The position numbers and the translations under genes are program-made. Positions 1 to 64,000 of a stretch of 64,000 bases of DNA are shown one piece after another (the stretch's first letter is position 1; every line of letters starts with the position of its first letter). The notes under the pieces were generated by a model. The model saw only the letters and a program-made list of their open reading frames with translations. It was not told the DNA's origin and searched no databases. The stretch is from an uncultured Bradyrhizobium sp. (lineage in GTDB: Bacteria > Pseudomonadota > Alphaproteobacteria > Rhizobiales > Xanthobacteraceae): positions 124,001 through 188,000 of the forward strand of contig NZ_CAKZHY010000093.1 in the NCBI RefSeq assembly GCF_936928535.1, in the 5' to 3' direction.

Positions 1-1575
<1,575 letters not shown>

Positions 1576-1600
1576 GGTCCAACACCCTCGAGAACCACGA

Positions 1601-1632
1601 AACCCCGGCAGCGATGCCGGGGTTTTTGTTTT
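1601..1632 (+). terminator. Rho-independent terminator of groEL
   Basis: A perfect 10-bp stem (aaccccggca / tgccggggtt) with a GCGA loop is followed by a run of T interrupted by one G. It lies 25 bases after the groEL stop and just before the 3' end of the convergent lepB gene. Confidence 0.9.
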
Positions 1633-1652
1633 GAACAACTTCTCTCCGCGCC

Positions 1653-2399
1653 CTACTGCACCTTCCCGATCCGCTCCACGCGCAGATCGCCGTCGGAATC
1701 GAGCGACCAGAAGATCCGCGTCACCTTGCCGATGAGATTGTCCATCGGGACAAAACCCATCACGGCCTTGAAGCGGCTGTCGGTGGAGTTGTCCCTGTTG
1801 TCGCCCATCGCGAAGAAATGGCCCGGAGGTACGGTGTAAACTTCCGTGTTGTCCGCATAGCCATTGTCGACGCAGTCGTAGGTGATGTAGCTCGCCCCGT
1901 TCGGCATGGTCTCGCGCCAGCGCTTGACCCTGGTCCCGGTCTCGCCGCCGCAGGCCGAGCCGGCGGAAACCTCCTTCAGCGCGACGCGCGCGACGGGCTT
2001 GTCGTTGATGAAGAGCTGCCCCTGCCGCATCTGGATGCGATCGCCGGGCAACCCGACCACGCGCTTGACATAGTCGATCTCATTATCCTTTGGCGACCGG
2101 AACACGACGATGTCGCCATAGGCGGGATCAGCAGCGTTGAGCCGGCCCGAGATGAAGGACGGCGCATAGGGAAACGAATAGCGGCCGTAGCCATAGGCAT
2201 ATTTGGCGGCAAAGACATAGTCGCCCACCATCAACGTCGGCATCATCGAGCCGGACGGAATATTGAACGGCTGATACAGCACGTAGCGAAACAGCAGGGG
2301 CGGCGACCACAGCACGGGCACGAGCAGGATCAGGATGACGATGGCCTTCCACTCGCTGGATCGGGCCTTTGGCCGAACGGTGCCCTGAAGCGTGGTCAT
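1653..2399 (-). CDS. lepB: Signal peptidase I
   Basis: Membrane-bound serine-lysine peptidase that removes signal peptides from exported proteins on the periplasmic face. One N-terminal membrane segment (about residues 18-40) precedes the box PSGSMMPTL, whose second Ser (S51) is the expected nucleophile. K112 in DYVKRVVGLPGD is the expected general base, and MGDNRDNSTDSR is the conserved C-terminal box. An insertion carrying two Cys (GSACGG and YDCVD) precedes that box. At 248 aa it is a normal alphaproteobacterial length. It stands alone, convergent with groEL. Housekeeping lepB is more often found near rnc, so this may be a second copy; that is inference. Confidence 0.95.
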   Translation of the reverse strand: MTTLQGTVRPKARSSEWKAIVILILLVPVLWSPPLLFRYVLYQPFNIPSGSMMPTLMVGDYVFAAKYAYGYGRYSFPYAPSFISGRLNAADPAYGDIVVFRSPKDNEIDYVKRVVGLPGDRIQMRQGQLFINDKPVARVALKEVSAGSACGGETGTRVKRWRETMPNGASYITYDCVDNGYADNTEVYTVPPGHFFAMGDNRDNSTDSRFKAVMGFVPMDNLIGKVTRIFWSLDSDGDLRVERIGKVQ

Positions 2400-2517
2400 C
2401 AGCCCCTCGCGAAGTCTGCCGTTGCTGGATTGCGCAGATCGAATGCACGCACAATCCCCGCCAACTTTGGTCGCGCGGCTGCCGTCCTGCGTTCAACGGG
2501 CGAGGCCGCGCACACGA

Positions 2518-3351
2518 TCACGCGCGCGACATCTCCTGAAAACACGCCCTCACCCAGTCGATCGTCACGCGCGTTGCGGCGTCGCGCTTGAGGTGGTTTT
2601 GCACCAGCAGCCAGGCATCGCGCCGCTTCGGCAGCAGCGTGGCGCGCAGGCGGCCATCGCCGAGCAAATCAGCGCAGACATATTCCGGCAACACGCCGGC
2701 AGCCTGATGCGCGCGGATCAGATTGCGGATGACGCGAACGTTGTCGGTCACGCAGCGCGCGCGGGCTTTCTTGGTACGAAGAAACTGCATCTCGGGAATG
2801 GCACCGAGCTCGTCCGGATAGGCACAGAGCATCGGCTCGCCTTCTGTCATCACGGGCTCGAAATAGTACAGCTTGATGTCGCCGAGCCTGGAAATTGCGA
2901 AGTCACCCTTGTCGGGCTTGCGCAGGCGGATGGCGAGATCGGCCTCCCAGCGCGAGAATTTGACGTTCTCGCTCGAGGTGAGGAATTGCAGCGTCAGGCC
3001 CGGATTGGCGCGCAGGAAGTCGCTTGCGCGCGGCGACAGCACCGCCTCGGCGACCGTGTTGGTGGAGGCGATGCGCAAGCGCCCGACGGGACCTTCCAGG
3101 CTCTCGCCGAGGCGGCCGATCTCGGCGGCATGCGCGGCCATCGCCTCGACATGCGCCAGCACCGCCTCGCATTGCCGCGTCGGCCTGCGAAGGCCGTCGG
3201 CGGCCTCGAACAGGCGCAGGCCGAGCGCACGCTCGATGCGCGACAGCCTGCGGCCGACAGTGGTCTCGTCGATGCGCAGCCGTGCGCTGGCGCCGGCATA
3301 GGTGCCCTCGTCCCTGACGGCGGCGATGATGCGGAGGTCGTCCCAATTCAT
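2518..3351 (-). CDS. LysR-family transcriptional regulator
   Basis: DNA-binding regulator of 277 aa. The winged helix-turn-helix is at the N-terminus (MNWDDLRIIAAVRDEGTYAGA...), followed by a LysR substrate-binding domain from about residue 90. I use the internal ATG at 3351, because the longer ORF start at 3492 adds 47 residues without family similarity and would run into the neighbouring divergent gene. It is transcribed away from an isochorismatase-like hydrolase and a GST gene. The shared 128-bp region holds repeated TGCAATAT boxes, so this regulator probably controls that pair and itself. The effector is not predictable. Confidence 0.9.
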   Translation of the reverse strand: MNWDDLRIIAAVRDEGTYAGASARLRIDETTVGRRLSRIERALGLRLFEAADGLRRPTRQCEAVLAHVEAMAAHAAEIGRLGESLEGPVGRLRIASTNTVAEAVLSPRASDFLRANPGLTLQFLTSSENVKFSRWEADLAIRLRKPDKGDFAISRLGDIKLYYFEPVMTEGEPMLCAYPDELGAIPEMQFLRTKKARARCVTDNVRVIRNLIRAHQAAGVLPEYVCADLLGDGRLRATLLPKRRDAWLLVQNHLKRDAATRVTIDWVRACFQEMSRA

Positions 3352-3382
3352 GAGCTCAAGGCTATATCGGCCGCGAGATGCC

Positions 3383-3422
3383 TGCAATATCGCAGCCACC
3401 GGCTGCAATATCCCTGCATATC
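3383..3422. promoter_or_regulatory. Candidate LysR operator in divergent promoter
   Basis: The 8-mer TGCAATAT occurs at 3383-3390 and again at 3404-3411, exactly 21 bp (two helical turns) apart. A related TGCATAT follows at 3415. Phased repeats between a LysR gene and its divergent target are a usual LysR arrangement. The assignment is inferred from position and symmetry only. Confidence 0.5.
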
Positions 3423-3479
3423 GGCAGGCAGCTGGGGCGCTATGTTGGGCAAGCCTTTCGCCCCGGAGATTGCCTGACC

Positions 3480-4073
3480 ATGACGACCGCAAAGACCCTG
3501 CTCCAGCTCGCCGGCGCCGACCTCAACCCGCCGCGTCTCGGCGAGGCCGCGCTGGTGCTGATCGACATCCAGAACGAATATCTCGCGGGTCCCCTCGCCC
3601 TGCCCGACGCCAAGCCGGCGATAGCGCGGGCGACAGCGCTGCTGACAAGGGCACGCGTGAGCGGAGCCGCGATCATTCATATCGCCCATCGCGGCAAGGC
3701 GGGCAGCCTGTTCGACCGCAGCGCGGACCGCGGCGCCATCGTCGCCGAACTCACACCGCGTGACGGAGAGCTCGTGATCGAGAAGGAGCTGCCCAATGCA
3801 TTCGCCGGCACCGATCTCAAATCGCGCCTCGATGCGACCGGCAGGAAGAACATCGTGCTGGCCGGATTCATGACGCATATGTGCATCAGCTCCACGGCGC
3901 GCGCCGCGCTCGACCTCGGCTTTCGCACCACCATCGATGCCGATGCCTGCGCCACGCGCGATCTCCCCGACGGACGCGGCGGCACGCTGGATGCCCGGAC
4001 CATCCACGAGGTTGCGCTCGCCGAACTCTCCGACCGCTTCGCGATCATCGCGCGCGGCGATGCGCTGACCTAA
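3480..4073 (+). CDS. Isochorismatase-family cysteine hydrolase
   Basis: Predicted cytosolic hydrolase of the isochorismatase/nicotinamidase superfamily, 197 aa, acting on a small amide or vinyl ether of unknown identity. The expected triad is visible: D29 (VLIDIQNEY), K102 (IEKELPNAF) and C135 (THMCISST). I chose the ATG at 3480 because the family begins shortly before the first strand, and the longer ORF start at 3378 lies inside the promoter region shared with the LysR gene. The GST gene follows after 9 bases, so the two form an operon. Confidence 0.88.
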   Translation: MTTAKTLLQLAGADLNPPRLGEAALVLIDIQNEYLAGPLALPDAKPAIARATALLTRARVSGAAIIHIAHRGKAGSLFDRSADRGAIVAELTPRDGELVIEKELPNAFAGTDLKSRLDATGRKNIVLAGFMTHMCISSTARAALDLGFRTTIDADACATRDLPDGRGGTLDARTIHEVALAELSDRFAIIARGDALT

Positions 4074-4082
4074 CGGAGCAGG

Positions 4083-4724
4083 ATGATGCTGCAGCTCTAT
4101 TTCTCACCGATGGCCTGCTCGCTTGCGAGCCGTATCGCGCTGATGGAAGCAGGTCTCGAGGCGCGCTATCACCAGGTGCATCTCGCAACCAAGACGGTCG
4201 CGGACGACGACAGTGATTTCGGCCGCATCTCGCCGAAGCGCGCCGTGCCGGTTCTGGTGCTCGAGAACGGAGAACGGCTGACCGAATGCGCGGCGGTGCT
4301 GCAATACATCGCCGACCTAAAGCCCGAGCGCGGCCTTGCGCCGCGGCCTGGCGAACTGGATCGCTACCGTCTGCAGGAATGGCTGAGCTTCGTCGGCGCC
4401 GAGATCCACAAGGCCTTCCTGTTTCCGACCTTCTGGTACAAGGACGACGGTTCGCTCGCCAAGCCGCGCGCGCGGATCGTACAGACCCTGTCGGTGCCGT
4501 CGGCGCATCTGGCGGACCGCGAATTCCTCGTTGGTCAACGCTTCACCGTGGCGGATGCACATCTCGCCTGGGCTCTCTTGCTGCTTCGCCCCGCTGGTGT
4601 CGACATCGCGCAATGGCCCGCGCTCGCTAGATATCTCGAGCGCATGCAGGCGCGGCCCGTGATGCGCGAAGCGATCGCCACCGAGATGGCGCTGCGCAAG
4701 GCCATGCCGGCCAACGCGGCCTAG
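4083..4724 (+). CDS. Glutathione S-transferase family protein
   Basis: Cytosolic GST of 213 aa. The N-terminal thioredoxin fold contains the segment SPMACSLASRIAL, with a beta-class-like Cys near the glutathione site, and VPVLVLENGERLTECAAVLQYIA, the gamma-glutamyl binding stretch. A helical C-terminal domain follows (about 90-205). The start could be 4083 or 4086; the Shine-Dalgarno GGAG is better spaced for 4086. Cotranscribed with the preceding hydrolase and probably under the divergent LysR regulator. Substrate unknown. Confidence 0.9.
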   Translation: MMLQLYFSPMACSLASRIALMEAGLEARYHQVHLATKTVADDDSDFGRISPKRAVPVLVLENGERLTECAAVLQYIADLKPERGLAPRPGELDRYRLQEWLSFVGAEIHKAFLFPTFWYKDDGSLAKPRARIVQTLSVPSAHLADREFLVGQRFTVADAHLAWALLLLRPAGVDIAQWPALARYLERMQARPVMREAIATEMALRKAMPANAA

Positions 4725-4762
4725 CAGGTCGCCGGCGACGGTGCGCCGGCAAACGAAAAAGA

Positions 4763-4789
4763 AAAAGGGCCGCTAGCTGGGGCCCTTTT
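4763..4789. terminator. Bidirectional hairpin terminator
   Basis: The stem AAAAGGGCC / GGCCCTTTT has a 9-nt loop. A-run and T-run on opposite sides allow it to work on both strands. It lies between the convergent GST and DUF2778 genes. Confidence 0.85.
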
Positions 4790-4812
4790 GCATGGTCTCG
4801 AATTGACTTGAA

Positions 4813-5970
4813 CTATTCAACCCGCGCCAGCACCGCGAGCTTGCGAATGCCCTTGTTGCGGTAGGCGTCGAGGAACGCGTAATAGTCCTTGAACGACACG
4901 CAGCCGTTGGAATCTCCATTCGGCCCGAGCATGAAGGTGTGGGCGAGCAGGCCGTCGCGGCCGTAGATCGCGTTCTCGCCACCGATCGGGGTGAGGCGCA
5001 GCGCGGGCACGCCGTGGAACAGCGCTTCGCGCGGCTTGAGATTGTAGATGTGCGGCGGGGTCACGCCGCGCATGCGCACGCGTTGCGAGCGCGGATCGTC
5101 CAGATTGTCGCCGAGGCCGGAATGCGCCTCGAGCCTGGTGCCGTCGGGCAGATAAACCGTCTTGGCGGTGATGTCGTAGACTGCGGTGTCGCGGTCATAG
5201 GGCGGCGCGCCGCCGAGCATCGGGTTCTGCTCCTTCGGCGCGATCGCCGAGGTCACGCTGGCATCGGCCGAGGCATAGGCCAGCAGGCCGCCGGAAGGGT
5301 CACGCTTGCCCCAGAGCTTCTCCACCATCGACTGGCGCGGGCCGGTGATCGACATCACCGCGGCCTTGGCGCGATCGGCAAAGGACTTTGGCCTGGCTTG
5401 CGGCGCCGGCACGATCTGGGCCGGATCGGCGGAGGCGAGCTGCACGGACGCTTCCGTGCCGCGCTTGGGCTTCGTCACCTCCGCGACCTTCTCGGCAATG
5501 CGTTCGGAGACCTTGGCCGGGCTCTTCAGCACTTCCGCAACCTTGGCCATGACGGTCGGCTTTGCGGGGGCTTCGGCGACCCGCGTCGCAGGCACAGCGC
5601 TCGCCGCGTTGGACTCCACGCCCTGTGTCGCCGCGGCGGCAAAGCGCTCGTTGAACTGTTCGCGAGAAATCGGTGCGGCCACCTGCAGCCGGTCGGGCAG
5701 CAGCGCAAAGGTTTCCCGGATGGCCGCGCCCGCCTCGCGCAGCACGACCTTGGGCGCGCGCTTGACCACGGGCTCGTCGTAACCGGTGCTGCCGACGGTC
5801 GGATAGACGCTGGCGGCGAAGATGTTGTTGTAGACGGTCCAGCCGGCCAGCAAGACGCAGCCGGCCACGGCGGCGCCAAGCACGTTTTGGGTGGTCATTT
5901 TCCGGGAAGACTTCCGAGAATTATTGGGCATCCGTGCCGCGTAACTCTGCGCAGCGATACTCGTACTCAT
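4813..5970 (-). CDS. DUF2778 (Tlde1-like) cell-envelope protein
   Basis: A 385-aa protein with one N-terminal membrane anchor (about 28-50, NVLGAAVAGCVLLAGW), a long Ala/Lys/Pro-rich linker, and a C-terminal DUF2778 domain (about 260-380). That domain carries H344 and C357 in the motif GDSNGCVSF, the Cys/His arrangement of L,D-transpeptidase-like enzymes. DUF2778 is the domain of the Tlde1 peptidoglycan-acting family known as type VI effectors. Here no secretion or immunity gene is adjacent, so a resident cell-wall role is more likely. Substrate activity is inferred. Confidence 0.8.
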   Translation of the reverse strand: MSTSIAAQSYAARMPNNSRKSSRKMTTQNVLGAAVAGCVLLAGWTVYNNIFAASVYPTVGSTGYDEPVVKRAPKVVLREAGAAIRETFALLPDRLQVAAPISREQFNERFAAAATQGVESNAASAVPATRVAEAPAKPTVMAKVAEVLKSPAKVSERIAEKVAEVTKPKRGTEASVQLASADPAQIVPAPQARPKSFADRAKAAVMSITGPRQSMVEKLWGKRDPSGGLLAYASADASVTSAIAPKEQNPMLGGAPPYDRDTAVYDITAKTVYLPDGTRLEAHSGLGDNLDDPRSQRVRMRGVTPPHIYNLKPREALFHGVPALRLTPIGGENAIYGRDGLLAHTFMLGPNGDSNGCVSFKDYYAFLDAYRNKGIRKLAVLARVE

Positions 5971-6344
5971 TCGCCTTGCGTCCAGGACGGTGTCACTCAG
6001 TCCCCCTTCGAAGTGCCGCTGGTACGTTCCGGAACCAGCATCTCGCAGAGGGTCGGAGCGTCATTAAGGCGACTTTTAGTTAAATGCAGATTAAGTTCGG
6101 GCAGTTGTAGGGCAACTCGTTAACGCTGTGCCATTTCGAGAAAAAGGTCCGCAGAACTACGGACTTAGGCGACGCTGTTAACCATAATTCTCGGCCGGTT
6201 CAGCACGGTCAGACGATGTCTGCCGCCGCATCTGTAGACCCACCAACCAAGACCTTTTCGTGGTCATCAAGACCCCGGACGATACCGGGGAAGGGTTGCG
6301 CAAGGCTGGCGCGCCGGGCTCGGCCTTCGCGCCCCTCACCCCAA

Positions 6345-6372
6345 CCCTCTCACCATAAGAACGGGGAGAGGG
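6345..6372. repeat. Short palindromic element (ccctctcacc...ggggagaggg)
   Basis: Imperfect inverted repeat CCCTCTCACC / GGGGAGAGGG with an 8-nt loop, set in a C-rich stretch (cccctcaccccaaccctctc). I recognise this as a common dispersed motif in Bradyrhizobium-type genomes. Only this copy was seen in the window. Confidence 0.5.
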
Positions 6373-6481
6373 AGAAAAAGAAGGCACGGTGGCCTGACCG
6401 AAAGTTGATCGCGCCAATCTGGAAATGGCCGGATCGGGAAAATAGCTACAGCCCCTGGCACTTTTCAGCAGCCTCTGCGCG

Positions 6482-6499
6482 TGATACGGTACCGTATCA
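6482..6499. promoter_or_regulatory. Perfect 18-bp palindrome, candidate operator
   Basis: TGATACGGTACCGTATCA is an exact inverted repeat 43 bp before the FecR start codon. Its length and symmetry fit a dimeric repressor site of TetR or similar type. No regulator gene is adjacent, so the binder is unknown. Confidence 0.6.
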
Positions 6500-6542
6500 A
6501 CATCGCCTTGAACTGTGCCGAGCACGCAAAACGGAGGCTGGC

Positions 6543-7070
6543 ATGAGAGGGTTTTTGCGCGAGGGGTGTTGCGCCCTGGCGTGGTCCTTGTTGTTGATCG
6601 GATCTGCTAGTGCACAGCCTGCCACGGACGCGGGCTGCACGGCATCGCTATCCGCCGCCGGCACGCAGGTCTGGCGATGCGACAACGGGATCACCATCGT
6701 TGCAGAAAACGGCGCGAGATTTGAACTGAAGGACGCCAACCGCGACGGACATATAGATGCCGTCGAGTTGAGCGGCAAAGCGCTGCTGGTCGAGGTGCCC
6801 AAGAAACCCGGCGGCAATCCCTTCAAGGTGCTGACGCCGCAAGCCATCGCCGCGGTGCGCGGCACCAAATGGGCGGTCGATGTCGCCGACGCCAAGACCT
6901 CGGTGTTCGTCGCCAACGGCCGTGTCGGCGTGACCCGCAGGGCGACACGTGGCCGCGGCGTGGTGCTCGGACCGGGCGAAGGCGTCGACGTCGAGGCAAC
7001 GGGTGCGCTGACCGTCAAGACATGGGGCCAGCCGCGCGTCGACGCGCTGATGGCAAGGCTGGGTCAATAA
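6543..7070 (+). CDS. Secreted FecR-domain protein with EF-hand-like loop
   Basis: A 175-aa protein with a signal peptide (about 1-24, cleavage near SASA-QP). A FecR-type beta domain covers about residues 80-150 (VLTPQAIAAVRGTKWAVDV). Residues 64-75, DANRDGHIDAVE, fit the 12-residue EF-hand calcium-loop pattern, which is unusual in this family. The start at 6543 has the Shine-Dalgarno sequence ACGGAGG. It is followed 64 bp downstream by a CHASE2 adenylate cyclase, a pairing that suggests the FecR protein is a periplasmic partner of that cyclase. The role is inferred. Confidence 0.82.
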   Translation: MRGFLREGCCALAWSLLLIGSASAQPATDAGCTASLSAAGTQVWRCDNGITIVAENGARFELKDANRDGHIDAVELSGKALLVEVPKKPGGNPFKVLTPQAIAAVRGTKWAVDVADAKTSVFVANGRVGVTRRATRGRGVVLGPGEGVDVEATGALTVKTWGQPRVDALMARLGQ

Positions 7071-7134
7071 GCCCGGTCCGCACGACCTGCGGAGGCAGGG
7101 CCTGAAAACAAAAAGTAGATTGCAGCACGGCGTA

Positions 7135-9021
7135 ATGAATAGACGCGTTCAGATCCTGGTGGCCCTCGTCCTCACGGCCCTGTGGGGCGCCGGCATTTTT
7201 GCCGCTCACGCAGGCGGCCATCTGGCCTTTCTCGACCGGCTCGAGGCGACGCTGACAGACCTGCGCACGCTCGCGCGCGGCGTGCAGGCCCCACCCGATC
7301 TCGTCACCGTCGTCGCCATCGACGACACCGTGGTCAAACGGGGCGGCACCTATCCGCTGCCGCGGGCCGACCTGGCGCGCGTGGTCGACACCATCGTGCA
7401 GTTCAAGCCGAAGGTGATCGCGATCGATCTGCTGCTGGTCGACCGGAGCGCCGCGATCGGCGACGCCACGCTGGCCCACACGCTCGCGACCGGCCCGATG
7501 GTGCTCGCGGCCGCGGCGATCTTCCCGCGTGCGAGTGAGACGGTGGCGTCCGGCAGCGCCGGGCCGCTTGCCGCCCTGCCCCAGGCCGAGCGCTTCCTGC
7601 TGCCGTTGCCCATCTTCGCCGATCACGCCGATGTCGGCATCGTCAACGTCGCGACCGGACACTCCGGCACGCCGCTCTCGGTGCCGATGCTGTTCCGCAC
7701 CGGCGACAAGGTCGAACTTTCGTTGCCGCTGCGGGTCGCCAGTCGTGCACTCGACAAGCCCCTGACGATCACGCCCGATCATCTCATGCTCGGCGATCGG
7801 CTCGTGCCTGTGGACACCGACTTCTCGCTGCCGATCACCTATTACGGGCCGCGCCGCACCATCCGCACCGTGAGTGCGCAGAGCATTTTCGACGGCACGC
7901 TCGATCGCAAGGCGATCGAGAACCGGATCGTCGTGATCGGCGCGGCCGTCGCCGGTGGCGGCGACTTCTTCCCGACGCCGTTCGATTCCCTGATGCCGGG
8001 CGCCGAGGTGATCTCCACTGCAATCACGCATCTCGTCGCCGGTGACAGCATCGTGCGCGACCGCAAGGTTCACATCGCCGACGCGCTGATCGCGATCGTG
8101 CTGCCGATGCTGCTGGTCGGCTTGCTCGCCTGGCGGCGTAGCACGCTCGGCTTCGTTGCGGCGGCCGTGATGATGGCCGCCTGGGCCGGGCTCAATCTGT
8201 TCGCATTCATGCACGGCGTCTGGCTCGATGCCGCGACGACGCTCGCGGCCGCGGTGCCGCCGGTCGCGGTTTTCGTCGGCGTGCAGATTTGGGCGGGATC
8301 GCGCCGCACCCAATTTCTCGCCGCCAAGAGCCGGTCGCTGGCGCAGTTCCAGGCGCCAGCCTTGCAGGAATGGCTGGCGCGCGATCCGAACTTCCTGGCG
8401 CAGCCCGTTCGGCAGGATGCGGCCATCGTCTTCATCGATCTGTCAGATTTCACCGCACTGAGCCAACGGCTCGATCCTGACGAGCTTCAGGACATTCTGA
8501 AGGCGTTCCACGCGCTGATCGACAAGGCCGCGGTCGATTGCGGCGGCATGATCACCAGCTTTCTCGGCGACGGCGCGATGATCCTGTTTGGCCTGCCGAG
8601 TGCCATGCCAGACGACGCCGCGCGTGCGCTGAAATGTGCGATCGATCTGCACCGCGGCGTCGCGCAGTGGATCGCATCGCTGCCGCCTGCGATCAGTGGC
8701 CGGCTCGGCTTCAAGATCGGCGCGCATTTCGGCCCGATCGTCGCCTCGCGTCTCGGCGAGAGCCATCAGCACATCACGGCGAATGGCGACACCGTCAATC
8801 TCGCGAGCCGGCTGATGGAGGTCGCAGCGCAGAACAACGCGCGTCTGGCACTGACCGACACGCTGCTGGACGCCGCAGACTTCCACGGCGCGCCCGACGG
8901 CGTGCTGTCAGGCCCCCTGCTCACCGAGGTCCGCGGCCGCTCCGGTGTCGTGACCGTCTGGTTCTGGCGCGACCAGGACAGGCCGGGCCAGAACACGATC
9001 AAGGCCGAGATGATCGACTGA
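7135..9021 (+). CDS. CHASE2-domain adenylate/guanylate cyclase
   Basis: Membrane-bound class III cyclase, about 628 aa. One N-terminal membrane segment is followed by an extracytoplasmic CHASE2 sensor (about 30-290), three membrane helices (about 305-380) and a cytoplasmic cyclase domain (about 410-600). Metal-binding Asp D435 and the segment FIDLSDFTALS are present, as is FLGDGAMILFG. It probably makes cAMP in response to an envelope signal. The ORF track starts at a TTG (7120); I prefer the ATG at 7135. It follows the FecR gene and probably shares its promoter. Confidence 0.9.
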   Translation: MNRRVQILVALVLTALWGAGIFAAHAGGHLAFLDRLEATLTDLRTLARGVQAPPDLVTVVAIDDTVVKRGGTYPLPRADLARVVDTIVQFKPKVIAIDLLLVDRSAAIGDATLAHTLATGPMVLAAAAIFPRASETVASGSAGPLAALPQAERFLLPLPIFADHADVGIVNVATGHSGTPLSVPMLFRTGDKVELSLPLRVASRALDKPLTITPDHLMLGDRLVPVDTDFSLPITYYGPRRTIRTVSAQSIFDGTLDRKAIENRIVVIGAAVAGGGDFFPTPFDSLMPGAEVISTAITHLVAGDSIVRDRKVHIADALIAIVLPMLLVGLLAWRRSTLGFVAAAVMMAAWAGLNLFAFMHGVWLDAATTLAAAVPPVAVFVGVQIWAGSRRTQFLAAKSRSLAQFQAPALQEWLARDPNFLAQPVRQDAAIVFIDLSDFTALSQRLDPDELQDILKAFHALIDKAAVDCGGMITSFLGDGAMILFGLPSAMPDDAARALKCAIDLHRGVAQWIASLPPAISGRLGFKIGAHFGPIVASRLGESHQHITANGDTVNLASRLMEVAAQNNARLALTDTLLDAADFHGAPDGVLSGPLLTEVRGRSGVVTVWFWRDQDRPGQNTIKAEMID

Positions 9022-9026
9022 GGACG

Positions 9027-11027
9027 CTACGGCGCCTTGCGCCGGAGCACGCCGAGGCCGCCCAGCAGGCCGCGCGACATCAGCTCGCGAAAACTGTCGT
9101 TGATCAGGATCTCGTCGACCTCGTCCGAGATCAGCTTCGCCTCGGTCTCGGTCATCACGTTGGAGGTGAAGGCGCCGCCCGCTTTCATCGCATTGAGCAC
9201 GTCCTTGACCAGGGGCGCGCCGCCCGACGGGATCTCCGGCGGCTGCCAATCCAGATCCTCGATGACGAACAGGCCGCCCGGCTTTAGCGCGGGGAAGAGC
9301 ACGCCGAGCGTCAGGTGCTGATGCACCGAGGCGTGAGAACCGTCATCGATGATGATATCAAGCGGCTTCTCCTTGCGCGCGAGCTCTTCCAGCATGCTGC
9401 GGTCGCCCTGGTCGACCCGATGGATCCTGACGCGTGGATGAGAGAACCAGCTGAAATCCTCGATGTCGACGCCGATGATCTCGGCATTCGGAAAGTAGTC
9501 CAGCCACATCTGCAGCGACGGCACCTGGTCCTGCGCCCAGCCTTCGACGCGGCCGCGGCACAGGCCGATTTCCAGGATATGAATAGGCTCCAGCACCTTC
9601 GATCGAAACAGCTCGTGATAGACGCGAGTATAGTGGTGGGCAATGTGCCCCTTGTAGACTGCGCCCTTGTCCGAATCGTATTTCGCCGCGAGCTGTGTCA
9701 GCCAGTTCGGCTCGAGCACCAGCTTCTTGAGATAGCCCGCGACGCTCTGCTCGGGCACCGCATCGAAGCGCAAGCCCCGCTCGGCCCACATCTTGCCCCA
9801 GAGATGGACACCGGTGACGCGGGGGTCGCTCAACAGCTCGAAGCCGGCGCGGCTCTCGGCGGCGAACAGCTCCACTTCACGCCAATCGATGGCGTTGAAG
9901 GTCGTCGGCGGCAGGATCGACGCTTGCAGCTCCTCGTCGCCGGCAACGAGCAGATATTCGCTGAGCAGCAGCGGCCCCACGGCGCCGTATTCGACGCGTT
10001 TCTCGCTGAACAGGCGCTGCAGCGACAGCGCATAGAGATTGGCCATGTGGATCGAGCCCTTGGGCGCGCGCATCACGTCGCCGACACAGACATGCCCTTG
10101 CTCGACGCCCGACCATTGCGCGGAGAACACATGCTCCCTGCCGAAATCCAGCGGCTTGACGAGCACGATGTCCGTATCGAGCCACCAGCCGCCGAACTCA
10201 TGAAGAACGGCGTAGCGGAAGATGTCGCTGAAATAGCGGATCTCGCTGTTCAGCACGGCATGCTGGTAGATCGCAGCAGGCACCAGGCTTGCCGCATCGA
10301 CCACCATGACCCCGGGCGGCACACGCGCCTGCATCGCGGCGACATTGTCGAAGGTATAGAGCTTGACCGGATGACCCTGGCGGACCATCGACTGCAGCGA
10401 CAGACGCGACATCTCGCTGAGCGGCGCGTTCGACCAGAAGCAGTGAATGGGATCGCGCGCCTCGTCCGGCTTCCCACGGGTTCGCAGATGCGGATTGAAT
10501 TGCGCCGTCAGCGCGTTCCAGCCGCTGCGCGGAGCCGAACGGCACTCGCCGAGGAACGGCAATTTCTGATAGGCCCGCGCGATCAGGAAGCAGAGACTTG
10601 CATGGTTGGCTTGCCCCACCCTGTTCAAGGCATTGCCGAAATTCTCCCAGATTGAAGGGTCGACGGGATCGAGCGCCACCGCGCGCTGAAACGCCTCGAA
10701 GGCCTTTGCCTGGAGCCCCTTGCCGAGCAGCGCCGTCCCGAACGTTGCGAGATAGGTCGCCTTCATCTCATTCGTCAGCGCACGGCCGGCCCAGTTGATG
10801 GCCGCATCGTAGTCGCCATTGAGCAGACAGACGCCGGCCATCAGATGCAGCAGGCCGGCATGGTTTGCGTCCGAGGCAAGACCTTCCCGGCAACGGGCTT
10901 CAGCCTGATCGAGCTCACCGGTCCTCAGGTGCCGAAGGCAGATCTGGTAGTATTCATCCCGCGTCAGCGACGACGGCTCTGTCGAAGTCTCGTTAGCCCT
11001 TGCGAGAGTGCCGTCGTGATAATTCAT
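9027..11027 (-). CDS. TPR-glycosyltransferase-methyltransferase fusion protein
   Basis: A 666-aa three-module protein. Residues about 20-150 are TPR-like helices. Residues about 190-430 resemble glycosyltransferases with a DXD sugar-binding motif (FGGWWLDTDIVLV, D284/D286). Residues about 440-640 form a class I SAM methyltransferase of the macrocin-O-methyltransferase (MycE) type, with LEIGLCRG at 485 and IIDDGSH at 559-565. It is divergent from a GT25 gene and near further glycan genes, so it probably builds and methylates a surface sugar. The acceptor is unknown. The modules are in one uninterrupted frame, so this is a natural fusion. Confidence 0.82.
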   Translation of the reverse strand: MNYHDGTLARANETSTEPSSLTRDEYYQICLRHLRTGELDQAEARCREGLASDANHAGLLHLMAGVCLLNGDYDAAINWAGRALTNEMKATYLATFGTALLGKGLQAKAFEAFQRAVALDPVDPSIWENFGNALNRVGQANHASLCFLIARAYQKLPFLGECRSAPRSGWNALTAQFNPHLRTRGKPDEARDPIHCFWSNAPLSEMSRLSLQSMVRQGHPVKLYTFDNVAAMQARVPPGVMVVDAASLVPAAIYQHAVLNSEIRYFSDIFRYAVLHEFGGWWLDTDIVLVKPLDFGREHVFSAQWSGVEQGHVCVGDVMRAPKGSIHMANLYALSLQRLFSEKRVEYGAVGPLLLSEYLLVAGDEELQASILPPTTFNAIDWREVELFAAESRAGFELLSDPRVTGVHLWGKMWAERGLRFDAVPEQSVAGYLKKLVLEPNWLTQLAAKYDSDKGAVYKGHIAHHYTRVYHELFRSKVLEPIHILEIGLCRGRVEGWAQDQVPSLQMWLDYFPNAEIIGVDIEDFSWFSHPRVRIHRVDQGDRSMLEELARKEKPLDIIIDDGSHASVHQHLTLGVLFPALKPGGLFVIEDLDWQPPEIPSGGAPLVKDVLNAMKAGGAFTSNVMTETEAKLISDEVDEILINDSFRELMSRGLLGGLGVLRRKAP

Positions 11028-11234
11028 GAGATGCCTTCCGGATCATGAGAGCTCGCAGCAATCCGATTCCCCCGGGAGGGTTGCTGGTGTTTGACAGCTA
11101 TCCCCTGGAGCTTGCTTGAAGCTGGACAGCGCCGTCATCGCATTGCGCCGGCGCATGGCGAATCAAGGGGGCGGTTGATATGGCTGCGATCAGCGATCAG
11201 CGCGCTTTGTCCGAACTTCCAGTCTGGTCTCCGC

Positions 11235-11975
11235 ATGAAGAACTTTGTCGTCAACCTCAATCGTCAGCCGGAAAAATACGACAATTTCCAGAGGCTGAAC
11301 GCCGGGACGAGCATTCCCTTTGAACGCTTCGAAGCGTCCGAAGGCGCATCGCTCTCGCCGCAGGATGCGCTCGGAATGAACCTGGTCGTTTCAGGAGCGC
11401 AGTTCACGCCCGGGGCCGTCGGGTGCGCGGCCTCGCATTTCCGGATCTGGCAGCAGACGGCTCAATCCGAGGTGCCGGCGCTGGTCTTCGAGGACGATGC
11501 GATCATCCGCAACGACATCGCCGGGCGTCTGGATTTCCTTCGCCGTCTAAACGCGTGGGATTACGTCGCGCTGGGCTACAACACGGACTCCATTCTCGAG
11601 CTCGAGCTGACGCCCGGCTTCAAGTCCGAGATGATGTTCACACCCAAGCAGCCGAGCGACGAAAGCGCCGCGATGTTCCAGAGATCAACCGCAGAGGTCG
11701 CTGCGTTGCGGCTGGTCCATTGCTTCGGCACGGCGGGTTATGTGGTCTCGCCGCGCGGCGCGAAGAAACTGCTGGAGCTCTGCTTCCCGATGGAGAACCG
11801 GTTCCTCAAGCTGCCATCGCTCAATCGCACGGTCCCGGTGCTGGGGGTCGATGGCATGATGAACTTCATCTACCATTCCATCGAGGCGTTCGCCTGCGTC
11901 GGTCCGCTTGTCATTCCCAAGAACAACAACGCGGTCTCGACCACTGTCCCATCAGGCGAAATCCCGCGCTGGTGA
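11235..11975 (+). CDS. Glycosyltransferase family 25 (LPS-type)
   Basis: A 246-aa cytosolic glycosyltransferase of the GT25 (LgtB/LpsA-like) family. The N-terminal strand MKNFVVNLNRQPEK, GAVGCAASHFRIWQ and the acidic motif VFEDDA (E86-D88) are typical, and a late GTAGYVVSPRGAKKLL is the family signature. I use the ATG at 11235, since the longer ORF start at 11091 adds sequence unlike the family. It probably transfers a hexose onto LPS or a similar glycan. It is divergent from the trifunctional glycan gene and followed by two repeat hairpins. Confidence 0.88.
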   Translation: MKNFVVNLNRQPEKYDNFQRLNAGTSIPFERFEASEGASLSPQDALGMNLVVSGAQFTPGAVGCAASHFRIWQQTAQSEVPALVFEDDAIIRNDIAGRLDFLRRLNAWDYVALGYNTDSILELELTPGFKSEMMFTPKQPSDESAAMFQRSTAEVAALRLVHCFGTAGYVVSPRGAKKLLELCFPMENRFLKLPSLNRTVPVLGVDGMMNFIYHSIEAFACVGPLVIPKNNNAVSTTVPSGEIPRW

Positions 11976-11989
11976 ACGACGGGATCTTT

Positions 11990-12028
11990 AAAGCGCGATG
12001 AGATTGGGTCGAATCGTCATCGCGCTTT
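11990..12028. repeat. Palindromic hairpin (aaagcgcgatga...tcatcgcgcttt)
   Basis: A perfect 12-bp inverted repeat with a 15-nt loop follows GT25 and could act in transcript termination. I recognise it as a common Bradyrhizobium/Rhodopseudomonas intergenic motif. It is fused to the 52-bp repeat at 12041. Confidence 0.75.
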
Positions 12029-12040
12029 AGCTCTTTGTTT

Positions 12041-12092
12041 GAGCATGATCTTTTCGGAAAACCGCTTCACACTTTTCCGGATCATGCTCTAG
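12041..12092. repeat. 52-bp dispersed palindromic repeat, copy 1
   Basis: The outer arms GAGCATGATC / GATCATGCTC and inner arms CGGAAAA / TTTTCCG form a long imperfect hairpin. The element is 50 of 52 bases identical to 56624-56675. Its last bases (CTAG) supply the TAG stop codon of the leftward GT39 gene. Confidence 0.9.
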
Positions 12093-13594
12093 GGCTGAAG
12101 TTCGGGCGGCGGCGAGCGATCCAGCACGTCGCCCTTGGCTCCCTCGAGCAGATCGACACCATAGGTCTCGACCACGAGCGGCCCGCGCTTGCGCTGCAGC
12201 TCGGCGACACGCGTCACGCGCGTGAAGAGATCGTTGAGGAAGGGATGGCCATCCGGCCTGACCTCGTCGACGTAGAGCAGCTTGCCTGCGAGCAGCTTTG
12301 GATCGGGCTCGGGCATGTTGACCCAGCGGATGCGCTGGTTCTGCTGCACCACGCAAGCCCCGCGCGGCAGATAGAAGGCGAGCCAGCCCGTGGTGCCATA
12401 GTCAGGCGTGAGCACGCAGGTCGCACCATGGCGCACACGTTCGGCCTCGATATTGGCTGCGAGCTCGCGCCAGCCAACGCCGACGCTGCGCACGGTCGCG
12501 TCGCGGCGATATCCGGATAGCCAGCCGGTATTGGCCTGAACGATCAGCGCGGCGAAGATCACGATGCCCGACAGCGCGGCCCAGCGCAGGCAGAAATCCA
12601 CCAGGCGTCGCGCGCGCGGCTTCCACTGGGCAAGGTTGGCCGCGGCCGCGGCGGCGACAATGAACGGCGGATAAACCGGCGCAAACCAGTTGGCCTCGAC
12701 GCGCGCATGCAGCGAATGCCAGACAAAATAGACGACGATGGTCCAGAACATCGTCTCGATCAAAACACGCGAGGCCAGCGCACCCGCCCGGCGCCAGGTC
12801 AGCGCATGCAGGCCCATCGCACCGAGGATGAAGACCAGCGGGGTTGCAAACGCGATCTGGGTCGGAACCAGCTCGGCGATGAAAACCGGGCGGAAGTCCT
12901 CGATCTTCGCGCGCCCGAGCTGCTTGACGAACGAGACCCAGTGATGATCGGCATTCCACAGGATCACCGGTGAGAACAGCGCAAGCGCAACGAGGCCGCC
13001 GAGATAGGGCCAGGGTGAGAGAAACCAGCGCCGCAGCTTCGGCACCGCCGCGAGCCAGATCAGGATCGCAGCGCCAAAGAACATCGCGGTGTATTTCGAC
13101 AGCAGCGCCGCACCGACGGCTGCGCCGACGGCAAGCCACCAGGCGCCGCGGCCGGTTTCGAGCACCTTGGCGAGGAAGAACAGCACGAAGCTGGAGGCCA
13201 CCAATAGCGGCGCATCCGGCGTCACGATCAGCGTGCCGACCGAAGCCATCATCGTGACGTTGAGCAGGATGGCGCTGGTCGCAGCCACGCGCGCCCCGCC
13301 GAACAGGATCGCGGCCGAGCGATAGATCGCATAGCTCATCGGCAGGGCGAGCAGGATCGAAACCAGGCGGACACCGAATTCGGTGTCGCCGGCGATCATG
13401 GTGCCGGCGCGGATGACGTAAGCCACCATCGGCGGGTGGTCGTAATAGCCACCCGCCAGATTCTTCGACCACATCCAGTAATAGGCTTCGTCGAAGGTGA
13501 TCGGCGTGAAGGCGGCCGCGACCAGCCGCAAGGCGACCAGCGCAAGGATCACCAGCGCCGTGTTGCGGACGATCCGCGCGTCAGCCCCGCCCAT
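12089..13594 (-). CDS. GT39-type membrane glycosyltransferase (ArnT/PMT-like)
   Basis: A 501-aa integral membrane enzyme of the PMT/ArnT superfamily with about 10-12 helices. It uses a polyprenyl-phosphate sugar donor to modify a glycan on the periplasmic side. The first loop carries the catalytic acidic motif FDEAYYWMW (about 34-42), followed by YYDHPP, both hallmarks of bacterial GT39 proteins. A soluble C-terminal domain begins near 360. The next gene upstream encodes a GT2-GtrA protein that could supply the lipid-linked sugar; the gap is 17 bp, so they are probably one operon. The stop codon lies inside a dispersed repeat. Confidence 0.9.
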   Translation of the reverse strand: MGGADARIVRNTALVILALVALRLVAAAFTPITFDEAYYWMWSKNLAGGYYDHPPMVAYVIRAGTMIAGDTEFGVRLVSILLALPMSYAIYRSAAILFGGARVAATSAILLNVTMMASVGTLIVTPDAPLLVASSFVLFFLAKVLETGRGAWWLAVGAAVGAALLSKYTAMFFGAAILIWLAAVPKLRRWFLSPWPYLGGLVALALFSPVILWNADHHWVSFVKQLGRAKIEDFRPVFIAELVPTQIAFATPLVFILGAMGLHALTWRRAGALASRVLIETMFWTIVVYFVWHSLHARVEANWFAPVYPPFIVAAAAAANLAQWKPRARRLVDFCLRWAALSGIVIFAALIVQANTGWLSGYRRDATVRSVGVGWRELAANIEAERVRHGATCVLTPDYGTTGWLAFYLPRGACVVQQNQRIRWVNMPEPDPKLLAGKLLYVDEVRPDGHPFLNDLFTRVTRVAELQRKRGPLVVETYGVDLLEGAKGDVLDRSPPPELQP

Positions 13595-13611
13595 TACCTA
13601 TTCCTTGACGC

Positions 13612-14739
13612 TTATTTCTTGCGCCAGACGAACAGTCCGGACATCGCGTAATTCCACACCACGCCCATCAGCGCGCCGGCCAAGCCGGCCAGCCACCAGA
13701 TCGGCTCCTGGTCGTAGACCGAGAAGGCGACGCCGACATTGGCGAGAAGGCCGACGCTGCAGACGATGTAGAACATGATCAGGCCGCGCAGGATCGCAAA
13801 ACCCTTCAGGCGCTGGTCGCGATAGGTGAGGAAATTGTTCATGATGAAATTGGTGGTCATGGCGATGATCGCGCCGGCGGCCTGCGCCTCCGCGAACGGC
13901 ACCTTGATCAGCTGAAGCGCGATGAACAGCGTGGTGAGATGCACCACGAGGCCGATGCCGCCCACCATCGCGAACAGGATAAAGCGCAGCGAGACGATGT
14001 CGTTGGTCAGCTTCGCCAGCACGAGGCCGAGGAAGTCGAGCGCGACCATGGAATCGAGCTTGCTCTCGCCGTGCTGGCGGGCGCCGAACGTGTAAGGAAT
14101 CTCGACCGCACGCAAAGTGCCGTGCGCTGATGCAACGAGGTCGAGCAGGATCTTGAAGCCGTGCACCGACAGTTTCGGCGCCAATTGCTCGAAACGGTCG
14201 CGGCGGACCATGAAGAAGCCGCTCATGGGATCGGCGATCTCGACCCGCAGCATCTTCCTGGCGAACTCGGTCGCCAGCGCACTGGCGCCGGCGCGCTGCT
14301 TGTTGAAGCCTTCGCTCTTGTAGCCCTCGATATAGCGGCTGCCGACGACGAGGTCGGCCTTGTCGCTTGCGAGCAGCAGCAGCATCTTCGGCAGCTGGGT
14401 CTCGTCATGCTGGAGGTCGGCGTCGATCACGGCCACATATTGCGCGCTCGAAGCCAGGATGCCCTCGATGCAGGCGCCTGACAGGCCGCGGCGGCCGATG
14501 CGGCGGATGCAGCGCACACGGCTGTCCTTCTGCGCCAGCTCGCGCACGACGTCCCAGGTGCCGTCGGGCGAATTGTCGTCGACGAACACGACCTCCCAGG
14601 CGACGTTGACGAGCGTCGCCTCCAGCCGCCGGTACAGCACGGTGACGTTGTCGCGCTCGTTGAAGGTCGGGACGATGACCGACAGCTCCGGCCCTTCCTG
14701 GGCCTGGCTGTGGGCGTCCGGTCTGATCGCTTCGTTCAT
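13612..14739 (-). CDS. GT2 polyprenyl-phosphate glycosyltransferase fused to GtrA domain
   Basis: A 375-aa protein. The N-terminal GT2 domain (about 18-250, with VVFVDDNSPDGTW and DADLQHDE) resembles dolichol-phosphate mannosyltransferase. The C-terminal part has four membrane helices of the GtrA family (about 250-370). It probably makes, and helps flip, a polyprenyl-phosphate sugar used by the downstream GT39 enzyme. The start MNEAIRPD at 14739 is preferred over the ORF start at 14910, because the extra 57 residues do not look like the family. Confidence 0.9.
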   Translation of the reverse strand: MNEAIRPDAHSQAQEGPELSVIVPTFNERDNVTVLYRRLEATLVNVAWEVVFVDDNSPDGTWDVVRELAQKDSRVRCIRRIGRRGLSGACIEGILASSAQYVAVIDADLQHDETQLPKMLLLLASDKADLVVGSRYIEGYKSEGFNKQRAGASALATEFARKMLRVEIADPMSGFFMVRRDRFEQLAPKLSVHGFKILLDLVASAHGTLRAVEIPYTFGARQHGESKLDSMVALDFLGLVLAKLTNDIVSLRFILFAMVGGIGLVVHLTTLFIALQLIKVPFAEAQAAGAIIAMTTNFIMNNFLTYRDQRLKGFAILRGLIMFYIVCSVGLLANVGVAFSVYDQEPIWWLAGLAGALMGVVWNYAMSGLFVWRKK

Positions 14740-14982
14740 GACGGCAGCGTATATCCGCCGCGTCCTGCGCTGCCAAGCCGGGGTTTTCTCTGGGGAATGG
14801 CCCAAAGGGGCCCTAAAATGCCAACGACCCCGGAACGGCGGACCGCGCGTACATCCGGCGCAGGCCCAAGCTATTCCAAGGTCGTTCCAGCGCCGGAGCT
14901 TTTGGCTCAACGTCGCCGTTACAAACTAAATGGGAACGACGAAACCGGTTTGCAAGGGGCCAAAACCACCTTTTTCAGGCCA

Positions 14983-15186
14983 TTACTGGTTCGGGACTTC
15001 CCGGATCACCGGGCCCCGAGGGGCAGGAGCCACGGGCGCCGCAGGCGCCATGGCGGCTGGGGCCGGCTCGATCTTGGGCTTGGGAGGCTTGCCGTACTGC
15101 CCGATCGGCCCGAAGACGACGGCGACCGCGAGCACGATCGCGGCGACGACCGCGCCAAAAATGCCCCCTACCGACTCAGACGACAT
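14983..15186 (-). CDS. Small membrane protein with Pro/Ala-rich tail
   Basis: A 67-aa hypothetical protein. Residues about 7-27 form one hydrophobic segment (GIFGAVVAAIVLAVAVVFG), followed by a Pro/Ala/Lys-rich tail. The composition is that of a real small membrane protein, but no family is recognised. It stands alone between the glycan genes and a small secreted protein. Confidence 0.6.
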   Translation of the reverse strand: MSSESVGGIFGAVVAAIVLAVAVVFGPIGQYGKPPKPKIEPAPAAMAPAAPVAPAPRGPVIREVPNQ

Positions 15187-15275
15187 GCCAACCCGTCCCT
15201 GTTCCAGGTGAGCCCTGTCATATCACGAATGAACGCGCGGTCGGAAGGGCTACCGAATCGCAACTGGCCATCGCC

Positions 15276-15656
15276 CTATTTCTGCGGCGGCCGGTGCTTG
15301 ACGAAGGCGGTGACGATGTCCTTCTGCGCTGACTCCACCGCCCTGTTCGCGGTCGCGAGATGAGCGCCCTGGTCGATGTTCGGATATTGCGCGGTGAGAT
15401 AGTCGAGCAGCGCGACCCGGTAATATTGCCGCTCCGACGGACACGCGCCGGCGACCGAGCGACCGAAAGCCTGCTCGGACAGGCCTTGATTGGAGTCGCG
15501 CGAATACTCCCGCGCCAGGCAATGCCAGTAATCGTCGCGGCCCTGCATGGCCAGCTTCTGCGCGCCCTTGGTGTCGTCATCGTCAGCCGTCGCAGAATGT
15601 ATCATGGCAGCAGATGTCATCATGACGAGCGCCGCTCCCAGCATCAGCATCCGCAT
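15276..15656 (-). CDS. Secreted hypothetical protein
   Basis: A 126-aa protein with a clear signal peptide (about 1-24, ending near SATA), preceded by the Shine-Dalgarno AAGGAG at correct spacing before the ATG at 15656. The mature part has two Cys (WHCLA and GACPSE) and is helical by composition. No known domain was recognised. The longer ORF start at 15788 would overlap the divergent DUF72 gene and is not supported. Confidence 0.75.
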   Translation of the reverse strand: MRMLMLGAALVMMTSAAMIHSATADDDDTKGAQKLAMQGRDDYWHCLAREYSRDSNQGLSEQAFGRSVAGACPSERQYYRVALLDYLTAQYPNIDQGAHLATANRAVESAQKDIVTAFVKHRPPQK

Positions 15657-15760
15657 CTTGTTCTCCTTTTTGCGCAGATCGCGAAGCGAGCTTAGACGGG
15701 ATGCGACAACTGGCCAATCACTTCTGGTTTGAATAGGATGCAGCCCTCCCCTTCCCGTCG

Positions 15761-16597
15761 ATGCGAGATTCCCCCGTGGCCAAAGCAAAAACCGCGACCA
15801 AAAAAACCGGCAACATCTACATCGGCATCGGCGGCTGGACCTTCGAGCCCTGGCGTGGCGTGTTCTATCCGGAGAAGCTGACGCAGGCGAAGGAGCTGTC
15901 CTACGCCGCCTCGAAGCTGACCTCGATCGAGATCAACGGCACCTATTACGGCTCGCAGAAGCCGGAGAGCTTCCGCAAATGGGCGAGCGAAGTGCCTGAG
16001 GGTTTTGTGTTCTCGGTGAAGGGGCCGCGCTTTGCCACCAACAGGCGCGTGCTGGCCGAAGCCGGCGATTCCATCAAGCGCTTCTACGATTCCGGTGTGC
16101 TGGAACTCGGCGATCACCTCGGGCCGGTGCTGTGGCAGTTCGCGCCGACCAAGAAATTCGACGGCGCCGATTTCGGCAAGTTTCTGGAGCTGCTGCCGCG
16201 CAAGCTCGAAGGGCGCGCGCTGCGCCACGTGGTCGAGGTGCGGCACGACAGTTTCTGCACGCCCGATTTCATCGCGCTGATCCGCGAATTCGAGACGCCG
16301 GTCGTGTTCGCCGAGCACGGCAAATATCCGGCGATTGCCGATGTCGCCGGCGATTTCGTCTATGCGCGCTTGCAGAAGGGCAATGACGAGATCAAGACCT
16401 GCTATCCGCCGAAGCAGCTCGATGCCTGGGCCGGGCGCTTCCAGGCCTGGGCCGAGGGAAATGAACCCGACGACCTTCCGAAAGTTGACAAGGCGAAACC
16501 AAAGAAGGAGCCGCGCGACGTGTTCGCCTATGTCATCCACGAGGGCAAGGTGCGCGCACCGCACGGCGCCATGGAACTGATCGCGCGGGTGAGCTGA
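15761..16597 (+). CDS. DUF72 (YecE-like) family protein
   Basis: A 278-aa TIM-barrel-like protein of the DUF72 family. IYIGIGGWTFEPWRG, SIEINGTYYGSQKPESF, FVFSVKGPRF and FVYARLQ are the typical family segments. Biochemical function is unsettled. A GTG at 15776 (MAKAKTATKK) is an alternative start, and neither has a clear Shine-Dalgarno sequence. The DUF488 gene follows after 9 bases, and these two families are often neighbours. Confidence 0.9.
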   Translation: MRDSPVAKAKTATKKTGNIYIGIGGWTFEPWRGVFYPEKLTQAKELSYAASKLTSIEINGTYYGSQKPESFRKWASEVPEGFVFSVKGPRFATNRRVLAEAGDSIKRFYDSGVLELGDHLGPVLWQFAPTKKFDGADFGKFLELLPRKLEGRALRHVVEVRHDSFCTPDFIALIREFETPVVFAEHGKYPAIADVAGDFVYARLQKGNDEIKTCYPPKQLDAWAGRFQAWAEGNEPDDLPKVDKAKPKKEPRDVFAYVIHEGKVRAPHGAMELIARVS

Positions 16598-16606
16598 GGA
16601 TCATTC

Positions 16607-17068
16607 ATGGCCAAGGCGAAAAAGCTCTTCACCATCGGCTATGAGCAGACGCCGCCCAAGGCCGTGCTGGATGAGCTGGAGCAGTCCGGCGTCAAGCTCG
16701 TGGTCGACGTGCGCGCGGTGACCTCGTCGCGGCGGCCTGGCTTTTCCAAGAAGCAGCTCGCCGCCGGCCTCGATGAGCGCGGCATCGCCTATGTCCACCT
16801 CGCCGCCCTCGGCACGCCGAAGGAAGGACGGCTCGCGGCGCGGAGCGGTCAATATGACGTGCTGGAGAAGATCTTCTCAAAGCACCTTAGGACGCCCGAG
16901 GCCCGGGAGCAGATGGACGAGCTCTCCGCGCTGGTGAAGAAGGCGGGCCCCGTCTGCCTGCTCTGCTATGAGCGCGATCACACCCATTGCCACCGCCAGA
17001 TGATCGCGGAGATCATCGAGGAGCGCGATGGCGTGGCGGTGACGAATTTGGCGGGACGACAGGTGTAA
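16607..17068 (+). CDS. DUF488 family protein
   Basis: A 153-aa DUF488 protein. The start FTIGYEQT, the VVDVRAVTSSRRPGF segment and the Cys/His-rich motif CLLCYERDHTHCHR are diagnostic. The family is small, possibly nucleotide- or nucleic-acid-related, but unproven. It forms an operon with the preceding DUF72 gene. A dispersed REP-like palindrome begins 6 bp after its stop and could stabilise the 3' end of the message. Confidence 0.88.
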   Translation: MAKAKKLFTIGYEQTPPKAVLDELEQSGVKLVVDVRAVTSSRRPGFSKKQLAAGLDERGIAYVHLAALGTPKEGRLAARSGQYDVLEKIFSKHLRTPEAREQMDELSALVKKAGPVCLLCYERDHTHCHRQMIAEIIEERDGVAVTNLAGRQV

Positions 17069-17074
17069 TTCTCT

Positions 17075-17180
17075 GTCATTCCGGGGCGCGCCTTTTGGCG
17101 CGAACCCGGAATCCATTCATCCACCGTCTCTGCTGTCCGATGGATTCCGGGCTCAGCGCTTCGCGCTGCCCCGGAATGAC
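17075..17180. repeat. REP-like palindrome copy A (gtcattccggggc...)
   Basis: A 106-bp element bounded by GTCATTCCGGGGC and GCCCCGGAATGAC, with inner CCCGGAATCCAT / ATGGATTCCGGG arms. Related copies lie at 37326, 42674 and (half) 43852. It separates the convergent DUF488 and PhzF genes. Confidence 0.9.
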
Positions 17181-17183
17181 GGC

Positions 17184-18084
17184 TCAGCCCTGCCCCGCCA
17201 GCCTGAACGTCCCCTCCATCATCTGCACGCAAGCACCACCGACATGCGCGGAGACGATCTTGCCGTCCTGCTTGACGACGCGGGTCTGCAGGATGCTGGG
17301 CCGGCCCATGTCAAAGCCCTGGCCGACCGTGAGCTTCAACTCGCCGTCCCTGACAGGATCGAGGTCGGAGAACAGCGCGGCGGCCGCGACCGTGGCGCTG
17401 CCGGTGGCGGGGTCCTCGGCAAGACCGCCAGCGCCGCGCATGAACATGCGCGCTTGCCGCTCGCTCGGCGCCTCCGACGCTGGCACATCGCGGGTATAGA
17501 ACCAAACCGAGCGCGCATCATCGCGTGGCAATACCCTGCCGAACGCAGCCGCGTCGGCCCTTGCTCGCTTGAGCGCATCGCGCGAGCGCACCTCTGCCAC
17601 CAGGAACGGCGTTCCAACGCCGACGACCTGCGGCGCATGATGGTCGGTCCTGATGTCATCGGCCGTCAACGAGATGCAGGCCGGAAACCTCCGCCAGACG
17701 CGACAGCAGCTGCGGCGCAGTGAGCTCGGTGCTAACGACCTTCCCCTGCTCGCGAAAAATGTCGACGGGTACAAGCCCTGCGATCTCCTCAAACAGCAAA
17801 CGCGGCTTGGGCTCCTTCGCAAGGCTCGCCAGCACGAAGGACGTGCCGACATTGGGATGTCCAGCGAACGGCATCTCCCTTACCGGCGTGAAGATGCGCA
17901 CCTCGGCATCGTTCGCCTTGTCGCGCGGCGGCAGCACGAAGGTCGTCTCGGAATAGTTGAACTCGGTCGCGATCGCCTGCATCTGCTGCGTGGAGAGCCC
18001 ACCAGCGTCAAGCACCACGGCAAGCTGGTTGCCGCCGAAGGCGCGGTCAGTGAACACATCGACGGTGACGTAGCGGCGCTGCAT
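17184..18084 (-). pseudogene. PhzF-family isomerase gene, frameshifted
   Basis: Two overlapping frames together make one PhzF-type protein. The N-terminal part (17656-18084) has VDVFTDRAFGGNQLAVVLDA and FNYSETTFVLPP, including the catalytic Glu, then stops early. The C-terminal part continues in another frame (from about 17690 to 17184) with VGVGTPFLVAEV, MFMRGAGGLAEDPATGSA and HVGGACVQM. The frames change at about 17680-17695, consistent with one extra base or two missing. Both halves keep good family similarity, so the lesion is recent or a sequencing error. PhzF proteins are epimerase/isomerase-like enzymes of secondary metabolism. Confidence 0.85.
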
Positions 18085-18204
18085 GGTGCTTCCTCACGCA
18101 AATGGCGGCCGCAAGCCGGCCGGCTCGCGCAGCACTCTACAAGCCGAAAACATCGCCCGTCATGCCCCAAAATAGAGAGCAATCGGAGCAATCGCAAACG
18201 CGTG

Positions 18205-19098
18205 TCAGAAACGGAAGAGAGTTCGCGGCGATGCCAGAACTTGCCCGCGCTCGCGCTCATCGGCGATCAGCGTGTCGAGCAATTGCCGGTTCTTCGCGTA
18301 AGTTTGCGTCGCCTCGAATTGCGTATGCGGCCAGTCGCTGCCCCACAGCAGGCGATCGATGCCGTAAGCGCCGCGCAGCAGCGGATAAGCCTCTTTCGCA
18401 AAGCTTTCGCCGGCCGGGCCGTTGCGATACGGCGCCGAGACCTTGATCCAAACGTTCCGTGTCGCGCCAAGCTTCAGCACGGATTGAAAGCCGGGATCGG
18501 AGACGCCGAGCTTGGGATCCGGCAGCGCATAATGATCGAGCACGACGGTGACGCCGAGATCCAGCAGCTGCGGGGTCAGCACCGCGAGATCGGACGCATT
18601 GCGCTGGATCTCGACCTGCCAGCCCATCGCCTTCACGTTGGCGAGCAGCCCCTTCCATTCGCTTGCCGCGAGATCGGGCAAGGGCTGGCCGACGAGATTG
18701 AGGCGGATGCCGACCACGCCAGCGCGATCGAGTTCGCGTAACTCGTCGACGGAGATGGCGGGATCAACGACGGCGATGCCGCGCAGGCGGCCATTGGTCT
18801 GTTTCAGGCAATCGACGAGATAGGAATTGTCGGTGCCGAGAAAGCTCGGCTGCACCAATACGCCATTGGTCGTGCCGACGTGGTCGAGCTGCTCCAGATA
18901 GAGCGACAGTGGCGCGTCGTAGTCGGGCGCATAGCGCCGGCCCGGCGCGAGTTTCAAGCCGCGATGGAAGACATGGGCGTGGGTGTCGATCACAGGCAAG
19001 GCCGCCTCACTCCTGGCTGTGGTCGCGACCACGGTCGCAAGCGATGCGATGCCCGCACTGAACTGGCGGCGCGTCAGGCCGCGCTGAGAAAAAGTCAT
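18205..19098 (-). CDS. Tat-exported amidohydrolase (PDC-lactonase-like)
   Basis: A 297-aa TIM-barrel metal-dependent hydrolase of the amidohydrolase_2 family, related to 2-pyrone-4,6-dicarboxylate lactonase. VIDTHAHVFH is the first metal site and LLWGSDWPHT the last. A twin-arginine signal is visible at the N-terminus (LTRRQFSAGIASLATVVA), so the enzyme is probably exported folded. It lies 21 bp after an MFS transporter gene and downstream of a GntR regulator, suggesting a small uptake and breakdown unit for a carboxylic or lactone compound. The exact substrate is unknown. Confidence 0.87.
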   Translation of the reverse strand: MTFSQRGLTRRQFSAGIASLATVVATTARSEAALPVIDTHAHVFHRGLKLAPGRRYAPDYDAPLSLYLEQLDHVGTTNGVLVQPSFLGTDNSYLVDCLKQTNGRLRGIAVVDPAISVDELRELDRAGVVGIRLNLVGQPLPDLAASEWKGLLANVKAMGWQVEIQRNASDLAVLTPQLLDLGVTVVLDHYALPDPKLGVSDPGFQSVLKLGATRNVWIKVSAPYRNGPAGESFAKEAYPLLRGAYGIDRLLWGSDWPHTQFEATQTYAKNRQLLDTLIADERERGQVLASPRTLFRF

Positions 19099-19119
19099 GG
19101 TCGCGGCTCCTCATTCCCG

Positions 19120-20364
19120 TCAAACGCGCGCAGTCGCGGCCTGCTCGAACACCTTGCCGCGAGTTTCGGGCAGTAGCAGCACCGCGATCAGCACCAGCGA
19201 ATAGGCAAAGGCCGCATCGATGCCGATCGCGGGTCCAAGGCCGATGCGATCACTGAGGAAGCCGACCAGGAAGGGAAACGCAGCGGAGACCACGCGGCCG
19301 AAATTGTAGCAGAATCCGACGCCGGTGCCGCGCACGCCGGCCGGATAGAGCTCGCTGAACAGCGCCGCCATGCTTGCGGGGATTCCGGCCGAGAAGAAGC
19401 CGAGCGGAAAGCCGAGCACCAGCATCTGTCCATTGGTCAGCGGCGCGAAGATGTAGACCAGCACGGTGACGATGCAGGCGCTGGCAAAGAACGTGACATT
19501 GGCCCGTCGCCCGAGCCGGTCGCTGATGATGCCGCTGGCGACGCAACCGCAGAAGAAGGCGATAATGATGACCGCGAGATAGACGCTGGAGCCGAGCACC
19601 CCCAAATGCCGCTCTTGCCGCAAGAATGTCGGCAGAAAGGTCGTCAGCGCCGCGTAGCCACCATGGGCGCCGATGCCGAACAGGCCGCCGACCAGGGTCG
19701 AGCGCAGCACGTCGCGATGGAAGACACCGGCAAGCGTGGCCAGGAGCGGCGCGTCTGCGTCCTTTGCAACGGCGCGCGGCGGCTCCTTCAGCCCGCGGCG
19801 GATGAAGATGATGAGCAGCGCCGGCAACAAGCCGATCGCAAACAGGATGCGCCAGGCGATCTCAGCCGGTGCGTAGGTGAAGACCAGCGCGGACAGCAGC
19901 ACCGCCGCGCCCCAGCCGACGGCCCAGGCGCTCTGCACCGTGCCAAGCGCCCGACCGCGATGCTCGGGGCGGATGATCTCGGCCATCAGCACCGCGCCGC
20001 AGGCCCATTCGGCGCCGAAGCCGAGGCCCTGGATGGCCTTGAGCACCAGCAGCTGGGTGTAGTTCATCGCGAATGCCGAGGCGAAGGTCGCGAGCGCAAA
20101 TGTCGCGACCGTGATCTGCAGCGCCTTGACGCGACCAAAGCGATCGCCGAGCGCGCCGCCGAGCCAGCCGCCGAACGCGCCGAAGAACAGCGTGACCGAG
20201 CCGAGCAGGCCCGCATCCGCCTTGCTGATGCCGAAGGCCGCAATCAGCGCGGGAATTGCAAGGCCAAACATCTGGACATCGAGCGCATCCAGCGCCCAGC
20301 CGCCAAAGCTTGCCCAGAAGGTGCGCCGCTCCGGCGGCGAGCTTTCACTGTACCAGTTCGACAT
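19120..20364 (-). CDS. MFS transporter, aromatic-acid:H+ symporter type
   Basis: A 414-aa inner-membrane carrier with about 12 helices. GGALGDRFGRVKAL is the MFS loop 2-3 motif and GFGAEWACGAVLMAEI fits the AAHS/sugar-acid branch. LPETRGK closes the last loop. The neighbouring amidohydrolase and GntR genes suggest uptake of an organic acid that the hydrolase then opens. The gene is cotranscribed with the hydrolase (21-bp gap). Confidence 0.9.
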   Translation of the reverse strand: MSNWYSESSPPERRTFWASFGGWALDALDVQMFGLAIPALIAAFGISKADAGLLGSVTLFFGAFGGWLGGALGDRFGRVKALQITVATFALATFASAFAMNYTQLLVLKAIQGLGFGAEWACGAVLMAEIIRPEHRGRALGTVQSAWAVGWGAAVLLSALVFTYAPAEIAWRILFAIGLLPALLIIFIRRGLKEPPRAVAKDADAPLLATLAGVFHRDVLRSTLVGGLFGIGAHGGYAALTTFLPTFLRQERHLGVLGSSVYLAVIIIAFFCGCVASGIISDRLGRRANVTFFASACIVTVLVYIFAPLTNGQMLVLGFPLGFFSAGIPASMAALFSELYPAGVRGTGVGFCYNFGRVVSAAFPFLVGFLSDRIGLGPAIGIDAAFAYSLVLIAVLLLPETRGKVFEQAATARV

Positions 20365-20414
20365 GTTTCCTACCCCTGTACGCGTTTATTGTTTGGTGTC
20401 GTTGAATTCGGCCG

Positions 20415-21146
20415 TCAGCGGATCTCGGCGTGGTAGCGGAAGCGATCCGCCGGCCCGCGCGAGCGACGCCATTCGATCGGCCGCCGCTCCAGATCGAGCG
20501 CAAGGCGCTCAATCACGATCAGCGGCGCATGGGCCTCGAGCCGCAATAGCCGCGCCTGAATCTCGTTGGCGGTCTCGACCGTGAGGATTTCCTCGGCCGA
20601 GACGACGACTTCGCCGCAACGCTCTTCGTAAAGCGGATACAGCAGGTCGCCGAACTCGGCGGTGTCGATCTCGAGGATTTTCGCGAAGCGCGATTGCTGC
20701 AGCCAGATCTCCTCGGCGAGCAGCGGGACGTCGTCGATCAGCCGCAGGCGCGACAGGCTGATCACGGGCTCACCTTGGGGAATGCGCAGCGCCGATGCCA
20801 CGGCTGATGTTGCCGGCACGCATCTGCGCCTGAGGATGCGGCTCTTCGGCACGCGCCGCTCGCCGCTCTCGGACTGGAAGCGGAAGAAGCGGAACAGCGA
20901 GGAGTTGAAGCGGGCGCGGCGCACGAAGGTGCCGCGGCCCTGCTGCCGCTCCAGCACGGAATCCGCAACGAGCTGGTCGATCGCCTTGCGCACGGTGCCG
21001 ATGGCGACGCCATAATGCGCGCCAAGCTCGGCTTCCGACGGGATCGGCTCGCCGGGCCGCCATTCATTGCTGACGATCCGCGCGGCGAGATCGTCGCGCA
21101 GGCGCTGGTAACGGGGCAGGCGGTCGTCGCGCGAAGCTGAATTCAT
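20415..21146 (-). CDS. GntR-family regulator, UTRA (HutC) type
   Basis: A 243-aa repressor-type protein. The N-terminal winged helix (about 10-75, PSEAELGAHYGVAIGTVRKAIDQL) is followed by a UTRA ligand domain (about 95-235). It is the first gene of a leftward cluster with an MFS transporter and an amidohydrolase, separated from the transporter by 50 bp. A palindrome directly upstream of its start suggests self-regulation. Ligand unknown, probably the transported compound or its product. Confidence 0.92.
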   Translation of the reverse strand: MNSASRDDRLPRYQRLRDDLAARIVSNEWRPGEPIPSEAELGAHYGVAIGTVRKAIDQLVADSVLERQQGRGTFVRRARFNSSLFRFFRFQSESGERRVPKSRILRRRCVPATSAVASALRIPQGEPVISLSRLRLIDDVPLLAEEIWLQQSRFAKILEIDTAEFGDLLYPLYEERCGEVVVSAEEILTVETANEIQARLLRLEAHAPLIVIERLALDLERRPIEWRRSRGPADRFRYHAEIR

Positions 21147-21147
21147 T

Positions 21148-21165
21148 TAGTCATATAGATGACTA
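21148..21165. promoter_or_regulatory. Candidate GntR operator
   Basis: TAGTCATATAGATGACTA is a perfect 7-bp inverted repeat with a 4-bp centre. It begins 2 bp upstream of the GntR start codon, so a bound regulator would block initiation of its own operon. GntR/HutC sites commonly have such an AT-centred dyad. Confidence 0.65.
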
Positions 21166-21261
21166 GATGAAAATGGAGTCAAGCGCTACCTGAATACCGA
21201 GCCAGCGAGAGGCAGGACCGGGCCAGCGGGCTTTTCGCCGGCCCGGCCTCGCCCGTCCTGC

Positions 21262-21462
21262 TCAGTTCGTGGTCTTCGGCATGCAGGGCGGCTCCTTGTA
21301 GGGCGCGGTGGCATAGGCGCCCTCGGCCGGCGCCCTGACGCAATCCGCCGTCGCATGCGTCACACCGCGCCGCGCGGGCGCGGCATCGCGGGCGGATGCG
21401 GCCTCGATTTGATAGACGGCTGCGGCAATCAGGGCGGCCGAGACAAAGCTCAATCGGATCAT
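21262..21462 (-). CDS. Small secreted protein
   Basis: A 66-aa hypothetical protein with an N-terminal signal peptide (about 1-23) and two Cys (ADCVRAP and PPCMPK) in the short mature part, possibly one disulfide. GGAGAAAATTC precedes the ATG at good distance. No family recognised. Confidence 0.65.
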   Translation of the reverse strand: MIRLSFVSAALIAAAVYQIEAASARDAAPARRGVTHATADCVRAPAEGAYATAPYKEPPCMPKTTN

Positions 21463-21570
21463 GAATTTTCTCCGCGTAGCAGATGGAGGTCGAAACAGTC
21501 CTGAGTGCAGGAGCGGAGAGCGCGCCGGGATATTTCAGCTGATGTCTTCAAACAAACGCGAGCTGTCCCC

Positions 21571-22872
21571 TCACCCGAGCTGAAACACGGCGACCGGCTG
21601 CTCGTAGCCGCGCACGGCGACCTCGCCCAACGCCACGGCATCCTCGCCGTCGTCGCCCAGCGCCTCCCGCACGGATGCGGAGATCAGGAGCTGCGAGCCG
21701 AACTCCTTGTTGAGCGCCTCGAGCCGCGAGGCGAAGTTCACGGTGTCGCCGATCACCGTATATTCCTTGCGCCGGGGCGAGCCGATATTGCCCGCGACGA
21801 CCTCGCCGAAATGGATGCCAATGCCGATCCTGAGCGGCCAGCTTGTCTGCGCATTGATGCGATCCATCGCGGTCAGCATGTCGCGGCCCGCGGCGACCGC
21901 GCGATGCGCGGCATCGGAAGCCTCCAGCGGTGCGCCGAACAGCGCGAGAAATCCGTCGCCCAAGAACTTGTTCACGATGCCGCCATGGCGGTCGAGAATA
22001 TCGACCAGCACCGCGAAAGCGCCGTCGAGCCGGTCGACCACCTCCTGCGGCGTGCGCGATTGCGCGCCGGCGGTGAAGCCGCGGAAATCGACGAACATCA
22101 CGGCGACGCGGCGCAGATCGCCGGCGACGCTCGTCCCCTCCGCCATCAGCCGCTCGACCACCTGCGGCGAGACATGCTGGCCGAACAAATTGGTCACCCG
22201 GTCGCGCGCGGTGGCCGCCGCGATGCTCGCGGTAAATTGCCGCCGCAACTGGGCACCGACCGAGCCCGCCAGCACGCCGCAGACCAAGATGACCATGCTG
22301 CGTACCGTGTGGAAGTAGATCAGAGGCTCGCCGGCGTCGCTGGCCGAATTGTAATACAACGCGACCGCCAGGAGTTCGCTTGCTGCCACAAATCCGGTGA
22401 AGGTGGACAGCCAGAAATCGAGCCGCAACGTCGAAAGAATGACGAAAATGAAATAGACCAGCGGCAAGACGAAACCGAGCGCCTGACTCGCGCCCATGGT
22501 GCGGATCTGCAGGATCAGAATCAGCGTCGGCAGCGACGTTTCGATGAAGGCGCCGATATAGCGCCTGGCCACCGGCAGGTCGCGATCGAGCTTGAGGTTT
22601 CGGCTGATCTGGCTGTGAACCCAGACCTCGAACAGCAGGAAACCGATCACCAGGACGTATTCGCGGATCATCCCCTCGGTCCCGTGCCAGATCCGGTTGG
22701 AGATGGCAGGATCGATCACGAAGGTTGCCGTGAGCAGGACGAGCATGATGCAGCCGGTAGCGATCAGCGCTCTCACCCGCAACAGCTCGGTGCGCAGCAC
22801 TTCGCGCGTCAACTCGCGCTCGAACTCCTCCGACAAGACGGCTCCTTGCCGGGCTTTCAAAAAGCTGACCAT
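21571..22872 (-). CDS. Membrane adenylate/guanylate cyclase
   Basis: A 433-aa class III cyclase. About six hydrophobic segments (residues 40-230) form the membrane part. The catalytic domain (about 265-430) has VMFVDFRGFTA with two metal Asp, KFLGDGFLALFG and VIGDTVNFASRLE. The start at 22872 (MVSFLKARQG) is chosen because the upstream ORF extension overlaps the permease gene in another frame. It follows the ABC permease by 29 bp, so it is probably the last gene of the TetR-HlyD-ABC operon, which is unusual for an efflux cluster. Confidence 0.9.
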   Translation of the reverse strand: MVSFLKARQGAVLSEEFERELTREVLRTELLRVRALIATGCIMLVLLTATFVIDPAISNRIWHGTEGMIREYVLVIGFLLFEVWVHSQISRNLKLDRDLPVARRYIGAFIETSLPTLILILQIRTMGASQALGFVLPLVYFIFVILSTLRLDFWLSTFTGFVAASELLAVALYYNSASDAGEPLIYFHTVRSMVILVCGVLAGSVGAQLRRQFTASIAAATARDRVTNLFGQHVSPQVVERLMAEGTSVAGDLRRVAVMFVDFRGFTAGAQSRTPQEVVDRLDGAFAVLVDILDRHGGIVNKFLGDGFLALFGAPLEASDAAHRAVAAGRDMLTAMDRINAQTSWPLRIGIGIHFGEVVAGNIGSPRRKEYTVIGDTVNFASRLEALNKEFGSQLLISASVREALGDDGEDAVALGEVAVRGYEQPVAVFQLG

Positions 22873-22901
22873 TCCATCCCCCGATTCCGGGGCAGTTTGC
22901 C

Positions 22902-24065
22902 TCAATCCAGCGTGCGGCGGAAGCGCGTCACGGCGATGGTCATGGCGGCCAGCATCAAGGCGGCCAGCGCCAGCGTATCGAACCGCAGGTTCGGCATGGT
23001 GGCACCCTTCAGCATGATGGCGCGGACGATGCGAATGTAGTGCGTCAGCGGCAGGCATTCGCCGACATATTGCGCCCAGGCCGGCATGCCCGCGAACGGG
23101 AACATGAAGCCGGACAGCAGGATGCTCGGCAGGAAGAACATGAATGACATCTGGATCGCCTGCAGTTGATTCTGCGCGATGGTGGAAAACGTGTAGCCGA
23201 TCGCGAGATTTGCGGCGATGAAGAGGGTCGAGAGTACCGCGAGCAGGAGCAGATTGCCGAGCACCGGCACGCCGAACAGGAACGCTCCGATATTGACGAT
23301 CAGGAAGGCCTGGATGAAGCCGACCAGGATGTAGGGCACGATCTTGCCGATCATCACCTCGACCGGCTTGATCGGCATCGACAGGAGGCTCTCCATGGTC
23401 CCGCGTTCGATCTCGCGCGTCACCGAGAGCGCCGTGAAGATCAGCATCGTCATGGTGAGGATGGTGCCGACCAGTCCCGGCACGATGTTGAGTCGCGACT
23501 CCGCGGCGGGATTGTAGCGCGCGTGGGCGCGGATTTCGAACGGCAGCGCCGGCGGATCGCCGATGTAGAGATCGTGCTGAAGCGCAGTCTGCACGATCAT
23601 GCCGAGCGAGCCGAGTGCCGAGCTTGCGGCGACCGGATCGGTCGCGTCGGCTGCGACCAGCAAGGCCGGCTTGTCACCGCGCCGCACCGCGCGTTCGAAG
23701 CCGCGCGGGATCTCGACACCGAACAGCACCTTGCCGGACTTCAGCAGATTGTCGAATTCGTCGACGTCATGCACTTCGTAGACGAAGTGGAAATAGGCGG
23801 TATTCTCCAAGGCCTTCAGGACCGAACGGGCGAGATCGGAATCCTCCTGCAGCAGCACCGCGCTCGGCAGATGATGCGGCGTGGTGTTGATGGCATAGCC
23901 GAACAAGAGAAGCTGCATCACCGGAATCGCCACGATCATCGCGAACGAGACGCGGTCCCGCCGAAGCTGAATGAACTCCTTCGCCATCATGGCATAGGAC
24001 CGTCGCCAGAAGCCGAAGCGGTCGCGGAGCTCCCGCACGGGGCCTGTTGTCCGGATGCTGCTCAT
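22902..24065 (-). CDS. ABC-2 type transporter permease
   Basis: A 387-aa inner-membrane permease of the ABC-2/YhhJ-YbhS type. One N-terminal helix is followed by a large periplasmic domain (about 60-195) and five C-terminal helices, with LLSMPIKPVEVMIGKIVPYIL as the typical coupling region. Together with the ATPase and HlyD genes upstream it forms an exporter for drugs or lipids. Its ATG overlaps the ATPase stop in an ATGA pattern. Confidence 0.92.
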   Translation of the reverse strand: MSSIRTTGPVRELRDRFGFWRRSYAMMAKEFIQLRRDRVSFAMIVAIPVMQLLLFGYAINTTPHHLPSAVLLQEDSDLARSVLKALENTAYFHFVYEVHDVDEFDNLLKSGKVLFGVEIPRGFERAVRRGDKPALLVAADATDPVAASSALGSLGMIVQTALQHDLYIGDPPALPFEIRAHARYNPAAESRLNIVPGLVGTILTMTMLIFTALSVTREIERGTMESLLSMPIKPVEVMIGKIVPYILVGFIQAFLIVNIGAFLFGVPVLGNLLLLAVLSTLFIAANLAIGYTFSTIAQNQLQAIQMSFMFFLPSILLSGFMFPFAGMPAWAQYVGECLPLTHYIRIVRAIMLKGATMPNLRFDTLALAALMLAAMTIAVTRFRRTLD

Positions 24066-24991
24066 TGGAAATTGTCCTTGGAGCGGCCCATCAGCTCGAT
24101 GAAGACGTCCTCCAGCGACGGCGCCGATTTCTGCCAGTGCAGGTCAGCCTTCCCGCGCCACGGCGCGATGCTGGCCTCGAGGGCCGCGACGTCGCGGCCC
24201 GAGACGTGCAGCGAGGTGCCGAACGGCGCCACCATGTCGATCCCGGGCTTGCCGGCGAGCTGGCCCGCGAGGCCATTCAACTCGCCGGTGACGGTGTAGG
24301 TCGTCAGCGCGGACTTCGCGATCACCTCGTCGACCGTGCCGTGCGCCAGGAGATGCCCATAGGCGATGTAGGCGATCTCGTGACAGCGTTCGGCCTCGTC
24401 CATGTAATGGGTCGAGACCAGCACGGTGAGACCATCGGCGGCGAGCGCGTGGATCTCGTTCCAGAAATCGCGCCGTGCCTTCGGGTCAACGCCCGCGGTC
24501 GGCTCGTCCAGTAGCAGCAATTCCGGATTGGGCAGCGTGCAGGCCCCCAATGCCAGGCGCTGCTTCCAACCGCCGGAGAGTTCGCCCGCGAGTTGCTCCT
24601 CGCGGCCCGAGAGGCCAAGCCGCTTGATCATGTCGCGCGCAGCCCCGCGTGCGTCGGCAAGGCCATAGAGTCGCGCCACGAATTCGAGGTTCTCGCGCAC
24701 GGAGAGATCCTGATAGAGGCTGAAGCGCTGCGTCATGTAGCCGACCTTGCGCTTGATCTTCTCGGCATCGCGCAAAATATCGTAGCCGAGGCAGGTGCCC
24801 ACGCCGCTGTCGGGCGTCAGCAGGCCGCAGAGGATGCGGATGGTCGTGGTCTTGCCCGAGCCGTTCGGCCCGAGGAAGCCGTAGATCGAACCGCGCTTCA
24901 CCTGCATCGACAAATCATGCACGACCTCACGGCCGCCGAACGATTTGGTCAGGCCTTTGACGTCGATCGCGATCTGGTTGTCGGCGTTCAT
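24062..24991 (-). CDS. ABC transporter ATP-binding protein
   Basis: A 309-aa ATPase of the drug/ABC-2 export class. Walker A GPNGSGKTT, signature LSGGWKQR, Walker B LLLLDEPT and the switch His region VSTHYMDEAE are all present. The start at 24991 (MNADNQIAID) is used; the longer ORF runs through the HlyD gene. It powers the permease encoded next, with 4-bp ATGA overlaps on both sides that indicate translational coupling. Confidence 0.93.
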   Translation of the reverse strand: MNADNQIAIDVKGLTKSFGGREVVHDLSMQVKRGSIYGFLGPNGSGKTTTIRILCGLLTPDSGVGTCLGYDILRDAEKIKRKVGYMTQRFSLYQDLSVRENLEFVARLYGLADARGAARDMIKRLGLSGREEQLAGELSGGWKQRLALGACTLPNPELLLLDEPTAGVDPKARRDFWNEIHALAADGLTVLVSTHYMDEAERCHEIAYIAYGHLLAHGTVDEVIAKSALTTYTVTGELNGLAGQLAGKPGIDMVAPFGTSLHVSGRDVAALEASIAPWRGKADLHWQKSAPSLEDVFIELMGRSKDNFQ

Positions 24992-25776
24992 CGCTTGTCC
25001 GCTACTGGCGTCTTGGGGTTGAGATAGACGTCGATCGGCTGGCCGACCCGCAGAGCATCGGGCCGCGACGGCCGCGCCTGGATCAAATAGACGAGCTTGT
25101 TGCGCTCTTCGAGGCTGTAGATCACGGGTGGGGTGTATTCGGCCGAGGTCGAGATGAAATAGATCTTGGCGGTGAGGTCGGCCGCGCAATTGTCGCAGGC
25201 GACCCGCACCTCGTCGCCGATCGACAGCTTCGGCAACTCGGTCTCCGGCACGAAGAAGCGCAGCTTCATGTTGCCGGGCGGCATGATCGAGAGCACCGGC
25301 CGCTGCGCCGCGACCATCTCACCTTCGCGGAAGTAGATCTGCTGGATGGTGCCCGCCACCGGCGCAAAGCCCTTGCGCCGCGCCAGCCGCGTCTCCGAGG
25401 TCACCACCCGCGCCTGCGCGACCCGTAAGTCAGAGACCGCGGAATCGAGCGTCGCCTGCGTGCCGGAGCCGGTCTTGCGCAGGGACTCCGCGCGATCGAA
25501 CACCTGCTGTGCATTGGCCAGCGTCGCCTTGGTCTGGTTGAGATCGGCGAGCTGGAGATCATCATCCACGGAATAGAGGGGATCGCCGACCTTCACCACC
25601 TCGCCCTCGCGGATATCGAGCTTGGTCACCCGGCCGGCCTCATCCGGGCTGACGAAGATCATGTCGGCCTCGACCCAGCCCTGGAAACCGGGATCGCGCT
25701 TCTCGTTGCAACCGGCAAGTCCGGTTGCGAGCGCGGCGGCCAATGCGATTGCAAAAATCCTTTGCGACGACGTCAT
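24988..25776 (-). CDS. HlyD-family efflux lipoprotein (periplasmic adaptor)
   Basis: A 262-aa membrane-fusion protein. The N-terminus has a lipoprotein signal (ALATGLAGC, Cys at 23), followed by a biotinyl-like part, a short helical hairpin (about 75-130) and a beta-barrel part ending in VGQPIDVYLNP. It links the ABC exporter to the outer membrane or periplasm. The start at 25776 overlaps the TetR stop by 4 bases. Family resemblance is to the YbhG/YhiI type that goes with ABC-2 permeases. Confidence 0.9.
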   Translation of the reverse strand: MTSSQRIFAIALAAALATGLAGCNEKRDPGFQGWVEADMIFVSPDEAGRVTKLDIREGEVVKVGDPLYSVDDDLQLADLNQTKATLANAQQVFDRAESLRKTGSGTQATLDSAVSDLRVAQARVVTSETRLARRKGFAPVAGTIQQIYFREGEMVAAQRPVLSIMPPGNMKLRFFVPETELPKLSIGDEVRVACDNCAADLTAKIYFISTSAEYTPPVIYSLEERNKLVYLIQARPSRPDALRVGQPIDVYLNPKTPVADKR

Positions 25777-26456
25777 GTCGTCCTCCGTTCGCCAAAAATC
25801 AAATCGAGATGGACGCGCAGCATGTCGTGCGCATCGAGCGGCGCGTGGCGCGCAAACAGGCTCTGCCAAATCACTGCGATCATCGCCGGCGCGATCACGA
25901 TCTGCGGATAGCGCGCGAGATTTGTCTGGTGGATCTCGCCGCGGGCAATGCCGAGCTCGATCAGCGCGCGCATACCGGCCATCCCGCGCGAGACGACCTC
26001 GCGGTAATAGAAGTCGGCCACCGCCGGAAAGCGCGGCCCCTCCGCCACGATCAGGCGGACGAGATCGCCGCGCCGCGTGCCGATCACCTCTTTGAGGAAG
26101 TTGCCGGCAAAGGTTTCGATGAGATCGCGCACCGAGCCCGTCGGCGGTGGCAACGCATTCAGCTTCGCCACGACTGGCACAATCACGGTGCGCACCAGCT
26201 CCTCGAACATCGATTCCTTGTCCTTGAAGTGCAGGTAGATTGTGCCCTTTGCGACGCCGGCACGCTTGGCGATGTCGTCGAGCCGCGTCGCGGCAAAGCC
26301 GCGCGTGATGAACTCCTCCATCGCCGCCTCGACGATCGCATCGCGCCGCTCGGCCGCGCGTGCGGCGCGGTTCGACACCGGCGCGGCTTCTTCGCCGGCT
26401 TCCGGCTTGGGAGTTGCTGCTTCGGCCGCAGCCGCTTTGGTGAGCTTCTTTATCAT
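25773..26456 (-). CDS. TetR-family regulator of the efflux operon
   Basis: A 227-aa repressor-type protein with a flexible Ala/Pro-rich N-terminus (1-30) and a TetR helix-turn-helix (about 35-80, TRLDDIAKRAGVAKGTIYLHF). The ligand domain that follows resembles the AcrR C-terminal type. It is the first gene of the operon that continues with hlyD, ABC ATPase, ABC permease and the cyclase. A near-perfect 20-bp palindrome 9 bp upstream of its start is probably its operator, giving autorepression of the whole unit. Confidence 0.92.
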   Translation of the reverse strand: MIKKLTKAAAAEAATPKPEAGEEAAPVSNRAARAAERRDAIVEAAMEEFITRGFAATRLDDIAKRAGVAKGTIYLHFKDKESMFEELVRTVIVPVVAKLNALPPPTGSVRDLIETFAGNFLKEVIGTRRGDLVRLIVAEGPRFPAVADFYYREVVSRGMAGMRALIELGIARGEIHQTNLARYPQIVIAPAMIAVIWQSLFARHAPLDAHDMLRVHLDLIFGERRTT

Positions 26457-26465
26457 CGTTCATTT

Positions 26466-26485
26466 ATGACTGACCAGTCAGTCAT
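26466..26485. promoter_or_regulatory. TetR operator of the efflux operon
   Basis: ATGACTGACCAGTCAGTCAT has 9-bp perfect arms around a 2-bp centre and lies 9 bp upstream of the tetR start. The TGACTGAC core is typical of AcrR-like repressor sites. Confidence 0.8.
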
Positions 26486-26522
26486 CGTCAACTGAGTTTC
26501 CCGCTGTTGTAGCGCCAATGAA

Positions 26523-26554
26523 TTAGTATTCACTAATGAATTAGTATTTGCTAA
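26523..26554. promoter_or_regulatory. Paired ArsR operators
   Basis: TTAGTATTCACTAA (26523-26536) and TTAGTATTTGCTAA (26541-26554) are two dyads 18 bp apart in an AT-rich island. They end 9 bp before the arsR ATG, so a bound ArsR would cover the transcription or translation start. Basis: symmetry plus position. Confidence 0.7.
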
Positions 26555-26563
26555 TTGATCGGC

Positions 26564-26899
26564 ATGATCGAAGCCGCCGCCAATCCCGTCACCGCCGTCA
26601 TCCGCGCCCTCGCCGATCCGACCCGCCGCGCGGTGTTCGAGCGCGTGTTCGACAGCAAGGAGATCAGCGTCGCCGAGCTGACGCGCGGCAGCGGCGTGAC
26701 GCAGGGCGCGATCTCGCAACATTTGAAATCGTTGAAGCAGGCGGGCCTGGTCGCCGAGCGCGCCGAGGGCCGCAACGTCTATTACCGCGCCGCGCCGCAA
26801 GGACTCGAACCGCTGGTCACCTGGATGGATCATTACGGTGTCTTCTGGCGCGAGCGCTTCCAGAACCTGCGTGACCTCTTGAAGGAGATCGACCCGTGA
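26564..26899 (+). CDS. ArsR-family transcriptional regulator
   Basis: A 111-aa winged-helix repressor of the ArsR/SmtB fold. PTRRAVFERVFDSKEISVAEL and VTQGAISQHLKSLKQAGLV are the recognition parts, with no metal-binding Cys pair, so the trigger is probably not a metal. The ORF track begins at TTG 26555; the ATG at 26564 fits the family better. It overlaps the next gene by 4 bases. ArsR regulators paired with AHSA1-domain proteins are common. Confidence 0.9.
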   Translation: MIEAAANPVTAVIRALADPTRRAVFERVFDSKEISVAELTRGSGVTQGAISQHLKSLKQAGLVAERAEGRNVYYRAAPQGLEPLVTWMDHYGVFWRERFQNLRDLLKEIDP

Positions 26900-27360
26900 G
26901 TGCAGCCGCGTTGAAAGTTGAGACCAAAGACATCGTGATGGACGAAGTGCTCCCTCACGCGCCGGAGACGGTGTGGAAGGTGCTGACTACAGCCCAATTG
27001 ATCGCGCGCTGGCTGATGCCGCCGACCGGCTTCGAGGCTGTCGAAGGCAACGTTTTCACCTACCAGACCAAGCCGGGCGGCCACTGGGACGGCGTCATCC
27101 ATTGCCGCGTTCTGGAAGTCGTCCCGAACAGACGTCTCGCCTATGCCTGGAAGGGCGGCGATGAACGCAACACCGGCTACGGCGCGCCGCTCGACACTGT
27201 TGTGACCTGGTCCCTCACCCCGGTCGAAGCCGGCACGCGCGTTCAGCTGGTTCACGCGGGCTTCGTCATGCCGAGGAACGACAGTGCCTACACCGTCATG
27301 AGTGGCGGCTGGAAGAAGGTCATCCAGCAGCTCGACGAGATCAGCGGCGAAGACAAGTAA
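26896..27360 (+). CDS. SRPBCC/AHSA1-domain protein
   Basis: A 154-aa START-like hydrophobic-pocket protein of the AHSA1 family. The segments PHAPETVWKVLTTAQLIARWLMP and VVTWSLTPVEAGTRVQLVHAGF are typical. It begins with a GTG that overlaps the arsR stop (GTGA), so the two are translationally coupled. The ligand is unknown; in this setting it may bind the compound sensed by the ArsR protein (inference). Confidence 0.9.
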   Translation: MSAAALKVETKDIVMDEVLPHAPETVWKVLTTAQLIARWLMPPTGFEAVEGNVFTYQTKPGGHWDGVIHCRVLEVVPNRRLAYAWKGGDERNTGYGAPLDTVVTWSLTPVEAGTRVQLVHAGFVMPRNDSAYTVMSGGWKKVIQQLDEISGEDK

Positions 27361-27384
27361 CGAGACAGTCGAGGAGACATCACG

Positions 27385-27798
27385 ATGGACAAGCCCTATG
27401 CCGGCGGCTGCGCCTGCGGCGCGATCCGCTACGCGATCGTCGGTGAGCCGCTGTTCTCCAATCATTGCCAATGCCGGGACTGCCAGCGCGAAAGCGGCAC
27501 CGGCCACGGCTCTTACGCCACCTTCCCGCGCGCCGGCGTCACGGTGACGGGCAAAGCCAAGACCTGGGACATGACCGGCGACAGCGGCAATGTGAAGACG
27601 CGCGCCTTCTGCCCCGAATGCGGCGTGGCTGTCTACATGACCTTCAAGGCCATGCCCGACATCTTCACCATCCGCGCCGCGAGCCTGGACGAGCCCGCCC
27701 GCTACAAGCCGCAAGCGATCACCTACGCGGTACGCGCGCATGACTGGGATCATCTGGATCCGGGCTTGGCGAAATTCGCGGGCATGCCGCCGACGTGA
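27385..27798 (+). CDS. GFA-family (CENP-V-like) zinc protein
   Basis: A 137-aa protein of the glutathione-dependent formaldehyde-activating (GFA) fold. Zinc ligands are visible in GGCACGAI, NHCQCRDCQ and FCPECG. It lies 24 bp after the AHSA1 gene with GAGGAG upstream, so it is the third gene of the arsR operon. GFA proteins may add thiols to small electrophiles, but many members are uncharacterised. Confidence 0.9.
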   Translation: MDKPYAGGCACGAIRYAIVGEPLFSNHCQCRDCQRESGTGHGSYATFPRAGVTVTGKAKTWDMTGDSGNVKTRAFCPECGVAVYMTFKAMPDIFTIRAASLDEPARYKPQAITYAVRAHDWDHLDPGLAKFAGMPPT

Positions 27799-27887
27799 GG
27801 CGCGATGCGCGAAGGATTGCCGCCGAGAACTGCCTGCCTGGCAGAGCGTGGGCTTCGGCCTAAAATGCACTGATCGTGTTCTGTGGC

Positions 27888-29177
27888 TCAAATGCAGGCT
27901 CGAATGTAAGGCCGGTTGATCTCCCACAGCTCGTCGAGCAGGCCGCGCGCAGCGTCCTTGGAATGGATGACGGGGTCGAGCAGCAACGCCTGCATCGCCA
28001 TCTCCTTCGATGCGTGCATCGCCGCGTCCACGGCCATCTGCTGCACTTGAACCTGGGCCGTCATCAACTTGGCAACGCCGTCCGGCAGCGGGCCGAGCGA
28101 AACGGGATGGATACCCGCAATATCGGCCACCACCGGCACCTCGACCGCAGCATCCGCCGGCAGGTTCGCGATCACCTGTCGATTGTGGATGACGGCGGAC
28201 TCGATGAGCAGCTTGCGGTTGTGAACCATGGAGGTGATGATGCTGACCGCGCGCTCGCCCGACGGCATCGACCACCAGTCCGGCACCTCTGCCCGACCCG
28301 CGAGCACGTCGTCTATCAGCCGCATCAACTTGGCGCGTTCGCTCTCGTCCCAATCGAAATTGTAGCCGCCCTCCCCGGCCTCCCAGCCGAATGAGAGATA
28401 CTCGCCGAGATGGGCATCGCCGCAGCCGAGCCAATAGCCAAAGGTGTGCAGCAATTCGCGCGTCAGAGGCGAGAAGGCAGGATCGAAATCCCTCTCCTTC
28501 TTGCGGAGCAACGGATAGAGATCTTCGCCTGTCTCGCGATCTCGAATGTCAGTCAGGCATTGGAAATGATTGAGGCCTGCACCCCACACACCAACCCGTT
28601 CTTCCGGCATTCCCAGAATTCGGGCCACATTATCGCGGGCAAGAAATATTCCATGGCAAAGGCCGAGGCTCCGTATCCTGCTGTACCGCCCCAGGGCCAG
28701 GATGATGCGGCTTTCCGGATTGGAGAAGTTGATGAAAGTCGCGCGCGGGCAGCGTCGCTCCATCTCGCGCACGAACTCGAAGACCACCGGCAGGGTGCGC
28801 AGCGTGAAGAACAGGGCCCCGGGGCCGCCGTTCTCGCCCAACGTATGACGGATGCCGAATTTGCGCGGAATTTCGAAATCGAGCCGCCACAACCGATTGC
28901 GATCGACAGCGGTGGAATGCACGACGAATTCGGCGCCGTCGAGGGCCGCATGCCAATCCGTCGTCGCCTCGATCGCAAAACCGGCGCCGGACCTCTCGTT
29001 GAGCAGTTTCGCGAGCCGCGTCGACCGGCCCAGCCGGTCGACGTTTCGGCCAACCAGCACCAACGTGGAGCCGGCCAAATCGCGGGTCGAGAACAGGTCC
29101 CGGAACATGCTCATCCCGAAAGATGCGCTGCTCGCGCCGAGAAATACGATCTTCGTTGCCCGGGCCATGTTGCTCAT
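27888..29177 (-). CDS. Glycoside hydrolase family 4 protein
   Basis: A 429-aa NAD- and metal-dependent glycosidase of family GH4 (AglA/MelA group). The N-terminal Rossmann motif ([12 protein letters not shown]) is followed by [15 protein letters not shown] with the metal Cys, and GAGLNHFQ with the metal His. These enzymes cleave by redox chemistry, usually on alpha-glucosides, galactosides or glucuronides. No sugar transporter is adjacent. The next gene, an alcohol dehydrogenase, ends 8 bp upstream, so they are probably cotranscribed. Confidence 0.88.
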
Positions 29178-29185
29178 CGCGGAGA

Positions 29186-30211
29186 TTAACCGAAGTCCAG
29201 CACCATGCGGCCGTCGATCTTGCCGGCCTTCATGCGATCGAACACCTCGTTGATTTGCGAGAGCGGCACCTTCGTTACCTCGGCCTTCACCTTGCCGTCG
29301 GCAGCGAACGCAATGGCCTCGTCGAGATCCCTGCGAGTCCCGACGATGGAGCCGCGCACGGTGATGCGCTTGAGCACGACATCGAAGATCGGCGTCGGGA
29401 ATTCGCCCGGCGGCAAGCCGACGAGGCTGACCGTCCCCTTCCGGCGCACCATCTTCAGGGCCTGGGCAAAGGCTGCAGTCGAAACCGCCGTCACCAGCAC
29501 GCCATGCGCGCCGCCGCCGGTTGCCGCCAGCACCTTGTCGACGGCATCGCCTGCGAGCGCGTTGACCGCAAGATCAGCACCGGTCTCGCGGGCGAGCGCG
29601 AGCTTGTCCGCGGCGATATCGATCGCCGCGACCTTGAACCCCATCGCCTTGGCGTACTGGATCGCGACATGACCGAGCCCGCCGACGCCCGAAATCGCAA
29701 CCCACTCGCCGGGCCGCGCGTCGGTTTCCTTCAAACCCTTATAGGTGGTAACACCGGCGCAGAGGATCGGCGCAACCGCCGCGAAGTCGACCGTTGCCGG
29801 CAGCCTTGCCGCGAAGGCCACCGAGGCGATGACATATTCGGCAAAGCCGCCGTTCACGCTATAGCCGGTGTTGTGCTGGTGCTCGCACAACGTCTCCCAG
29901 CCGGTCTCGCAATATTCGCACGACATGCAGGCATCGTGGAGCCAGGCGACGCCGACGGCATCGCCGACCTTCAGATTTTTAACGCCGGGCCCGAGCGCCG
30001 CGACGATGCCGGCAGCTTCATGGCCGGGAATGAACGGCGGCACCGGCTTCACCGGCCAGTCACCGGAGGAGGCGTGCAGATCGGTGTGGCAGACCCCGCA
30101 GGCCTTCACCTTGACCAGAACTTCGCCGGGGCCGGGCTGCGGCACCGGTACGTCCTCAATCACGAGCGGCTTGCCGAATTGCTTGACAACAGCGGCTTTC
30201 ATGGTCGGCAT
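29186..30211 (-). CDS. adhP: Zinc-dependent alcohol dehydrogenase (AdhP type)
   Basis: A 341-aa medium-chain dehydrogenase. Catalytic zinc ligands are C41 ([10 protein letters not shown]), H64 (PGHEAAG) and a later Cys ([10 protein letters not shown]). The structural zinc loop [15 protein letters not shown] and the NAD motif [14 protein letters not shown] are present. It oxidises primary alcohols or reduces aldehydes with NAD in the cytosol. The start at 30211 has GGAG at good spacing. The longer ORF start at 30325 adds 38 residues unlike the family. Confidence 0.93.
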
Positions 30212-30339
30212 CGATCTGCTCCATTGCATTGCGAGGAGCAGACTAGCGATGCCGCGCAACTCTCCCTTGATTGGAGTCAAACAGCCCAAGTTTATTGGTC
30301 GCGCAGCGCGCGCGGCGCAGCGCAAGAGCGCGCGCGGCG

Positions 30340-30750
30340 TCAGCTATGGAACTTCAATCCATCGACGATCTTGTCGATCACCTTCCGCTCGGCGCGTATC
30401 GCGATGCCGACGAGATCGAGATCGCCGCGCGCGACCGCCTTCACCGCCGCACGATTGGCAGCATCATGCCTGGTCTTGAACATGTCCTCGGTATAGACCG
30501 CCGGCGTGACGTTGCGCGTGAGCGCGCGATCGAGTGCGCGCGACAGCGCCGGACCATCGGCGCCATAGATCAGGATCGGTTGGCCGATCAGCGCAAGATA
30601 CTTCGTGGACGATGCGTCCTCATAGGCATCGCCGATACATTCCGGAAACGCGGCAGCGACGCCGCTCGTCAGGAATGACGCAACGTTGAGCTTCTGCCAG
30701 GCCTCGAGGTCGTTGCGAATGACAACGGCAATCTTGGTATCGAACTGCAT
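30340..30750 (-). CDS. DUF2000 family protein
   Basis: A 136-aa protein of the DUF2000 family, recognised by [25 protein letters not shown] and a conserved central stretch ([15 protein letters not shown]). Function unknown. I use the ATG at 30750 because the family begins right at this strand, and the extra 38 residues in the ORF are not family-like. It is upstream of adhP on the same strand but 128 bp away. Confidence 0.82.
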
Positions 30751-30950
30751 GAACTCTCCCGCGCACATCCAAGCGTCTGGAAAGAAAAAGAAATTCCAAG
30801 CGCTCCCGCCATTTATGGAAACGTAGCGCGGATTGTCCAAACGATCACAGCACAGAAATTTCAATGCGGGATGCGTCGGCTACGCTTCTCCCCGCAGTTG
30901 AAGTCGGATATACCTCGGTGTCTTGTCACTGAACTGTCATAAAGCCGCGA

Positions 30951-32768
30951 ATGTCCGAAGTCGACGCCATCAAGCGAGCCCTCGAACCGGTGCGGCGTCT
31001 TGCCGGGTCAAACAATCAACACAGCGCGATCAAGCACGTTGCGGCTTCCGGCACGGAACTAAAGCCTGGTTCCGAAATCTCCGACAAGGGGCCCGCGCGC
31101 AGCGGACCCTCTCCCGCGGATCTGCCTGCTGGTGAGATTCACGCCGAGACGACGGCGCCAGGCGTCTCGTCCGGCGATGTTGCGCCTCACGCGAGCGAAA
31201 TCGAACTCAAGCTGCTCGTGGCTTCCGATCGTCTGGCGGATTTCAACGATGCACCTGTTATCGCCGCGAATGCACGCAACAAGGGAACCCGAAAGCATCT
31301 CAAGGCGGTCTACTACGATACGCCCAAGCGCGCGCTTCGGCGTGAGGGATTCAGCTTCAGGGTCCGCCAGAGCGGCACGCGATTCACGCAGACGGTAAAA
31401 ACGGAATCCAGCAACGATCCGCTGCGCCGCGGCGAGTGGGAGGCGGCGGTGCCATCGATGGCGCCCGATATCGCGCTGGCCATGCCGCTGGTTTCGGACA
31501 AGCTGCGCGCCGACCTCGAGCGTCACCCGGTCGAAGCCGTCTTCAGCAGCGACATCCATCGGCATCAGCGCCTGGTCGATTTGCCGTCCGGCACCATCGA
31601 GATTGCCTTCGATCAGGGCCAGCTGACGTCAGGCGACCGCACGCAGCCGGTTAGCGAGATCGAGCTGGAATTGAAGAGCGGCAGTCCGTCCGCGATCTGG
31701 GAGCTCGCGCTGCGGCTTGCCGAGCATGGTCCGGTGAAACCGTCGATCCGAACCAAATCGGCGCGCGGATTCGATCTCGCGGCCGATGCGCCGCCGCGGG
31801 CGCCGAAGCCGCCAAAACTTCGGCTCGACCCGTCGATATCGCTCGACCAGGCCTTCTCCGAGATCCTGCGATCCTGTCTGCTGCATTTGCTGCAGTCCTT
31901 GCCTGCGGCCGAGGACGGTCGCGACCCCGAGGGCATGCATCAGCTTCGCGTTGCGCTGCGCCGCCTGCGCTCCGCGTTTGACCTGATGCGGTCGGTGGTG
32001 TCAGTGGCCAAGCTCGACCTGATGCGCGCTGAAGCAAAGTGGCTTGCGGGAAGTCTCTCGGGCGCGCGTGACTGGGACGTGTTCCGGCAGGACACGTTGC
32101 GCACGGTTGCGGATGGCTGCCCGTCGGTCGCAGGCTTCGACGCGCTGGGCGCGCTCGCCGACGAACGCCGCGCGAGCTGCTACGAGGCGGCTCGCCTCGC
32201 CCTCGCCGACCGCCGTTGCCAGTCTTTCGTGATCGGGCTCGGCGCCTGGATCGAAGCGCGGGGCTGGCGCAGCGACGTAACGCCCGAAGGCCTGGCGCAA
32301 CTGGCGGAGCCGGCGATCAACTTCGCCCGCAATATCCTGTCGACGCAGCATGCCAAGGTGCTGAAGCGCGGCCGCAAGTTCAAATCGCTGCCGACGGAGG
32401 AGCGTCACCGCGTCCGTCTCGCCGCGAAGAAGCTGCGCTATGTCGCCGACTTCCTGCTGCCGCTCTGCGGGCATGCCAAATCCGCAAAGCGCTTCTCGCG
32501 CAGGCTGACAGACCTTCAGCAGGAGCTTGGCGTCTACAACGATATGGCAACGACGACCTCACTGCTTGCAGATGTCGATGCCGGCTCGACCGGAAGCGGC
32601 ATGGCCGCGGCAGCGATCGCGGGTTGGCAGGCCCACGCCATGGTCGGCGTCGAGGCTCGCCTGCTCAAAGCCTGGTCGGAATTCACCGGGGCCAAAGTGC
32701 CGTGGTCGGTGGATCCGCCCGAGCAGCCGATCAAGCTGGTGTCATCAAACGCGGGATGGCTGCGCTAG
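30951..32768 (+). CDS. CYTH-CHAD domain protein
   Basis: A 605-aa protein. After a disordered 75-residue N-terminus, a CYTH (triphosphate tunnel) domain begins with the motif EIELKL (E83, E85, K87) and covers about 80-280. A helical CHAD domain (about 300-540) follows with HQLRVALRRLRSAFDL and HRVRLAAKKLRYVADF, both rich in His/Arg. CYTH domains hydrolyse or bind inorganic triphosphates, and CHAD domains bind polyphosphate, so this is probably a polyphosphate-linked enzyme. It stands alone. A 3 x 19 bp tandem repeat follows its stop. Confidence 0.92.
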   Translation: MSEVDAIKRALEPVRRLAGSNNQHSAIKHVAASGTELKPGSEISDKGPARSGPSPADLPAGEIHAETTAPGVSSGDVAPHASEIELKLLVASDRLADFNDAPVIAANARNKGTRKHLKAVYYDTPKRALRREGFSFRVRQSGTRFTQTVKTESSNDPLRRGEWEAAVPSMAPDIALAMPLVSDKLRADLERHPVEAVFSSDIHRHQRLVDLPSGTIEIAFDQGQLTSGDRTQPVSEIELELKSGSPSAIWELALRLAEHGPVKPSIRTKSARGFDLAADAPPRAPKPPKLRLDPSISLDQAFSEILRSCLLHLLQSLPAAEDGRDPEGMHQLRVALRRLRSAFDLMRSVVSVAKLDLMRAEAKWLAGSLSGARDWDVFRQDTLRTVADGCPSVAGFDALGALADERRASCYEAARLALADRRCQSFVIGLGAWIEARGWRSDVTPEGLAQLAEPAINFARNILSTQHAKVLKRGRKFKSLPTEERHRVRLAAKKLRYVADFLLPLCGHAKSAKRFSRRLTDLQQELGVYNDMATTTSLLADVDAGSTGSGMAAAAIAGWQAHAMVGVEARLLKAWSEFTGAKVPWSVDPPEQPIKLVSSNAGWLR

Positions 32769-32773
32769 CCTCC

Positions 32774-32830
32774 AAGGCCGCGCCAGCCCTTGAAGGCTGC
32801 GCCAGCCGTTGAAGGCTGCGCCAGCCCTTA
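32774..32830. repeat. Three-unit 19-bp tandem repeat
   Basis: Three near-identical 19-bp units (AAGGCTGCGCCAGCC plus four bases) are head to tail just after the CYTH-CHAD stop and before the 3' end of the DUF4189 gene. Confidence 0.85.
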
Positions 32831-32844
32831 CTCAACCCTCGTGC

Positions 32845-33234
32845 TCAGCCCTTGGCGTCACAGGCCCAGGCACGGATCACGCATTCCTTGCCGCCATATT
32901 TGTAGCATTCACGGGTGGCGGCGTTCAGCGAGGCCGAGATCTTCGGCTTCACGGCGTAGCCATAGGCGCCACAGGGGTTGGTCATGTCGACCGACATGGC
33001 CGCACAGGCCCGCTTCATCGTCACCGTCGTGCAGTCGCCCTTGCACTGCTTTTGAGCGGCGGCACGCGCCTCGTGCTCTGCGCCGTAATCATAGGCCTGG
33101 CCATAGGCGCCGCATTTGCCGACGGCAAATGCTCCGGCCGCATGGGCTTCGGTGATATGACGGGCACCGGCGACGCAGACCGACAGCGCAAAGAAAAGCA
33201 TCGCGCAACGACGCGCGACCAAGTTCGAAATCAT
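32845..33234 (-). CDS. DUF4189 secreted cysteine-rich protein
   Basis: A 129-aa protein with a signal peptide (about 1-33, ending AHA) and two DUF4189-like repeats. Each has a GA(Y)G-type segment and paired Cys (AVGKCGAYGQAYDY; NPCGAYGYAVKP). At least seven Cys are in the mature part, suggesting a disulfide-stabilised periplasmic protein. The start MISNLVARR at 33234 is preferred over 33255. No operon partner. Function unknown. Confidence 0.8.
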   Translation of the reverse strand: MISNLVARRCAMLFFALSVCVAGARHITEAHAAGAFAVGKCGAYGQAYDYGAEHEARAAAQKQCKGDCTTVTMKRACAAMSVDMTNPCGAYGYAVKPKISASLNAATRECYKYGGKECVIRAWACDAKG

Positions 33235-33349
33235 GGAAAAGCCCCTCACCCCCAAGGCAGGTGGAGAGGACTCTAAGCGGGGACCGTTTCCAGATGGTGA
33301 ACGAGGCGTTGAAATTGGTGATCCGGAATGTGTCGCGACGGAAACAATA

Positions 33350-33442
33350 CCGTACGGTGGGCAAAGCGTAGCGTGCCCACGATCAACTCTCCGAACTGCG
33401 AGATCGTGGGCACGGCGCTGCGCGCCTTTGCCGACCCTACGG
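33350..33442. repeat. Long palindromic dispersed-type element
   Basis: The inner arms GTGCCCACGATC / GATCGTGGGCAC pair perfectly. The outer arms CCGTACGGTGGGCAAAGCG / CGCCTTTGCCGACCCTACGG pair imperfectly. I recognise the ACGGTGGGCAAAGCGTAGC-type sequence as a repeat family of Bradyrhizobium. It lies after the 3' end of the mocA-like gene. Confidence 0.8.
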
Positions 33443-33462
33443 CACCGTCGCGTACAGCATCA

Positions 33463-35067
33463 TCAGCCGCGTCTCGCCGCTTCCAACGCCTGCGGCGTGT
33501 CGATGTCCAGGAAAGCGCCTTCGCCATCAACAGGCACTTCAGCAACCGCTTCCGTATGCTTGGCGATCAGGTGCCGCGCGCCGACGTCGCCGTCGAGCGT
33601 CATCAATTCCCTGAAGAAGCGGCGCGACCACAGCACGGGATTGCCGCGGCGGCCCTCGCTGACGGGCACGACGATGAGATTGCCACGATCCGGCGCAAAG
33701 CTGTCGATCAGGCGATCGATCAGGCCGGCATCGATCAGCGGCATGTCGCCGAGGCAAACCACGGCACCGTCGCTGGCGTCGGACACGGCCGCGATGCCTG
33801 CCTTGACCGAGCTTGCGATGCCGCCGGCGAAATCCGGGTTCTTGACGAATTTCACCTTCAGGCCCTGCAGCGCCTGCTCGACCAGCTCGGTCTGATGGCC
33901 GGTGACGACGATCACCTCGGATGCTTTCGACGCGAGCGCCTGTTCGGTGGCGATCCGCACCAGCTTCTTGCCATCGAGCTCGGCGAGCAGCTTGTTCGGT
34001 CCGCCCATGCGGGTGGAGCGCCCCGCTGCGAGCACGATGGCGGCGACCCGACTGTTGCCCTCGATCTCCGGCTTGGCGCGCGGCTGCGGCCGCGTGACGA
34101 TCTCCATCAGGAGGCCGCCGACGCCCATGCCCATCAGCTCGGAGCGCGTCACCTTGATGCCGGCGAGCAGCCGCATCAGCACCCAGTCAAAACCGTTCTC
34201 GACCGGCGAGCGCGCGCAGCCGGGCGCACCAAGCACCGGCACGCTGCCTGCGCGCGCGATCAGAAGCAAATTGCCGGGATCGACAGGCATACCGAAATGC
34301 TCGATCTCGCCGCCGATTCCGGTCACCGCGGCCGGAATCACATCGCGCCGGTCGGCGATCGCCGATGCCCCGAACACGATCACGAGCTCGGCGCCGAGCG
34401 CGAGCAATTCCTTGATAGCAGCCGAGAGCGCGTGCTCGTCATGCTGCACGCGCCGCTCGGCGATGATCGCGGCGCCCGCCGGCGCCAGGCGCTCGGCGGT
34501 GACGCGCAAGGTCTTGTCGACCACCTTCGAAGAGAGCCCCGGCAGCAACGTCGAGACCACGCCGACGCGCTTGACCACGTAAGGCGCGATTTTCAGCACG
34601 TCCTTGCCGGCCGCCTTCACCGCGGCATTGCGCAAATCTCCCTCAACGCCGAACGGGATGATCTTGACCGTGCCGACCATCTCGCCTTCGACCACCGGCT
34701 TGTAGGCGGAGAGCGTGGCAAAGGTGATGGCTTCATCGATGTTGTTGATGCGGTCGACCGCGGCGCGGTCGATCACCAGCACGCCCGGCTGCGCGGCAAA
34801 CAGGTTGGCGCGGCCGGTGAAGGCGCGCTCGACATGGATGCCCTCGCCGCCGATCGCAAGCGCGATGCTCGCGGCGGCAACATCCTCAGAAACGTCTCCC
34901 GCCTCCATCCGCACCACGACGATGTCCTTGATGCCGGCGCGCTCGAGCTGCTCGATCTCGGCAGGCCCGATGGTCGTGCCTTTCTTCAGCACCAGCGATC
35001 CCTGGCGCAGGGTGTGGACGGTCACTCCGCCGATCGCATCCCTGGGGCTCGCGGGGCCGAATTTCAT
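33463..35067 (-). CDS. MoeA/MogA-like plus MobA-like (MocA) cytidylyltransferase fusion
   Basis: A 534-aa two-domain protein. The first part (about 1-330) has a molybdopterin-binding MoeA/MogA-type region (VIVFGASAIADRRDVIPAAVTGIGG). The second (about 340-530) is a nucleotidyltransferase with AAIVLAAGRSTRMGGPNKLLAEL, typical of MocA/MobA proteins. In CO-dehydrogenase-like clusters this enzyme probably adds CMP to the molybdenum cofactor. It overlaps the upstream xdhC-type gene by 4 bases and is the last gene of the cox-type operon. Confidence 0.88.
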   Translation of the reverse strand: MKFGPASPRDAIGGVTVHTLRQGSLVLKKGTTIGPAEIEQLERAGIKDIVVVRMEAGDVSEDVAAASIALAIGGEGIHVERAFTGRANLFAAQPGVLVIDRAAVDRINNIDEAITFATLSAYKPVVEGEMVGTVKIIPFGVEGDLRNAAVKAAGKDVLKIAPYVVKRVGVVSTLLPGLSSKVVDKTLRVTAERLAPAGAAIIAERRVQHDEHALSAAIKELLALGAELVIVFGASAIADRRDVIPAAVTGIGGEIEHFGMPVDPGNLLLIARAGSVPVLGAPGCARSPVENGFDWVLMRLLAGIKVTRSELMGMGVGGLLMEIVTRPQPRAKPEIEGNSRVAAIVLAAGRSTRMGGPNKLLAELDGKKLVRIATEQALASKASEVIVVTGHQTELVEQALQGLKVKFVKNPDFAGGIASSVKAGIAAVSDASDGAVVCLGDMPLIDAGLIDRLIDSFAPDRGNLIVVPVSEGRRGNPVLWSRRFFRELMTLDGDVGARHLIAKHTEAVAEVPVDGEGAFLDIDTPQALEAARRG

Positions 35068-35765
35068 GCCGCTTTTTCTTTTTGTTTGGGCGGCAACCGA
35101 AGCACCGCCGTGATCTCGGCCATGATCGCCACCGCGATCTCGGACGGCGAGACCGCGCCGATCGCCAGCCCAATGGGCGCATGGATGCGTGCGATGTCGC
35201 TTTCCTTTGCGCCCTGCGCCCGCAGCCGGTCGCCGCGCTTGGCATGCGTCTTCCGCGAGCCGAGCGCGCCGATATAGAAGCAGTTGCGCTCGAAGGCGTG
35301 CAGCAGCGCGGGATCGTCGATCTTCGGATCATGCGTCACCGCAACGAAGGCTGTGTAGGCATCGACATTGAGCGGCGGCAGCGCCGTATCCGGCCATTCG
35401 GCGATCAGCGGAATGTCCGGGAAGCGCTCCGGGCTTGCAAAGGCCGTGCGGGGATCGACGACGGTGACGTCGTAGCCGAGCGAGCGCGCCAGCGGCGCGA
35501 GCGCCTGGCTGATATGGACCGCGCCGACGATGACGAGCTTTGCGGTCGGCGCGTAGACATTCAGAAACAGCCTCTTGCCGCCGGCCTCGACATTGGCGCT
35601 CTTGCCCATGCGAAGCTGCTTGTCCAATTCCGCGCGCAGCGGATCCTTGGCGAAATCGGCAGCCTTCACCAGGCGCTGCTCGCCGCTCTCGGTGTCTGTC
35701 ACCAAAATCACCGGCCGGCGCGCGGCGCGCTCGGCATTGAGTTCGTGCAGGATTGAGAGTTTCAC
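35064..35765 (-). CDS. XdhC/CoxI-family maturation factor, C-terminal (Rossmann) type
   Basis: A 233-aa XdhC/CoxI-family protein. The core has VIVGAVHISQALAPLARSLGYDVTVVDPR, a Rossmann-like NAD-binding part, and AVTHDPKIDDPALLHAF and YIGALGSRKTHAKR are family motifs. XdhC proteins hand sulfurated molybdenum cofactor to xanthine-dehydrogenase-like enzymes. It is translationally coupled to the mocA-like gene and starts 2 bp after the next XdhC-type gene, so the two proteins may form one functional unit. Confidence 0.88.
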   Translation of the reverse strand: MKLSILHELNAERAARRPVILVTDTESGEQRLVKAADFAKDPLRAELDKQLRMGKSANVEAGGKRLFLNVYAPTAKLVIVGAVHISQALAPLARSLGYDVTVVDPRTAFASPERFPDIPLIAEWPDTALPPLNVDAYTAFVAVTHDPKIDDPALLHAFERNCFYIGALGSRKTHAKRGDRLRAQGAKESDIARIHAPIGLAIGAVSPSEIAVAIMAEITAVLRLPPKQKEKAA

Positions 35766-35767
35766 GG

Positions 35768-36091
35768 TCAGCCGACCTTCTCGACGAAGACGCGGATGGT
35801 GCCGCCGCAGGACAGTCCGACGTTCCAGGCGGTCTCGTCGGCGACGCCGAACTCCAGCATCTTGGGCTTGCCGCTCTCGATCACGTCCATCGCTTCAGTG
35901 ACCACGGCGCCCTCGACGCAGCCGCCGGAAACCGACCCCAGGAACGTGCCCTCGTCGTTGATGACGAGGCTCGAGCCCGCCGGGCGCGGGGCCGAGCCCC
36001 AGGTCTCCACCACGGTTGCCAGCGCGACGCCACGGCCGGCCTTCTGCCAGTCCTCCGCCGCCTTCAGAATATCCTCGTCGCGATCGAGCAT
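35768..36091 (-). CDS. XdhC/CoxI-family protein, N-terminal domain only
   Basis: A 107-aa protein that corresponds to the N-terminal XdhC domain (LATVVETWGSAPRPAGSSLVINDEG, SVSGGCVEGAVV, GLSCGGTIRVFVE). With the next gene it makes the two halves of a complete XdhC/CoxI protein. Split forms are usual in cox clusters, so this is not read as a broken gene. The stop is only 2 bp before the second half. Confidence 0.88.
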   Translation of the reverse strand: MLDRDEDILKAAEDWQKAGRGVALATVVETWGSAPRPAGSSLVINDEGTFLGSVSGGCVEGAVVTEAMDVIESGKPKMLEFGVADETAWNVGLSCGGTIRVFVEKVG

Positions 36092-36102
36092 GGCTTGGCC
36101 TC

Positions 36103-37305
36103 TCAGGCTGCGGAGCGGATCAGGCTGCGGTGATGGGGCGGCAGCGGCCGGGAGAGCGTGGTGATCAGCTCCTGGATCGAACTCAAATTATGTACCGGGC
36201 GGAATTCGTCAACGTGCGGAAGCATCATTTTGATGCCCTGGGCCTTGGCCTCGAAGCCGCCAAACCGCAGCAGCGGGTTGAGCCAGATCAGCCGCCGGCA
36301 GGAGCGGTGCAGCCGGTCCATCTCGAAAGCGAGCCTGGAATCGGCCTCCCGCTCCAGTCCGTCGGAGATCAAGAGCACGATGGCGCCCTGGCTCAGCACC
36401 CGCCGTGCCCACAATTTGTTGAAGTTGTGCAGCGAGGCCGAAATCCTCGTGCCGCCGGCCCAGTCTTCCACCGCCGCCGAGCAGCTCGCCAGCGCCTCGT
36501 CGGGATCGCGTTGGCGCAGCGCGCGCGTCACATTGGTGAGCCGGGTGCCGAACAGGAACACCGAGACACGCTTGCGCGCATCGCCAATGGCGTGAAGGAA
36601 GTGCAGGAACAGGCGGGTGTACTCGCTCATCGAGCCGGAGATGTCGAGCAGCGCCACGATGGGGGCCGGCTTCTCGATCCGCCCGAGGCGATGGATGTCG
36701 ATGATATCGCCGCCGGTGCGTAAGGATGCGCGCAGTGTGCGGCGCATGTCGAGCCGCAGGCCACGTCGGTCGGGCTGGTGCCGGCGCGTCAGCAATTCCG
36801 CCTGCGGCAGCCGCATCATCTCGATGGCGCGGAGCGCCTCCGCGATCTCGGCGGCGCTCATTTGCGCAAAATCCTTTTTCTGGAGGATCTCCTTGTCGGA
36901 GACCGAGAGGCGCAGATCCTGCTCCTGATGCTGCGGCGTCTCCGTCATCTTGGGCTGCGACATCGCCTCCTGAACGCGACGCGAGCCGGCCTGCGGCTTC
37001 TTCTTGGCCTGATCCGGCAGCGGCACCGAATCCAGCAGGTGCTTCCATTCTTCGGAAGGCCGGAAGAACAGGTTGAAGGCCTGCTTGAAGATCAGCGCAT
37101 GCTCATGGCGCTTGACGAAGATCGCCTCCAGCGTGGTGAAGACGTCCGCACGGTTGCCGATGTCGATCACCTGTAGCGCGCTCATGGCATCGATGACGGC
37201 GCCAGGGCCCACCGGCATGCCGGCCGAGCGGAGCGCGCGGGCAAAGCCGACGATGTTGTCGGCGAACTGCTCGGTCTTTTCAGGCGCGAGGTGGTTGATG
37301 GCCAT
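36103..37305 (-). CDS. coxE: CoxE-type VWA-domain protein
   Basis: A 400-aa protein with a MIDAS-type VWA domain in the C-terminal half: D221, S223 and S225 in LLDISGSMSEYT, followed by the remaining VWA strands. The N-terminal part is helical and resembles CoxE of CO dehydrogenase clusters. CoxE acts with the MoxR-type ATPase CoxD to assemble the Mo/Cu active site. It is separated from coxD by 127 bp that hold a REP-like palindrome. Confidence 0.9.
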   Translation of the reverse strand: MAINHLAPEKTEQFADNIVGFARALRSAGMPVGPGAVIDAMSALQVIDIGNRADVFTTLEAIFVKRHEHALIFKQAFNLFFRPSEEWKHLLDSVPLPDQAKKKPQAGSRRVQEAMSQPKMTETPQHQEQDLRLSVSDKEILQKKDFAQMSAAEIAEALRAIEMMRLPQAELLTRRHQPDRRGLRLDMRRTLRASLRTGGDIIDIHRLGRIEKPAPIVALLDISGSMSEYTRLFLHFLHAIGDARKRVSVFLFGTRLTNVTRALRQRDPDEALASCSAAVEDWAGGTRISASLHNFNKLWARRVLSQGAIVLLISDGLEREADSRLAFEMDRLHRSCRRLIWLNPLLRFGGFEAKAQGIKMMLPHVDEFRPVHNLSSIQELITTLSRPLPPHHRSLIRSAA

Positions 37306-37325
37306 GGTCTCGTATCCATCCTCTC

Positions 37326-37429
37326 GTCATTCCGGGGCGATGCGCAGCATCGGACCCGGAATCCATTCGTCCACCGTCATGACTGCACAATGGATTCCAG
37401 GTTCGCGCTGACGCGCGCCCCGGAATGAC
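37326..37429. repeat. REP-like palindrome copy B
   Basis: A 104-bp element with the same ends (GTCATTCCGGGGC, GCCCCGGAATGAC) and inner arms as copy A. It sits in the gap between coxD and coxE inside one operon. Confidence 0.9.
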
Positions 37430-37432
37430 GAG

Positions 37433-38338
37433 CTAGTCGCTCGTCGCGTCCTTCAGCACCTTCTGCAAGGTGTCGCCCTGCATCCGCGTGATGTCGTCCT
37501 GGTACTTGAGCAGCGCACCCAGCGTGTCGCCGACCACTTGCGGGGTCAGCGAGCGGGCATCGAGCTCGGACAGCGCGGTGGCCCAGTCGATGGTTTCGGC
37601 GACACCGGGCGACTTGTAGAAGTCCTGGTTGCGCAGCGCCTGCACGAAGCGCACGACCTGCTGCGACAGTTTTGCCGAGATGCCGGGCACGCGCGTCTTG
37701 ACGATCGCGAGCTCGCGGTCCGCGGCGGGATAGTCGACCCAGTGATAGAGACAGCGCCGCTTCAGGGCGTCGTGAATCTCGCGCGTGCGGTTGGACGTGA
37801 TGATGACGATCGGCGGATGCGGCGCCTTCACGGTGCCGAATTCGGGGATCGTCACCTGGAAGTCGCTGAGGATTTCCAGGAGATACGCCTCGAACGCCTC
37901 GTCGGCACGGTCGAGCTCGTCGATCAGTAGCACCGGGGGGCCTGCGACATCAGGCTCCAGCGCCTGCAGCAGCGGCCGCTTGATCATGTAGCGGTCGGCG
38001 AAGATGTCGCTCGACAGCTGCTCGCGATCGGTGTCGCCGGCGGCTTCCGCCATCCGGATCGCGATCATCTGCGCGGCGCTGTTCCACTCATAGACCGCGG
38101 AGGAGACGTCGAGGCCCTCGTAGCACTGCAGGCGGATCAGCTTCCGCCCCAGAGCGGCCGAGAGGACCTTCGCGATCTCGGTCTTGCCGACGCCGGCCTC
38201 GCCTTCCAGGAACAGCGGCCGCCCCATGCGCAGCGAGAGATACGTCACCGTCGCCAGCGACCGCTCGGCCAGATAGCCGCGCGACGTCAAGAGTTCGAGC
38301 ATCGCATCGACCGATGCCGGCAGGGTCGCTGAAGTCAT
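37433..38338 (-). CDS. coxD: CoxD-type MoxR AAA+ ATPase
   Basis: A 301-aa AAA+ ATPase of the MoxR family. Walker A GEAGVGKTE (46-54), Walker B LLIDELDRAD and sensor region IITSNRTREIHDALKRRC are present. In CO dehydrogenase maturation CoxD is a chaperone-like ATPase working with CoxE. Its gene begins 60 bp after the FAD-subunit gene, and the order coxM-coxD-coxE fits the cox operon except that coxL is not here. Confidence 0.92.
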   Translation of the reverse strand: MTSATLPASVDAMLELLTSRGYLAERSLATVTYLSLRMGRPLFLEGEAGVGKTEIAKVLSAALGRKLIRLQCYEGLDVSSAVYEWNSAAQMIAIRMAEAAGDTDREQLSSDIFADRYMIKRPLLQALEPDVAGPPVLLIDELDRADEAFEAYLLEILSDFQVTIPEFGTVKAPHPPIVIITSNRTREIHDALKRRCLYHWVDYPAADRELAIVKTRVPGISAKLSQQVVRFVQALRNQDFYKSPGVAETIDWATALSELDARSLTPQVVGDTLGALLKYQDDITRMQGDTLQKVLKDATSD

Positions 38339-38398
38339 GAAAAAGCCAGTCTCGCTACGCCCTCACCGGGACAAGTTTGGCCGAGGCGTGAGGATCCC

Positions 38399-39205
38399 TC
38401 ACCCTTTGGCATTGGCGGCATCGAGGGCGCGCCGGGTCAGCACGCCGATCAGATGCGCGCGGTATTCGGCGCTGCCGTGAATATCGCTGTTCAGCCCTTC
38501 CGCCGGCACCTCGATGCCTTCGATCGCCTTCGACGCAAAGCGCTTCTTCAGCGCTTCCTCGAACGCCTCGACGCGGAACACGCCGTCCGAACCGGCACCG
38601 GTGACGGCGACGCGCACGTCCGATGGACGCCGCGCCACGAACACACCGACCAGCGCGTAACGCGAAGCCTGATTGCGGAACTTGATGTAGGCGGCCTTCT
38701 TCGGCAGCGGGAACATCACCTTGGTGATGATCTCGTCGGCTTCGAGCGCGGTCGAGAACAGGCCCTGGAAAAACTCCTCGGCCTTGAGGCGGCGCTTGTT
38801 GGTGACGATGGTGGCGCCGAGCGCGAGGACGGCGGCCGGATAGTCCGCTGTCGGATCGTTGTTGGCTAGCGAGCCGCCGATCGTGCCCTTGTGACGCACC
38901 GCGGGATCGCCGATCTGGCTGGCGAGATTGGCAAGCGCCGGAATGGCTTCACCGACGATGGCCGAGGTCGCGACCTCGGCATGCTTGGCGGTGGCGCCGA
39001 TCACCAGCGACCGGCCCTTCATCTCGATCGTGTTCAGCCCCTCGATGTGAGAGAGGTCGACCAGATGCGGCGGGCTGGCGAGCCGCTGCTTCATGACCGG
39101 AATCAGCGTGTGGCCGCCGGCGACCAGCTTGGCGTCTTCGTTCTTCACCAGCAGATTGGCGGCCTGCCGGACGGTCCCGGGGCGATGGTATTTGAATTCG
39201 TACAT
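38399..39205 (-). CDS. coxM: CO-dehydrogenase-type FAD-binding subunit (CoxM)
   Basis: A 268-aa FAD-domain protein of the xanthine dehydrogenase/CO dehydrogenase medium subunit family. LVAGGHTLIPVMKQRL and GTIGGSLANNDPTADYPAAVLAL are the two FAD-binding motifs. It would take electrons from the 2Fe-2S subunit encoded 30 bp upstream. In the usual form the large molybdenum subunit gene is adjacent; it is missing. Confidence 0.92.
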   Translation of the reverse strand: MYEFKYHRPGTVRQAANLLVKNEDAKLVAGGHTLIPVMKQRLASPPHLVDLSHIEGLNTIEMKGRSLVIGATAKHAEVATSAIVGEAIPALANLASQIGDPAVRHKGTIGGSLANNDPTADYPAAVLALGATIVTNKRRLKAEEFFQGLFSTALEADEIITKVMFPLPKKAAYIKFRNQASRYALVGVFVARRPSDVRVAVTGAGSDGVFRVEAFEEALKKRFASKAIEGIEVPAEGLNSDIHGSAEYRAHLIGVLTRRALDAANAKG

Positions 39206-39235
39206 GAGGGTGTCCTGATCGCGGAGGGCGCGCGG

Positions 39236-39721
<486 letters not shown>

Positions 39722-39785
39722 AAGCACTCTCTATCAGCGCCCCAACGGGTCCCGTCGAAGCGGTTCTTTCTTATAATTATTCCAA

Positions 39786-39826
39786 CCCATCATATGGGCC
39801 ATTATGGCCGGGGGCAATATTGCCCC
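39786..39826. promoter_or_regulatory. Three consecutive palindromes upstream of coxS
   Basis: CCCATCATATGGG (39786-39798), GGCCATTATGGCC (39797-39809) and GGGGCAATATTGCCCC (39811-39826) follow one another almost without gaps. They lie between the 3' end of coxG and the coxS start and could be operator sites or a regulatory hairpin in the coxG-coxS message. Confidence 0.55.
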
Positions 39827-39859
39827 AAGCGCAAGGCGCCATGACGAAACGCTAGAGCC

Positions 39860-40306
39860 TCAGCCCTGTACCGCCTTGACGAAGTTCGCGAAAAATTCGT
39901 CCGCCAGCTTCTTGGCGGTGCCGTTGATCAGACGCTGCCCGAGCTGCGCCAACTTGCCGCCGATCTGCGCCTCGACGTCATAGGAGAGCAGCGTGCCGCC
40001 ATCCTTCTCGGCGAGCCTCACGGCGGCGCCGCCCTTGGCAAAGCCGGCCACCCCGCCCTCGCCTTCGCCCGAGATCTTGTAGCCGTTTGGCGGGTCGAGA
40101 TCCGAGAGCATCACCTTGCCCTTGAAGCGCGCCGAGACCGGGCCGACCTTCATTTTCGCGGTCGCACGAAAGCCGCCGTCCTCGGTCTTCTCCAGCTCCT
40201 CGCAGCCGGGGATGCAGGCCTTCAGCACCGCGGGATCGTTGAGCTTCTCCCAGACGGCCTCGCGCGGCGCCGCAAGCTGGACTTCGCCGTTCATCGTCAT
40301 GGCCAT
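39860..40306 (-). CDS. coxG: CoxG-like SRPBCC protein
   Basis: A 148-aa START-like protein of the CoxG family (MNGEVQLAAPREAVWEKLNDPAVLKACIPGCEEL; LLSYDVEAQIGGKLAQLGQRLI). In carboxydotrophs CoxG helps anchor CO dehydrogenase to the membrane or bind a quinone. The start at 40306 has GGAGG at good spacing, whereas the ORF start at 40387 lies in the shared promoter region. It is the first gene of the leftward cox-type cluster and divergent from pcaB. Confidence 0.9.
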   Translation of the reverse strand: MAMTMNGEVQLAAPREAVWEKLNDPAVLKACIPGCEELEKTEDGGFRATAKMKVGPVSARFKGKVMLSDLDPPNGYKISGEGEGGVAGFAKGGAAVRLAEKDGGTLLSYDVEAQIGGKLAQLGQRLINGTAKKLADEFFANFVKAVQG

Positions 40307-40377
40307 GGGCTGCCTCCGGGATCGCAAAAGGTGGGGATGCTCAAGTAACGCAGGGAGGCCGCAAAGAAAAGGGTACC

Positions 40378-40402
40378 CCACGGTCACGTGGAATGCATAT
40401 TC
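40378..40402. promoter_or_regulatory. Palindromes in the coxG-pcaB divergent promoter
   Basis: CCACGGTCACGTGG (40378-40391) has 5-bp arms around GTCA, and GAATGCATATTC (40391-40402) adjoins it. The pair lies in the 182-bp gap that must hold promoters for coxG and pcaB. The binder is unknown. Confidence 0.4.
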
Positions 40403-40488
40403 GCACCTGCAAAAAGTCTTGTGCTGATCGTCAGGGATTGGCAGAGCCGGGGCATGGTGATTAGGTCGCTATCCAGGACTTGCGCAAC

Positions 40489-41844
40489 ATGAGCACAGCC
40501 CTCTCCCCCCTGCTTGCGCCGATGCTGTCGAGCGCAGCCATGCGCGCCGTCTGCGACGACCGGACCACGCTGCAAAACATGCTCGATTTCGAGGCAGCCC
40601 TGGCCCGTGCCGAAGCCGCCACAGGCGTGATTCCTGCAGCCGCGGTGGGTCCGATCGCAACCGCCTGCAAGGCTGATTCCTTCGACATGGCCGCCCTGGC
40701 CGAGGCTGCCACCCGGTCGGGCAATCTCGCGATTCCGCTGGTCAAGATGCTGACCGCCAATGTCGGCAAAGCCGACAGCGATGCCGCGCGCTACGTGCAT
40801 TGGGGCGCAACCAGCCAGGACGTCATCGACACCGCGACCATGCTGGCACTTCGTGCCGCAATCGATGCGCTCGATGCCGACCTCAGCCGCGCCATCAAGG
40901 GCTTTGCCGCGCTCGCGCGCGCCCATCGCAACACGGCGATGGTGGCGCGGACCTGGCTCCAGCACGCGCTGCCGATGCCATTCGGCCTCAAGGCCGCTGA
41001 ATATGCATCGAGCCTCGCGCGGGCCCGCTGCCGCCTTCGGCGGCTCCGCCGCGAGGGCCTCGCGTTGCAATTCGGCGGCGCCGCCGGCACGCTCGCCGCA
41101 CTCGGCGACGAGGGGCTCGCGGTCGCCGAACGGCTGGCGCAGGAGTTGAACCTGCCGCTGCCCGAGGCGCCCTGGCACACCCATCGCGACCGTATCGCCG
41201 AGGCGGCATCAAGCTTTGCGATCCTTGCCGGCAGCTGCGGCAAGATCGCGCGCGACGTCTCGCTGATGATGCAGACCGATGTCGGCGAAGCGTTCGAGCC
41301 GGCCGGCGAAGGCCGCGGTGGCTCCTCGACCATGCCGCACAAGCGCAATCCGGTCGCGGCCGCAAGCGCGCTCGGCTGCGCGACCATGGCCCCGCAGCTC
41401 ACAGCTACGATTCTTGCCGCACAGGTGCAGGACCACGAGCGCAGCGCCGGGCCCTGGCATGCGGAATGGCCCACGCTGCCGCAATTGATGCTGGTCACAT
41501 CAGGCGCGCTGGCCGCCATCGTCGACATCGCCGAAGGCCTCGAGGTCGATGCCGCGCGCATGCGCAGCAATCTCGATACGACGCACGGGCTGATCATGGC
41601 GGAAGCCGTCACCTTTGCGCTGGCCGACAAGATCGGCAAGAGCGAGGCGCATCACCTGATCGAGGCCGCGAGCAAGCGCGCGGTCGCCGAGAAGAAGCAC
41701 CTGCGCGACATTCTCGCCGCCGATTCGCAGGTCACTGCGCATCTGACGCCTGAGAAAATTGCGGCATTGTTAGAGCCGATGGCCTATCAAGGAGCTTCTC
41801 AAGCTCTGATCGACCGGCTGCTCGACAGCCTCGAGCGCGAATAG
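40489..41844 (+). CDS. pcaB: 3-carboxy-cis,cis-muconate cycloisomerase
   Basis: A 451-aa enzyme of the fumarase/aspartase superfamily that converts 3-carboxymuconate to 4-carboxymuconolactone in the protocatechuate branch of the beta-ketoadipate pathway. GEGRGGSSTMPHKRNP is the superfamily signature, and VHWGATSQDVIDTA is the second conserved region. The ATG at 40489 is preferred to the TTG at 40480. The pcaD and pcaC genes follow, which fixes the identity. Confidence 0.93.
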   Translation: MSTALSPLLAPMLSSAAMRAVCDDRTTLQNMLDFEAALARAEAATGVIPAAAVGPIATACKADSFDMAALAEAATRSGNLAIPLVKMLTANVGKADSDAARYVHWGATSQDVIDTATMLALRAAIDALDADLSRAIKGFAALARAHRNTAMVARTWLQHALPMPFGLKAAEYASSLARARCRLRRLRREGLALQFGGAAGTLAALGDEGLAVAERLAQELNLPLPEAPWHTHRDRIAEAASSFAILAGSCGKIARDVSLMMQTDVGEAFEPAGEGRGGSSTMPHKRNPVAAASALGCATMAPQLTATILAAQVQDHERSAGPWHAEWPTLPQLMLVTSGALAAIVDIAEGLEVDAARMRSNLDTTHGLIMAEAVTFALADKIGKSEAHHLIEAASKRAVAEKKHLRDILAADSQVTAHLTPEKIAALLEPMAYQGASQALIDRLLDSLERE

Positions 41845-41879
41845 AGCAGCCCCGAGCGAAAGTAACACGGAGACGCCGC

Positions 41880-42662
41880 ATGCCCATGATCGATGCCGAC
41901 GGTTGCCTGATCAACGTCTCCGTCGAGGGCCGCGACGGCGGGCCGACCTTGATGCTCTCGAACTCGCTCGGCTGCACGCTGCAGATGTGGGAGCCGCAGA
42001 TGAAGGCGCTGACGCAGGTGTTCCGCGTCATCCGCTACGATCGCCGCGGCCATGGCAAGTCCAACGTCCCGCCCGGCCCCTATACGATGGAGCGCTTCGG
42101 CCGCGACGTGCTCGCGATCCTCGACGATCTCAACATCGAGAAAGTGCATTGGTGCGGCCTGTCGATGGGTGGCATGGTCGGGCAATGGCTCGGCGCCAAC
42201 GCGCCTGAAAGATTCGGCAAGCTGATCCTCGCCAACACCTCCTGCTACTATGCCGAGCCGACCAGATGGCTGGAGCGCATCGACGCCGTGAAGAAGGGCG
42301 GCATCGCAGCGGTCGCCGATGCCGTGATTGCCGGCTGGCTGACCCAGGATTTCCGCGAGCGCGAGCCTGACATCACCGCCAGAATGAAAGCGATGCTGCT
42401 CGCCACACCCGTCGAGGGCTATCTCGCCTGCTGCGAAGCGCTGTCGACGCTCGATCAACGCGCGCTACTGCCTGACATCAAGAGCCCGACGCTGGTGATC
42501 GCCGGCCGCCATGACCAGGCAACCCCGATCTCGGCGGGCGAGCTGATCCGCTCGAACATTCCCGGCGCCAGCATGACCATCATCGATGCCGCTCACATTT
42601 CCAATGTCGAGCAGCCGCACGCGTTCACCGACGCGGTGGTGGGATTTTTGACGCAGCGGTAG
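41880..42662 (+). CDS. pcaD: 3-oxoadipate enol-lactonase
   Basis: A 260-aa alpha/beta hydrolase that opens 3-oxoadipate enol-lactone. The nucleophile is S95 in GLSMGGMVG, and the other triad members are the Asp in GRHDQATP and the His in AAHISNVEQP. VIRYDRRGHGKS is the family loop. It lies 35 bp after pcaB and is followed by a REP-like palindrome and then pcaC. Confidence 0.93.
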   Translation: MPMIDADGCLINVSVEGRDGGPTLMLSNSLGCTLQMWEPQMKALTQVFRVIRYDRRGHGKSNVPPGPYTMERFGRDVLAILDDLNIEKVHWCGLSMGGMVGQWLGANAPERFGKLILANTSCYYAEPTRWLERIDAVKKGGIAAVADAVIAGWLTQDFREREPDITARMKAMLLATPVEGYLACCEALSTLDQRALLPDIKSPTLVIAGRHDQATPISAGELIRSNIPGASMTIIDAAHISNVEQPHAFTDAVVGFLTQR

Positions 42663-42673
42663 CAGCACCGCCC

Positions 42674-42774
42674 GTCATTCCGGGGCGATGCTAAGCATCG
42701 AACCCGGAATCTCGATCCGCATTTCATTCATTTCGAGATTCCGGGTTCGCCTCTCCGAGGCGCCCCGGAATGAC
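42674..42774. repeat. REP-like palindrome copy C
   Basis: A 101-bp copy of the GTCATTCCGGGGC element. Its middle part differs from copies A and B (inner arms AATCTCGATCCG / TTTCGAGATTCCGGG). It fills the pcaD-pcaC gap, ending 5 bp before the pcaC Shine-Dalgarno sequence. Confidence 0.9.
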
Positions 42775-42792
42775 CGATCAGGAGGAAACACC

Positions 42793-43185
42793 ATGGACGA
42801 TCAGAACCGTCGCGATGCCGGCATGAAGGTGCGCCGAAAAGTGCTGGGCAATGCCTGGGTCGACAAGTCGATCGCGAACCGCAACGCGTTCAACACCGAC
42901 TTCCAGGACATGATCACACGCTATGCCTGGGGCGAGATCTGGACGCGGCCGCATTTCGACGAGCGCACGCGGCGGGTGCTGGTCATCGGCACCATGGTCG
43001 CGCTCGGACAATGGGATGAATTCCGCCTGCACGTGCGCGCGGCGCTGGCCGAGGGCGGCTTCACCCCTGATGACATCAAGGAAATCCTGCTGCAGCAGGC
43101 GATCTATTGCGGCGTTCCGGCGGCGAACCACGCCGTCAAGGAAGCCTCAGCGATTGTGCAGGAGCTCGGCCTCATCAAAGGCTAG
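42793..43185 (+). CDS. pcaC: 4-carboxymuconolactone decarboxylase
   Basis: A 130-aa enzyme of the PcaC/AhpD-like fold that decarboxylates 4-carboxymuconolactone to the enol-lactone used by PcaD. Family segments are FQDMITRYAWGEIWTRPHFDERTR and QQAIYCGVPAANHA. GGAGGAAACACC gives a strong Shine-Dalgarno sequence before the ATG at 42793; the longer ORF runs back through the repeat. It ends 39 bp inside the 3' end of the convergent membrane-protein gene. Confidence 0.94.
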   Translation: MDDQNRRDAGMKVRRKVLGNAWVDKSIANRNAFNTDFQDMITRYAWGEIWTRPHFDERTRRVLVIGTMVALGQWDEFRLHVRAALAEGGFTPDDIKEILLQQAIYCGVPAANHAVKEASAIVQELGLIKG

Positions 43186-43677
43186 CGGTGCGGTATCCGG
43201 AACGGCAAGCGTCTTCGGCGCTTCGGCCGGCCGCTCGATCAGCAGCACAATTGCGGCGCCAAGCAGCAGCAACAGCTCCGTGGCGTGCAACCGAAGGGCG
43301 GCCATCTCGCCGACCTTGGAAGCCATCACCATGCTCGCGAACGAGATCAGGCTGCCGATCGCAAGCGCAATGCTGAGCGCCTCATCGCTCGCCCCGCTCT
43401 TGCGGGTGCGCGGAATGGCCAGAAGCGCAAGTTGGATGGCAAAGAAGGCAACCACGGTCAGCCGTCCCAGCGCCAGCAGCCAGGCGGCGCGCACCGTGCT
43501 CATGCCGGACATCTGCAGCTGGTCGCTGAGGAACAGCGCCACGGCGACACTCGGCCGCTCGTAGAGCCCATGCACCGGTGCGACCATGATGTTGAAAGCG
43601 ACCATCGTCCAGGCCGGGATGAAATAAGCCGCCAGCAGCGCGCCGTTGACCGAGCCGATCCGCCAGTTCCTGAACAT
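43147..43677 (-). CDS. Four-helix membrane protein, unknown function
   Basis: A 176-aa integral membrane protein with four hydrophobic segments (about 10-33, 62-86, 98-122 and 128-148). No domain recognised. Its last 13 codons overlap the last codons of pcaC on the other strand, a genuine tail-to-tail overlap. No operon partner is seen. Confidence rests on the clean membrane pattern. Confidence 0.7.
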   Translation of the reverse strand: MFRNWRIGSVNGALLAAYFIPAWTMVAFNIMVAPVHGLYERPSVAVALFLSDQLQMSGMSTVRAAWLLALGRLTVVAFFAIQLALLAIPRTRKSGASDEALSIALAIGSLISFASMVMASKVGEMAALRLHATELLLLLGAAIVLLIERPAEAPKTLAVPDTAPLAFDEAELLHNR

Positions 43678-43784
43678 GCCGCTTCCCGCTTCGCTTAGTA
43701 TCCGCGCCTTCCCGGAAGGCTTTGCGGGGAGCTAACTCGCATCGGACTATGGCGGCAATTTAAACCCTTTGTTTACCTTAACTG

Positions 43785-43798
43785 ACCTGTTGACAGGT
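43785..43798. promoter_or_regulatory. Short palindrome in AT-rich intergenic DNA
   Basis: ACCTGTTGACAGGT has perfect 6-bp arms and lies in an AT-richer stretch 108 bp upstream of the leftward membrane-protein gene. Possible operator, weak evidence. Confidence 0.35.
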
Positions 43799-43851
43799 TC
43801 GTCGGTCCGGGCGGCTCGAAGAGCCGAACTATGGTGCGCAATTGCGCAGCT

Positions 43852-43900
43852 GAGAATCTCGAGATTCCGGGTCCGATGCTTTGCATCGCCTCGGAATGAC
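43852..43900. repeat. REP-like palindrome copy D (half element)
   Basis: Only the right half of the element is present (GAATCTCGAGATTCCGGGT through TCGGAATGAC). It matches the right half of copy C best, including the CTCGAGATTCCGGG part. Confidence 0.8.
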
Positions 43901-43915
43901 CCGGCATAAGAAAAA

Positions 43916-43937
43916 GGCCCCGCCTTTCGGCGAGGCC
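43916..43937 (-). terminator. Hairpin terminator of the Gln-rich small gene
   Basis: On the minus strand GGCCTCGCC / GGCGGGGCC pair around a GAAA tetraloop and are followed by TTTTTCTTAT. It begins about 24 bp after the stop of the 51-aa gene. Confidence 0.85.
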
Positions 43938-43960
43938 CCACGACGCTACTCCCTGGGCGT

Positions 43961-44116
43961 TCAATCCAGCTTGTTATCCTGCTGCCCGCCCTGCTGCTGC
44001 CCGGGCTTGTCGCCCTGGCGCATCGGATCTTGCTGCTGCTGTCCGGGTTTCTGGCCGCCACCTTGCTGCTGCCCCGGGCGCTGCTGGCCCGGATTCTGGT
44101 TCTGCTGCTTCGTCAT
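43961..44116 (-). CDS. Gln/Gly-rich 51-aa protein
   Basis: Too short for the ORF track, but well supported. ATG at 44116 with GGGAG upstream, and a hairpin terminator just after the stop. The protein is rich in Gln, Gly and Pro, with PGQQ-type motifs repeated about four times (PGQQRPGQQQGG), and is probably disordered. No family recognised. Low-complexity coding sequence is here flanked by proper expression signals. Confidence 0.7.
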   Translation of the reverse strand: MTKQQNQNPGQQRPGQQQGGGQKPGQQQQDPMRQGDKPGQQQGGQQDNKLD

Positions 44117-44400
44117 TGGGGGAAACTCCCTGGTTGGACGTCAGTGGGGAAGACAACGGCTGGCGATGTTTTTGGTTGCTCTGCGGAACCCGGTTCCTCG
44201 CAGGTGCGGAACCGCGCGTCGGTGTCCGACATCGAAATCAACTCTGTACAAGCCTTTATGCCAAGGCATCCCCCGTTGCAGTCGCCAGTTCCCTCCTGTT
44301 ACAAAACTGGAAGAAGAAGGGGCTGCCGGCGCCCGAGAAGAAACGTAAGCACTCTCTCGAATACCTCCCCTTTCAACGTCAGGTTTGGTAACGGCAGCCC

Positions 44401-45318
44401 ATGGATTACTTCGCCCAGCAGCTCATCAACGGCCTCGTGCTCGGCTCCATCTACGGTCTGATCGCGATCGGCTACACGATGGTCTACGGCATCGTCGGCA
44501 TGATCAATTTCGCCCACGGCGACATCTTCATGATCGGCGGCTTCATCGCCCTCATCTCCTTCCTGCTCCTGGTCTCACTCGGTCTGACCGCGATCCCACT
44601 GATCCTGCTACTCGTTCTGCTGGTCGCGATGGCGGTCACTGCACTCTATGGCTGGACCGTCGAGCGCATCGCTTATCGGCCGCTGCGACACTCCTTCCGG
44701 CTCGCACCGATGCTGTCGGCGATCGGCATGTCCTTCGTGCTGACCAACTATTCGCAAGTCGCGCAGGGCGCCCGCGTCAAGCCGGTACCGCCGATCATCA
44801 CGGGCGGCTACACGCTGCATGAAGGCGCCGAGGGGTTTGCGGTGCGGCTCTCCAATATGCAGATCATGGTCGTGTCGGTCACCATCGTGCTGCTGGCCAT
44901 GTTCACCTGGCTTGTCTCGCGGACTCGGCTCGGACGCGACATGCGAGCCTGCGAGCAGGACCAGACCATGGCGGCACTGCTCGGCGTCGACGTGGATCGA
45001 ACCATTTCGATGACTTTCGTGATCGGAGCGGCGCTCGCCTCAGTCGCGGGCATGATGTACCTGCTCTATTACGGTCAGGTCGATTTCTTCATGGGCTTCG
45101 TCGCAGGTATCAAGGCATTCACGGCGGCCGTGCTGGGCGGCATCGGCTCGCTGCCCGGCGCGGTGCTGGGCGGGCTCGCGATCGGCCTGATTGAGACCTT
45201 CTGGTCGGCCTATTTCTCGGTGGAGTACAAGGACGTCGCCGCCTTCTCGATTCTGATCATTGTCCTGATCTTCATGCCGACCGGTCTGCTTGGCCGGCCC
45301 GAAGTCGAAAAAGTCTGA
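44401..45318 (+). CDS. livH: Branched-chain amino acid ABC permease LivH
   Basis: A 305-aa inner-membrane permease of the LivH/LivM type with about eight helices. MVYGIVGMINFAHGDIFMIGGF and the late AVLGGIGSLPGAVLGG are family signatures. It imports branched-chain amino acids or related compounds with LivM. It is the first of five liv genes, with a 284-bp upstream gap that should hold the promoter. Confidence 0.93.
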   Translation: MDYFAQQLINGLVLGSIYGLIAIGYTMVYGIVGMINFAHGDIFMIGGFIALISFLLLVSLGLTAIPLILLLVLLVAMAVTALYGWTVERIAYRPLRHSFRLAPMLSAIGMSFVLTNYSQVAQGARVKPVPPIITGGYTLHEGAEGFAVRLSNMQIMVVSVTIVLLAMFTWLVSRTRLGRDMRACEQDQTMAALLGVDVDRTISMTFVIGAALASVAGMMYLLYYGQVDFFMGFVAGIKAFTAAVLGGIGSLPGAVLGGLAIGLIETFWSAYFSVEYKDVAAFSILIIVLIFMPTGLLGRPEVEKV

Positions 45319-45330
45319 CGGGCCGCTCGC

Positions 45331-46652
45331 GTGACAGCCCTTTCAACCGAAACCACGCAGGCCAGCCGGACGGCGGCCATTCCGTTCATCCTGAAAAAGG
45401 CTTTCCTCAGCGCATGCGTTGCGCTGGTGCTGTTCTCGTTGATGATCGGCATCCGCACCGAGGCCGGTCCCGATGGCCAGCTAACCTGGTGGACGCGCCT
45501 CGGCGATCTCGCCTCCATCGTCGGCCTCGTGTTCGGCGGGTCCATCGTCGTTGAGCTGCTGCGGCAATGGATCGGACCGACCGGTGCCGAAAAGCTCGTG
45601 CCAGCGCCGGTCCAGCGCAGCCTGTCACTGGCGGGCCGCTTCCTGGGTCCGGCTCTGCTCGTCTTCACCTTGCTCGTGCCCGTCATCTTCTACAATCAGC
45701 GCTATATCCTCGATCTCGCCATCCTCGTGCTCACCTACGTGATGCTCGGCTGGGGCCTGAACGTCGTGGTCGGGCTCGCCGGCCTGCTCGATCTCGGCTA
45801 TGTCGCCTTCTACGCGGTGGGTGCCTATTCCTATGCGCTACTCGCCACGAATTTCGGCTGGTCGTTCTGGGTCTGCCTGCCGCTCGCCGGCATGCTCGCC
45901 GCGATCTGGGGAGCCATGCTCGGCTTTCCGGTGCTGCGGTTGCGCGGCGACTATCTCGCCATCGTGACCCTTGCTTTCGGCGAGATCATCCGGCTGGTCA
46001 TCCTGAACTGGCAGGATCTGACCGGCGGCCCCAACGGCGTGTCCGGAATTCCCCGCCCCTCTTTCTTCGGCATTCCGCTCGACAACAGCGACGACGGCCT
46101 GGCGGCAAAACTCGGCATCGAATATTCGCCGACCCATCGCATCGTCTTCCTGTTCTATCTGATCCTGGCGCTGGCCCTGCTCACCAACTGGGTGACGATC
46201 CGCCTGCGCCGCCTGCCGATCGGCCGGGCCTGGGAAGCGCTGCGCGAGGACGAGGTGGCCTGCCGCGCGCTCGGCATCAACACCACGACGACCAAGCTCA
46301 CGGCATTCGCGACCGGCGCGATGTTCGGCGGCTTTGCCGGCGCGTTCTTCGCGACCCGCCAGGGCTTCATCAGCCCGGAATCCTTCACCTTCCAGGAATC
46401 GGCGCTGGTGCTCGCCATCGTCGTGCTCGGCGGCATGGGCTCGCAGCTCGGTGTCGCGCTCGCCGCCCTCACCATGATCGGCGGCTTCGAGCTGTTCCGC
46501 GGCCTCGAAACCTACCGCATGCTGGTGTTCGGCATGGCGATGGTGCTGATCATGATCTGGCGACCACGCGGCATCATCGGTCATCGCGCGCCGACCGTGT
46601 ATCTGACCAAGGCGCAGGCGATCTCCTCCGACCTCGTCAAGGAGGGCCACGG

Positions 46653-46656
<4 letters not shown>
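45331..46656 (+). CDS. livM: Branched-chain amino acid ABC permease LivM
   Basis: A 441-aa permease with an unusually long N-terminal extension (about 100 residues with two hydrophobic segments) before the LivM core. The core has LNVVVGLAGLLDLGYVAFYAVGAY, LRGDYLAIVTLAFGEIIRL and VLGGMGSQLG. It starts at a GTG 12 bp after livH and overlaps livG by 4 bases. Confidence 0.93.
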
Positions 46657-48223
<1,567 letters not shown>

Positions 48224-48373
48224 CGGCCCTCTCGTGCGGCCGAATGCGGCGAGATATCTTTGCAACTGCCCGTATTTTGCCGGTGACTTCTCGAAAAATT
48301 CATTGAAGAATGGCGCCGGTTTGGACCGGGCTTGCCCGGCAACTCCCACAGACGATCACCCGCGAGGTATCTC

Positions 48374-49492
48374 ATGAAATCACTGAAACTCATCGGTCTG
48401 GCATTCGGCGCTTCCGTTGCGCTGTCAACGGCAGCATTCGCAGACGACCTCACCATCGCAGTCGCGGGCCCGATGACCGGCACCGAATCCGCCTTCGGCC
48501 GCCAGATGAAGAACGGCGCCGACCTGGCGGTGGCCGACATCAATGCCGCGGGCGGCGTTGCAGGCAAGAAGCTGGTGCTCGATGCCGAGGACGATGCCTG
48601 CGATCCCAAGCAGGCCCGCTCAGTTGCCGAAAAGATCGCGGGTGCGAAGATCCCGTTCGTCGCGGGCCACTTCTGCTCGTCGTCGTCGATCCCCGCTTCA
48701 GAAGCGTATGCCGACGGTAATGTCCTCCAGATCACGCCCGCCTCGACCAACCCGCTGTTCACCGAGCGCAAGCTCTGGAACGTGGCGCGCGTCTGCGGCC
48801 GTGACGATCAGCAGGGCCTGATCGCCGCGCAGTACATCGCGAAGAATTTCAAGGGCAAGAACATCGCGATTCTCAACGACAAGACCACCTACGGCAAGGG
48901 CCTGGCCGATGAGACCAAGAAGGCGCTCAACAAGGCGGGCGTCACCGAGAAGCTCAATGAGGCCTACAATAAGGGCGACAAGGACTTCAATGCGATCGTC
49001 TCGCGCCTGAAGAAGGAGAACATCGACCTCGTCTATGTCGGCGGCTATCACCAGGAGGCAGGCCTCATCCTGCGCCAGATGCGCGACCAGGGCATGAAGA
49101 CGATCCTGATGTCGGGCGACGCGCTGGCCGACAAGGAATACGCCTCGATCACTGGCCCGGCCGGCGAAGGCACGCTGTTCACCTTCGGTCCCGATCCGCG
49201 CAACAAGCCGAGCGCCAAGAAGATCGTTGAGGCCTTCAAGGCCAAGGGCATCGATCCGGAAGGTTACACGCTCTACACCTATGCCGCGATGCAGGTCTGG
49301 ACACAGGCGGTCAAGAAAGCCGGCACCACCGATGCCAAGAAGGTCATGGAGACCATCAAGGCCGGCAAGTGGGATACGGTGCTTGGTCCGCTCGAATATG
49401 ATGCCAAGGGCGACATCAAGCAGATCGACTATGTCGTCTACAAGTGGGACGCCAAGGGCGGCTACGCCGAGCTCAACGCCAACGGCACCTAA
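48374..49492 (+). CDS. livK: Branched-chain amino acid ABC substrate-binding protein
   Basis: A 372-aa periplasmic binding protein of the type I fold (Peripla_BP_6). The signal peptide is 1-24 (ending AFA-DD). LTIAVAGPMTGTESAFGRQMKNGADLAVADINAAGG and PFVAGHFCSSSSIPASEAYAD are ligand-lobe motifs. It lies 150 bp after livF and probably also has its own promoter. A strong terminator follows the gene. Confidence 0.93.
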   Translation: MKSLKLIGLAFGASVALSTAAFADDLTIAVAGPMTGTESAFGRQMKNGADLAVADINAAGGVAGKKLVLDAEDDACDPKQARSVAEKIAGAKIPFVAGHFCSSSSIPASEAYADGNVLQITPASTNPLFTERKLWNVARVCGRDDQQGLIAAQYIAKNFKGKNIAILNDKTTYGKGLADETKKALNKAGVTEKLNEAYNKGDKDFNAIVSRLKKENIDLVYVGGYHQEAGLILRQMRDQGMKTILMSGDALADKEYASITGPAGEGTLFTFGPDPRNKPSAKKIVEAFKAKGIDPEGYTLYTYAAMQVWTQAVKKAGTTDAKKVMETIKAGKWDTVLGPLEYDAKGDIKQIDYVVYKWDAKGGYAELNANGT

Positions 49493-49527
49493 GACAGGGC
49501 GCCTGACCTTTTAACAAGATCAACGTC

Positions 49528-49557
49528 AACGCCCCGGTCCGCCGGGGCGTTTTCTTT
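49528..49557 (+). terminator. Terminator of the liv operon
   Basis: AACGCCCCGG / CCGGGGCGTT is a perfect 10-bp stem with a TCCG loop, followed by a T-rich run. It is 35 bp after the livK stop. Confidence 0.9.
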
Positions 49558-49568
49558 TTGCAGCGCGG

Positions 49569-49955
49569 TCAGACGGCTGCAGACAATTCGCCGCCTGCCG
49601 CTTGTTGCGCCTTCCGGAGCGCTTGCAGCAGATCGTTCGGCCGAAACGGCTTTTGCAGGCAGACCACGCTATCGAGACCGGGCGCCTCACCCATGAAATC
49701 CATCGTCGTCATGCCCGACACCGCCACAATCGGAAACCCGGGCGCCCGCTCGCGAATGGCGGCCATGACCTCGATACCGCTGGCGTCGGTCAGGAAAATG
49801 TCGACAATGGCCGCGTCGAAGACCTCTTCGCCAAAGGCCTTCAGGCCGGCCGCACCGCTCCCGGCTTCGACCACGTCATAATGATTGACCCGAAGGACGA
49901 TCGAGACCATGGCGCGGACGTCCTTCTGGTCATCCACAACAAGGACACGGGGCAT
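49569..49955 (-). CDS. Single-domain response regulator
   Basis: A 128-aa receiver domain only. The acidic pair is D8-D9 (VVDDQKDV), the phosphorylation site D52 (AIVDIFLTD), the Thr/Ser site VSGMT and the Lys in LQKPFRP. It could accept phosphate from the neighbouring hybrid kinase, which is transcribed in the opposite direction 280 bp away. No output domain. Confidence 0.92.
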   Translation of the reverse strand: MPRVLVVDDQKDVRAMVSIVLRVNHYDVVEAGSGAAGLKAFGEEVFDAAIVDIFLTDASGIEVMAAIRERAPGFPIVAVSGMTTMDFMGEAPGLDSVVCLQKPFRPNDLLQALRKAQQAAGGELSAAV

Positions 49956-50157
49956 GGGAACAACTCCCGGATTGGCATCATTAATTGGTTCAATTCAAAC
50001 GGCGACGTACGGCAAGGCAGTATGGGTCCGTCCAGTAAAGCCAACCTTACCGATTCCCTATTCCGATTCCCTGTCCGAGTTAAGTAAGCTGTAACCCTCG
50101 GTTGAGTCGTGGGCGTATCCCCTCGGGACACGCGCCCAGAGCCGGCTACCATGGAGG

Positions 50158-50212
50158 CCAAGGTCGACCCGCCAAGGTCGATCCGCCAAGGCCGACAAAC
50201 CAAGGCAGCCGG
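50158..50212. repeat. Four-unit 14-bp tandem repeat
   Basis: CCAAGGTCGACCCG, CCAAGGTCGATCCG, CCAAGGCCGACAAA and a partial unit CCAAGGCAGCCGG follow in register, between the response regulator gene and the hybrid kinase start. Confidence 0.75.
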
Positions 50213-50235
50213 CCAAAGACGTCACGTGGACTACC

Positions 50236-53040
50236 ATGCTGCCCCTGCGAGAGGTCAACGTGCACGCCAGAAACGACCGAAGCACATTCCTTTCGACCTT
50301 GCCGGCCACGCAGAGCGATCGCACTGCAGCGTTGGCGATCGTCGGGATCTCCGCAATCCTGTTCGCGCTGGCTGTCCCCTTCGCGGGGACTTCCCTGATC
50401 GAGGTGCCGGCCTTCGTGGCCAGCTACCAATCGGCGCTCGCCGTCAGCGACATCATTACCGCGGTTCTGCTGCTGTCGCAATTCGCGGTGCTGCGCAGCC
50501 GCGCGTTGCTGCTGCTGTCGACGGGGTATCTTTTCACCGCCGCAGCGGCGGTCACCCATGCCCTCACTTTCCCCGGACTGTTCGCCCCCACCGGCCTGCT
50601 GGGCGCCGGCACACAGACCACGGTATGGCTCTACATGGTCTGGCACGGCGGCTTTCCGTTGTTCGTGCTGGCCTATGGATGGCTGAAGGACGGCAACGGC
50701 GGCAACAAGATCGACGGACCAACCGAGCGTACGATCGTGTCCGCTGTCCTCGGTGTGATCGTCGCGATGATCGTCATCGGCTGGATTGCCACCGCACAGC
50801 ACGATCTGCTGCCGGTCCTGCTGAGGGACGGCCGCTACACCACCACCATGATCGGCGTGGTGTCCTTTATCTGGTCCCTGAGCTTTGCGGCGCTGATCAC
50901 GCTCTGGTTCCGCAAGCCACATACGGTGATCGACGTCTGGCTGATGGTCACCATGTGTGCCTGGCTGTTCGACATCGCGCTGTCGGCCATCGTCAATGTC
51001 GCCCGCTACGACCTCGGCTTCTACGCCGGCCGCATCTACGGCCTCGGCGCCGCGAGCTTCGTGCTCGCCGTGCTCTTGATCGAGAACGTCCGCCTCCAGG
51101 CGACCACGATGGGCCTCGTCGGCCGGCTGCGCGAGCAATCGGCGTTCGAGCGCGACTATTACGGCAAGCGCCTTGCGCTCTACGGCGCCGTGGTCGAATC
51201 CTCCAACGATGCCATCATCACCGAGTCGCTCGACGGCCGCATCACGGGCTGGAACAGGGCTGCCGAGCGCCTGTTCGGCTATTCGGCCTCTGAAGCCATC
51301 GGCCAGTCGATCCATCTCGTGGTGCCTGATGACCGGAAGGCCGAAGCCAGAGGCCTCCTCAACCGCGTCAGCAACAACGAGTCGATCGCCCAGCACGAGA
51401 CCGTTCGAATCCGCAAGGACGGCAGACAGATCGACGTTGTCCTGACCGTCTCGCCGTTGCGATCGGACAATGGCGAAATCATCGGCGCATCCAAGATCGC
51501 CCATGACATCACCGAGGAAAAACAGGCGCGGGAAAAGCTCCGCCGCGAGACCGAAGAGCGCCAGCGCATCTTCGAGACCTCGCGCGACTTGATCCTGGTC
51601 ACCGACGGTTTCGGCAATTTCATCCAGGTCAGCCCAAGCGTAAGAGACATTCTCGGCTTGAGCCCCGAGGACATGATCGGCCACAGCGCGACCGACTTCA
51701 TCCACCCTGATGACCTCGAGAAGACGCGGAGCGAGATGCGCGCGGCCCGCCGCGGCCAGACTGTGCGCAGCTTCGAGGCGCGCTACTACCATTATGACGG
51801 TCACGAGGTCTCATTGAACTGGATGGGCACCTGGTCCGAGCCGGTGAAGCGCCATTTCTTCATCGGGCGCGACCTGACCGAGAAGCAGGCCGCCGAAGCC
51901 CAGTTCCGGCAGGCGCAGAAGATGGATTCCATCGGCCAGCTGACCGGCGGCGTCGCCCACGATTTCAACAACGTGCTCACCGTCATCACCGGCACGATCG
52001 GTATCTTGGCGGACGCGGTCGCCGACCGGCCCGAGCTCGCCGCCATCACCAAGCTGATCGACGATGCCGCCGAGCGCGGCGCGCAGCTGACCAAGCATCT
52101 GCTTGCCTTCGCCCGTAAACAGCCGCTCCAGCCGCGCGAGATCGACGTCAATGCGCTGGTGCTGGAGGCCGCAAAGCTCCTGCACCCGACGCTCGGCGAG
52201 CAGATCACGATCATGCCGCAGCTCACCGAAGACGCCTGGCCGGCGCTGATCGACCCGAGCCAGCTTTCGACCGCGATCCTCAATCTCGCCCTGAACGCGC
52301 GCGATGCCATGCCCGACGGCGGCACGCTGGTGCTGGAGACCCGCAACATCTTCCTCGACGACGGCTATGCCAGCATGAATCCCGATGTGCTCGCCGGCAA
52401 TTACGTGATGATCGCGGTCAGCGACACCGGCTCGGGCATTCCGGCCGCGCTGCTCGAGCGGGTGTTCGATCCGTTCTTCACCACCAAGGAGGTCGGCAAG
52501 GGCACCGGCCTCGGCCTCAGCATGGTGTTCGGCTTCGTCAAGCAGTCCGGCGGACACATCAAGATCTACAGCGAGGAAGGCCACGGCACGAGCGTGAAGA
52601 TCTACCTGCCACGGTCCACCGGCGTGCAGGAGACCGAGTACGAGCAGCTCCAGAATGTGCCTATCACCGGCGGTAGCGAGAAGATCCTGATCGTCGAGGA
52701 CGACGCGCTGGTGCGGCAGTATGTCGTGACTCAGGTCAAGAGCCTCGGCTATGCCGCGCTCGAGGCGGCCAACGCCGCCGAAGCCCTCGTCATCATCGAT
52801 GCCGACAAGGACATCGATCTGCTCTTCACCGACGTCATCATGCCCGGCAACATGAACGGCCGCCAGCTCGCCGACGAGGCGGCACGGCGGCGCCCCGAGC
52901 TGAAGACGCTGTTCACCTCGGGCTACACGGAAAACGCCATCGTCCATCATGGCCGGCTCGATTCCGGCGTGCTGCTACTGGCCAAGCCCTACCGCAAGTC
53001 GGAGCTCGCCAAGATGCTCAGGATGGCGCTGGCGAGTTGA
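50236..53040 (+). CDS. Hybrid sensor histidine kinase (membrane sensor, two PAS, REC)
   Basis: A 934-aa hybrid kinase. The N-terminus has about seven membrane helices of a MASE4-like type (20-290). Two PAS domains follow (about 315-435 and 450-565). H575 in GGVAHDFNNVLTV is the phospho-acceptor His. The ATPase domain covers about 680-800 (NLALNARDAMPDGG, DTGSGIP). A receiver domain covers about 815-930, with D866 (LFTDVIMPG). ATG 50236 is used, but a GTG at 50260 has the better Shine-Dalgarno sequence. Signal unknown. Confidence 0.93.
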   Translation: MLPLREVNVHARNDRSTFLSTLPATQSDRTAALAIVGISAILFALAVPFAGTSLIEVPAFVASYQSALAVSDIITAVLLLSQFAVLRSRALLLLSTGYLFTAAAAVTHALTFPGLFAPTGLLGAGTQTTVWLYMVWHGGFPLFVLAYGWLKDGNGGNKIDGPTERTIVSAVLGVIVAMIVIGWIATAQHDLLPVLLRDGRYTTTMIGVVSFIWSLSFAALITLWFRKPHTVIDVWLMVTMCAWLFDIALSAIVNVARYDLGFYAGRIYGLGAASFVLAVLLIENVRLQATTMGLVGRLREQSAFERDYYGKRLALYGAVVESSNDAIITESLDGRITGWNRAAERLFGYSASEAIGQSIHLVVPDDRKAEARGLLNRVSNNESIAQHETVRIRKDGRQIDVVLTVSPLRSDNGEIIGASKIAHDITEEKQAREKLRRETEERQRIFETSRDLILVTDGFGNFIQVSPSVRDILGLSPEDMIGHSATDFIHPDDLEKTRSEMRAARRGQTVRSFEARYYHYDGHEVSLNWMGTWSEPVKRHFFIGRDLTEKQAAEAQFRQAQKMDSIGQLTGGVAHDFNNVLTVITGTIGILADAVADRPELAAITKLIDDAAERGAQLTKHLLAFARKQPLQPREIDVNALVLEAAKLLHPTLGEQITIMPQLTEDAWPALIDPSQLSTAILNLALNARDAMPDGGTLVLETRNIFLDDGYASMNPDVLAGNYVMIAVSDTGSGIPAALLERVFDPFFTTKEVGKGTGLGLSMVFGFVKQSGGHIKIYSEEGHGTSVKIYLPRSTGVQETEYEQLQNVPITGGSEKILIVEDDALVRQYVVTQVKSLGYAALEAANAAEALVIIDADKDIDLLFTDVIMPGNMNGRQLADEAARRRPELKTLFTSGYTENAIVHHGRLDSGVLLLAKPYRKSELAKMLRMALAS

Positions 53041-53097
53041 GCGCGCCGCTCGCGTGCGCTATCGCTGGGACGGTGCCAGCCGCATGGAGTGCCGTCC

Positions 53098-54093
53098 TTG
53101 AAGAACCTCCTCACTGATATCGCCGGCGTCCGCGTCGGCCATGCCGACGACGCAAAGCTTGCCTCGGGCGCAACGGCAATCGTGTTCGATCAGCCGGCGG
53201 TTGCGGCGATCGACGTCCGCGGCGGCGGCCCCGGCACACGCGACGATGCGCTGCTTGGCCTCGCCAATACGGTCGAGCGCGTCGACGCGATCGCGCTGTC
53301 GGGCGGCTCCGCCTTCGGCATCGAGACCGGCGGCGGCATCCAGGCCTGGCTTGCCGAGCAGGGCCGCGGCTTCCGCGTCCGCGAGGCGCTGATCCCGATC
53401 GTGCCGGGCGCGATCCTGTTCGATCTGCTCAACGGCGGCGACAAGGCGTGGGGCCGCTTCGCGCCCTATCGCGATCTCGGCTATGCCGCAGCCGCCTCGG
53501 CCGGGAGCGAGTTTGCGCTCGGCAGCGTCGGCGCGGGCCTTGGAGCAACCACCGCGACGTTCAAGGGCGGGCTCGGCTCTGCATCCGCCGTCACCAGCAG
53601 CGGCGTCAAGGTCGCGGCGCTCATCGCCGTCAATGCGGTCGGCACCGCCACCGTCGGTGACGGACCGTGGTTCTGGGCAGCGCCGTTCGAGGTTGGCGGC
53701 GAGTTCGGCGGCCGCGGACTGCCTGACAAATTCACCGACGATATGCTCAAGATGCGCATCAAGGGCGGCCCTGCCGCAACAGAGCGCGAGAACACCACGA
53801 TCGGCGCCGTCGTCACCGACGCGGTGCTGACCAAGCCCCAGGCCAAGCGGCTGGCGATGATCGCGCACACCGGCTTTGCGCGTGCGATCTATCCGGTACA
53901 TGCGCCAACCGATGGTGACGTGCTCTTCGCCGCCGCGACATGCGCAAAGCCGATCGATCCGATCGTCGGCCTCACCGAGCTCGGCATGGTCGCCGCAAAC
54001 GTGGTTGCCCGCGCCATCGCCCGCGGCGTCTATAGCGCGACCGCGCTGCCGTTCCCGGGCGCGCAGCCGGCTTGGAAGGATGGGTTCGGCTAG
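53098..54093 (+). CDS. P1-family (DmpA/NylC-like) N-terminal nucleophile hydrolase
   Basis: A protein of about 331 aa of the P1 peptidase fold. DIAGVRVGHADD, ALSGGSAFGIETGGGIQAWL and VPGAILFDL are family motifs. The processing site appears as ENTTIGAVVTDA, an Asn-Thr pair (N235-T236 when counted from 53089) like the autocleavage site of NylC-type enzymes. Substrate may be a D-amino ester, small amide or amide oligomer. TTG 53098 has GGAG at 8 bp; the track start GTG 53089 is less supported. Confidence 0.85.
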   Translation: MKNLLTDIAGVRVGHADDAKLASGATAIVFDQPAVAAIDVRGGGPGTRDDALLGLANTVERVDAIALSGGSAFGIETGGGIQAWLAEQGRGFRVREALIPIVPGAILFDLLNGGDKAWGRFAPYRDLGYAAAASAGSEFALGSVGAGLGATTATFKGGLGSASAVTSSGVKVAALIAVNAVGTATVGDGPWFWAAPFEVGGEFGGRGLPDKFTDDMLKMRIKGGPAATERENTTIGAVVTDAVLTKPQAKRLAMIAHTGFARAIYPVHAPTDGDVLFAAATCAKPIDPIVGLTELGMVAANVVARAIARGVYSATALPFPGAQPAWKDGFG

Positions 54094-54116
54094 CTAGCGC
54101 CGCAGCGACGGTGCGC

Positions 54117-54144
54117 TACCTCTCCCCGCAAGCGGGGCGAGGTA
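54117..54144. terminator. Hairpin between convergent genes
   Basis: TACCTCTCCCCGC / GCGGGGCGAGGTA pairs with one mismatch around an AA loop. There is no T-run, so termination is uncertain. It sits between the P1-hydrolase and EF-hand 3' ends. Confidence 0.45.
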
Positions 54145-54179
54145 AGAGGCCACCGCGGCCTCTCTCAAACGAAATCGGC

Positions 54180-54983
54180 TCAGACGCTCATCGACATCGA
54201 CGAGCCGGCGGCCGCCGAGGCGCCGTGGCCCTGCCCGCCCTGTTGCTGCATCAGTTGCGCAAACAGATCGTAAGCCGAATTACCGGGAGCATTCGCGCCC
54301 GGCACGGTCGTCGTCATCTTGAAGCCGTCGGCATAGCTGACGGTGGTGGTGGTCGAGCCGTCGGCGGCGGTCGTGATGGTCGAGGTCGACCCGCCGCTCG
54401 ACGATGACGACGACGAATCCGAACCGCTGCCCGACGCATCGCCCGAGCCGCTCGCTGCGTGCGCGTGGTGGTGGCCGCCATGATGGCCACCGGCGCCCTT
54501 CAGCGCCTTCGACATCTCGTCGAGGCTGACGCTGCCGTCGGAGTTGCCATCAAGCTTGGAGAACACGTCGTCGGCCTTCGCCAGATTGGTGCCGCCGGCG
54601 CTGAGCGCGTTCTCGAACTCGGACTTGCTGATCTGGCCATCGCCATTGGCGTCCAGCCTCGAGAACAGATCCTTCAGCGCATCATCCCGGCTCGTCGCGG
54701 TCGAGGATGTCGCGCTTGACGATGTGGAACTGGTCGATGAATTCGACTGGCTCTGCGCTTCGAACAACGCATTCATCGTCTCCGGCGATATCTGCGGATG
54801 GTAGCCCGAGATCACCGACGAAGCGGAACTGCTGGTTGAAATGCTGTTGCTGCTGTCGATCGCAAACGGATTGGTCACCGCGCTCGGCGACGAGCCCGTC
54901 TGCTGGGTCGAAGACGACTTCGAGCTCGTCAGCGATTGAATGGCATCAAGTGCACTCGAGACGGCGCCAAGCGCGAACAACAT
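54180..54983 (-). CDS. EF-hand domain protein, Ser/Thr-rich
   Basis: A 267-aa protein with two canonical EF-hand loops, DANGDGQISKSEF and DGNSDGSVSLDEM, about 120-170. They are flanked by low-complexity Ser/Thr-rich regions and a His-rich stretch (HHGGHHHAHA). No clear signal peptide, though the first 20 residues are mildly hydrophobic. Probably a calcium-binding protein; the location is not settled. The start at 54983 has GGAG at 7-bp spacing; the track start at 55007 is not needed. Confidence 0.85.
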   Translation of the reverse strand: MLFALGAVSSALDAIQSLTSSKSSSTQQTGSSPSAVTNPFAIDSSNSISTSSSASSVISGYHPQISPETMNALFEAQSQSNSSTSSTSSSATSSTATSRDDALKDLFSRLDANGDGQISKSEFENALSAGGTNLAKADDVFSKLDGNSDGSVSLDEMSKALKGAGGHHGGHHHAHAASGSGDASGSGSDSSSSSSSGGSTSTITTAADGSTTTTVSYADGFKMTTTVPGANAPGNSAYDLFAQLMQQQGGQGHGASAAAGSSMSMSV

Positions 54984-55232
54984 TGCACAACTCCAACCAT
55001 GCGGCATGCCGCGGCCAATGTTCCGCCCTTGAGGTCAGCAAGCGTCGTGCCAGCGAAAAAAGCTCAATGAAATCCGGCACGGCGCCGCTTTGCGGGGTGC
55101 GGGAACATCGGCAATTCATGCCGCCCGCGGCAGAATTTTCCGCCCACAGGAAGCTCACCGCCCCTGCATTGCCCGGCTGTGAGGCCCATGTTAGGCGAGG
55201 CCATTCGCCCTGCCGCCCCGGGAAACAGCGCC

Positions 55233-55934
55233 ATGACCCAAGCTTTCACCCCCCGCCCCCTGGCCATCGCGCCCTCGATCCTGGCCTCGGATTTCTCCAA
55301 GCTCGGCGAGGAGGTTCGTGCGGTGGACGCGGCCGGCGCCGACTGGATCCATCTCGACGTGATGGACGGGCACTTCGTGCCCAACATCTCCTACGGCCCC
55401 GACGTCATCAAGGCGATGCGCCCGCACACCAAGAAGGTGTTCGATGCGCATCTGATGATCTCGCCCTGCGACCCCTATCTCGAGGCCTTCGCCAAGGCCG
55501 GCTGCGACCACATCACCGTGCATGCCGAGGCGGGTCCTCATCTGCACCGCTCGCTCCAGGCCATCCGCGCCCTCGGCAAGAAGGCCGGCGTCTCGCTCAA
55601 TCCGGGCACGCCGATCAGCGTGCTCGAATACGTGCTCGACCTCGTCGATCTCGTGCTGGTGATGTCGGTCAATCCCGGCTTCGGCGGCCAGGCCTTCATC
55701 CCCTCCGCAATCGGCAAGATCCGCGACATCCGCGCGATGACGGCGGGACGGCCTGTTGACATCGAGGTCGATGGTGGCGTCGGACCCGACGTCGCCGGGG
55801 CGCTCGCAGCCGCCGGCGCCAACGCCTTCGTCGCCGGCACGTCCGTGTTCAAAGGCGGCACGCAGGACGCCTACAAGAACAATATTGCCGCGATCCGCAA
55901 CGCGGCGCTCGCGGCCCGCGGCGAGGCGATCTGA
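55233..55934 (+). CDS. rpe: Ribulose-phosphate 3-epimerase
   Basis: A 233-aa TIM-barrel enzyme interconverting ribulose 5-phosphate and xylulose 5-phosphate in the pentose-phosphate and Calvin pathways. [44 protein letters not shown] and EVDGGVGPD carry the metal and phosphate sites. The start MTQAFTPRP at 55233 is preferred over 55179. Cytosolic. It is followed by three small genes. Confidence 0.95.
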
Positions 55935-56084
55935 CCGGCGCCAGCGCCCGCAAATCTGCGGCCTTTACGGACGTTGCAACGCGCAATGCCCAAAAAATAC
56001 AACCGCGACCCGTACTCCTCCGGGCTTCCCTGATTCGTGCAAATCACCGCTAGTGATTCCTGCCTGATTTGGCAGGAGCACATC

Positions 56085-56219
56085 ATGACGACGACCCTGG
56101 TTTGGACTGGCGTGGCGTTGTGGATCGGTTTTTGTGCGTTCGTTGTGTTCGGCCCGTCGGCCGGACCGGTACAGGTCCCGGCACGTTCGGCGCGCCACAT
56201 CCGTCGCCAGCGGATCTGA
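56085..56219 (+). CDS. 44-aa single-span membrane peptide
   Basis: The peptide has one hydrophobic helix (about 4-22, LVWTGVALWIGFCAFVVFG) and a basic tail (RHIRRQRI), suggesting a membrane peptide with its C-terminus in the cytosol. AGGAGCACATC precedes the ATG at 56085. The ORF track starts earlier (56037), which is unlikely. No family recognised. Confidence 0.6.
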   Translation: MTTTLVWTGVALWIGFCAFVVFGPSAGPVQVPARSARHIRRQRI

Positions 56220-56223
56220 CACC

Positions 56224-56403
56224 ATGCAGCTCTCCCTCGTGAAGCGTCAGCCGAAACGCCGGTGCCGCATCCCGCGGCGCCCGCACCCGAACCTCGACTA
56301 TTTCTTCGGTCGGCTCGAACGCACCGAAGGCGAGATGCGCGACGATCCGGGCGCCGAGACCACCGACCTGGACCACCCGTTCCGGTCACCGCGCCGGCAT
56401 TGA
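56224..56403 (+). CDS. 59-aa basic small protein
   Basis: A 59-aa frame starting 4 bp after the preceding stop, so probably coupled to it. It is basic at the N-terminus (KRQPKRRCRIPRRPH) and more acidic later (EGEMRDDPGAETTD). No recognised domain. The tight spacing supports it as a real gene. Confidence 0.5.
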   Translation: MQLSLVKRQPKRRCRIPRRPHPNLDYFFGRLERTEGEMRDDPGAETTDLDHPFRSPRRH

Positions 56404-56426
56404 AATTCTCTTCTGGACCAAGACTG

Positions 56427-56618
56427 ATGAAACCGCATTGCCCGAACTGCCTGAAGGAAATGACCAAGGCGTCCGCGTCGCGTAACCTCTTCAACTGCGA
56501 GCCGTGCCGCGAGATCATTCAGTACTTCGGCGGCAACGCGGATCACGGCGAGGCCGGCCCGCACTTCACCTGGCCGATCCGTCGCAAGCGCTCGGTCCAC
56601 ACCGCCCACGCGGCGTGA
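56427..56618 (+). CDS. 63-aa zinc-ribbon-like protein
   Basis: A 63-aa protein with CPNC (5-8) and CEPC, a zinc-ribbon-like Cys pattern, then a basic C-terminal tail (RRKRSVHTAH). It starts 23 bp after the previous gene and ends 5 bp before a dispersed repeat. No named family. Confidence 0.6.
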   Translation: MKPHCPNCLKEMTKASASRNLFNCEPCREIIQYFGGNADHGEAGPHFTWPIRRKRSVHTAHAA

Positions 56619-56623
56619 TTATT

Positions 56624-56675
56624 GAGCATGATCTTTTCGGAAAACCGCTTCACACTTTTCCGGAACATGCCCTAG
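56624..56675. repeat. 52-bp dispersed palindromic repeat, copy 2
   Basis: It matches 12041-12092 at 50 of 52 bases. The first repeat-arm GAGCATGATC is conserved, and the other arm has a change (GAACATGCCC). Its end supplies the stop codon of the kinase-USP gene. Confidence 0.9.
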
Positions 56676-58105
56676 CCCCACACCACGCCGGCATCCGGTT
56701 TGGCAATGGCCATCCGCGGCGGCCGCACCACGGTGACGGTGCAGCCCGCTTCCGCCGCCACCTTGGCCGAGACGCTGCCAAGCAGCGTGCGCCTGAATGA
56801 GCTCTGCCGGGCGCCGATGATGACGTGGTCGACCTGGTTGACCTCGGCGAACTCCAGCAGCGCCGTGGCGGGATCGACCGCCTCCAGCACGTGAACCGAC
56901 AGCCGGCTCTCGTCGAGCTTCAGCGGCGTCGCCCAATGCCGCAGCGCCACCAGGCGGTCGATGTGCTTGTTGGAGCCCTGCTCGTCCAGCGTCTTGTCGA
57001 TGGCGATGCGGTTGAGCTTCAGCACATTGACGCAGGCAAGCCGCGCTGACGGCAGCGTCGCCAGAATGCGCTCCGTGGTCACGCGCAGCGCCTCGTTCAG
57101 CTCCGGCTCACCTTCCACAGTGTCGAGCGCGACGGCAAGGATCGGGCTCGAGGCGATCTGCTCGGCGACATCCGACTTCGCTCGCGGCTGCCTGGCATCC
57201 TGGTTGAAACGGCGCCGCCAGGCCACGCTCCAGGGATCGCGCTGCATCCGCTCCGAACGCGCCGTCAGCCTAACCTGATCAGGATGGGCGAGATCGAAGG
57301 CCAGTTGGGACGCGGTCGGGTAGCGCCGGACCGGCTCGATCTCGAGACATCGCAGCACCACCTCCTGGAGCCAGGGCGGATAGTCGGCGCGCAAGCTTCG
57401 CGGCGGATGCGGATCGCGCCACAGCCTCCGGCGCATCGCGCGCAGTGTCTCGCCCTCGCCGAACGGACGTTCGCCGGTCGTGAAGAAGTACAGCAGCACA
57501 CCAAGTGAGAACAGATCGCTGCGTGGATCATCGCGCACGCCGAGGAGGCGCTCCGGCGCCATATAGGGCGCGGTGCCGTAAGGCAGGCGGAATTCTGCCT
57601 GCAACAGATCGGGCAGATGATCGTGTCGCGACAGGCCATAATCGATCAGAACGGCATCGCCGCTCTCGCGGAACATGACGCTGCTCGGCTTGATGTCGTG
57701 ATGGATCACGTTCTGCCGGTGCAGATCGGCGAGCGCAGCCGCGATCCTGGCAACCAGCAGCCGTGCCTCCTCGTACGGCAGCGGCAGATCAGGCAGCCGC
57801 TTGTAGAGCGTGGTTCCCGGAATGCGCTCGATCACGGCATAGGCCTGGCTCGCGAAATCGCCGGTGCCATAGCAGTGCGGCACGTGTGGGCCGGCGAGCC
57901 GCGGCAGGATCATCATCTCCATCTCGAAGGAGACGATCGCGGCGGGGTCCTCGCCTTCCGAGGCGCGTGGGACCTTCATCAGCAGCGGGCCATCGATACC
58001 GGGATGCGTGACGGTCCACAGCGTCGCCATGCCGCCGGCATGGACGCATTCGCCGATCGTGTAGCCGTCGATGACGGCGCCTGACTTGACCAGGGATTTG
58101 GGCAT
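56672..58105 (-). CDS. Ser/Thr kinase-like domain fused to universal stress protein domain
   Basis: A 477-aa fusion. Residues about 14-275 are protein-kinase-like: K44 in LLMKVPRA, HHDIKPSSVMF with D137 as the expected catalytic Asp, DYG instead of DFG at 155-157, and APYMAPERLLG. The metal-ligand Asn of HRDxKPxN is replaced by Ser (S142), so activity may be weak or absent. Residues about 320-470 are a universal stress protein domain (ILAVALDTVEGEPELN; DHVIIGARQ). The stop codon lies inside a dispersed repeat. It follows the phosphoesterase gene by 6 bp. Confidence 0.88.
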   Translation of the reverse strand: MPKSLVKSGAVIDGYTIGECVHAGGMATLWTVTHPGIDGPLLMKVPRASEGEDPAAIVSFEMEMMILPRLAGPHVPHCYGTGDFASQAYAVIERIPGTTLYKRLPDLPLPYEEARLLVARIAAALADLHRQNVIHHDIKPSSVMFRESGDAVLIDYGLSRHDHLPDLLQAEFRLPYGTAPYMAPERLLGVRDDPRSDLFSLGVLLYFFTTGERPFGEGETLRAMRRRLWRDPHPPRSLRADYPPWLQEVVLRCLEIEPVRRYPTASQLAFDLAHPDQVRLTARSERMQRDPWSVAWRRRFNQDARQPRAKSDVAEQIASSPILAVALDTVEGEPELNEALRVTTERILATLPSARLACVNVLKLNRIAIDKTLDEQGSNKHIDRLVALRHWATPLKLDESRLSVHVLEAVDPATALLEFAEVNQVDHVIIGARQSSFRRTLLGSVSAKVAAEAGCTVTVVRPPRMAIAKPDAGVVWG

Positions 58106-58111
58106 CGGCCT

Positions 58112-58852
58112 CTAGCGCCCCTGCGTCAGCCGATCGGCAAGCCAGGGCGGCAGGCCGTTCTCCAAAATCTTGTTTGCCGCGCTCGCGATGTCATAGGGCA
58201 CGCGGCAATAGGTGACCTGGCACGAGACCGTGTCGAACAGCACGAAAGATGCCGAGGGATCGCCGTCGCGCGGCTGGCCAACCGAGCCGAGCACGGCGAG
58301 CCACTGCCGCCCGCGCAGGAGCTGCACCGGCACGTGGGTTTTGGGCACGAAGCTCGTCATCTTCGCTGTCACCGACATCGAATAGAGCGCGGGCCGATGA
58401 ATGTGGCCGCAGAAGGTGACGTGGGCCGGCGTTGCGATCAGGCTCTTGGCGGCATCCGTCGTCGAGCGGACGTAATGCCAGCGTTTGGGGCTAGAAGCTT
58501 CCGCGTGCACGAACAGGCGATCGCTGTCCTCCACCAGCATCGGCAGTTCGGCCAGGAACCGCCGCTGTGCCGCATCGAGCCGCCCTCGGGTCCACTCGAT
58601 CGCGATCTGCGCCTCGTTGTTCATGCTCTCGGTGGTGGTGTTGACGGCTTCGTCATGGTTGCCGCGCACGGCGACGGCGCCACGGGAGACCAAATCCATG
58701 GCGGTGTCGACGACCCATTCCGGGTCGGCGCCATAGCCGACGAAATCACCGAGCAGGATGAACCGCTCCGCGCCCTTTGCGCGGGCTACCTTCAGGCACG
58801 CCTCGAACGCCTGCCGGTTGCCGTGGATATCCGAGAAGACCGCGAGAAGCAC
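58112..58852 (-). CDS. Calcineurin-like metallophosphoesterase
   Basis: A 246-aa phosphoesterase. The di-metal motifs are FSDIHGN (Asp, His), LLGDFVGYGAD (GDxxDxG-like), GNHDEAV and CGHIHRP. Such small proteins include protein phosphatases, cyclic-nucleotide phosphodiesterases and related enzymes; the exact substrate is not evident. It is 6 bp upstream of the kinase-USP gene, so kinase and phosphatase-like functions share an operon. Confidence 0.9.
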   Translation of the reverse strand: MLLAVFSDIHGNRQAFEACLKVARAKGAERFILLGDFVGYGADPEWVVDTAMDLVSRGAVAVRGNHDEAVNTTTESMNNEAQIAIEWTRGRLDAAQRRFLAELPMLVEDSDRLFVHAEASSPKRWHYVRSTTDAAKSLIATPAHVTFCGHIHRPALYSMSVTAKMTSFVPKTHVPVQLLRGRQWLAVLGSVGQPRDGDPSASFVLFDTVSCQVTYCRVPYDIASAANKILENGLPPWLADRLTQGR

Positions 58853-58977
58853 ACACCCTCCACCCTCATCATCTTATTGGAAGCCGATAAAGCCAATTTG
58901 AGGGAGGTCAACAAGATGCGCCAGCGCGGGGGGATTGACCAGCGCCACGCGGCCGCAATGGTGAAGAGGCTGTTGCT

Positions 58978-59003
58978 CGTCCTTATTGTTCGTCCTTATT
59001 GTT
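58978..59003. repeat. Tandem 13-bp duplication at a stop codon
   Basis: CGTCCTTATTGTT occurs twice in tandem. The stop codon of the leftward gene ending at 58996 falls within the second unit. Confidence 0.75.
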
Positions 59004-59601
59004 CATCCTTGGGCGGCATCCGCGGCGGCGGCAGCGGCGTGAAGACGGCGCCTTGCGCGCCGGCCGGCGGGGCATTGAACTCCCCGGTCGAGGAATCGCC
59101 GCCGCTGGTCTCGAGGATGGCCTTGGGTGTCACATATTCCCGGACCATGTCGATCAGGCTGCCCTCGCCGCCGCCAAAGTCCGCCGCGCGTCCGCCTTGC
59201 GGATGGCCCGCCGCGATCTCGTTCTCGGCCGCATGGGTCTTGTCGGCCAAGGTGTCGCTGTAGGGGACGCGGAAGGCGCGCGGAATACCACTCGGCCGGT
59301 GGTCCTCGTCCAGTTCCTCGACCCACAGATAGATCGAGCCAGGATCGCCCTCCAGCGAATGCGGCTCGACGATCCGCGCCTTGAGCAGCTTGAAGTCGGT
59401 CGGGAGCCGATCACTGCTGGCCCAGCCGAGCAACCCGCGCATTTCGCTGAAGCTCACGATGTAGAAGGCGCTGGTCACGACCACGGCGATCGCCTTCAAC
59501 GACCAGTGCAGCCGTGCATAGACCAGCACGACCAGCAGGAGCGCCCCGATCACCGCATAGGCGACCGACAGCGAGAGGATCACCGTCTGCAAATTAATCA
59601 C
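58996..59601 (-). CDS. Membrane protein of ExbB-type operon, unknown
   Basis: A 201-aa protein with two N-terminal membrane helices (about 8-30 and 36-54). It then has a soluble region of about 145 residues with conserved-looking patches (IYLWVEELDEDHRPSGIPRAFRVPYSD) and a Pro-rich tail. It is the third gene of a leftward operon behind an ExbB-like channel and an anchored DUF2135-like protein, overlapping the latter by 8 bp. No known family. It could be the accessory or load-binding part of the complex (inference). Confidence 0.72.
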   Translation of the reverse strand: MINLQTVILSLSVAYAVIGALLLVVLVYARLHWSLKAIAVVVTSAFYIVSFSEMRGLLGWASSDRLPTDFKLLKARIVEPHSLEGDPGSIYLWVEELDEDHRPSGIPRAFRVPYSDTLADKTHAAENEIAAGHPQGGRAADFGGGEGSLIDMVREYVTPKAILETSGGDSSTGEFNAPPAGAQGAVFTPLPPPRMPPKDEQ

Positions 59602-60280
59602 GGCGGATCCTCTTCGCGTTCCGGCTCACACCGGTGCTCGGGTCGAGATCGGCCCCGTTGCGCCAGGTGCTGCGAAAAGTCTCCATCAGCGATTTCGGCC
59701 GTTGGCTCACATCGATGACCTTGCCCTCGGCGTCGAGCCGGAACCGCACCGCGGTCTTCTCGTCGCCGGTGTGGTCGAGCGTGAACTTGTTGTCGAAGAC
59801 CACCTGAGCGGTGGGATTGAGCTTTTGCACCTTCACATTGGCGGTCACCGGCTCGCCCGTCGTGGCGACGAAATGCGAGACATTCACCGTGTATTCGCCG
59901 GGGACGATGCCCCGCAGCGTGACGATCTCCTCGCGGATGGGCGAGGCGATCTTCTTGCCGTTGACCATGATGAAGTCATTGGCCCCGCCGCGGTCGTCAC
60001 GATCGAGGGTGAGGAAGCCGGCCTCGCGATGGCGATACCAGGCGATGTTGCCGGCGGGATCCTGCACGAACAGGTCGAGATCGTCGGGGTGATTGTCCGG
60101 CCAGTCCAGTGTGATCATGAACTCGGCCTTGGAGTCGATCTTGCCCTCCTTGGCATCGGGCGAAACCGCGAGCAGCGCGAGGAAGAACAGGAAGGCGACC
60201 ACCTGGAGCGCCTTGAACAGCATCACGCCCAGGGGATCGAACGGCTCCTCGCGCGGATAGAGGCCGAAATCATCCATCAT
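59594..60280 (-). CDS. Single-span protein with DUF2135/YfaP-like periplasmic domain
   Basis: A 228-aa protein. A short cytosolic N-terminus containing REEPFDPLG leads into one membrane helix (about 18-40), an ExbD/TolR-like layout with an Asp (D15) next to the helix. The periplasmic part has DDLDLFVQDPAG and LTLDRDDRGG, resembling DUF2135/YfaP domains, then a beta-rich stretch. It overlaps the ExbB-like gene by 4 bases and the next gene by 8. I infer it is the periplasmic partner of the channel. Confidence 0.72.
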   Translation of the reverse strand: MMDDFGLYPREEPFDPLGVMLFKALQVVAFLFFLALLAVSPDAKEGKIDSKAEFMITLDWPDNHPDDLDLFVQDPAGNIAWYRHREAGFLTLDRDDRGGANDFIMVNGKKIASPIREEIVTLRGIVPGEYTVNVSHFVATTGEPVTANVKVQKLNPTAQVVFDNKFTLDHTGDEKTAVRFRLDAEGKVIDVSQRPKSLMETFRSTWRNGADLDPSTGVSRNAKRIRRD

Positions 60281-61062
60281 GACGGCATTCCGGCGCCCTT
60301 GATGTCAGATCCCTTGCGCTCGAGAACCGGCGTCACATAGGTCTCGGTCAGCACCACCGCGTCCGAGAATACCCGCTGGGTCGCGGCATCGAGCATGTAG
60401 TACTGGATGCGGACCAGGATGGAGCCGACGAGGCCCGCGAGCGTCGTGTACATGGCAACCGCCATGCCGTCGCTCATCAGCCCCATCGAGGAGCGCATCG
60501 CGACCTTGTCGGCGGCATCCAGCCCCGCAATCGGCGCCAGCATGATGATGAAGCCGATGATGGTGCCGAGCAGGCCGAGCTTCATCAGCGTGTCGGAGAC
60601 GAAGGCACCAAAACCGTTGGAGCCGCGCAGTCGGTCGGCAAGCGTCCGCAGCAGCAGCGTCTGGTCGACCGGACGGTAATCCTGCGCTGCAGCTTTCGTC
60701 ACCAGGCTTTCGATGTGATCGCGCACCAGCCCGCGCGGCAGCGCGGTGGCGCGCGCATCGAGCATTTTGCCGCCATCAGGCGCTGCGAGCACCGCGCGGC
60801 AACGCCGTGCGGCCGCGCCTTCCCGGGCAATCGCCCGCGTGCGCAGGAAGCAATGGCCGCAGGTGACGAGATAGAGCGCCGCGATCACGCTCGAGATGTA
60901 GGTCCGGTCCGAGGTCAGCATCAGATGGATCAGGCCGAACCGCCACAGCAGCACGACCGCGAAGATCGACAGCCCGGTGAAGATCATCCAGAACAGCAGC
61001 GCGCTACGCTCGGATGGGTCGGCAGTCGAGCCCGCGATCGGTCCAATCGTCATCGAACTCAT
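60277..61062 (-). CDS. MotA/TolQ/ExbB-family proton channel protein
   Basis: A 261-aa membrane protein. Four hydrophobic segments are seen, the third and fourth (LGLLGTIIGFIIMLAPIAGL; MAVAMYTTLAGLVGSILV) being typical of the MotA/ExbB family that lines the proton path. The start at 61062 has GGGAG at about 9 bp; the longer track start at 61107 is less likely. It is the first gene of a three-gene operon with an ExbD-like and a membrane protein. Not a normal TonB or flagellar locus, since no TonB or OmpA-type gene is nearby. Confidence 0.85.
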   Translation of the reverse strand: MSSMTIGPIAGSTADPSERSALLFWMIFTGLSIFAVVLLWRFGLIHLMLTSDRTYISSVIAALYLVTCGHCFLRTRAIAREGAAARRCRAVLAAPDGGKMLDARATALPRGLVRDHIESLVTKAAAQDYRPVDQTLLLRTLADRLRGSNGFGAFVSDTLMKLGLLGTIIGFIIMLAPIAGLDAADKVAMRSSMGLMSDGMAVAMYTTLAGLVGSILVRIQYYMLDAATQRVFSDAVVLTETYVTPVLERKGSDIKGAGMPS

Positions 61063-61259
61063 GCTGCACCGCTCCCGACTTGCAGGGATTGCCTGCGATG
61101 TCTCCATCCCGATTAGATCAGAGCCGCCGCGTCAGGTCCAAAGACTCATGCCCAATCCGGCTTGGGAAATTTGCCCGAGCTGCAATCCGGCCGAACGGCG
61201 CAATTGGCAAGGCGCGGCGGCGTTGTTAGGCTGAGCTTATCAAACTTTGGGGTGATCGC

Positions 61260-62630
61260 ATGCGCCTCGTGCTTCAGCTTGTCGCCCGCCTACTTCTCAT
61301 CGTTGCGCTTTGCCTGGGCGCGGCAACCATATGGGCCACGTTCGATGCCTATCGCAGCGTCGACCGCGCAACGGCGGCCTCCGCGCAGCGGGTCGCGCAG
61401 GCGCTTCAGGGCCTGTACTGGCATGAACTGTTGCTGCGCAGCAGCAGGATGCGCGAGCATCTCGTGCCGGTTCCGGAATGGCGCACGCTGGAGACGGTGA
61501 AGCTGATTGCGCCCGGTGTCTGCGTCGAGTTCCAGCCCGCCACCGCATTCGAGAAGCCGCTCTGCGGCCAGAGCCAAGGGATCGGCCGGACCCCGCCGCG
61601 CTGGTTCGCCGCCATCGTTCCGACCTTCCTCGGCAGCCATGCCGAGGCGGTGCGCCCCATCAGCCCGCGGGCCGCGGCCGCCGGCACGGTGGTCGCGACG
61701 CCGGACGAAGCCGCCTCCATCTCGCTCGCCTGGGAGTATATCCTCAACGTAACAGACGTTGCGCTGCTGATGGCAGCGGCAATCGCGCTGCTCGCATCGC
61801 TTGCGATCGCGCACACGCTGGCGCCGGCACGCGCCATCGTGACCGCCCTGCAACGCATGGCGCGCGGCCAGTATCGCACCAGGCTGCCGCGCTTCCGCTC
61901 CATGGAGCTGGCGATGATCGGGACCGCCGTCGATGCGCTCGGCAGCCGGCTGGAAGAGGCCACCGAACAGCGCGCCGCGCTGACGCGGCGCCTGATCGAG
62001 ATCCGCGACGACGAGCGACGCGCGCTCGCGCGCGAACTGCATGACGAGTTCGGACAAAATCTCTCCGCCATCCTGGCGTTCGCCAACACGATCGAGATGG
62101 CAAGTGCGAAGGAGCAAAAAGAGATCGGTATCGCGCAGGATGCGCGCATGATCTCGCAGGCCACGCACCAACTGATGGCCTCGCTCCGCGATGCGCTGAA
62201 GCGCTTGCGTAATCCGCTGCCCGAGGAACTCGGGCTGGAGGCAAGCCTCGTCAACCTCGTCGACAGCTGGCGCTCACAGAGCGCGACGCAGCCGACGATC
62301 CAGCTCGACCTCAAGGGCGATCTCACCGACATCAGCGGCCCGGCCGCGACCACTGCTTATCGCGTCGCCCAGGAATGCCTGACCAACGCGCTGCGCCACG
62401 GTGCTGCGCGCGAGATCTCGTTGCACGTCGAACGTTGCGCGGGCGAGGACAATGCGCTGCTGATCCGCGTCGAGGACGATGGCGGCGGCGATGCGGCGCG
62501 GGTCGAGCGCTCCGCCGGCTTCGGCCTCACCGGCATCCGCGAGCGCGTCGCGGCGGCCGGCGGCTCGCTCTCGATCCTGCCTGCAAGGCGCGGGCTCAGC
62601 GTCGCTGCGACGATCCCGCTCGCCGCGTGA
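61260..62630 (+). CDS. Sensor histidine kinase, NarX/DegS type
   Basis: A 456-aa kinase. One N-terminal helix, an extracytoplasmic region (about 35-160), a second helix (about 165-190), a HAMP-like linker, and a HisKA_3 domain with H261 in ARELHDEFGQNLSAILAFAN. The ATPase domain is about 350-455 (EDDGGGD, GFGLTGIRERV). It precedes a NarL-type regulator by 7 bp, so it is its partner. Signal unknown. Confidence 0.93.
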   Translation: MRLVLQLVARLLLIVALCLGAATIWATFDAYRSVDRATAASAQRVAQALQGLYWHELLLRSSRMREHLVPVPEWRTLETVKLIAPGVCVEFQPATAFEKPLCGQSQGIGRTPPRWFAAIVPTFLGSHAEAVRPISPRAAAAGTVVATPDEAASISLAWEYILNVTDVALLMAAAIALLASLAIAHTLAPARAIVTALQRMARGQYRTRLPRFRSMELAMIGTAVDALGSRLEEATEQRAALTRRLIEIRDDERRALARELHDEFGQNLSAILAFANTIEMASAKEQKEIGIAQDARMISQATHQLMASLRDALKRLRNPLPEELGLEASLVNLVDSWRSQSATQPTIQLDLKGDLTDISGPAATTAYRVAQECLTNALRHGAAREISLHVERCAGEDNALLIRVEDDGGGDAARVERSAGFGLTGIRERVAAAGGSLSILPARRGLSVAATIPLAA

Positions 62631-62637
62631 GGCCGTC

Positions 62638-63288
62638 ATGAGCGATGTCGCGGCAACAGGCATCTCCGTACTCCTGGTCGACGACCATCCGATCGTCCGC
62701 CAGGGCTACCGGCGCGTGCTGGAAAGCCAGGGCGATCTCCATGTCGTGGCGGAAGCCGACAACGCCGCGGATGCCTACGGCGCCTTCAAAATTCATGACC
62801 CCGATGTCGTTGTGATGGACATCTCGATGCCGGGCGCCTCAGGGCTGGAGGCGATCCGCAACATCCGCGCGCGCAATCCGCGGGCCCGCATCCTCGTCTT
62901 CACCATGCACAACGAGGCCGTGCTGGTGAAAGCGGCCTTCAATGCCGGCGCTTCCGGCTTCGTCACCAAGAGCAGCGCGCCTTTCACGGTCGTCAACGCG
63001 ATCCGAAGCGTCGCGCGCGGTGAGCGCGCCATGAGCGACGACATCGCACATGTGCTGGCCGAGGACAGCCTGTCGGCGGGTTCAGTGCTGGATCAACTCG
63101 GCGAGCGCGAGATCGAAATTCTGCGCCAGTTCGCCGGCGGCGCCACGACCGAGCAGATCGCGGCGCAGCTCAATCTCAGCGTCAAGACGGTCCAGAACTA
63201 CCACTATCTGATCAAGACCAAGACCGGCGCGCGCACGGACGCGCAACTGGTGCGGCTGGCGGCGAGTTGCGGGCTAACGCGGATTTAG
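62638..63288 (+). CDS. NarL/FixJ-type response regulator
   Basis: A 216-aa regulator. Receiver domain with D15-D16 and phosphorylation site D61 (VVVMDISMPG), followed by a LuxR-type helix-turn-helix (about 150-210, GATTEQIAAQLNLSVKTVQNYH). It forms an operon with the preceding kinase. The start at 62638 is used; the track start at 62479 lies inside the kinase gene. Confidence 0.94.
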   Translation: MSDVAATGISVLLVDDHPIVRQGYRRVLESQGDLHVVAEADNAADAYGAFKIHDPDVVVMDISMPGASGLEAIRNIRARNPRARILVFTMHNEAVLVKAAFNAGASGFVTKSSAPFTVVNAIRSVARGERAMSDDIAHVLAEDSLSAGSVLDQLGEREIEILRQFAGGATTEQIAAQLNLSVKTVQNYHYLIKTKTGARTDAQLVRLAASCGLTRI

Positions 63289-63388
63289 CAGCAGGACGGC
63301 CGGATTCCGCGCCTTTCTTAAATCTGCTGAACCAGATGGAACGCAGACCATCCGCCTCAGGTTAATGGCAGAGTGGAGGAGCAGCGAA

Positions 63389-63691
63389 ATGAGTAAGGCT
63401 CATCACAAGGCAGTCGACCATCCTTCGATCATCACCGTAGGCGACCTCATCGACCAACTTTGCCGCTTGCCTGATACGGCGGTCGTCCATTTCTACTGTC
63501 CTATGCTCGATCAGGAGCTGGCATTCCACCGCTTGCGAAAGCGGTCGAGGGATGCGGTCGAAATCGCGGTCAGCGCATATAAGGAGAGCCCGCCGGTCGT
63601 ACCGTCGGTCGATGGTGCTTTTCAGCCGCGACGGCACAGCGCATCCGCGCGCTCGCTTCGCGACGATACTCTGAACAAGAGGGTGAGCTAG
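63389..63691 (+). CDS. Hypothetical protein, 100 aa
   Basis: A 100-aa protein of unknown function. TVGDLIDQLCRLPDTAVVHFYCPMLDQELAFHRL is the only folded-looking part; the rest is basic and Ser/Arg-rich. The ATG at 63389 has GGAGG at suitable spacing. It stands 100 bp after the regulator gene. No family recognised. Confidence 0.55.
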   Translation: MSKAHHKAVDHPSIITVGDLIDQLCRLPDTAVVHFYCPMLDQELAFHRLRKRSRDAVEIAVSAYKESPPVVPSVDGAFQPRRHSASARSLRDDTLNKRVS

Positions 63692-63700
63692 TCGCGTCGT

Positions 63701-64000
63701 TTAGGCCTTCAGCCCGCGCAACAACAGCGCGAGCGTCGCGTCGACGCGCGCCGGCAAATCGGCGTCCTTCCACTCGTCGGCGTGGGCCGGATGATGGAAG
63801 CGGCAGGTCGTGTCGAATAGCGCGCGCGCCGTCGTCTTGACGTCATCAGCCGCGAACTCGCCCCGCTTGACGCCGTCGGCCAGGATCGCCGCGATCTGGC
63901 CGATCATGGTGTCCTTGTGGCACTTGACGGCCGCGCAGGCTTCGCGCGCCAGCGTTAGATAGGTCTCGAACATCTCGGGGTCGTCGAGCACGCGCGAGCG
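63701..64000 (-). CDS. TetR-family regulator, N-terminus outside window
   Basis: The frame is open to the window edge. The visible 100 residues correspond to the ligand-binding C-terminal part of a TetR regulator (TYLTLAREACAAVKCHKDTMIGQIAAILADGVKRGEF; ALFDTTCRFHHPA). The helix-turn-helix lies beyond the window. The His-rich FHHPAH stretch is typical of one TetR_C subfamily. It faces the small hypothetical gene tail to tail, 9 bp apart. Confidence 0.8.
   Translation of the reverse strand, partial: RSRVLDDPEMFETYLTLAREACAAVKCHKDTMIGQIAAILADGVKRGEFAADDVKTTARALFDTTCRFHHPAHADEWKDADLPARVDATLALLLRGLKA

Follow-up and report, generated by a model that had tools for sequence, protein, structure and literature searches.

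A conserved three-gene MotA/TolQ/ExbB-type set in Alphaproteobacteria and phages, associated with PQQ-dependent alcohol oxidation, as a possible new branch of the 5 : 2 motors

In this study, we asked whether three overlapping genes of a Bradyrhizobium genome encode a proton-driven complex distinct from the named ones and, if so, which task such a complex might serve. To our knowledge, only a few kinds of proton-driven 5 : 2 motors have been recognized, each with a task of its own. The window, that is the whole 64 000-nucleotide stretch of DNA analysed here, carries the operon P0001–P0002–P0003 (hereafter the triad) on its minus strand, and in a previous sequence-only reading it had been proposed that this channel set uses proton flow for a different task. 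All three open reading frames read from the sequence exist, their overlaps of 4 and 8 bp were confirmed, and a literature search found no paper on the three-gene set.

P0001 (positions 60277–61062, minus strand; 261 amino acids) has four hydrophobic spans and scores above the curated cut-off of the Pfam family MotA_ExbB (PF01618; 35.1 bits vs 22.9, E 1.3e-8), which is in agreement with its earlier description as a MotA/TolQ/ExbB-like channel protein. When compared with solved chains, the profile of its family matches TolQ (E 4e-4), MotA, ExbB, PomA and ZorA. Of the two pore threonines in the last two spans, T167 is near-invariant and T207 invariant or near-invariant in the alignments, and both are retained in the window's own clade; the phage proteins have a short loop and keep the four spans. 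These sequence comparisons establish P0001 as a member of the MotA/TolQ/ExbB superfamily. Its score against the TolQ model TIGR02796 is 12 bits, below the curated cut-off of 221, and its best ZorA score is 16.4 bits, far below the NCBIfam cut-off of 500. With scores under the curated cut-offs, the named Tol, Ton, Mot and Zorya types were rejected, as the sequence-only reading had supposed for Tol, Ton and Zorya. A separate true TolQ is encoded elsewhere in the window genome, together with further MotA_ExbB proteins.

The second protein, P0002 (59594–60280, minus strand; 228 amino acids), has one predicted transmembrane helix (residues 16–38) followed by a periplasmic domain, which AlphaFold2, run on the operon proteins as single chains, predicts as a confident beta-sandwich (mean pLDDT 84.5; beta domain mostly >90). 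The single span agrees with what had been read from the sequence; the DUF2135 likeness claimed at the same time turned out to be weak, with a match to this family in five of 24 relatives (best E 0.0018) and none of the window protein itself to PF09906. A fold search gave no PDB match at E<=0.001 and one match to a viral model, an uncharacterized protein (E 1e-5). The alignments show a conserved signature, WxD..DxD...LDRDD, and, in relatives, a PFxDLL motif like that of ExbD and TolR. The aspartate of this motif, Asp19, occupies a position like that of ExbD D25 and is found in 104 of the 112 distinct P0002 sequences. The eight exceptions are the window clade (seven rows with Val19 and Lys23) and one further locus (L042, Ala19), and each of them carries an acidic residue, Asp or Glu, at position 15, one helical turn earlier. 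In the window protein, position 19 is Val and the aspartate lies four residues before it (D15), so that the 'Asp before the helix' of the sequence-only reading is real but does not stand at the ExbD-D25-like position on which the proton-channel argument relied.

The loss of Asp19 in the window clade is the chief reason not to take for granted that the window genome encodes a working proton channel. It could be taken to mean that the Bradyrhizobium complex is a degenerate, non-conducting relative whose channel aspartate has been replaced by Val, and the presence of Val19 and Lys23 throughout the clade fits this view; however, P0002 is 80–99% conserved across the genus, an acid is kept at position 15 and the pore threonines are kept as well, which makes degeneration highly improbable. 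The clade with the displaced aspartate may offer a natural test of ion binding in such motors.

P0003 (58996–59601, minus strand; 201 amino acids) is the conserved third gene product. As had been claimed, it has two transmembrane helices (4–28 and 33–57), which AlphaFold2 predicts to be followed by a small periplasmic domain of beta-beta-beta-alpha type and a disordered tail; a C-terminal P-x-K tail is conserved in the alignment. Pfam, NCBIfam and PADLOC gave no family match, the family searches found no TonB/TolA C-terminal domain, the alignment shows no conserved His in the spans and a fold search found no PDB match at E<=0.001. P0003 resembles no known transducer, which counts against reading the set as a motor. 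In two distant triads (L157 and L158), the third gene is apparently present as two tandem copies beside a PQQ dehydrogenase.

P0002 relatives were found in 54 of 101 related genomes searched, including 50 of 61 of the genus (the window's own counted). Of 385 Alphaproteobacteria, 57 have a relative, as do at least two genomes that do not belong to this class. Wherever loci were read, in Alphaproteobacteria and a few other Proteobacteria, the order P0001–P0002–P0003 is kept. Since this order recurs in dozens of divergent genomes and in viral contigs, the triad is not a chance arrangement, and the expectation of a conserved order in relatives was borne out. A tree of P0002 groups 28 chromosomal rows in one clade (support 99/94) and separates them from a second bacterial clade; viral sequences surround the first chromosomal clade, and those of 16-3-type phages lie near the second bacterial clade. 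Three side observations were made on these loci: one in a record titled Frankia sp. RB7 (L075) is 98% identical to the Bradyrhizobium one, which suggests a misnamed or contaminated genome; one genome (G464; L179, L181) has P0002 in several copies, of which two contain an internal stop; and in several families (L185–L190, L166, L167) the triad is followed by a conserved lipoprotein-like gene that belongs to no Pfam family.

The neighbouring genes had been proposed to control the triad, and domain matches agree with the identities given to them. Divergent from the operon, on the plus strand, lie a UhpB/NarX-like histidine kinase (61260–62630) and a NarL/GacA-type response regulator (62638–63288). 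Close relatives of both adjoin the triad at two other loci (L168 and L174), and more distant relatives of the pair lie near the triad at a distant PQQ-dehydrogenase locus (L167); judged from this recurrence, the two-component system is a fair candidate for a triad regulator. Downstream, on the minus strand, follow a calcineurin-like phosphoesterase (58112–58852; Metallophos_2, E 4.5e-19) and a Ser/Thr kinase–universal stress protein fusion (56672–58105; Pkinase and Usp domains), both at most candidate parts of the system. All 66 long Bradyrhizobium loci have these two genes close to the triad, and no phosphoesterase was found near it in the loci of other families compared. Synteny was thus found at the genus level only, and control by the kinase–phosphoesterase pair was set aside as unsupported beyond it. 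The kinase fusion also matches PADLOC kinase models of PD-T4-6 (E 1e-52), probably through general kinase similarity.

The link to PQQ and the phage-borne copies are additions beyond the sequence-only reading. In a sample of 385 Alphaproteobacteria, in which genomes within a family are not independent, a PQQ alcohol dehydrogenase (TIGR03075, E<=1e-100) was present in 27 of 31 genomes with a close triad vs 73 of 354 others (Fisher p 1e-13, with a threshold chosen after the table was seen); counted by family, the enzyme accompanies the close triad in 13 of 14. This threshold was chosen because weaker TIGR03075 matches include ordinary beta-propellers, which also occur in control genomes. Three families (f79, f71 and f60) show the contrast internally, some of their genomes having triad and dehydrogenase and some neither. 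Dehydrogenases or PQQ-associated genes adjoin the triad in nine families (f60, f91, f69, f71, f203, f166, f119, f65 and f38), and NCBIfam names among the neighbours of distant triads include TIGR03075, PqqE, PqqB, TIGR03866, TIGR03863 and the PedC-type ABC family TIGR03861. One genome (G498) has the gene order pqqC, pqqE, triad, and in a congener of the window (G012) the triad is part of a xoxF cluster that also encodes a lut-like ABC transporter. The linked dehydrogenases fall into several divergent clades, and the idea of one specific dehydrogenase type as triad partner was rejected on this ground. There are exceptions: one genome (G415) has triads without a dehydrogenase at the threshold and without pqqC, three further triad genomes (G281, G255 and G230, the last with pqqC) fall below the dehydrogenase threshold, and the second bacterial triad clade has no PQQ neighbours except at the outlying loci L157 and L158. 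Within the window itself no PQQ gene lies near the triad; the xoxF cluster of this genome is on another contig (L194, G000:C95:136000-155900), and it also encodes a lanmodulin-like EF-hand protein and the binding protein of an ABC transporter. Taken as a genomic association rather than a demonstrated function, the PQQ link is strong in these genome comparisons.

In f60 and f91, genomes with the triad encode a dehydrogenase but no pqqC, and therefore may import PQQ. Together with the position of the congener's triad in a xoxF/ABC transporter cluster, the known TonB-dependent uptake of lanthanides (PMC7391723) and a large TonB-receptor-like ORF, recognized by eye only, that adjoins the triad in L167, this would be consistent with a dedicated, TonB-like energizer of lanthanide, calcium or PQQ uptake across the outer membrane with P0003 as transducer, a narrower form of the reading we prefer. 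We consider it unlikely in this form, as P0003 has neither the C-terminal domain of TonB nor a conserved transmembrane His as in TonB and TolA, and the periplasmic parts seem too short to span the distance to the outer membrane.

The triad is also carried by phages. An IMG/VR scan found at least 91 contigs encoding P0002 relatives, and all three genes were in order at 73 of 80 fetched loci; a terminase is encoded on 13 of 45 contigs examined, including several of 156–607 kb. Among 50 697 phage records, 27 have a P0002 match, all of them Rhizobium or Sinorhizobium phages, and all eight phage loci examined contain all three genes, including phage 16-3, where they are p038, p040 and p042. In the records these genes are hypothetical, unnamed or, once, doubtfully annotated through an endonuclease overlap. 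PHROGs has no family for P0001 or P0003, and P0002 weakly matches part of phrog_1735 and nothing else. The triad is surrounded by replication genes in the large myovirus-type phages, and in two 16-3-type phages a lysozyme gene is 4–5 kb away; a role as lysis cassette was rejected for these reasons. No PQQ link was seen in the phage flanks viewed. Genes for ClpS, ClpP, Hsp20, DnaK or iron–sulfur assembly are often nearby (L234–L313, e.g. L251, L254 and L270), with ClpS directly downstream of the triad in about ten distinct groups, and 16-3-type Rhizobium phages encode a trypsin-like protease with a signal-like N terminus directly upstream (L314:5247-6146; also L319 and L321).

Carriage by phages bears on two further readings. 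The chaperone and protease genes, in several phage groups, might point to a Tol-like motor of general envelope maintenance under stress, by which phages keep infected cells intact and for which the PQQ link would reflect the envelope load of periplasmic oxidation. This would account for chromosomal and phage copies alike; however, a TolQ is already present in the genome, the chromosomal clade is closely associated with PQQ dehydrogenases and the genes beside the phage copies belong to the general accessory repertoire of phages, so that we regard this reading as doubtful, though it deserves to be kept in mind. Carriage by phages and the weak ZorA similarity could also suggest a membrane complex for phage–host or phage–phage conflict, such as a remote relative of Zorya or a superinfection-exclusion device. 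Given how far the ZorA score falls short, that no ZorC, ZorD or ZorE genes were seen among the triad neighbours examined, that a ZorB-type domain is missing and that chromosomal copies lie in metabolic clusters, such a device seems very improbable.

We therefore return to the motor reading. A distinct set of conserved order that fits no named Tol, Ton or Zorya type could plausibly be a motor that serves another task; to this extent the original proposal stands, while the pore aspartate it relied upon is displaced in the window clade. A motor function of the set is suggested by P0001, by the span and aspartate layout of most P0002 relatives and by the gene order; assembly, proton flow and substrate are likewise inferred. 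On balance, we favour a new branch of the 5 : 2 motor superfamily that would energize a step in the periplasm or at the outer membrane; on chromosomes, this step would belong to PQQ-dependent alcohol oxidation. Five P0001 subunits would form a pentameric ring around an axle of two P0002 helices, and ions passing the conserved threonines would turn or push the beta-sandwich head of P0002 in the periplasm, with P0003 as a periplasmic partner that may anchor the motor or transmit force. The chromosomal task might be cofactor or metal supply, or dehydrogenase assembly. More tentatively, and as a possibility rather than an expectation, the triad could be a third class of proton-driven periplasmic energizer besides Ton and Tol, serving PQQ- or lanthanide-dependent alcohol oxidation on chromosomes, carried as an intact module by tailed and jumbo phages and with its ion-binding aspartate moved by one helical turn in one lineage. 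A tie to PQQ-dependent alcohol oxidation would point to an unrecognized energy-requiring step there, including lanthanide-dependent methanol oxidation, and entire motor modules carried by phages would add a new class to the envelope genes known from phages.

Some elements of the triad recur in known systems. Like TolQ–TolR–TolA and ExbB–ExbD–TonB, it comprises three inner-membrane proteins, one of them a MotA_ExbB-type subunit with the two pore threonines, and most P0002 members share with ExbD and TolR the PFxD motif where the single span starts. P0001 differs from TolQ and ExbB in its four spans and short cytoplasmic loop, besides its low tolQ score; the periplasmic part of P0002, a beta-sandwich, is unlike that of TolR and ExbD; and P0003, with two spans and without a TonB/TolA domain or His, is unlike TonB and TolA. 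The four-span layout of P0001 and a single-span partner with a periplasmic domain recall the MotA–MotB flagellar stator, whereas the triad has no OmpA-type peptidoglycan-binding domain and no flagellar context. With ZorA–ZorB of Zorya it shares the MotA/ExbB fold of P0001, but not the ZorA tail, the ZorB domain, ZorC/D/E or scores near the NCBIfam cut-offs. In Methylomicrobium, two MotA/TolQ/ExbB genes, at most candidate relatives of the triad, are reported to be down-regulated under lanthanum vs calcium (PMC6277846). The congener's triad, in its xoxF cluster alongside a lut-like ABC transporter, resembles in setting the lut lanthanide-transport cluster of Methylorubrum, in whose description no ExbB/MotA/TolQ gene is named (PMC7391723). 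vWA force transducers beside TolQR-like motors have been described as a motor-partner family found by gene neighbourhood (PMC12204202); the triad would likewise present a new motor-partner family discovered in this way, in which a weakly DUF2135-like beta-sandwich protein and a two-span protein stand in place of the vWA domain.
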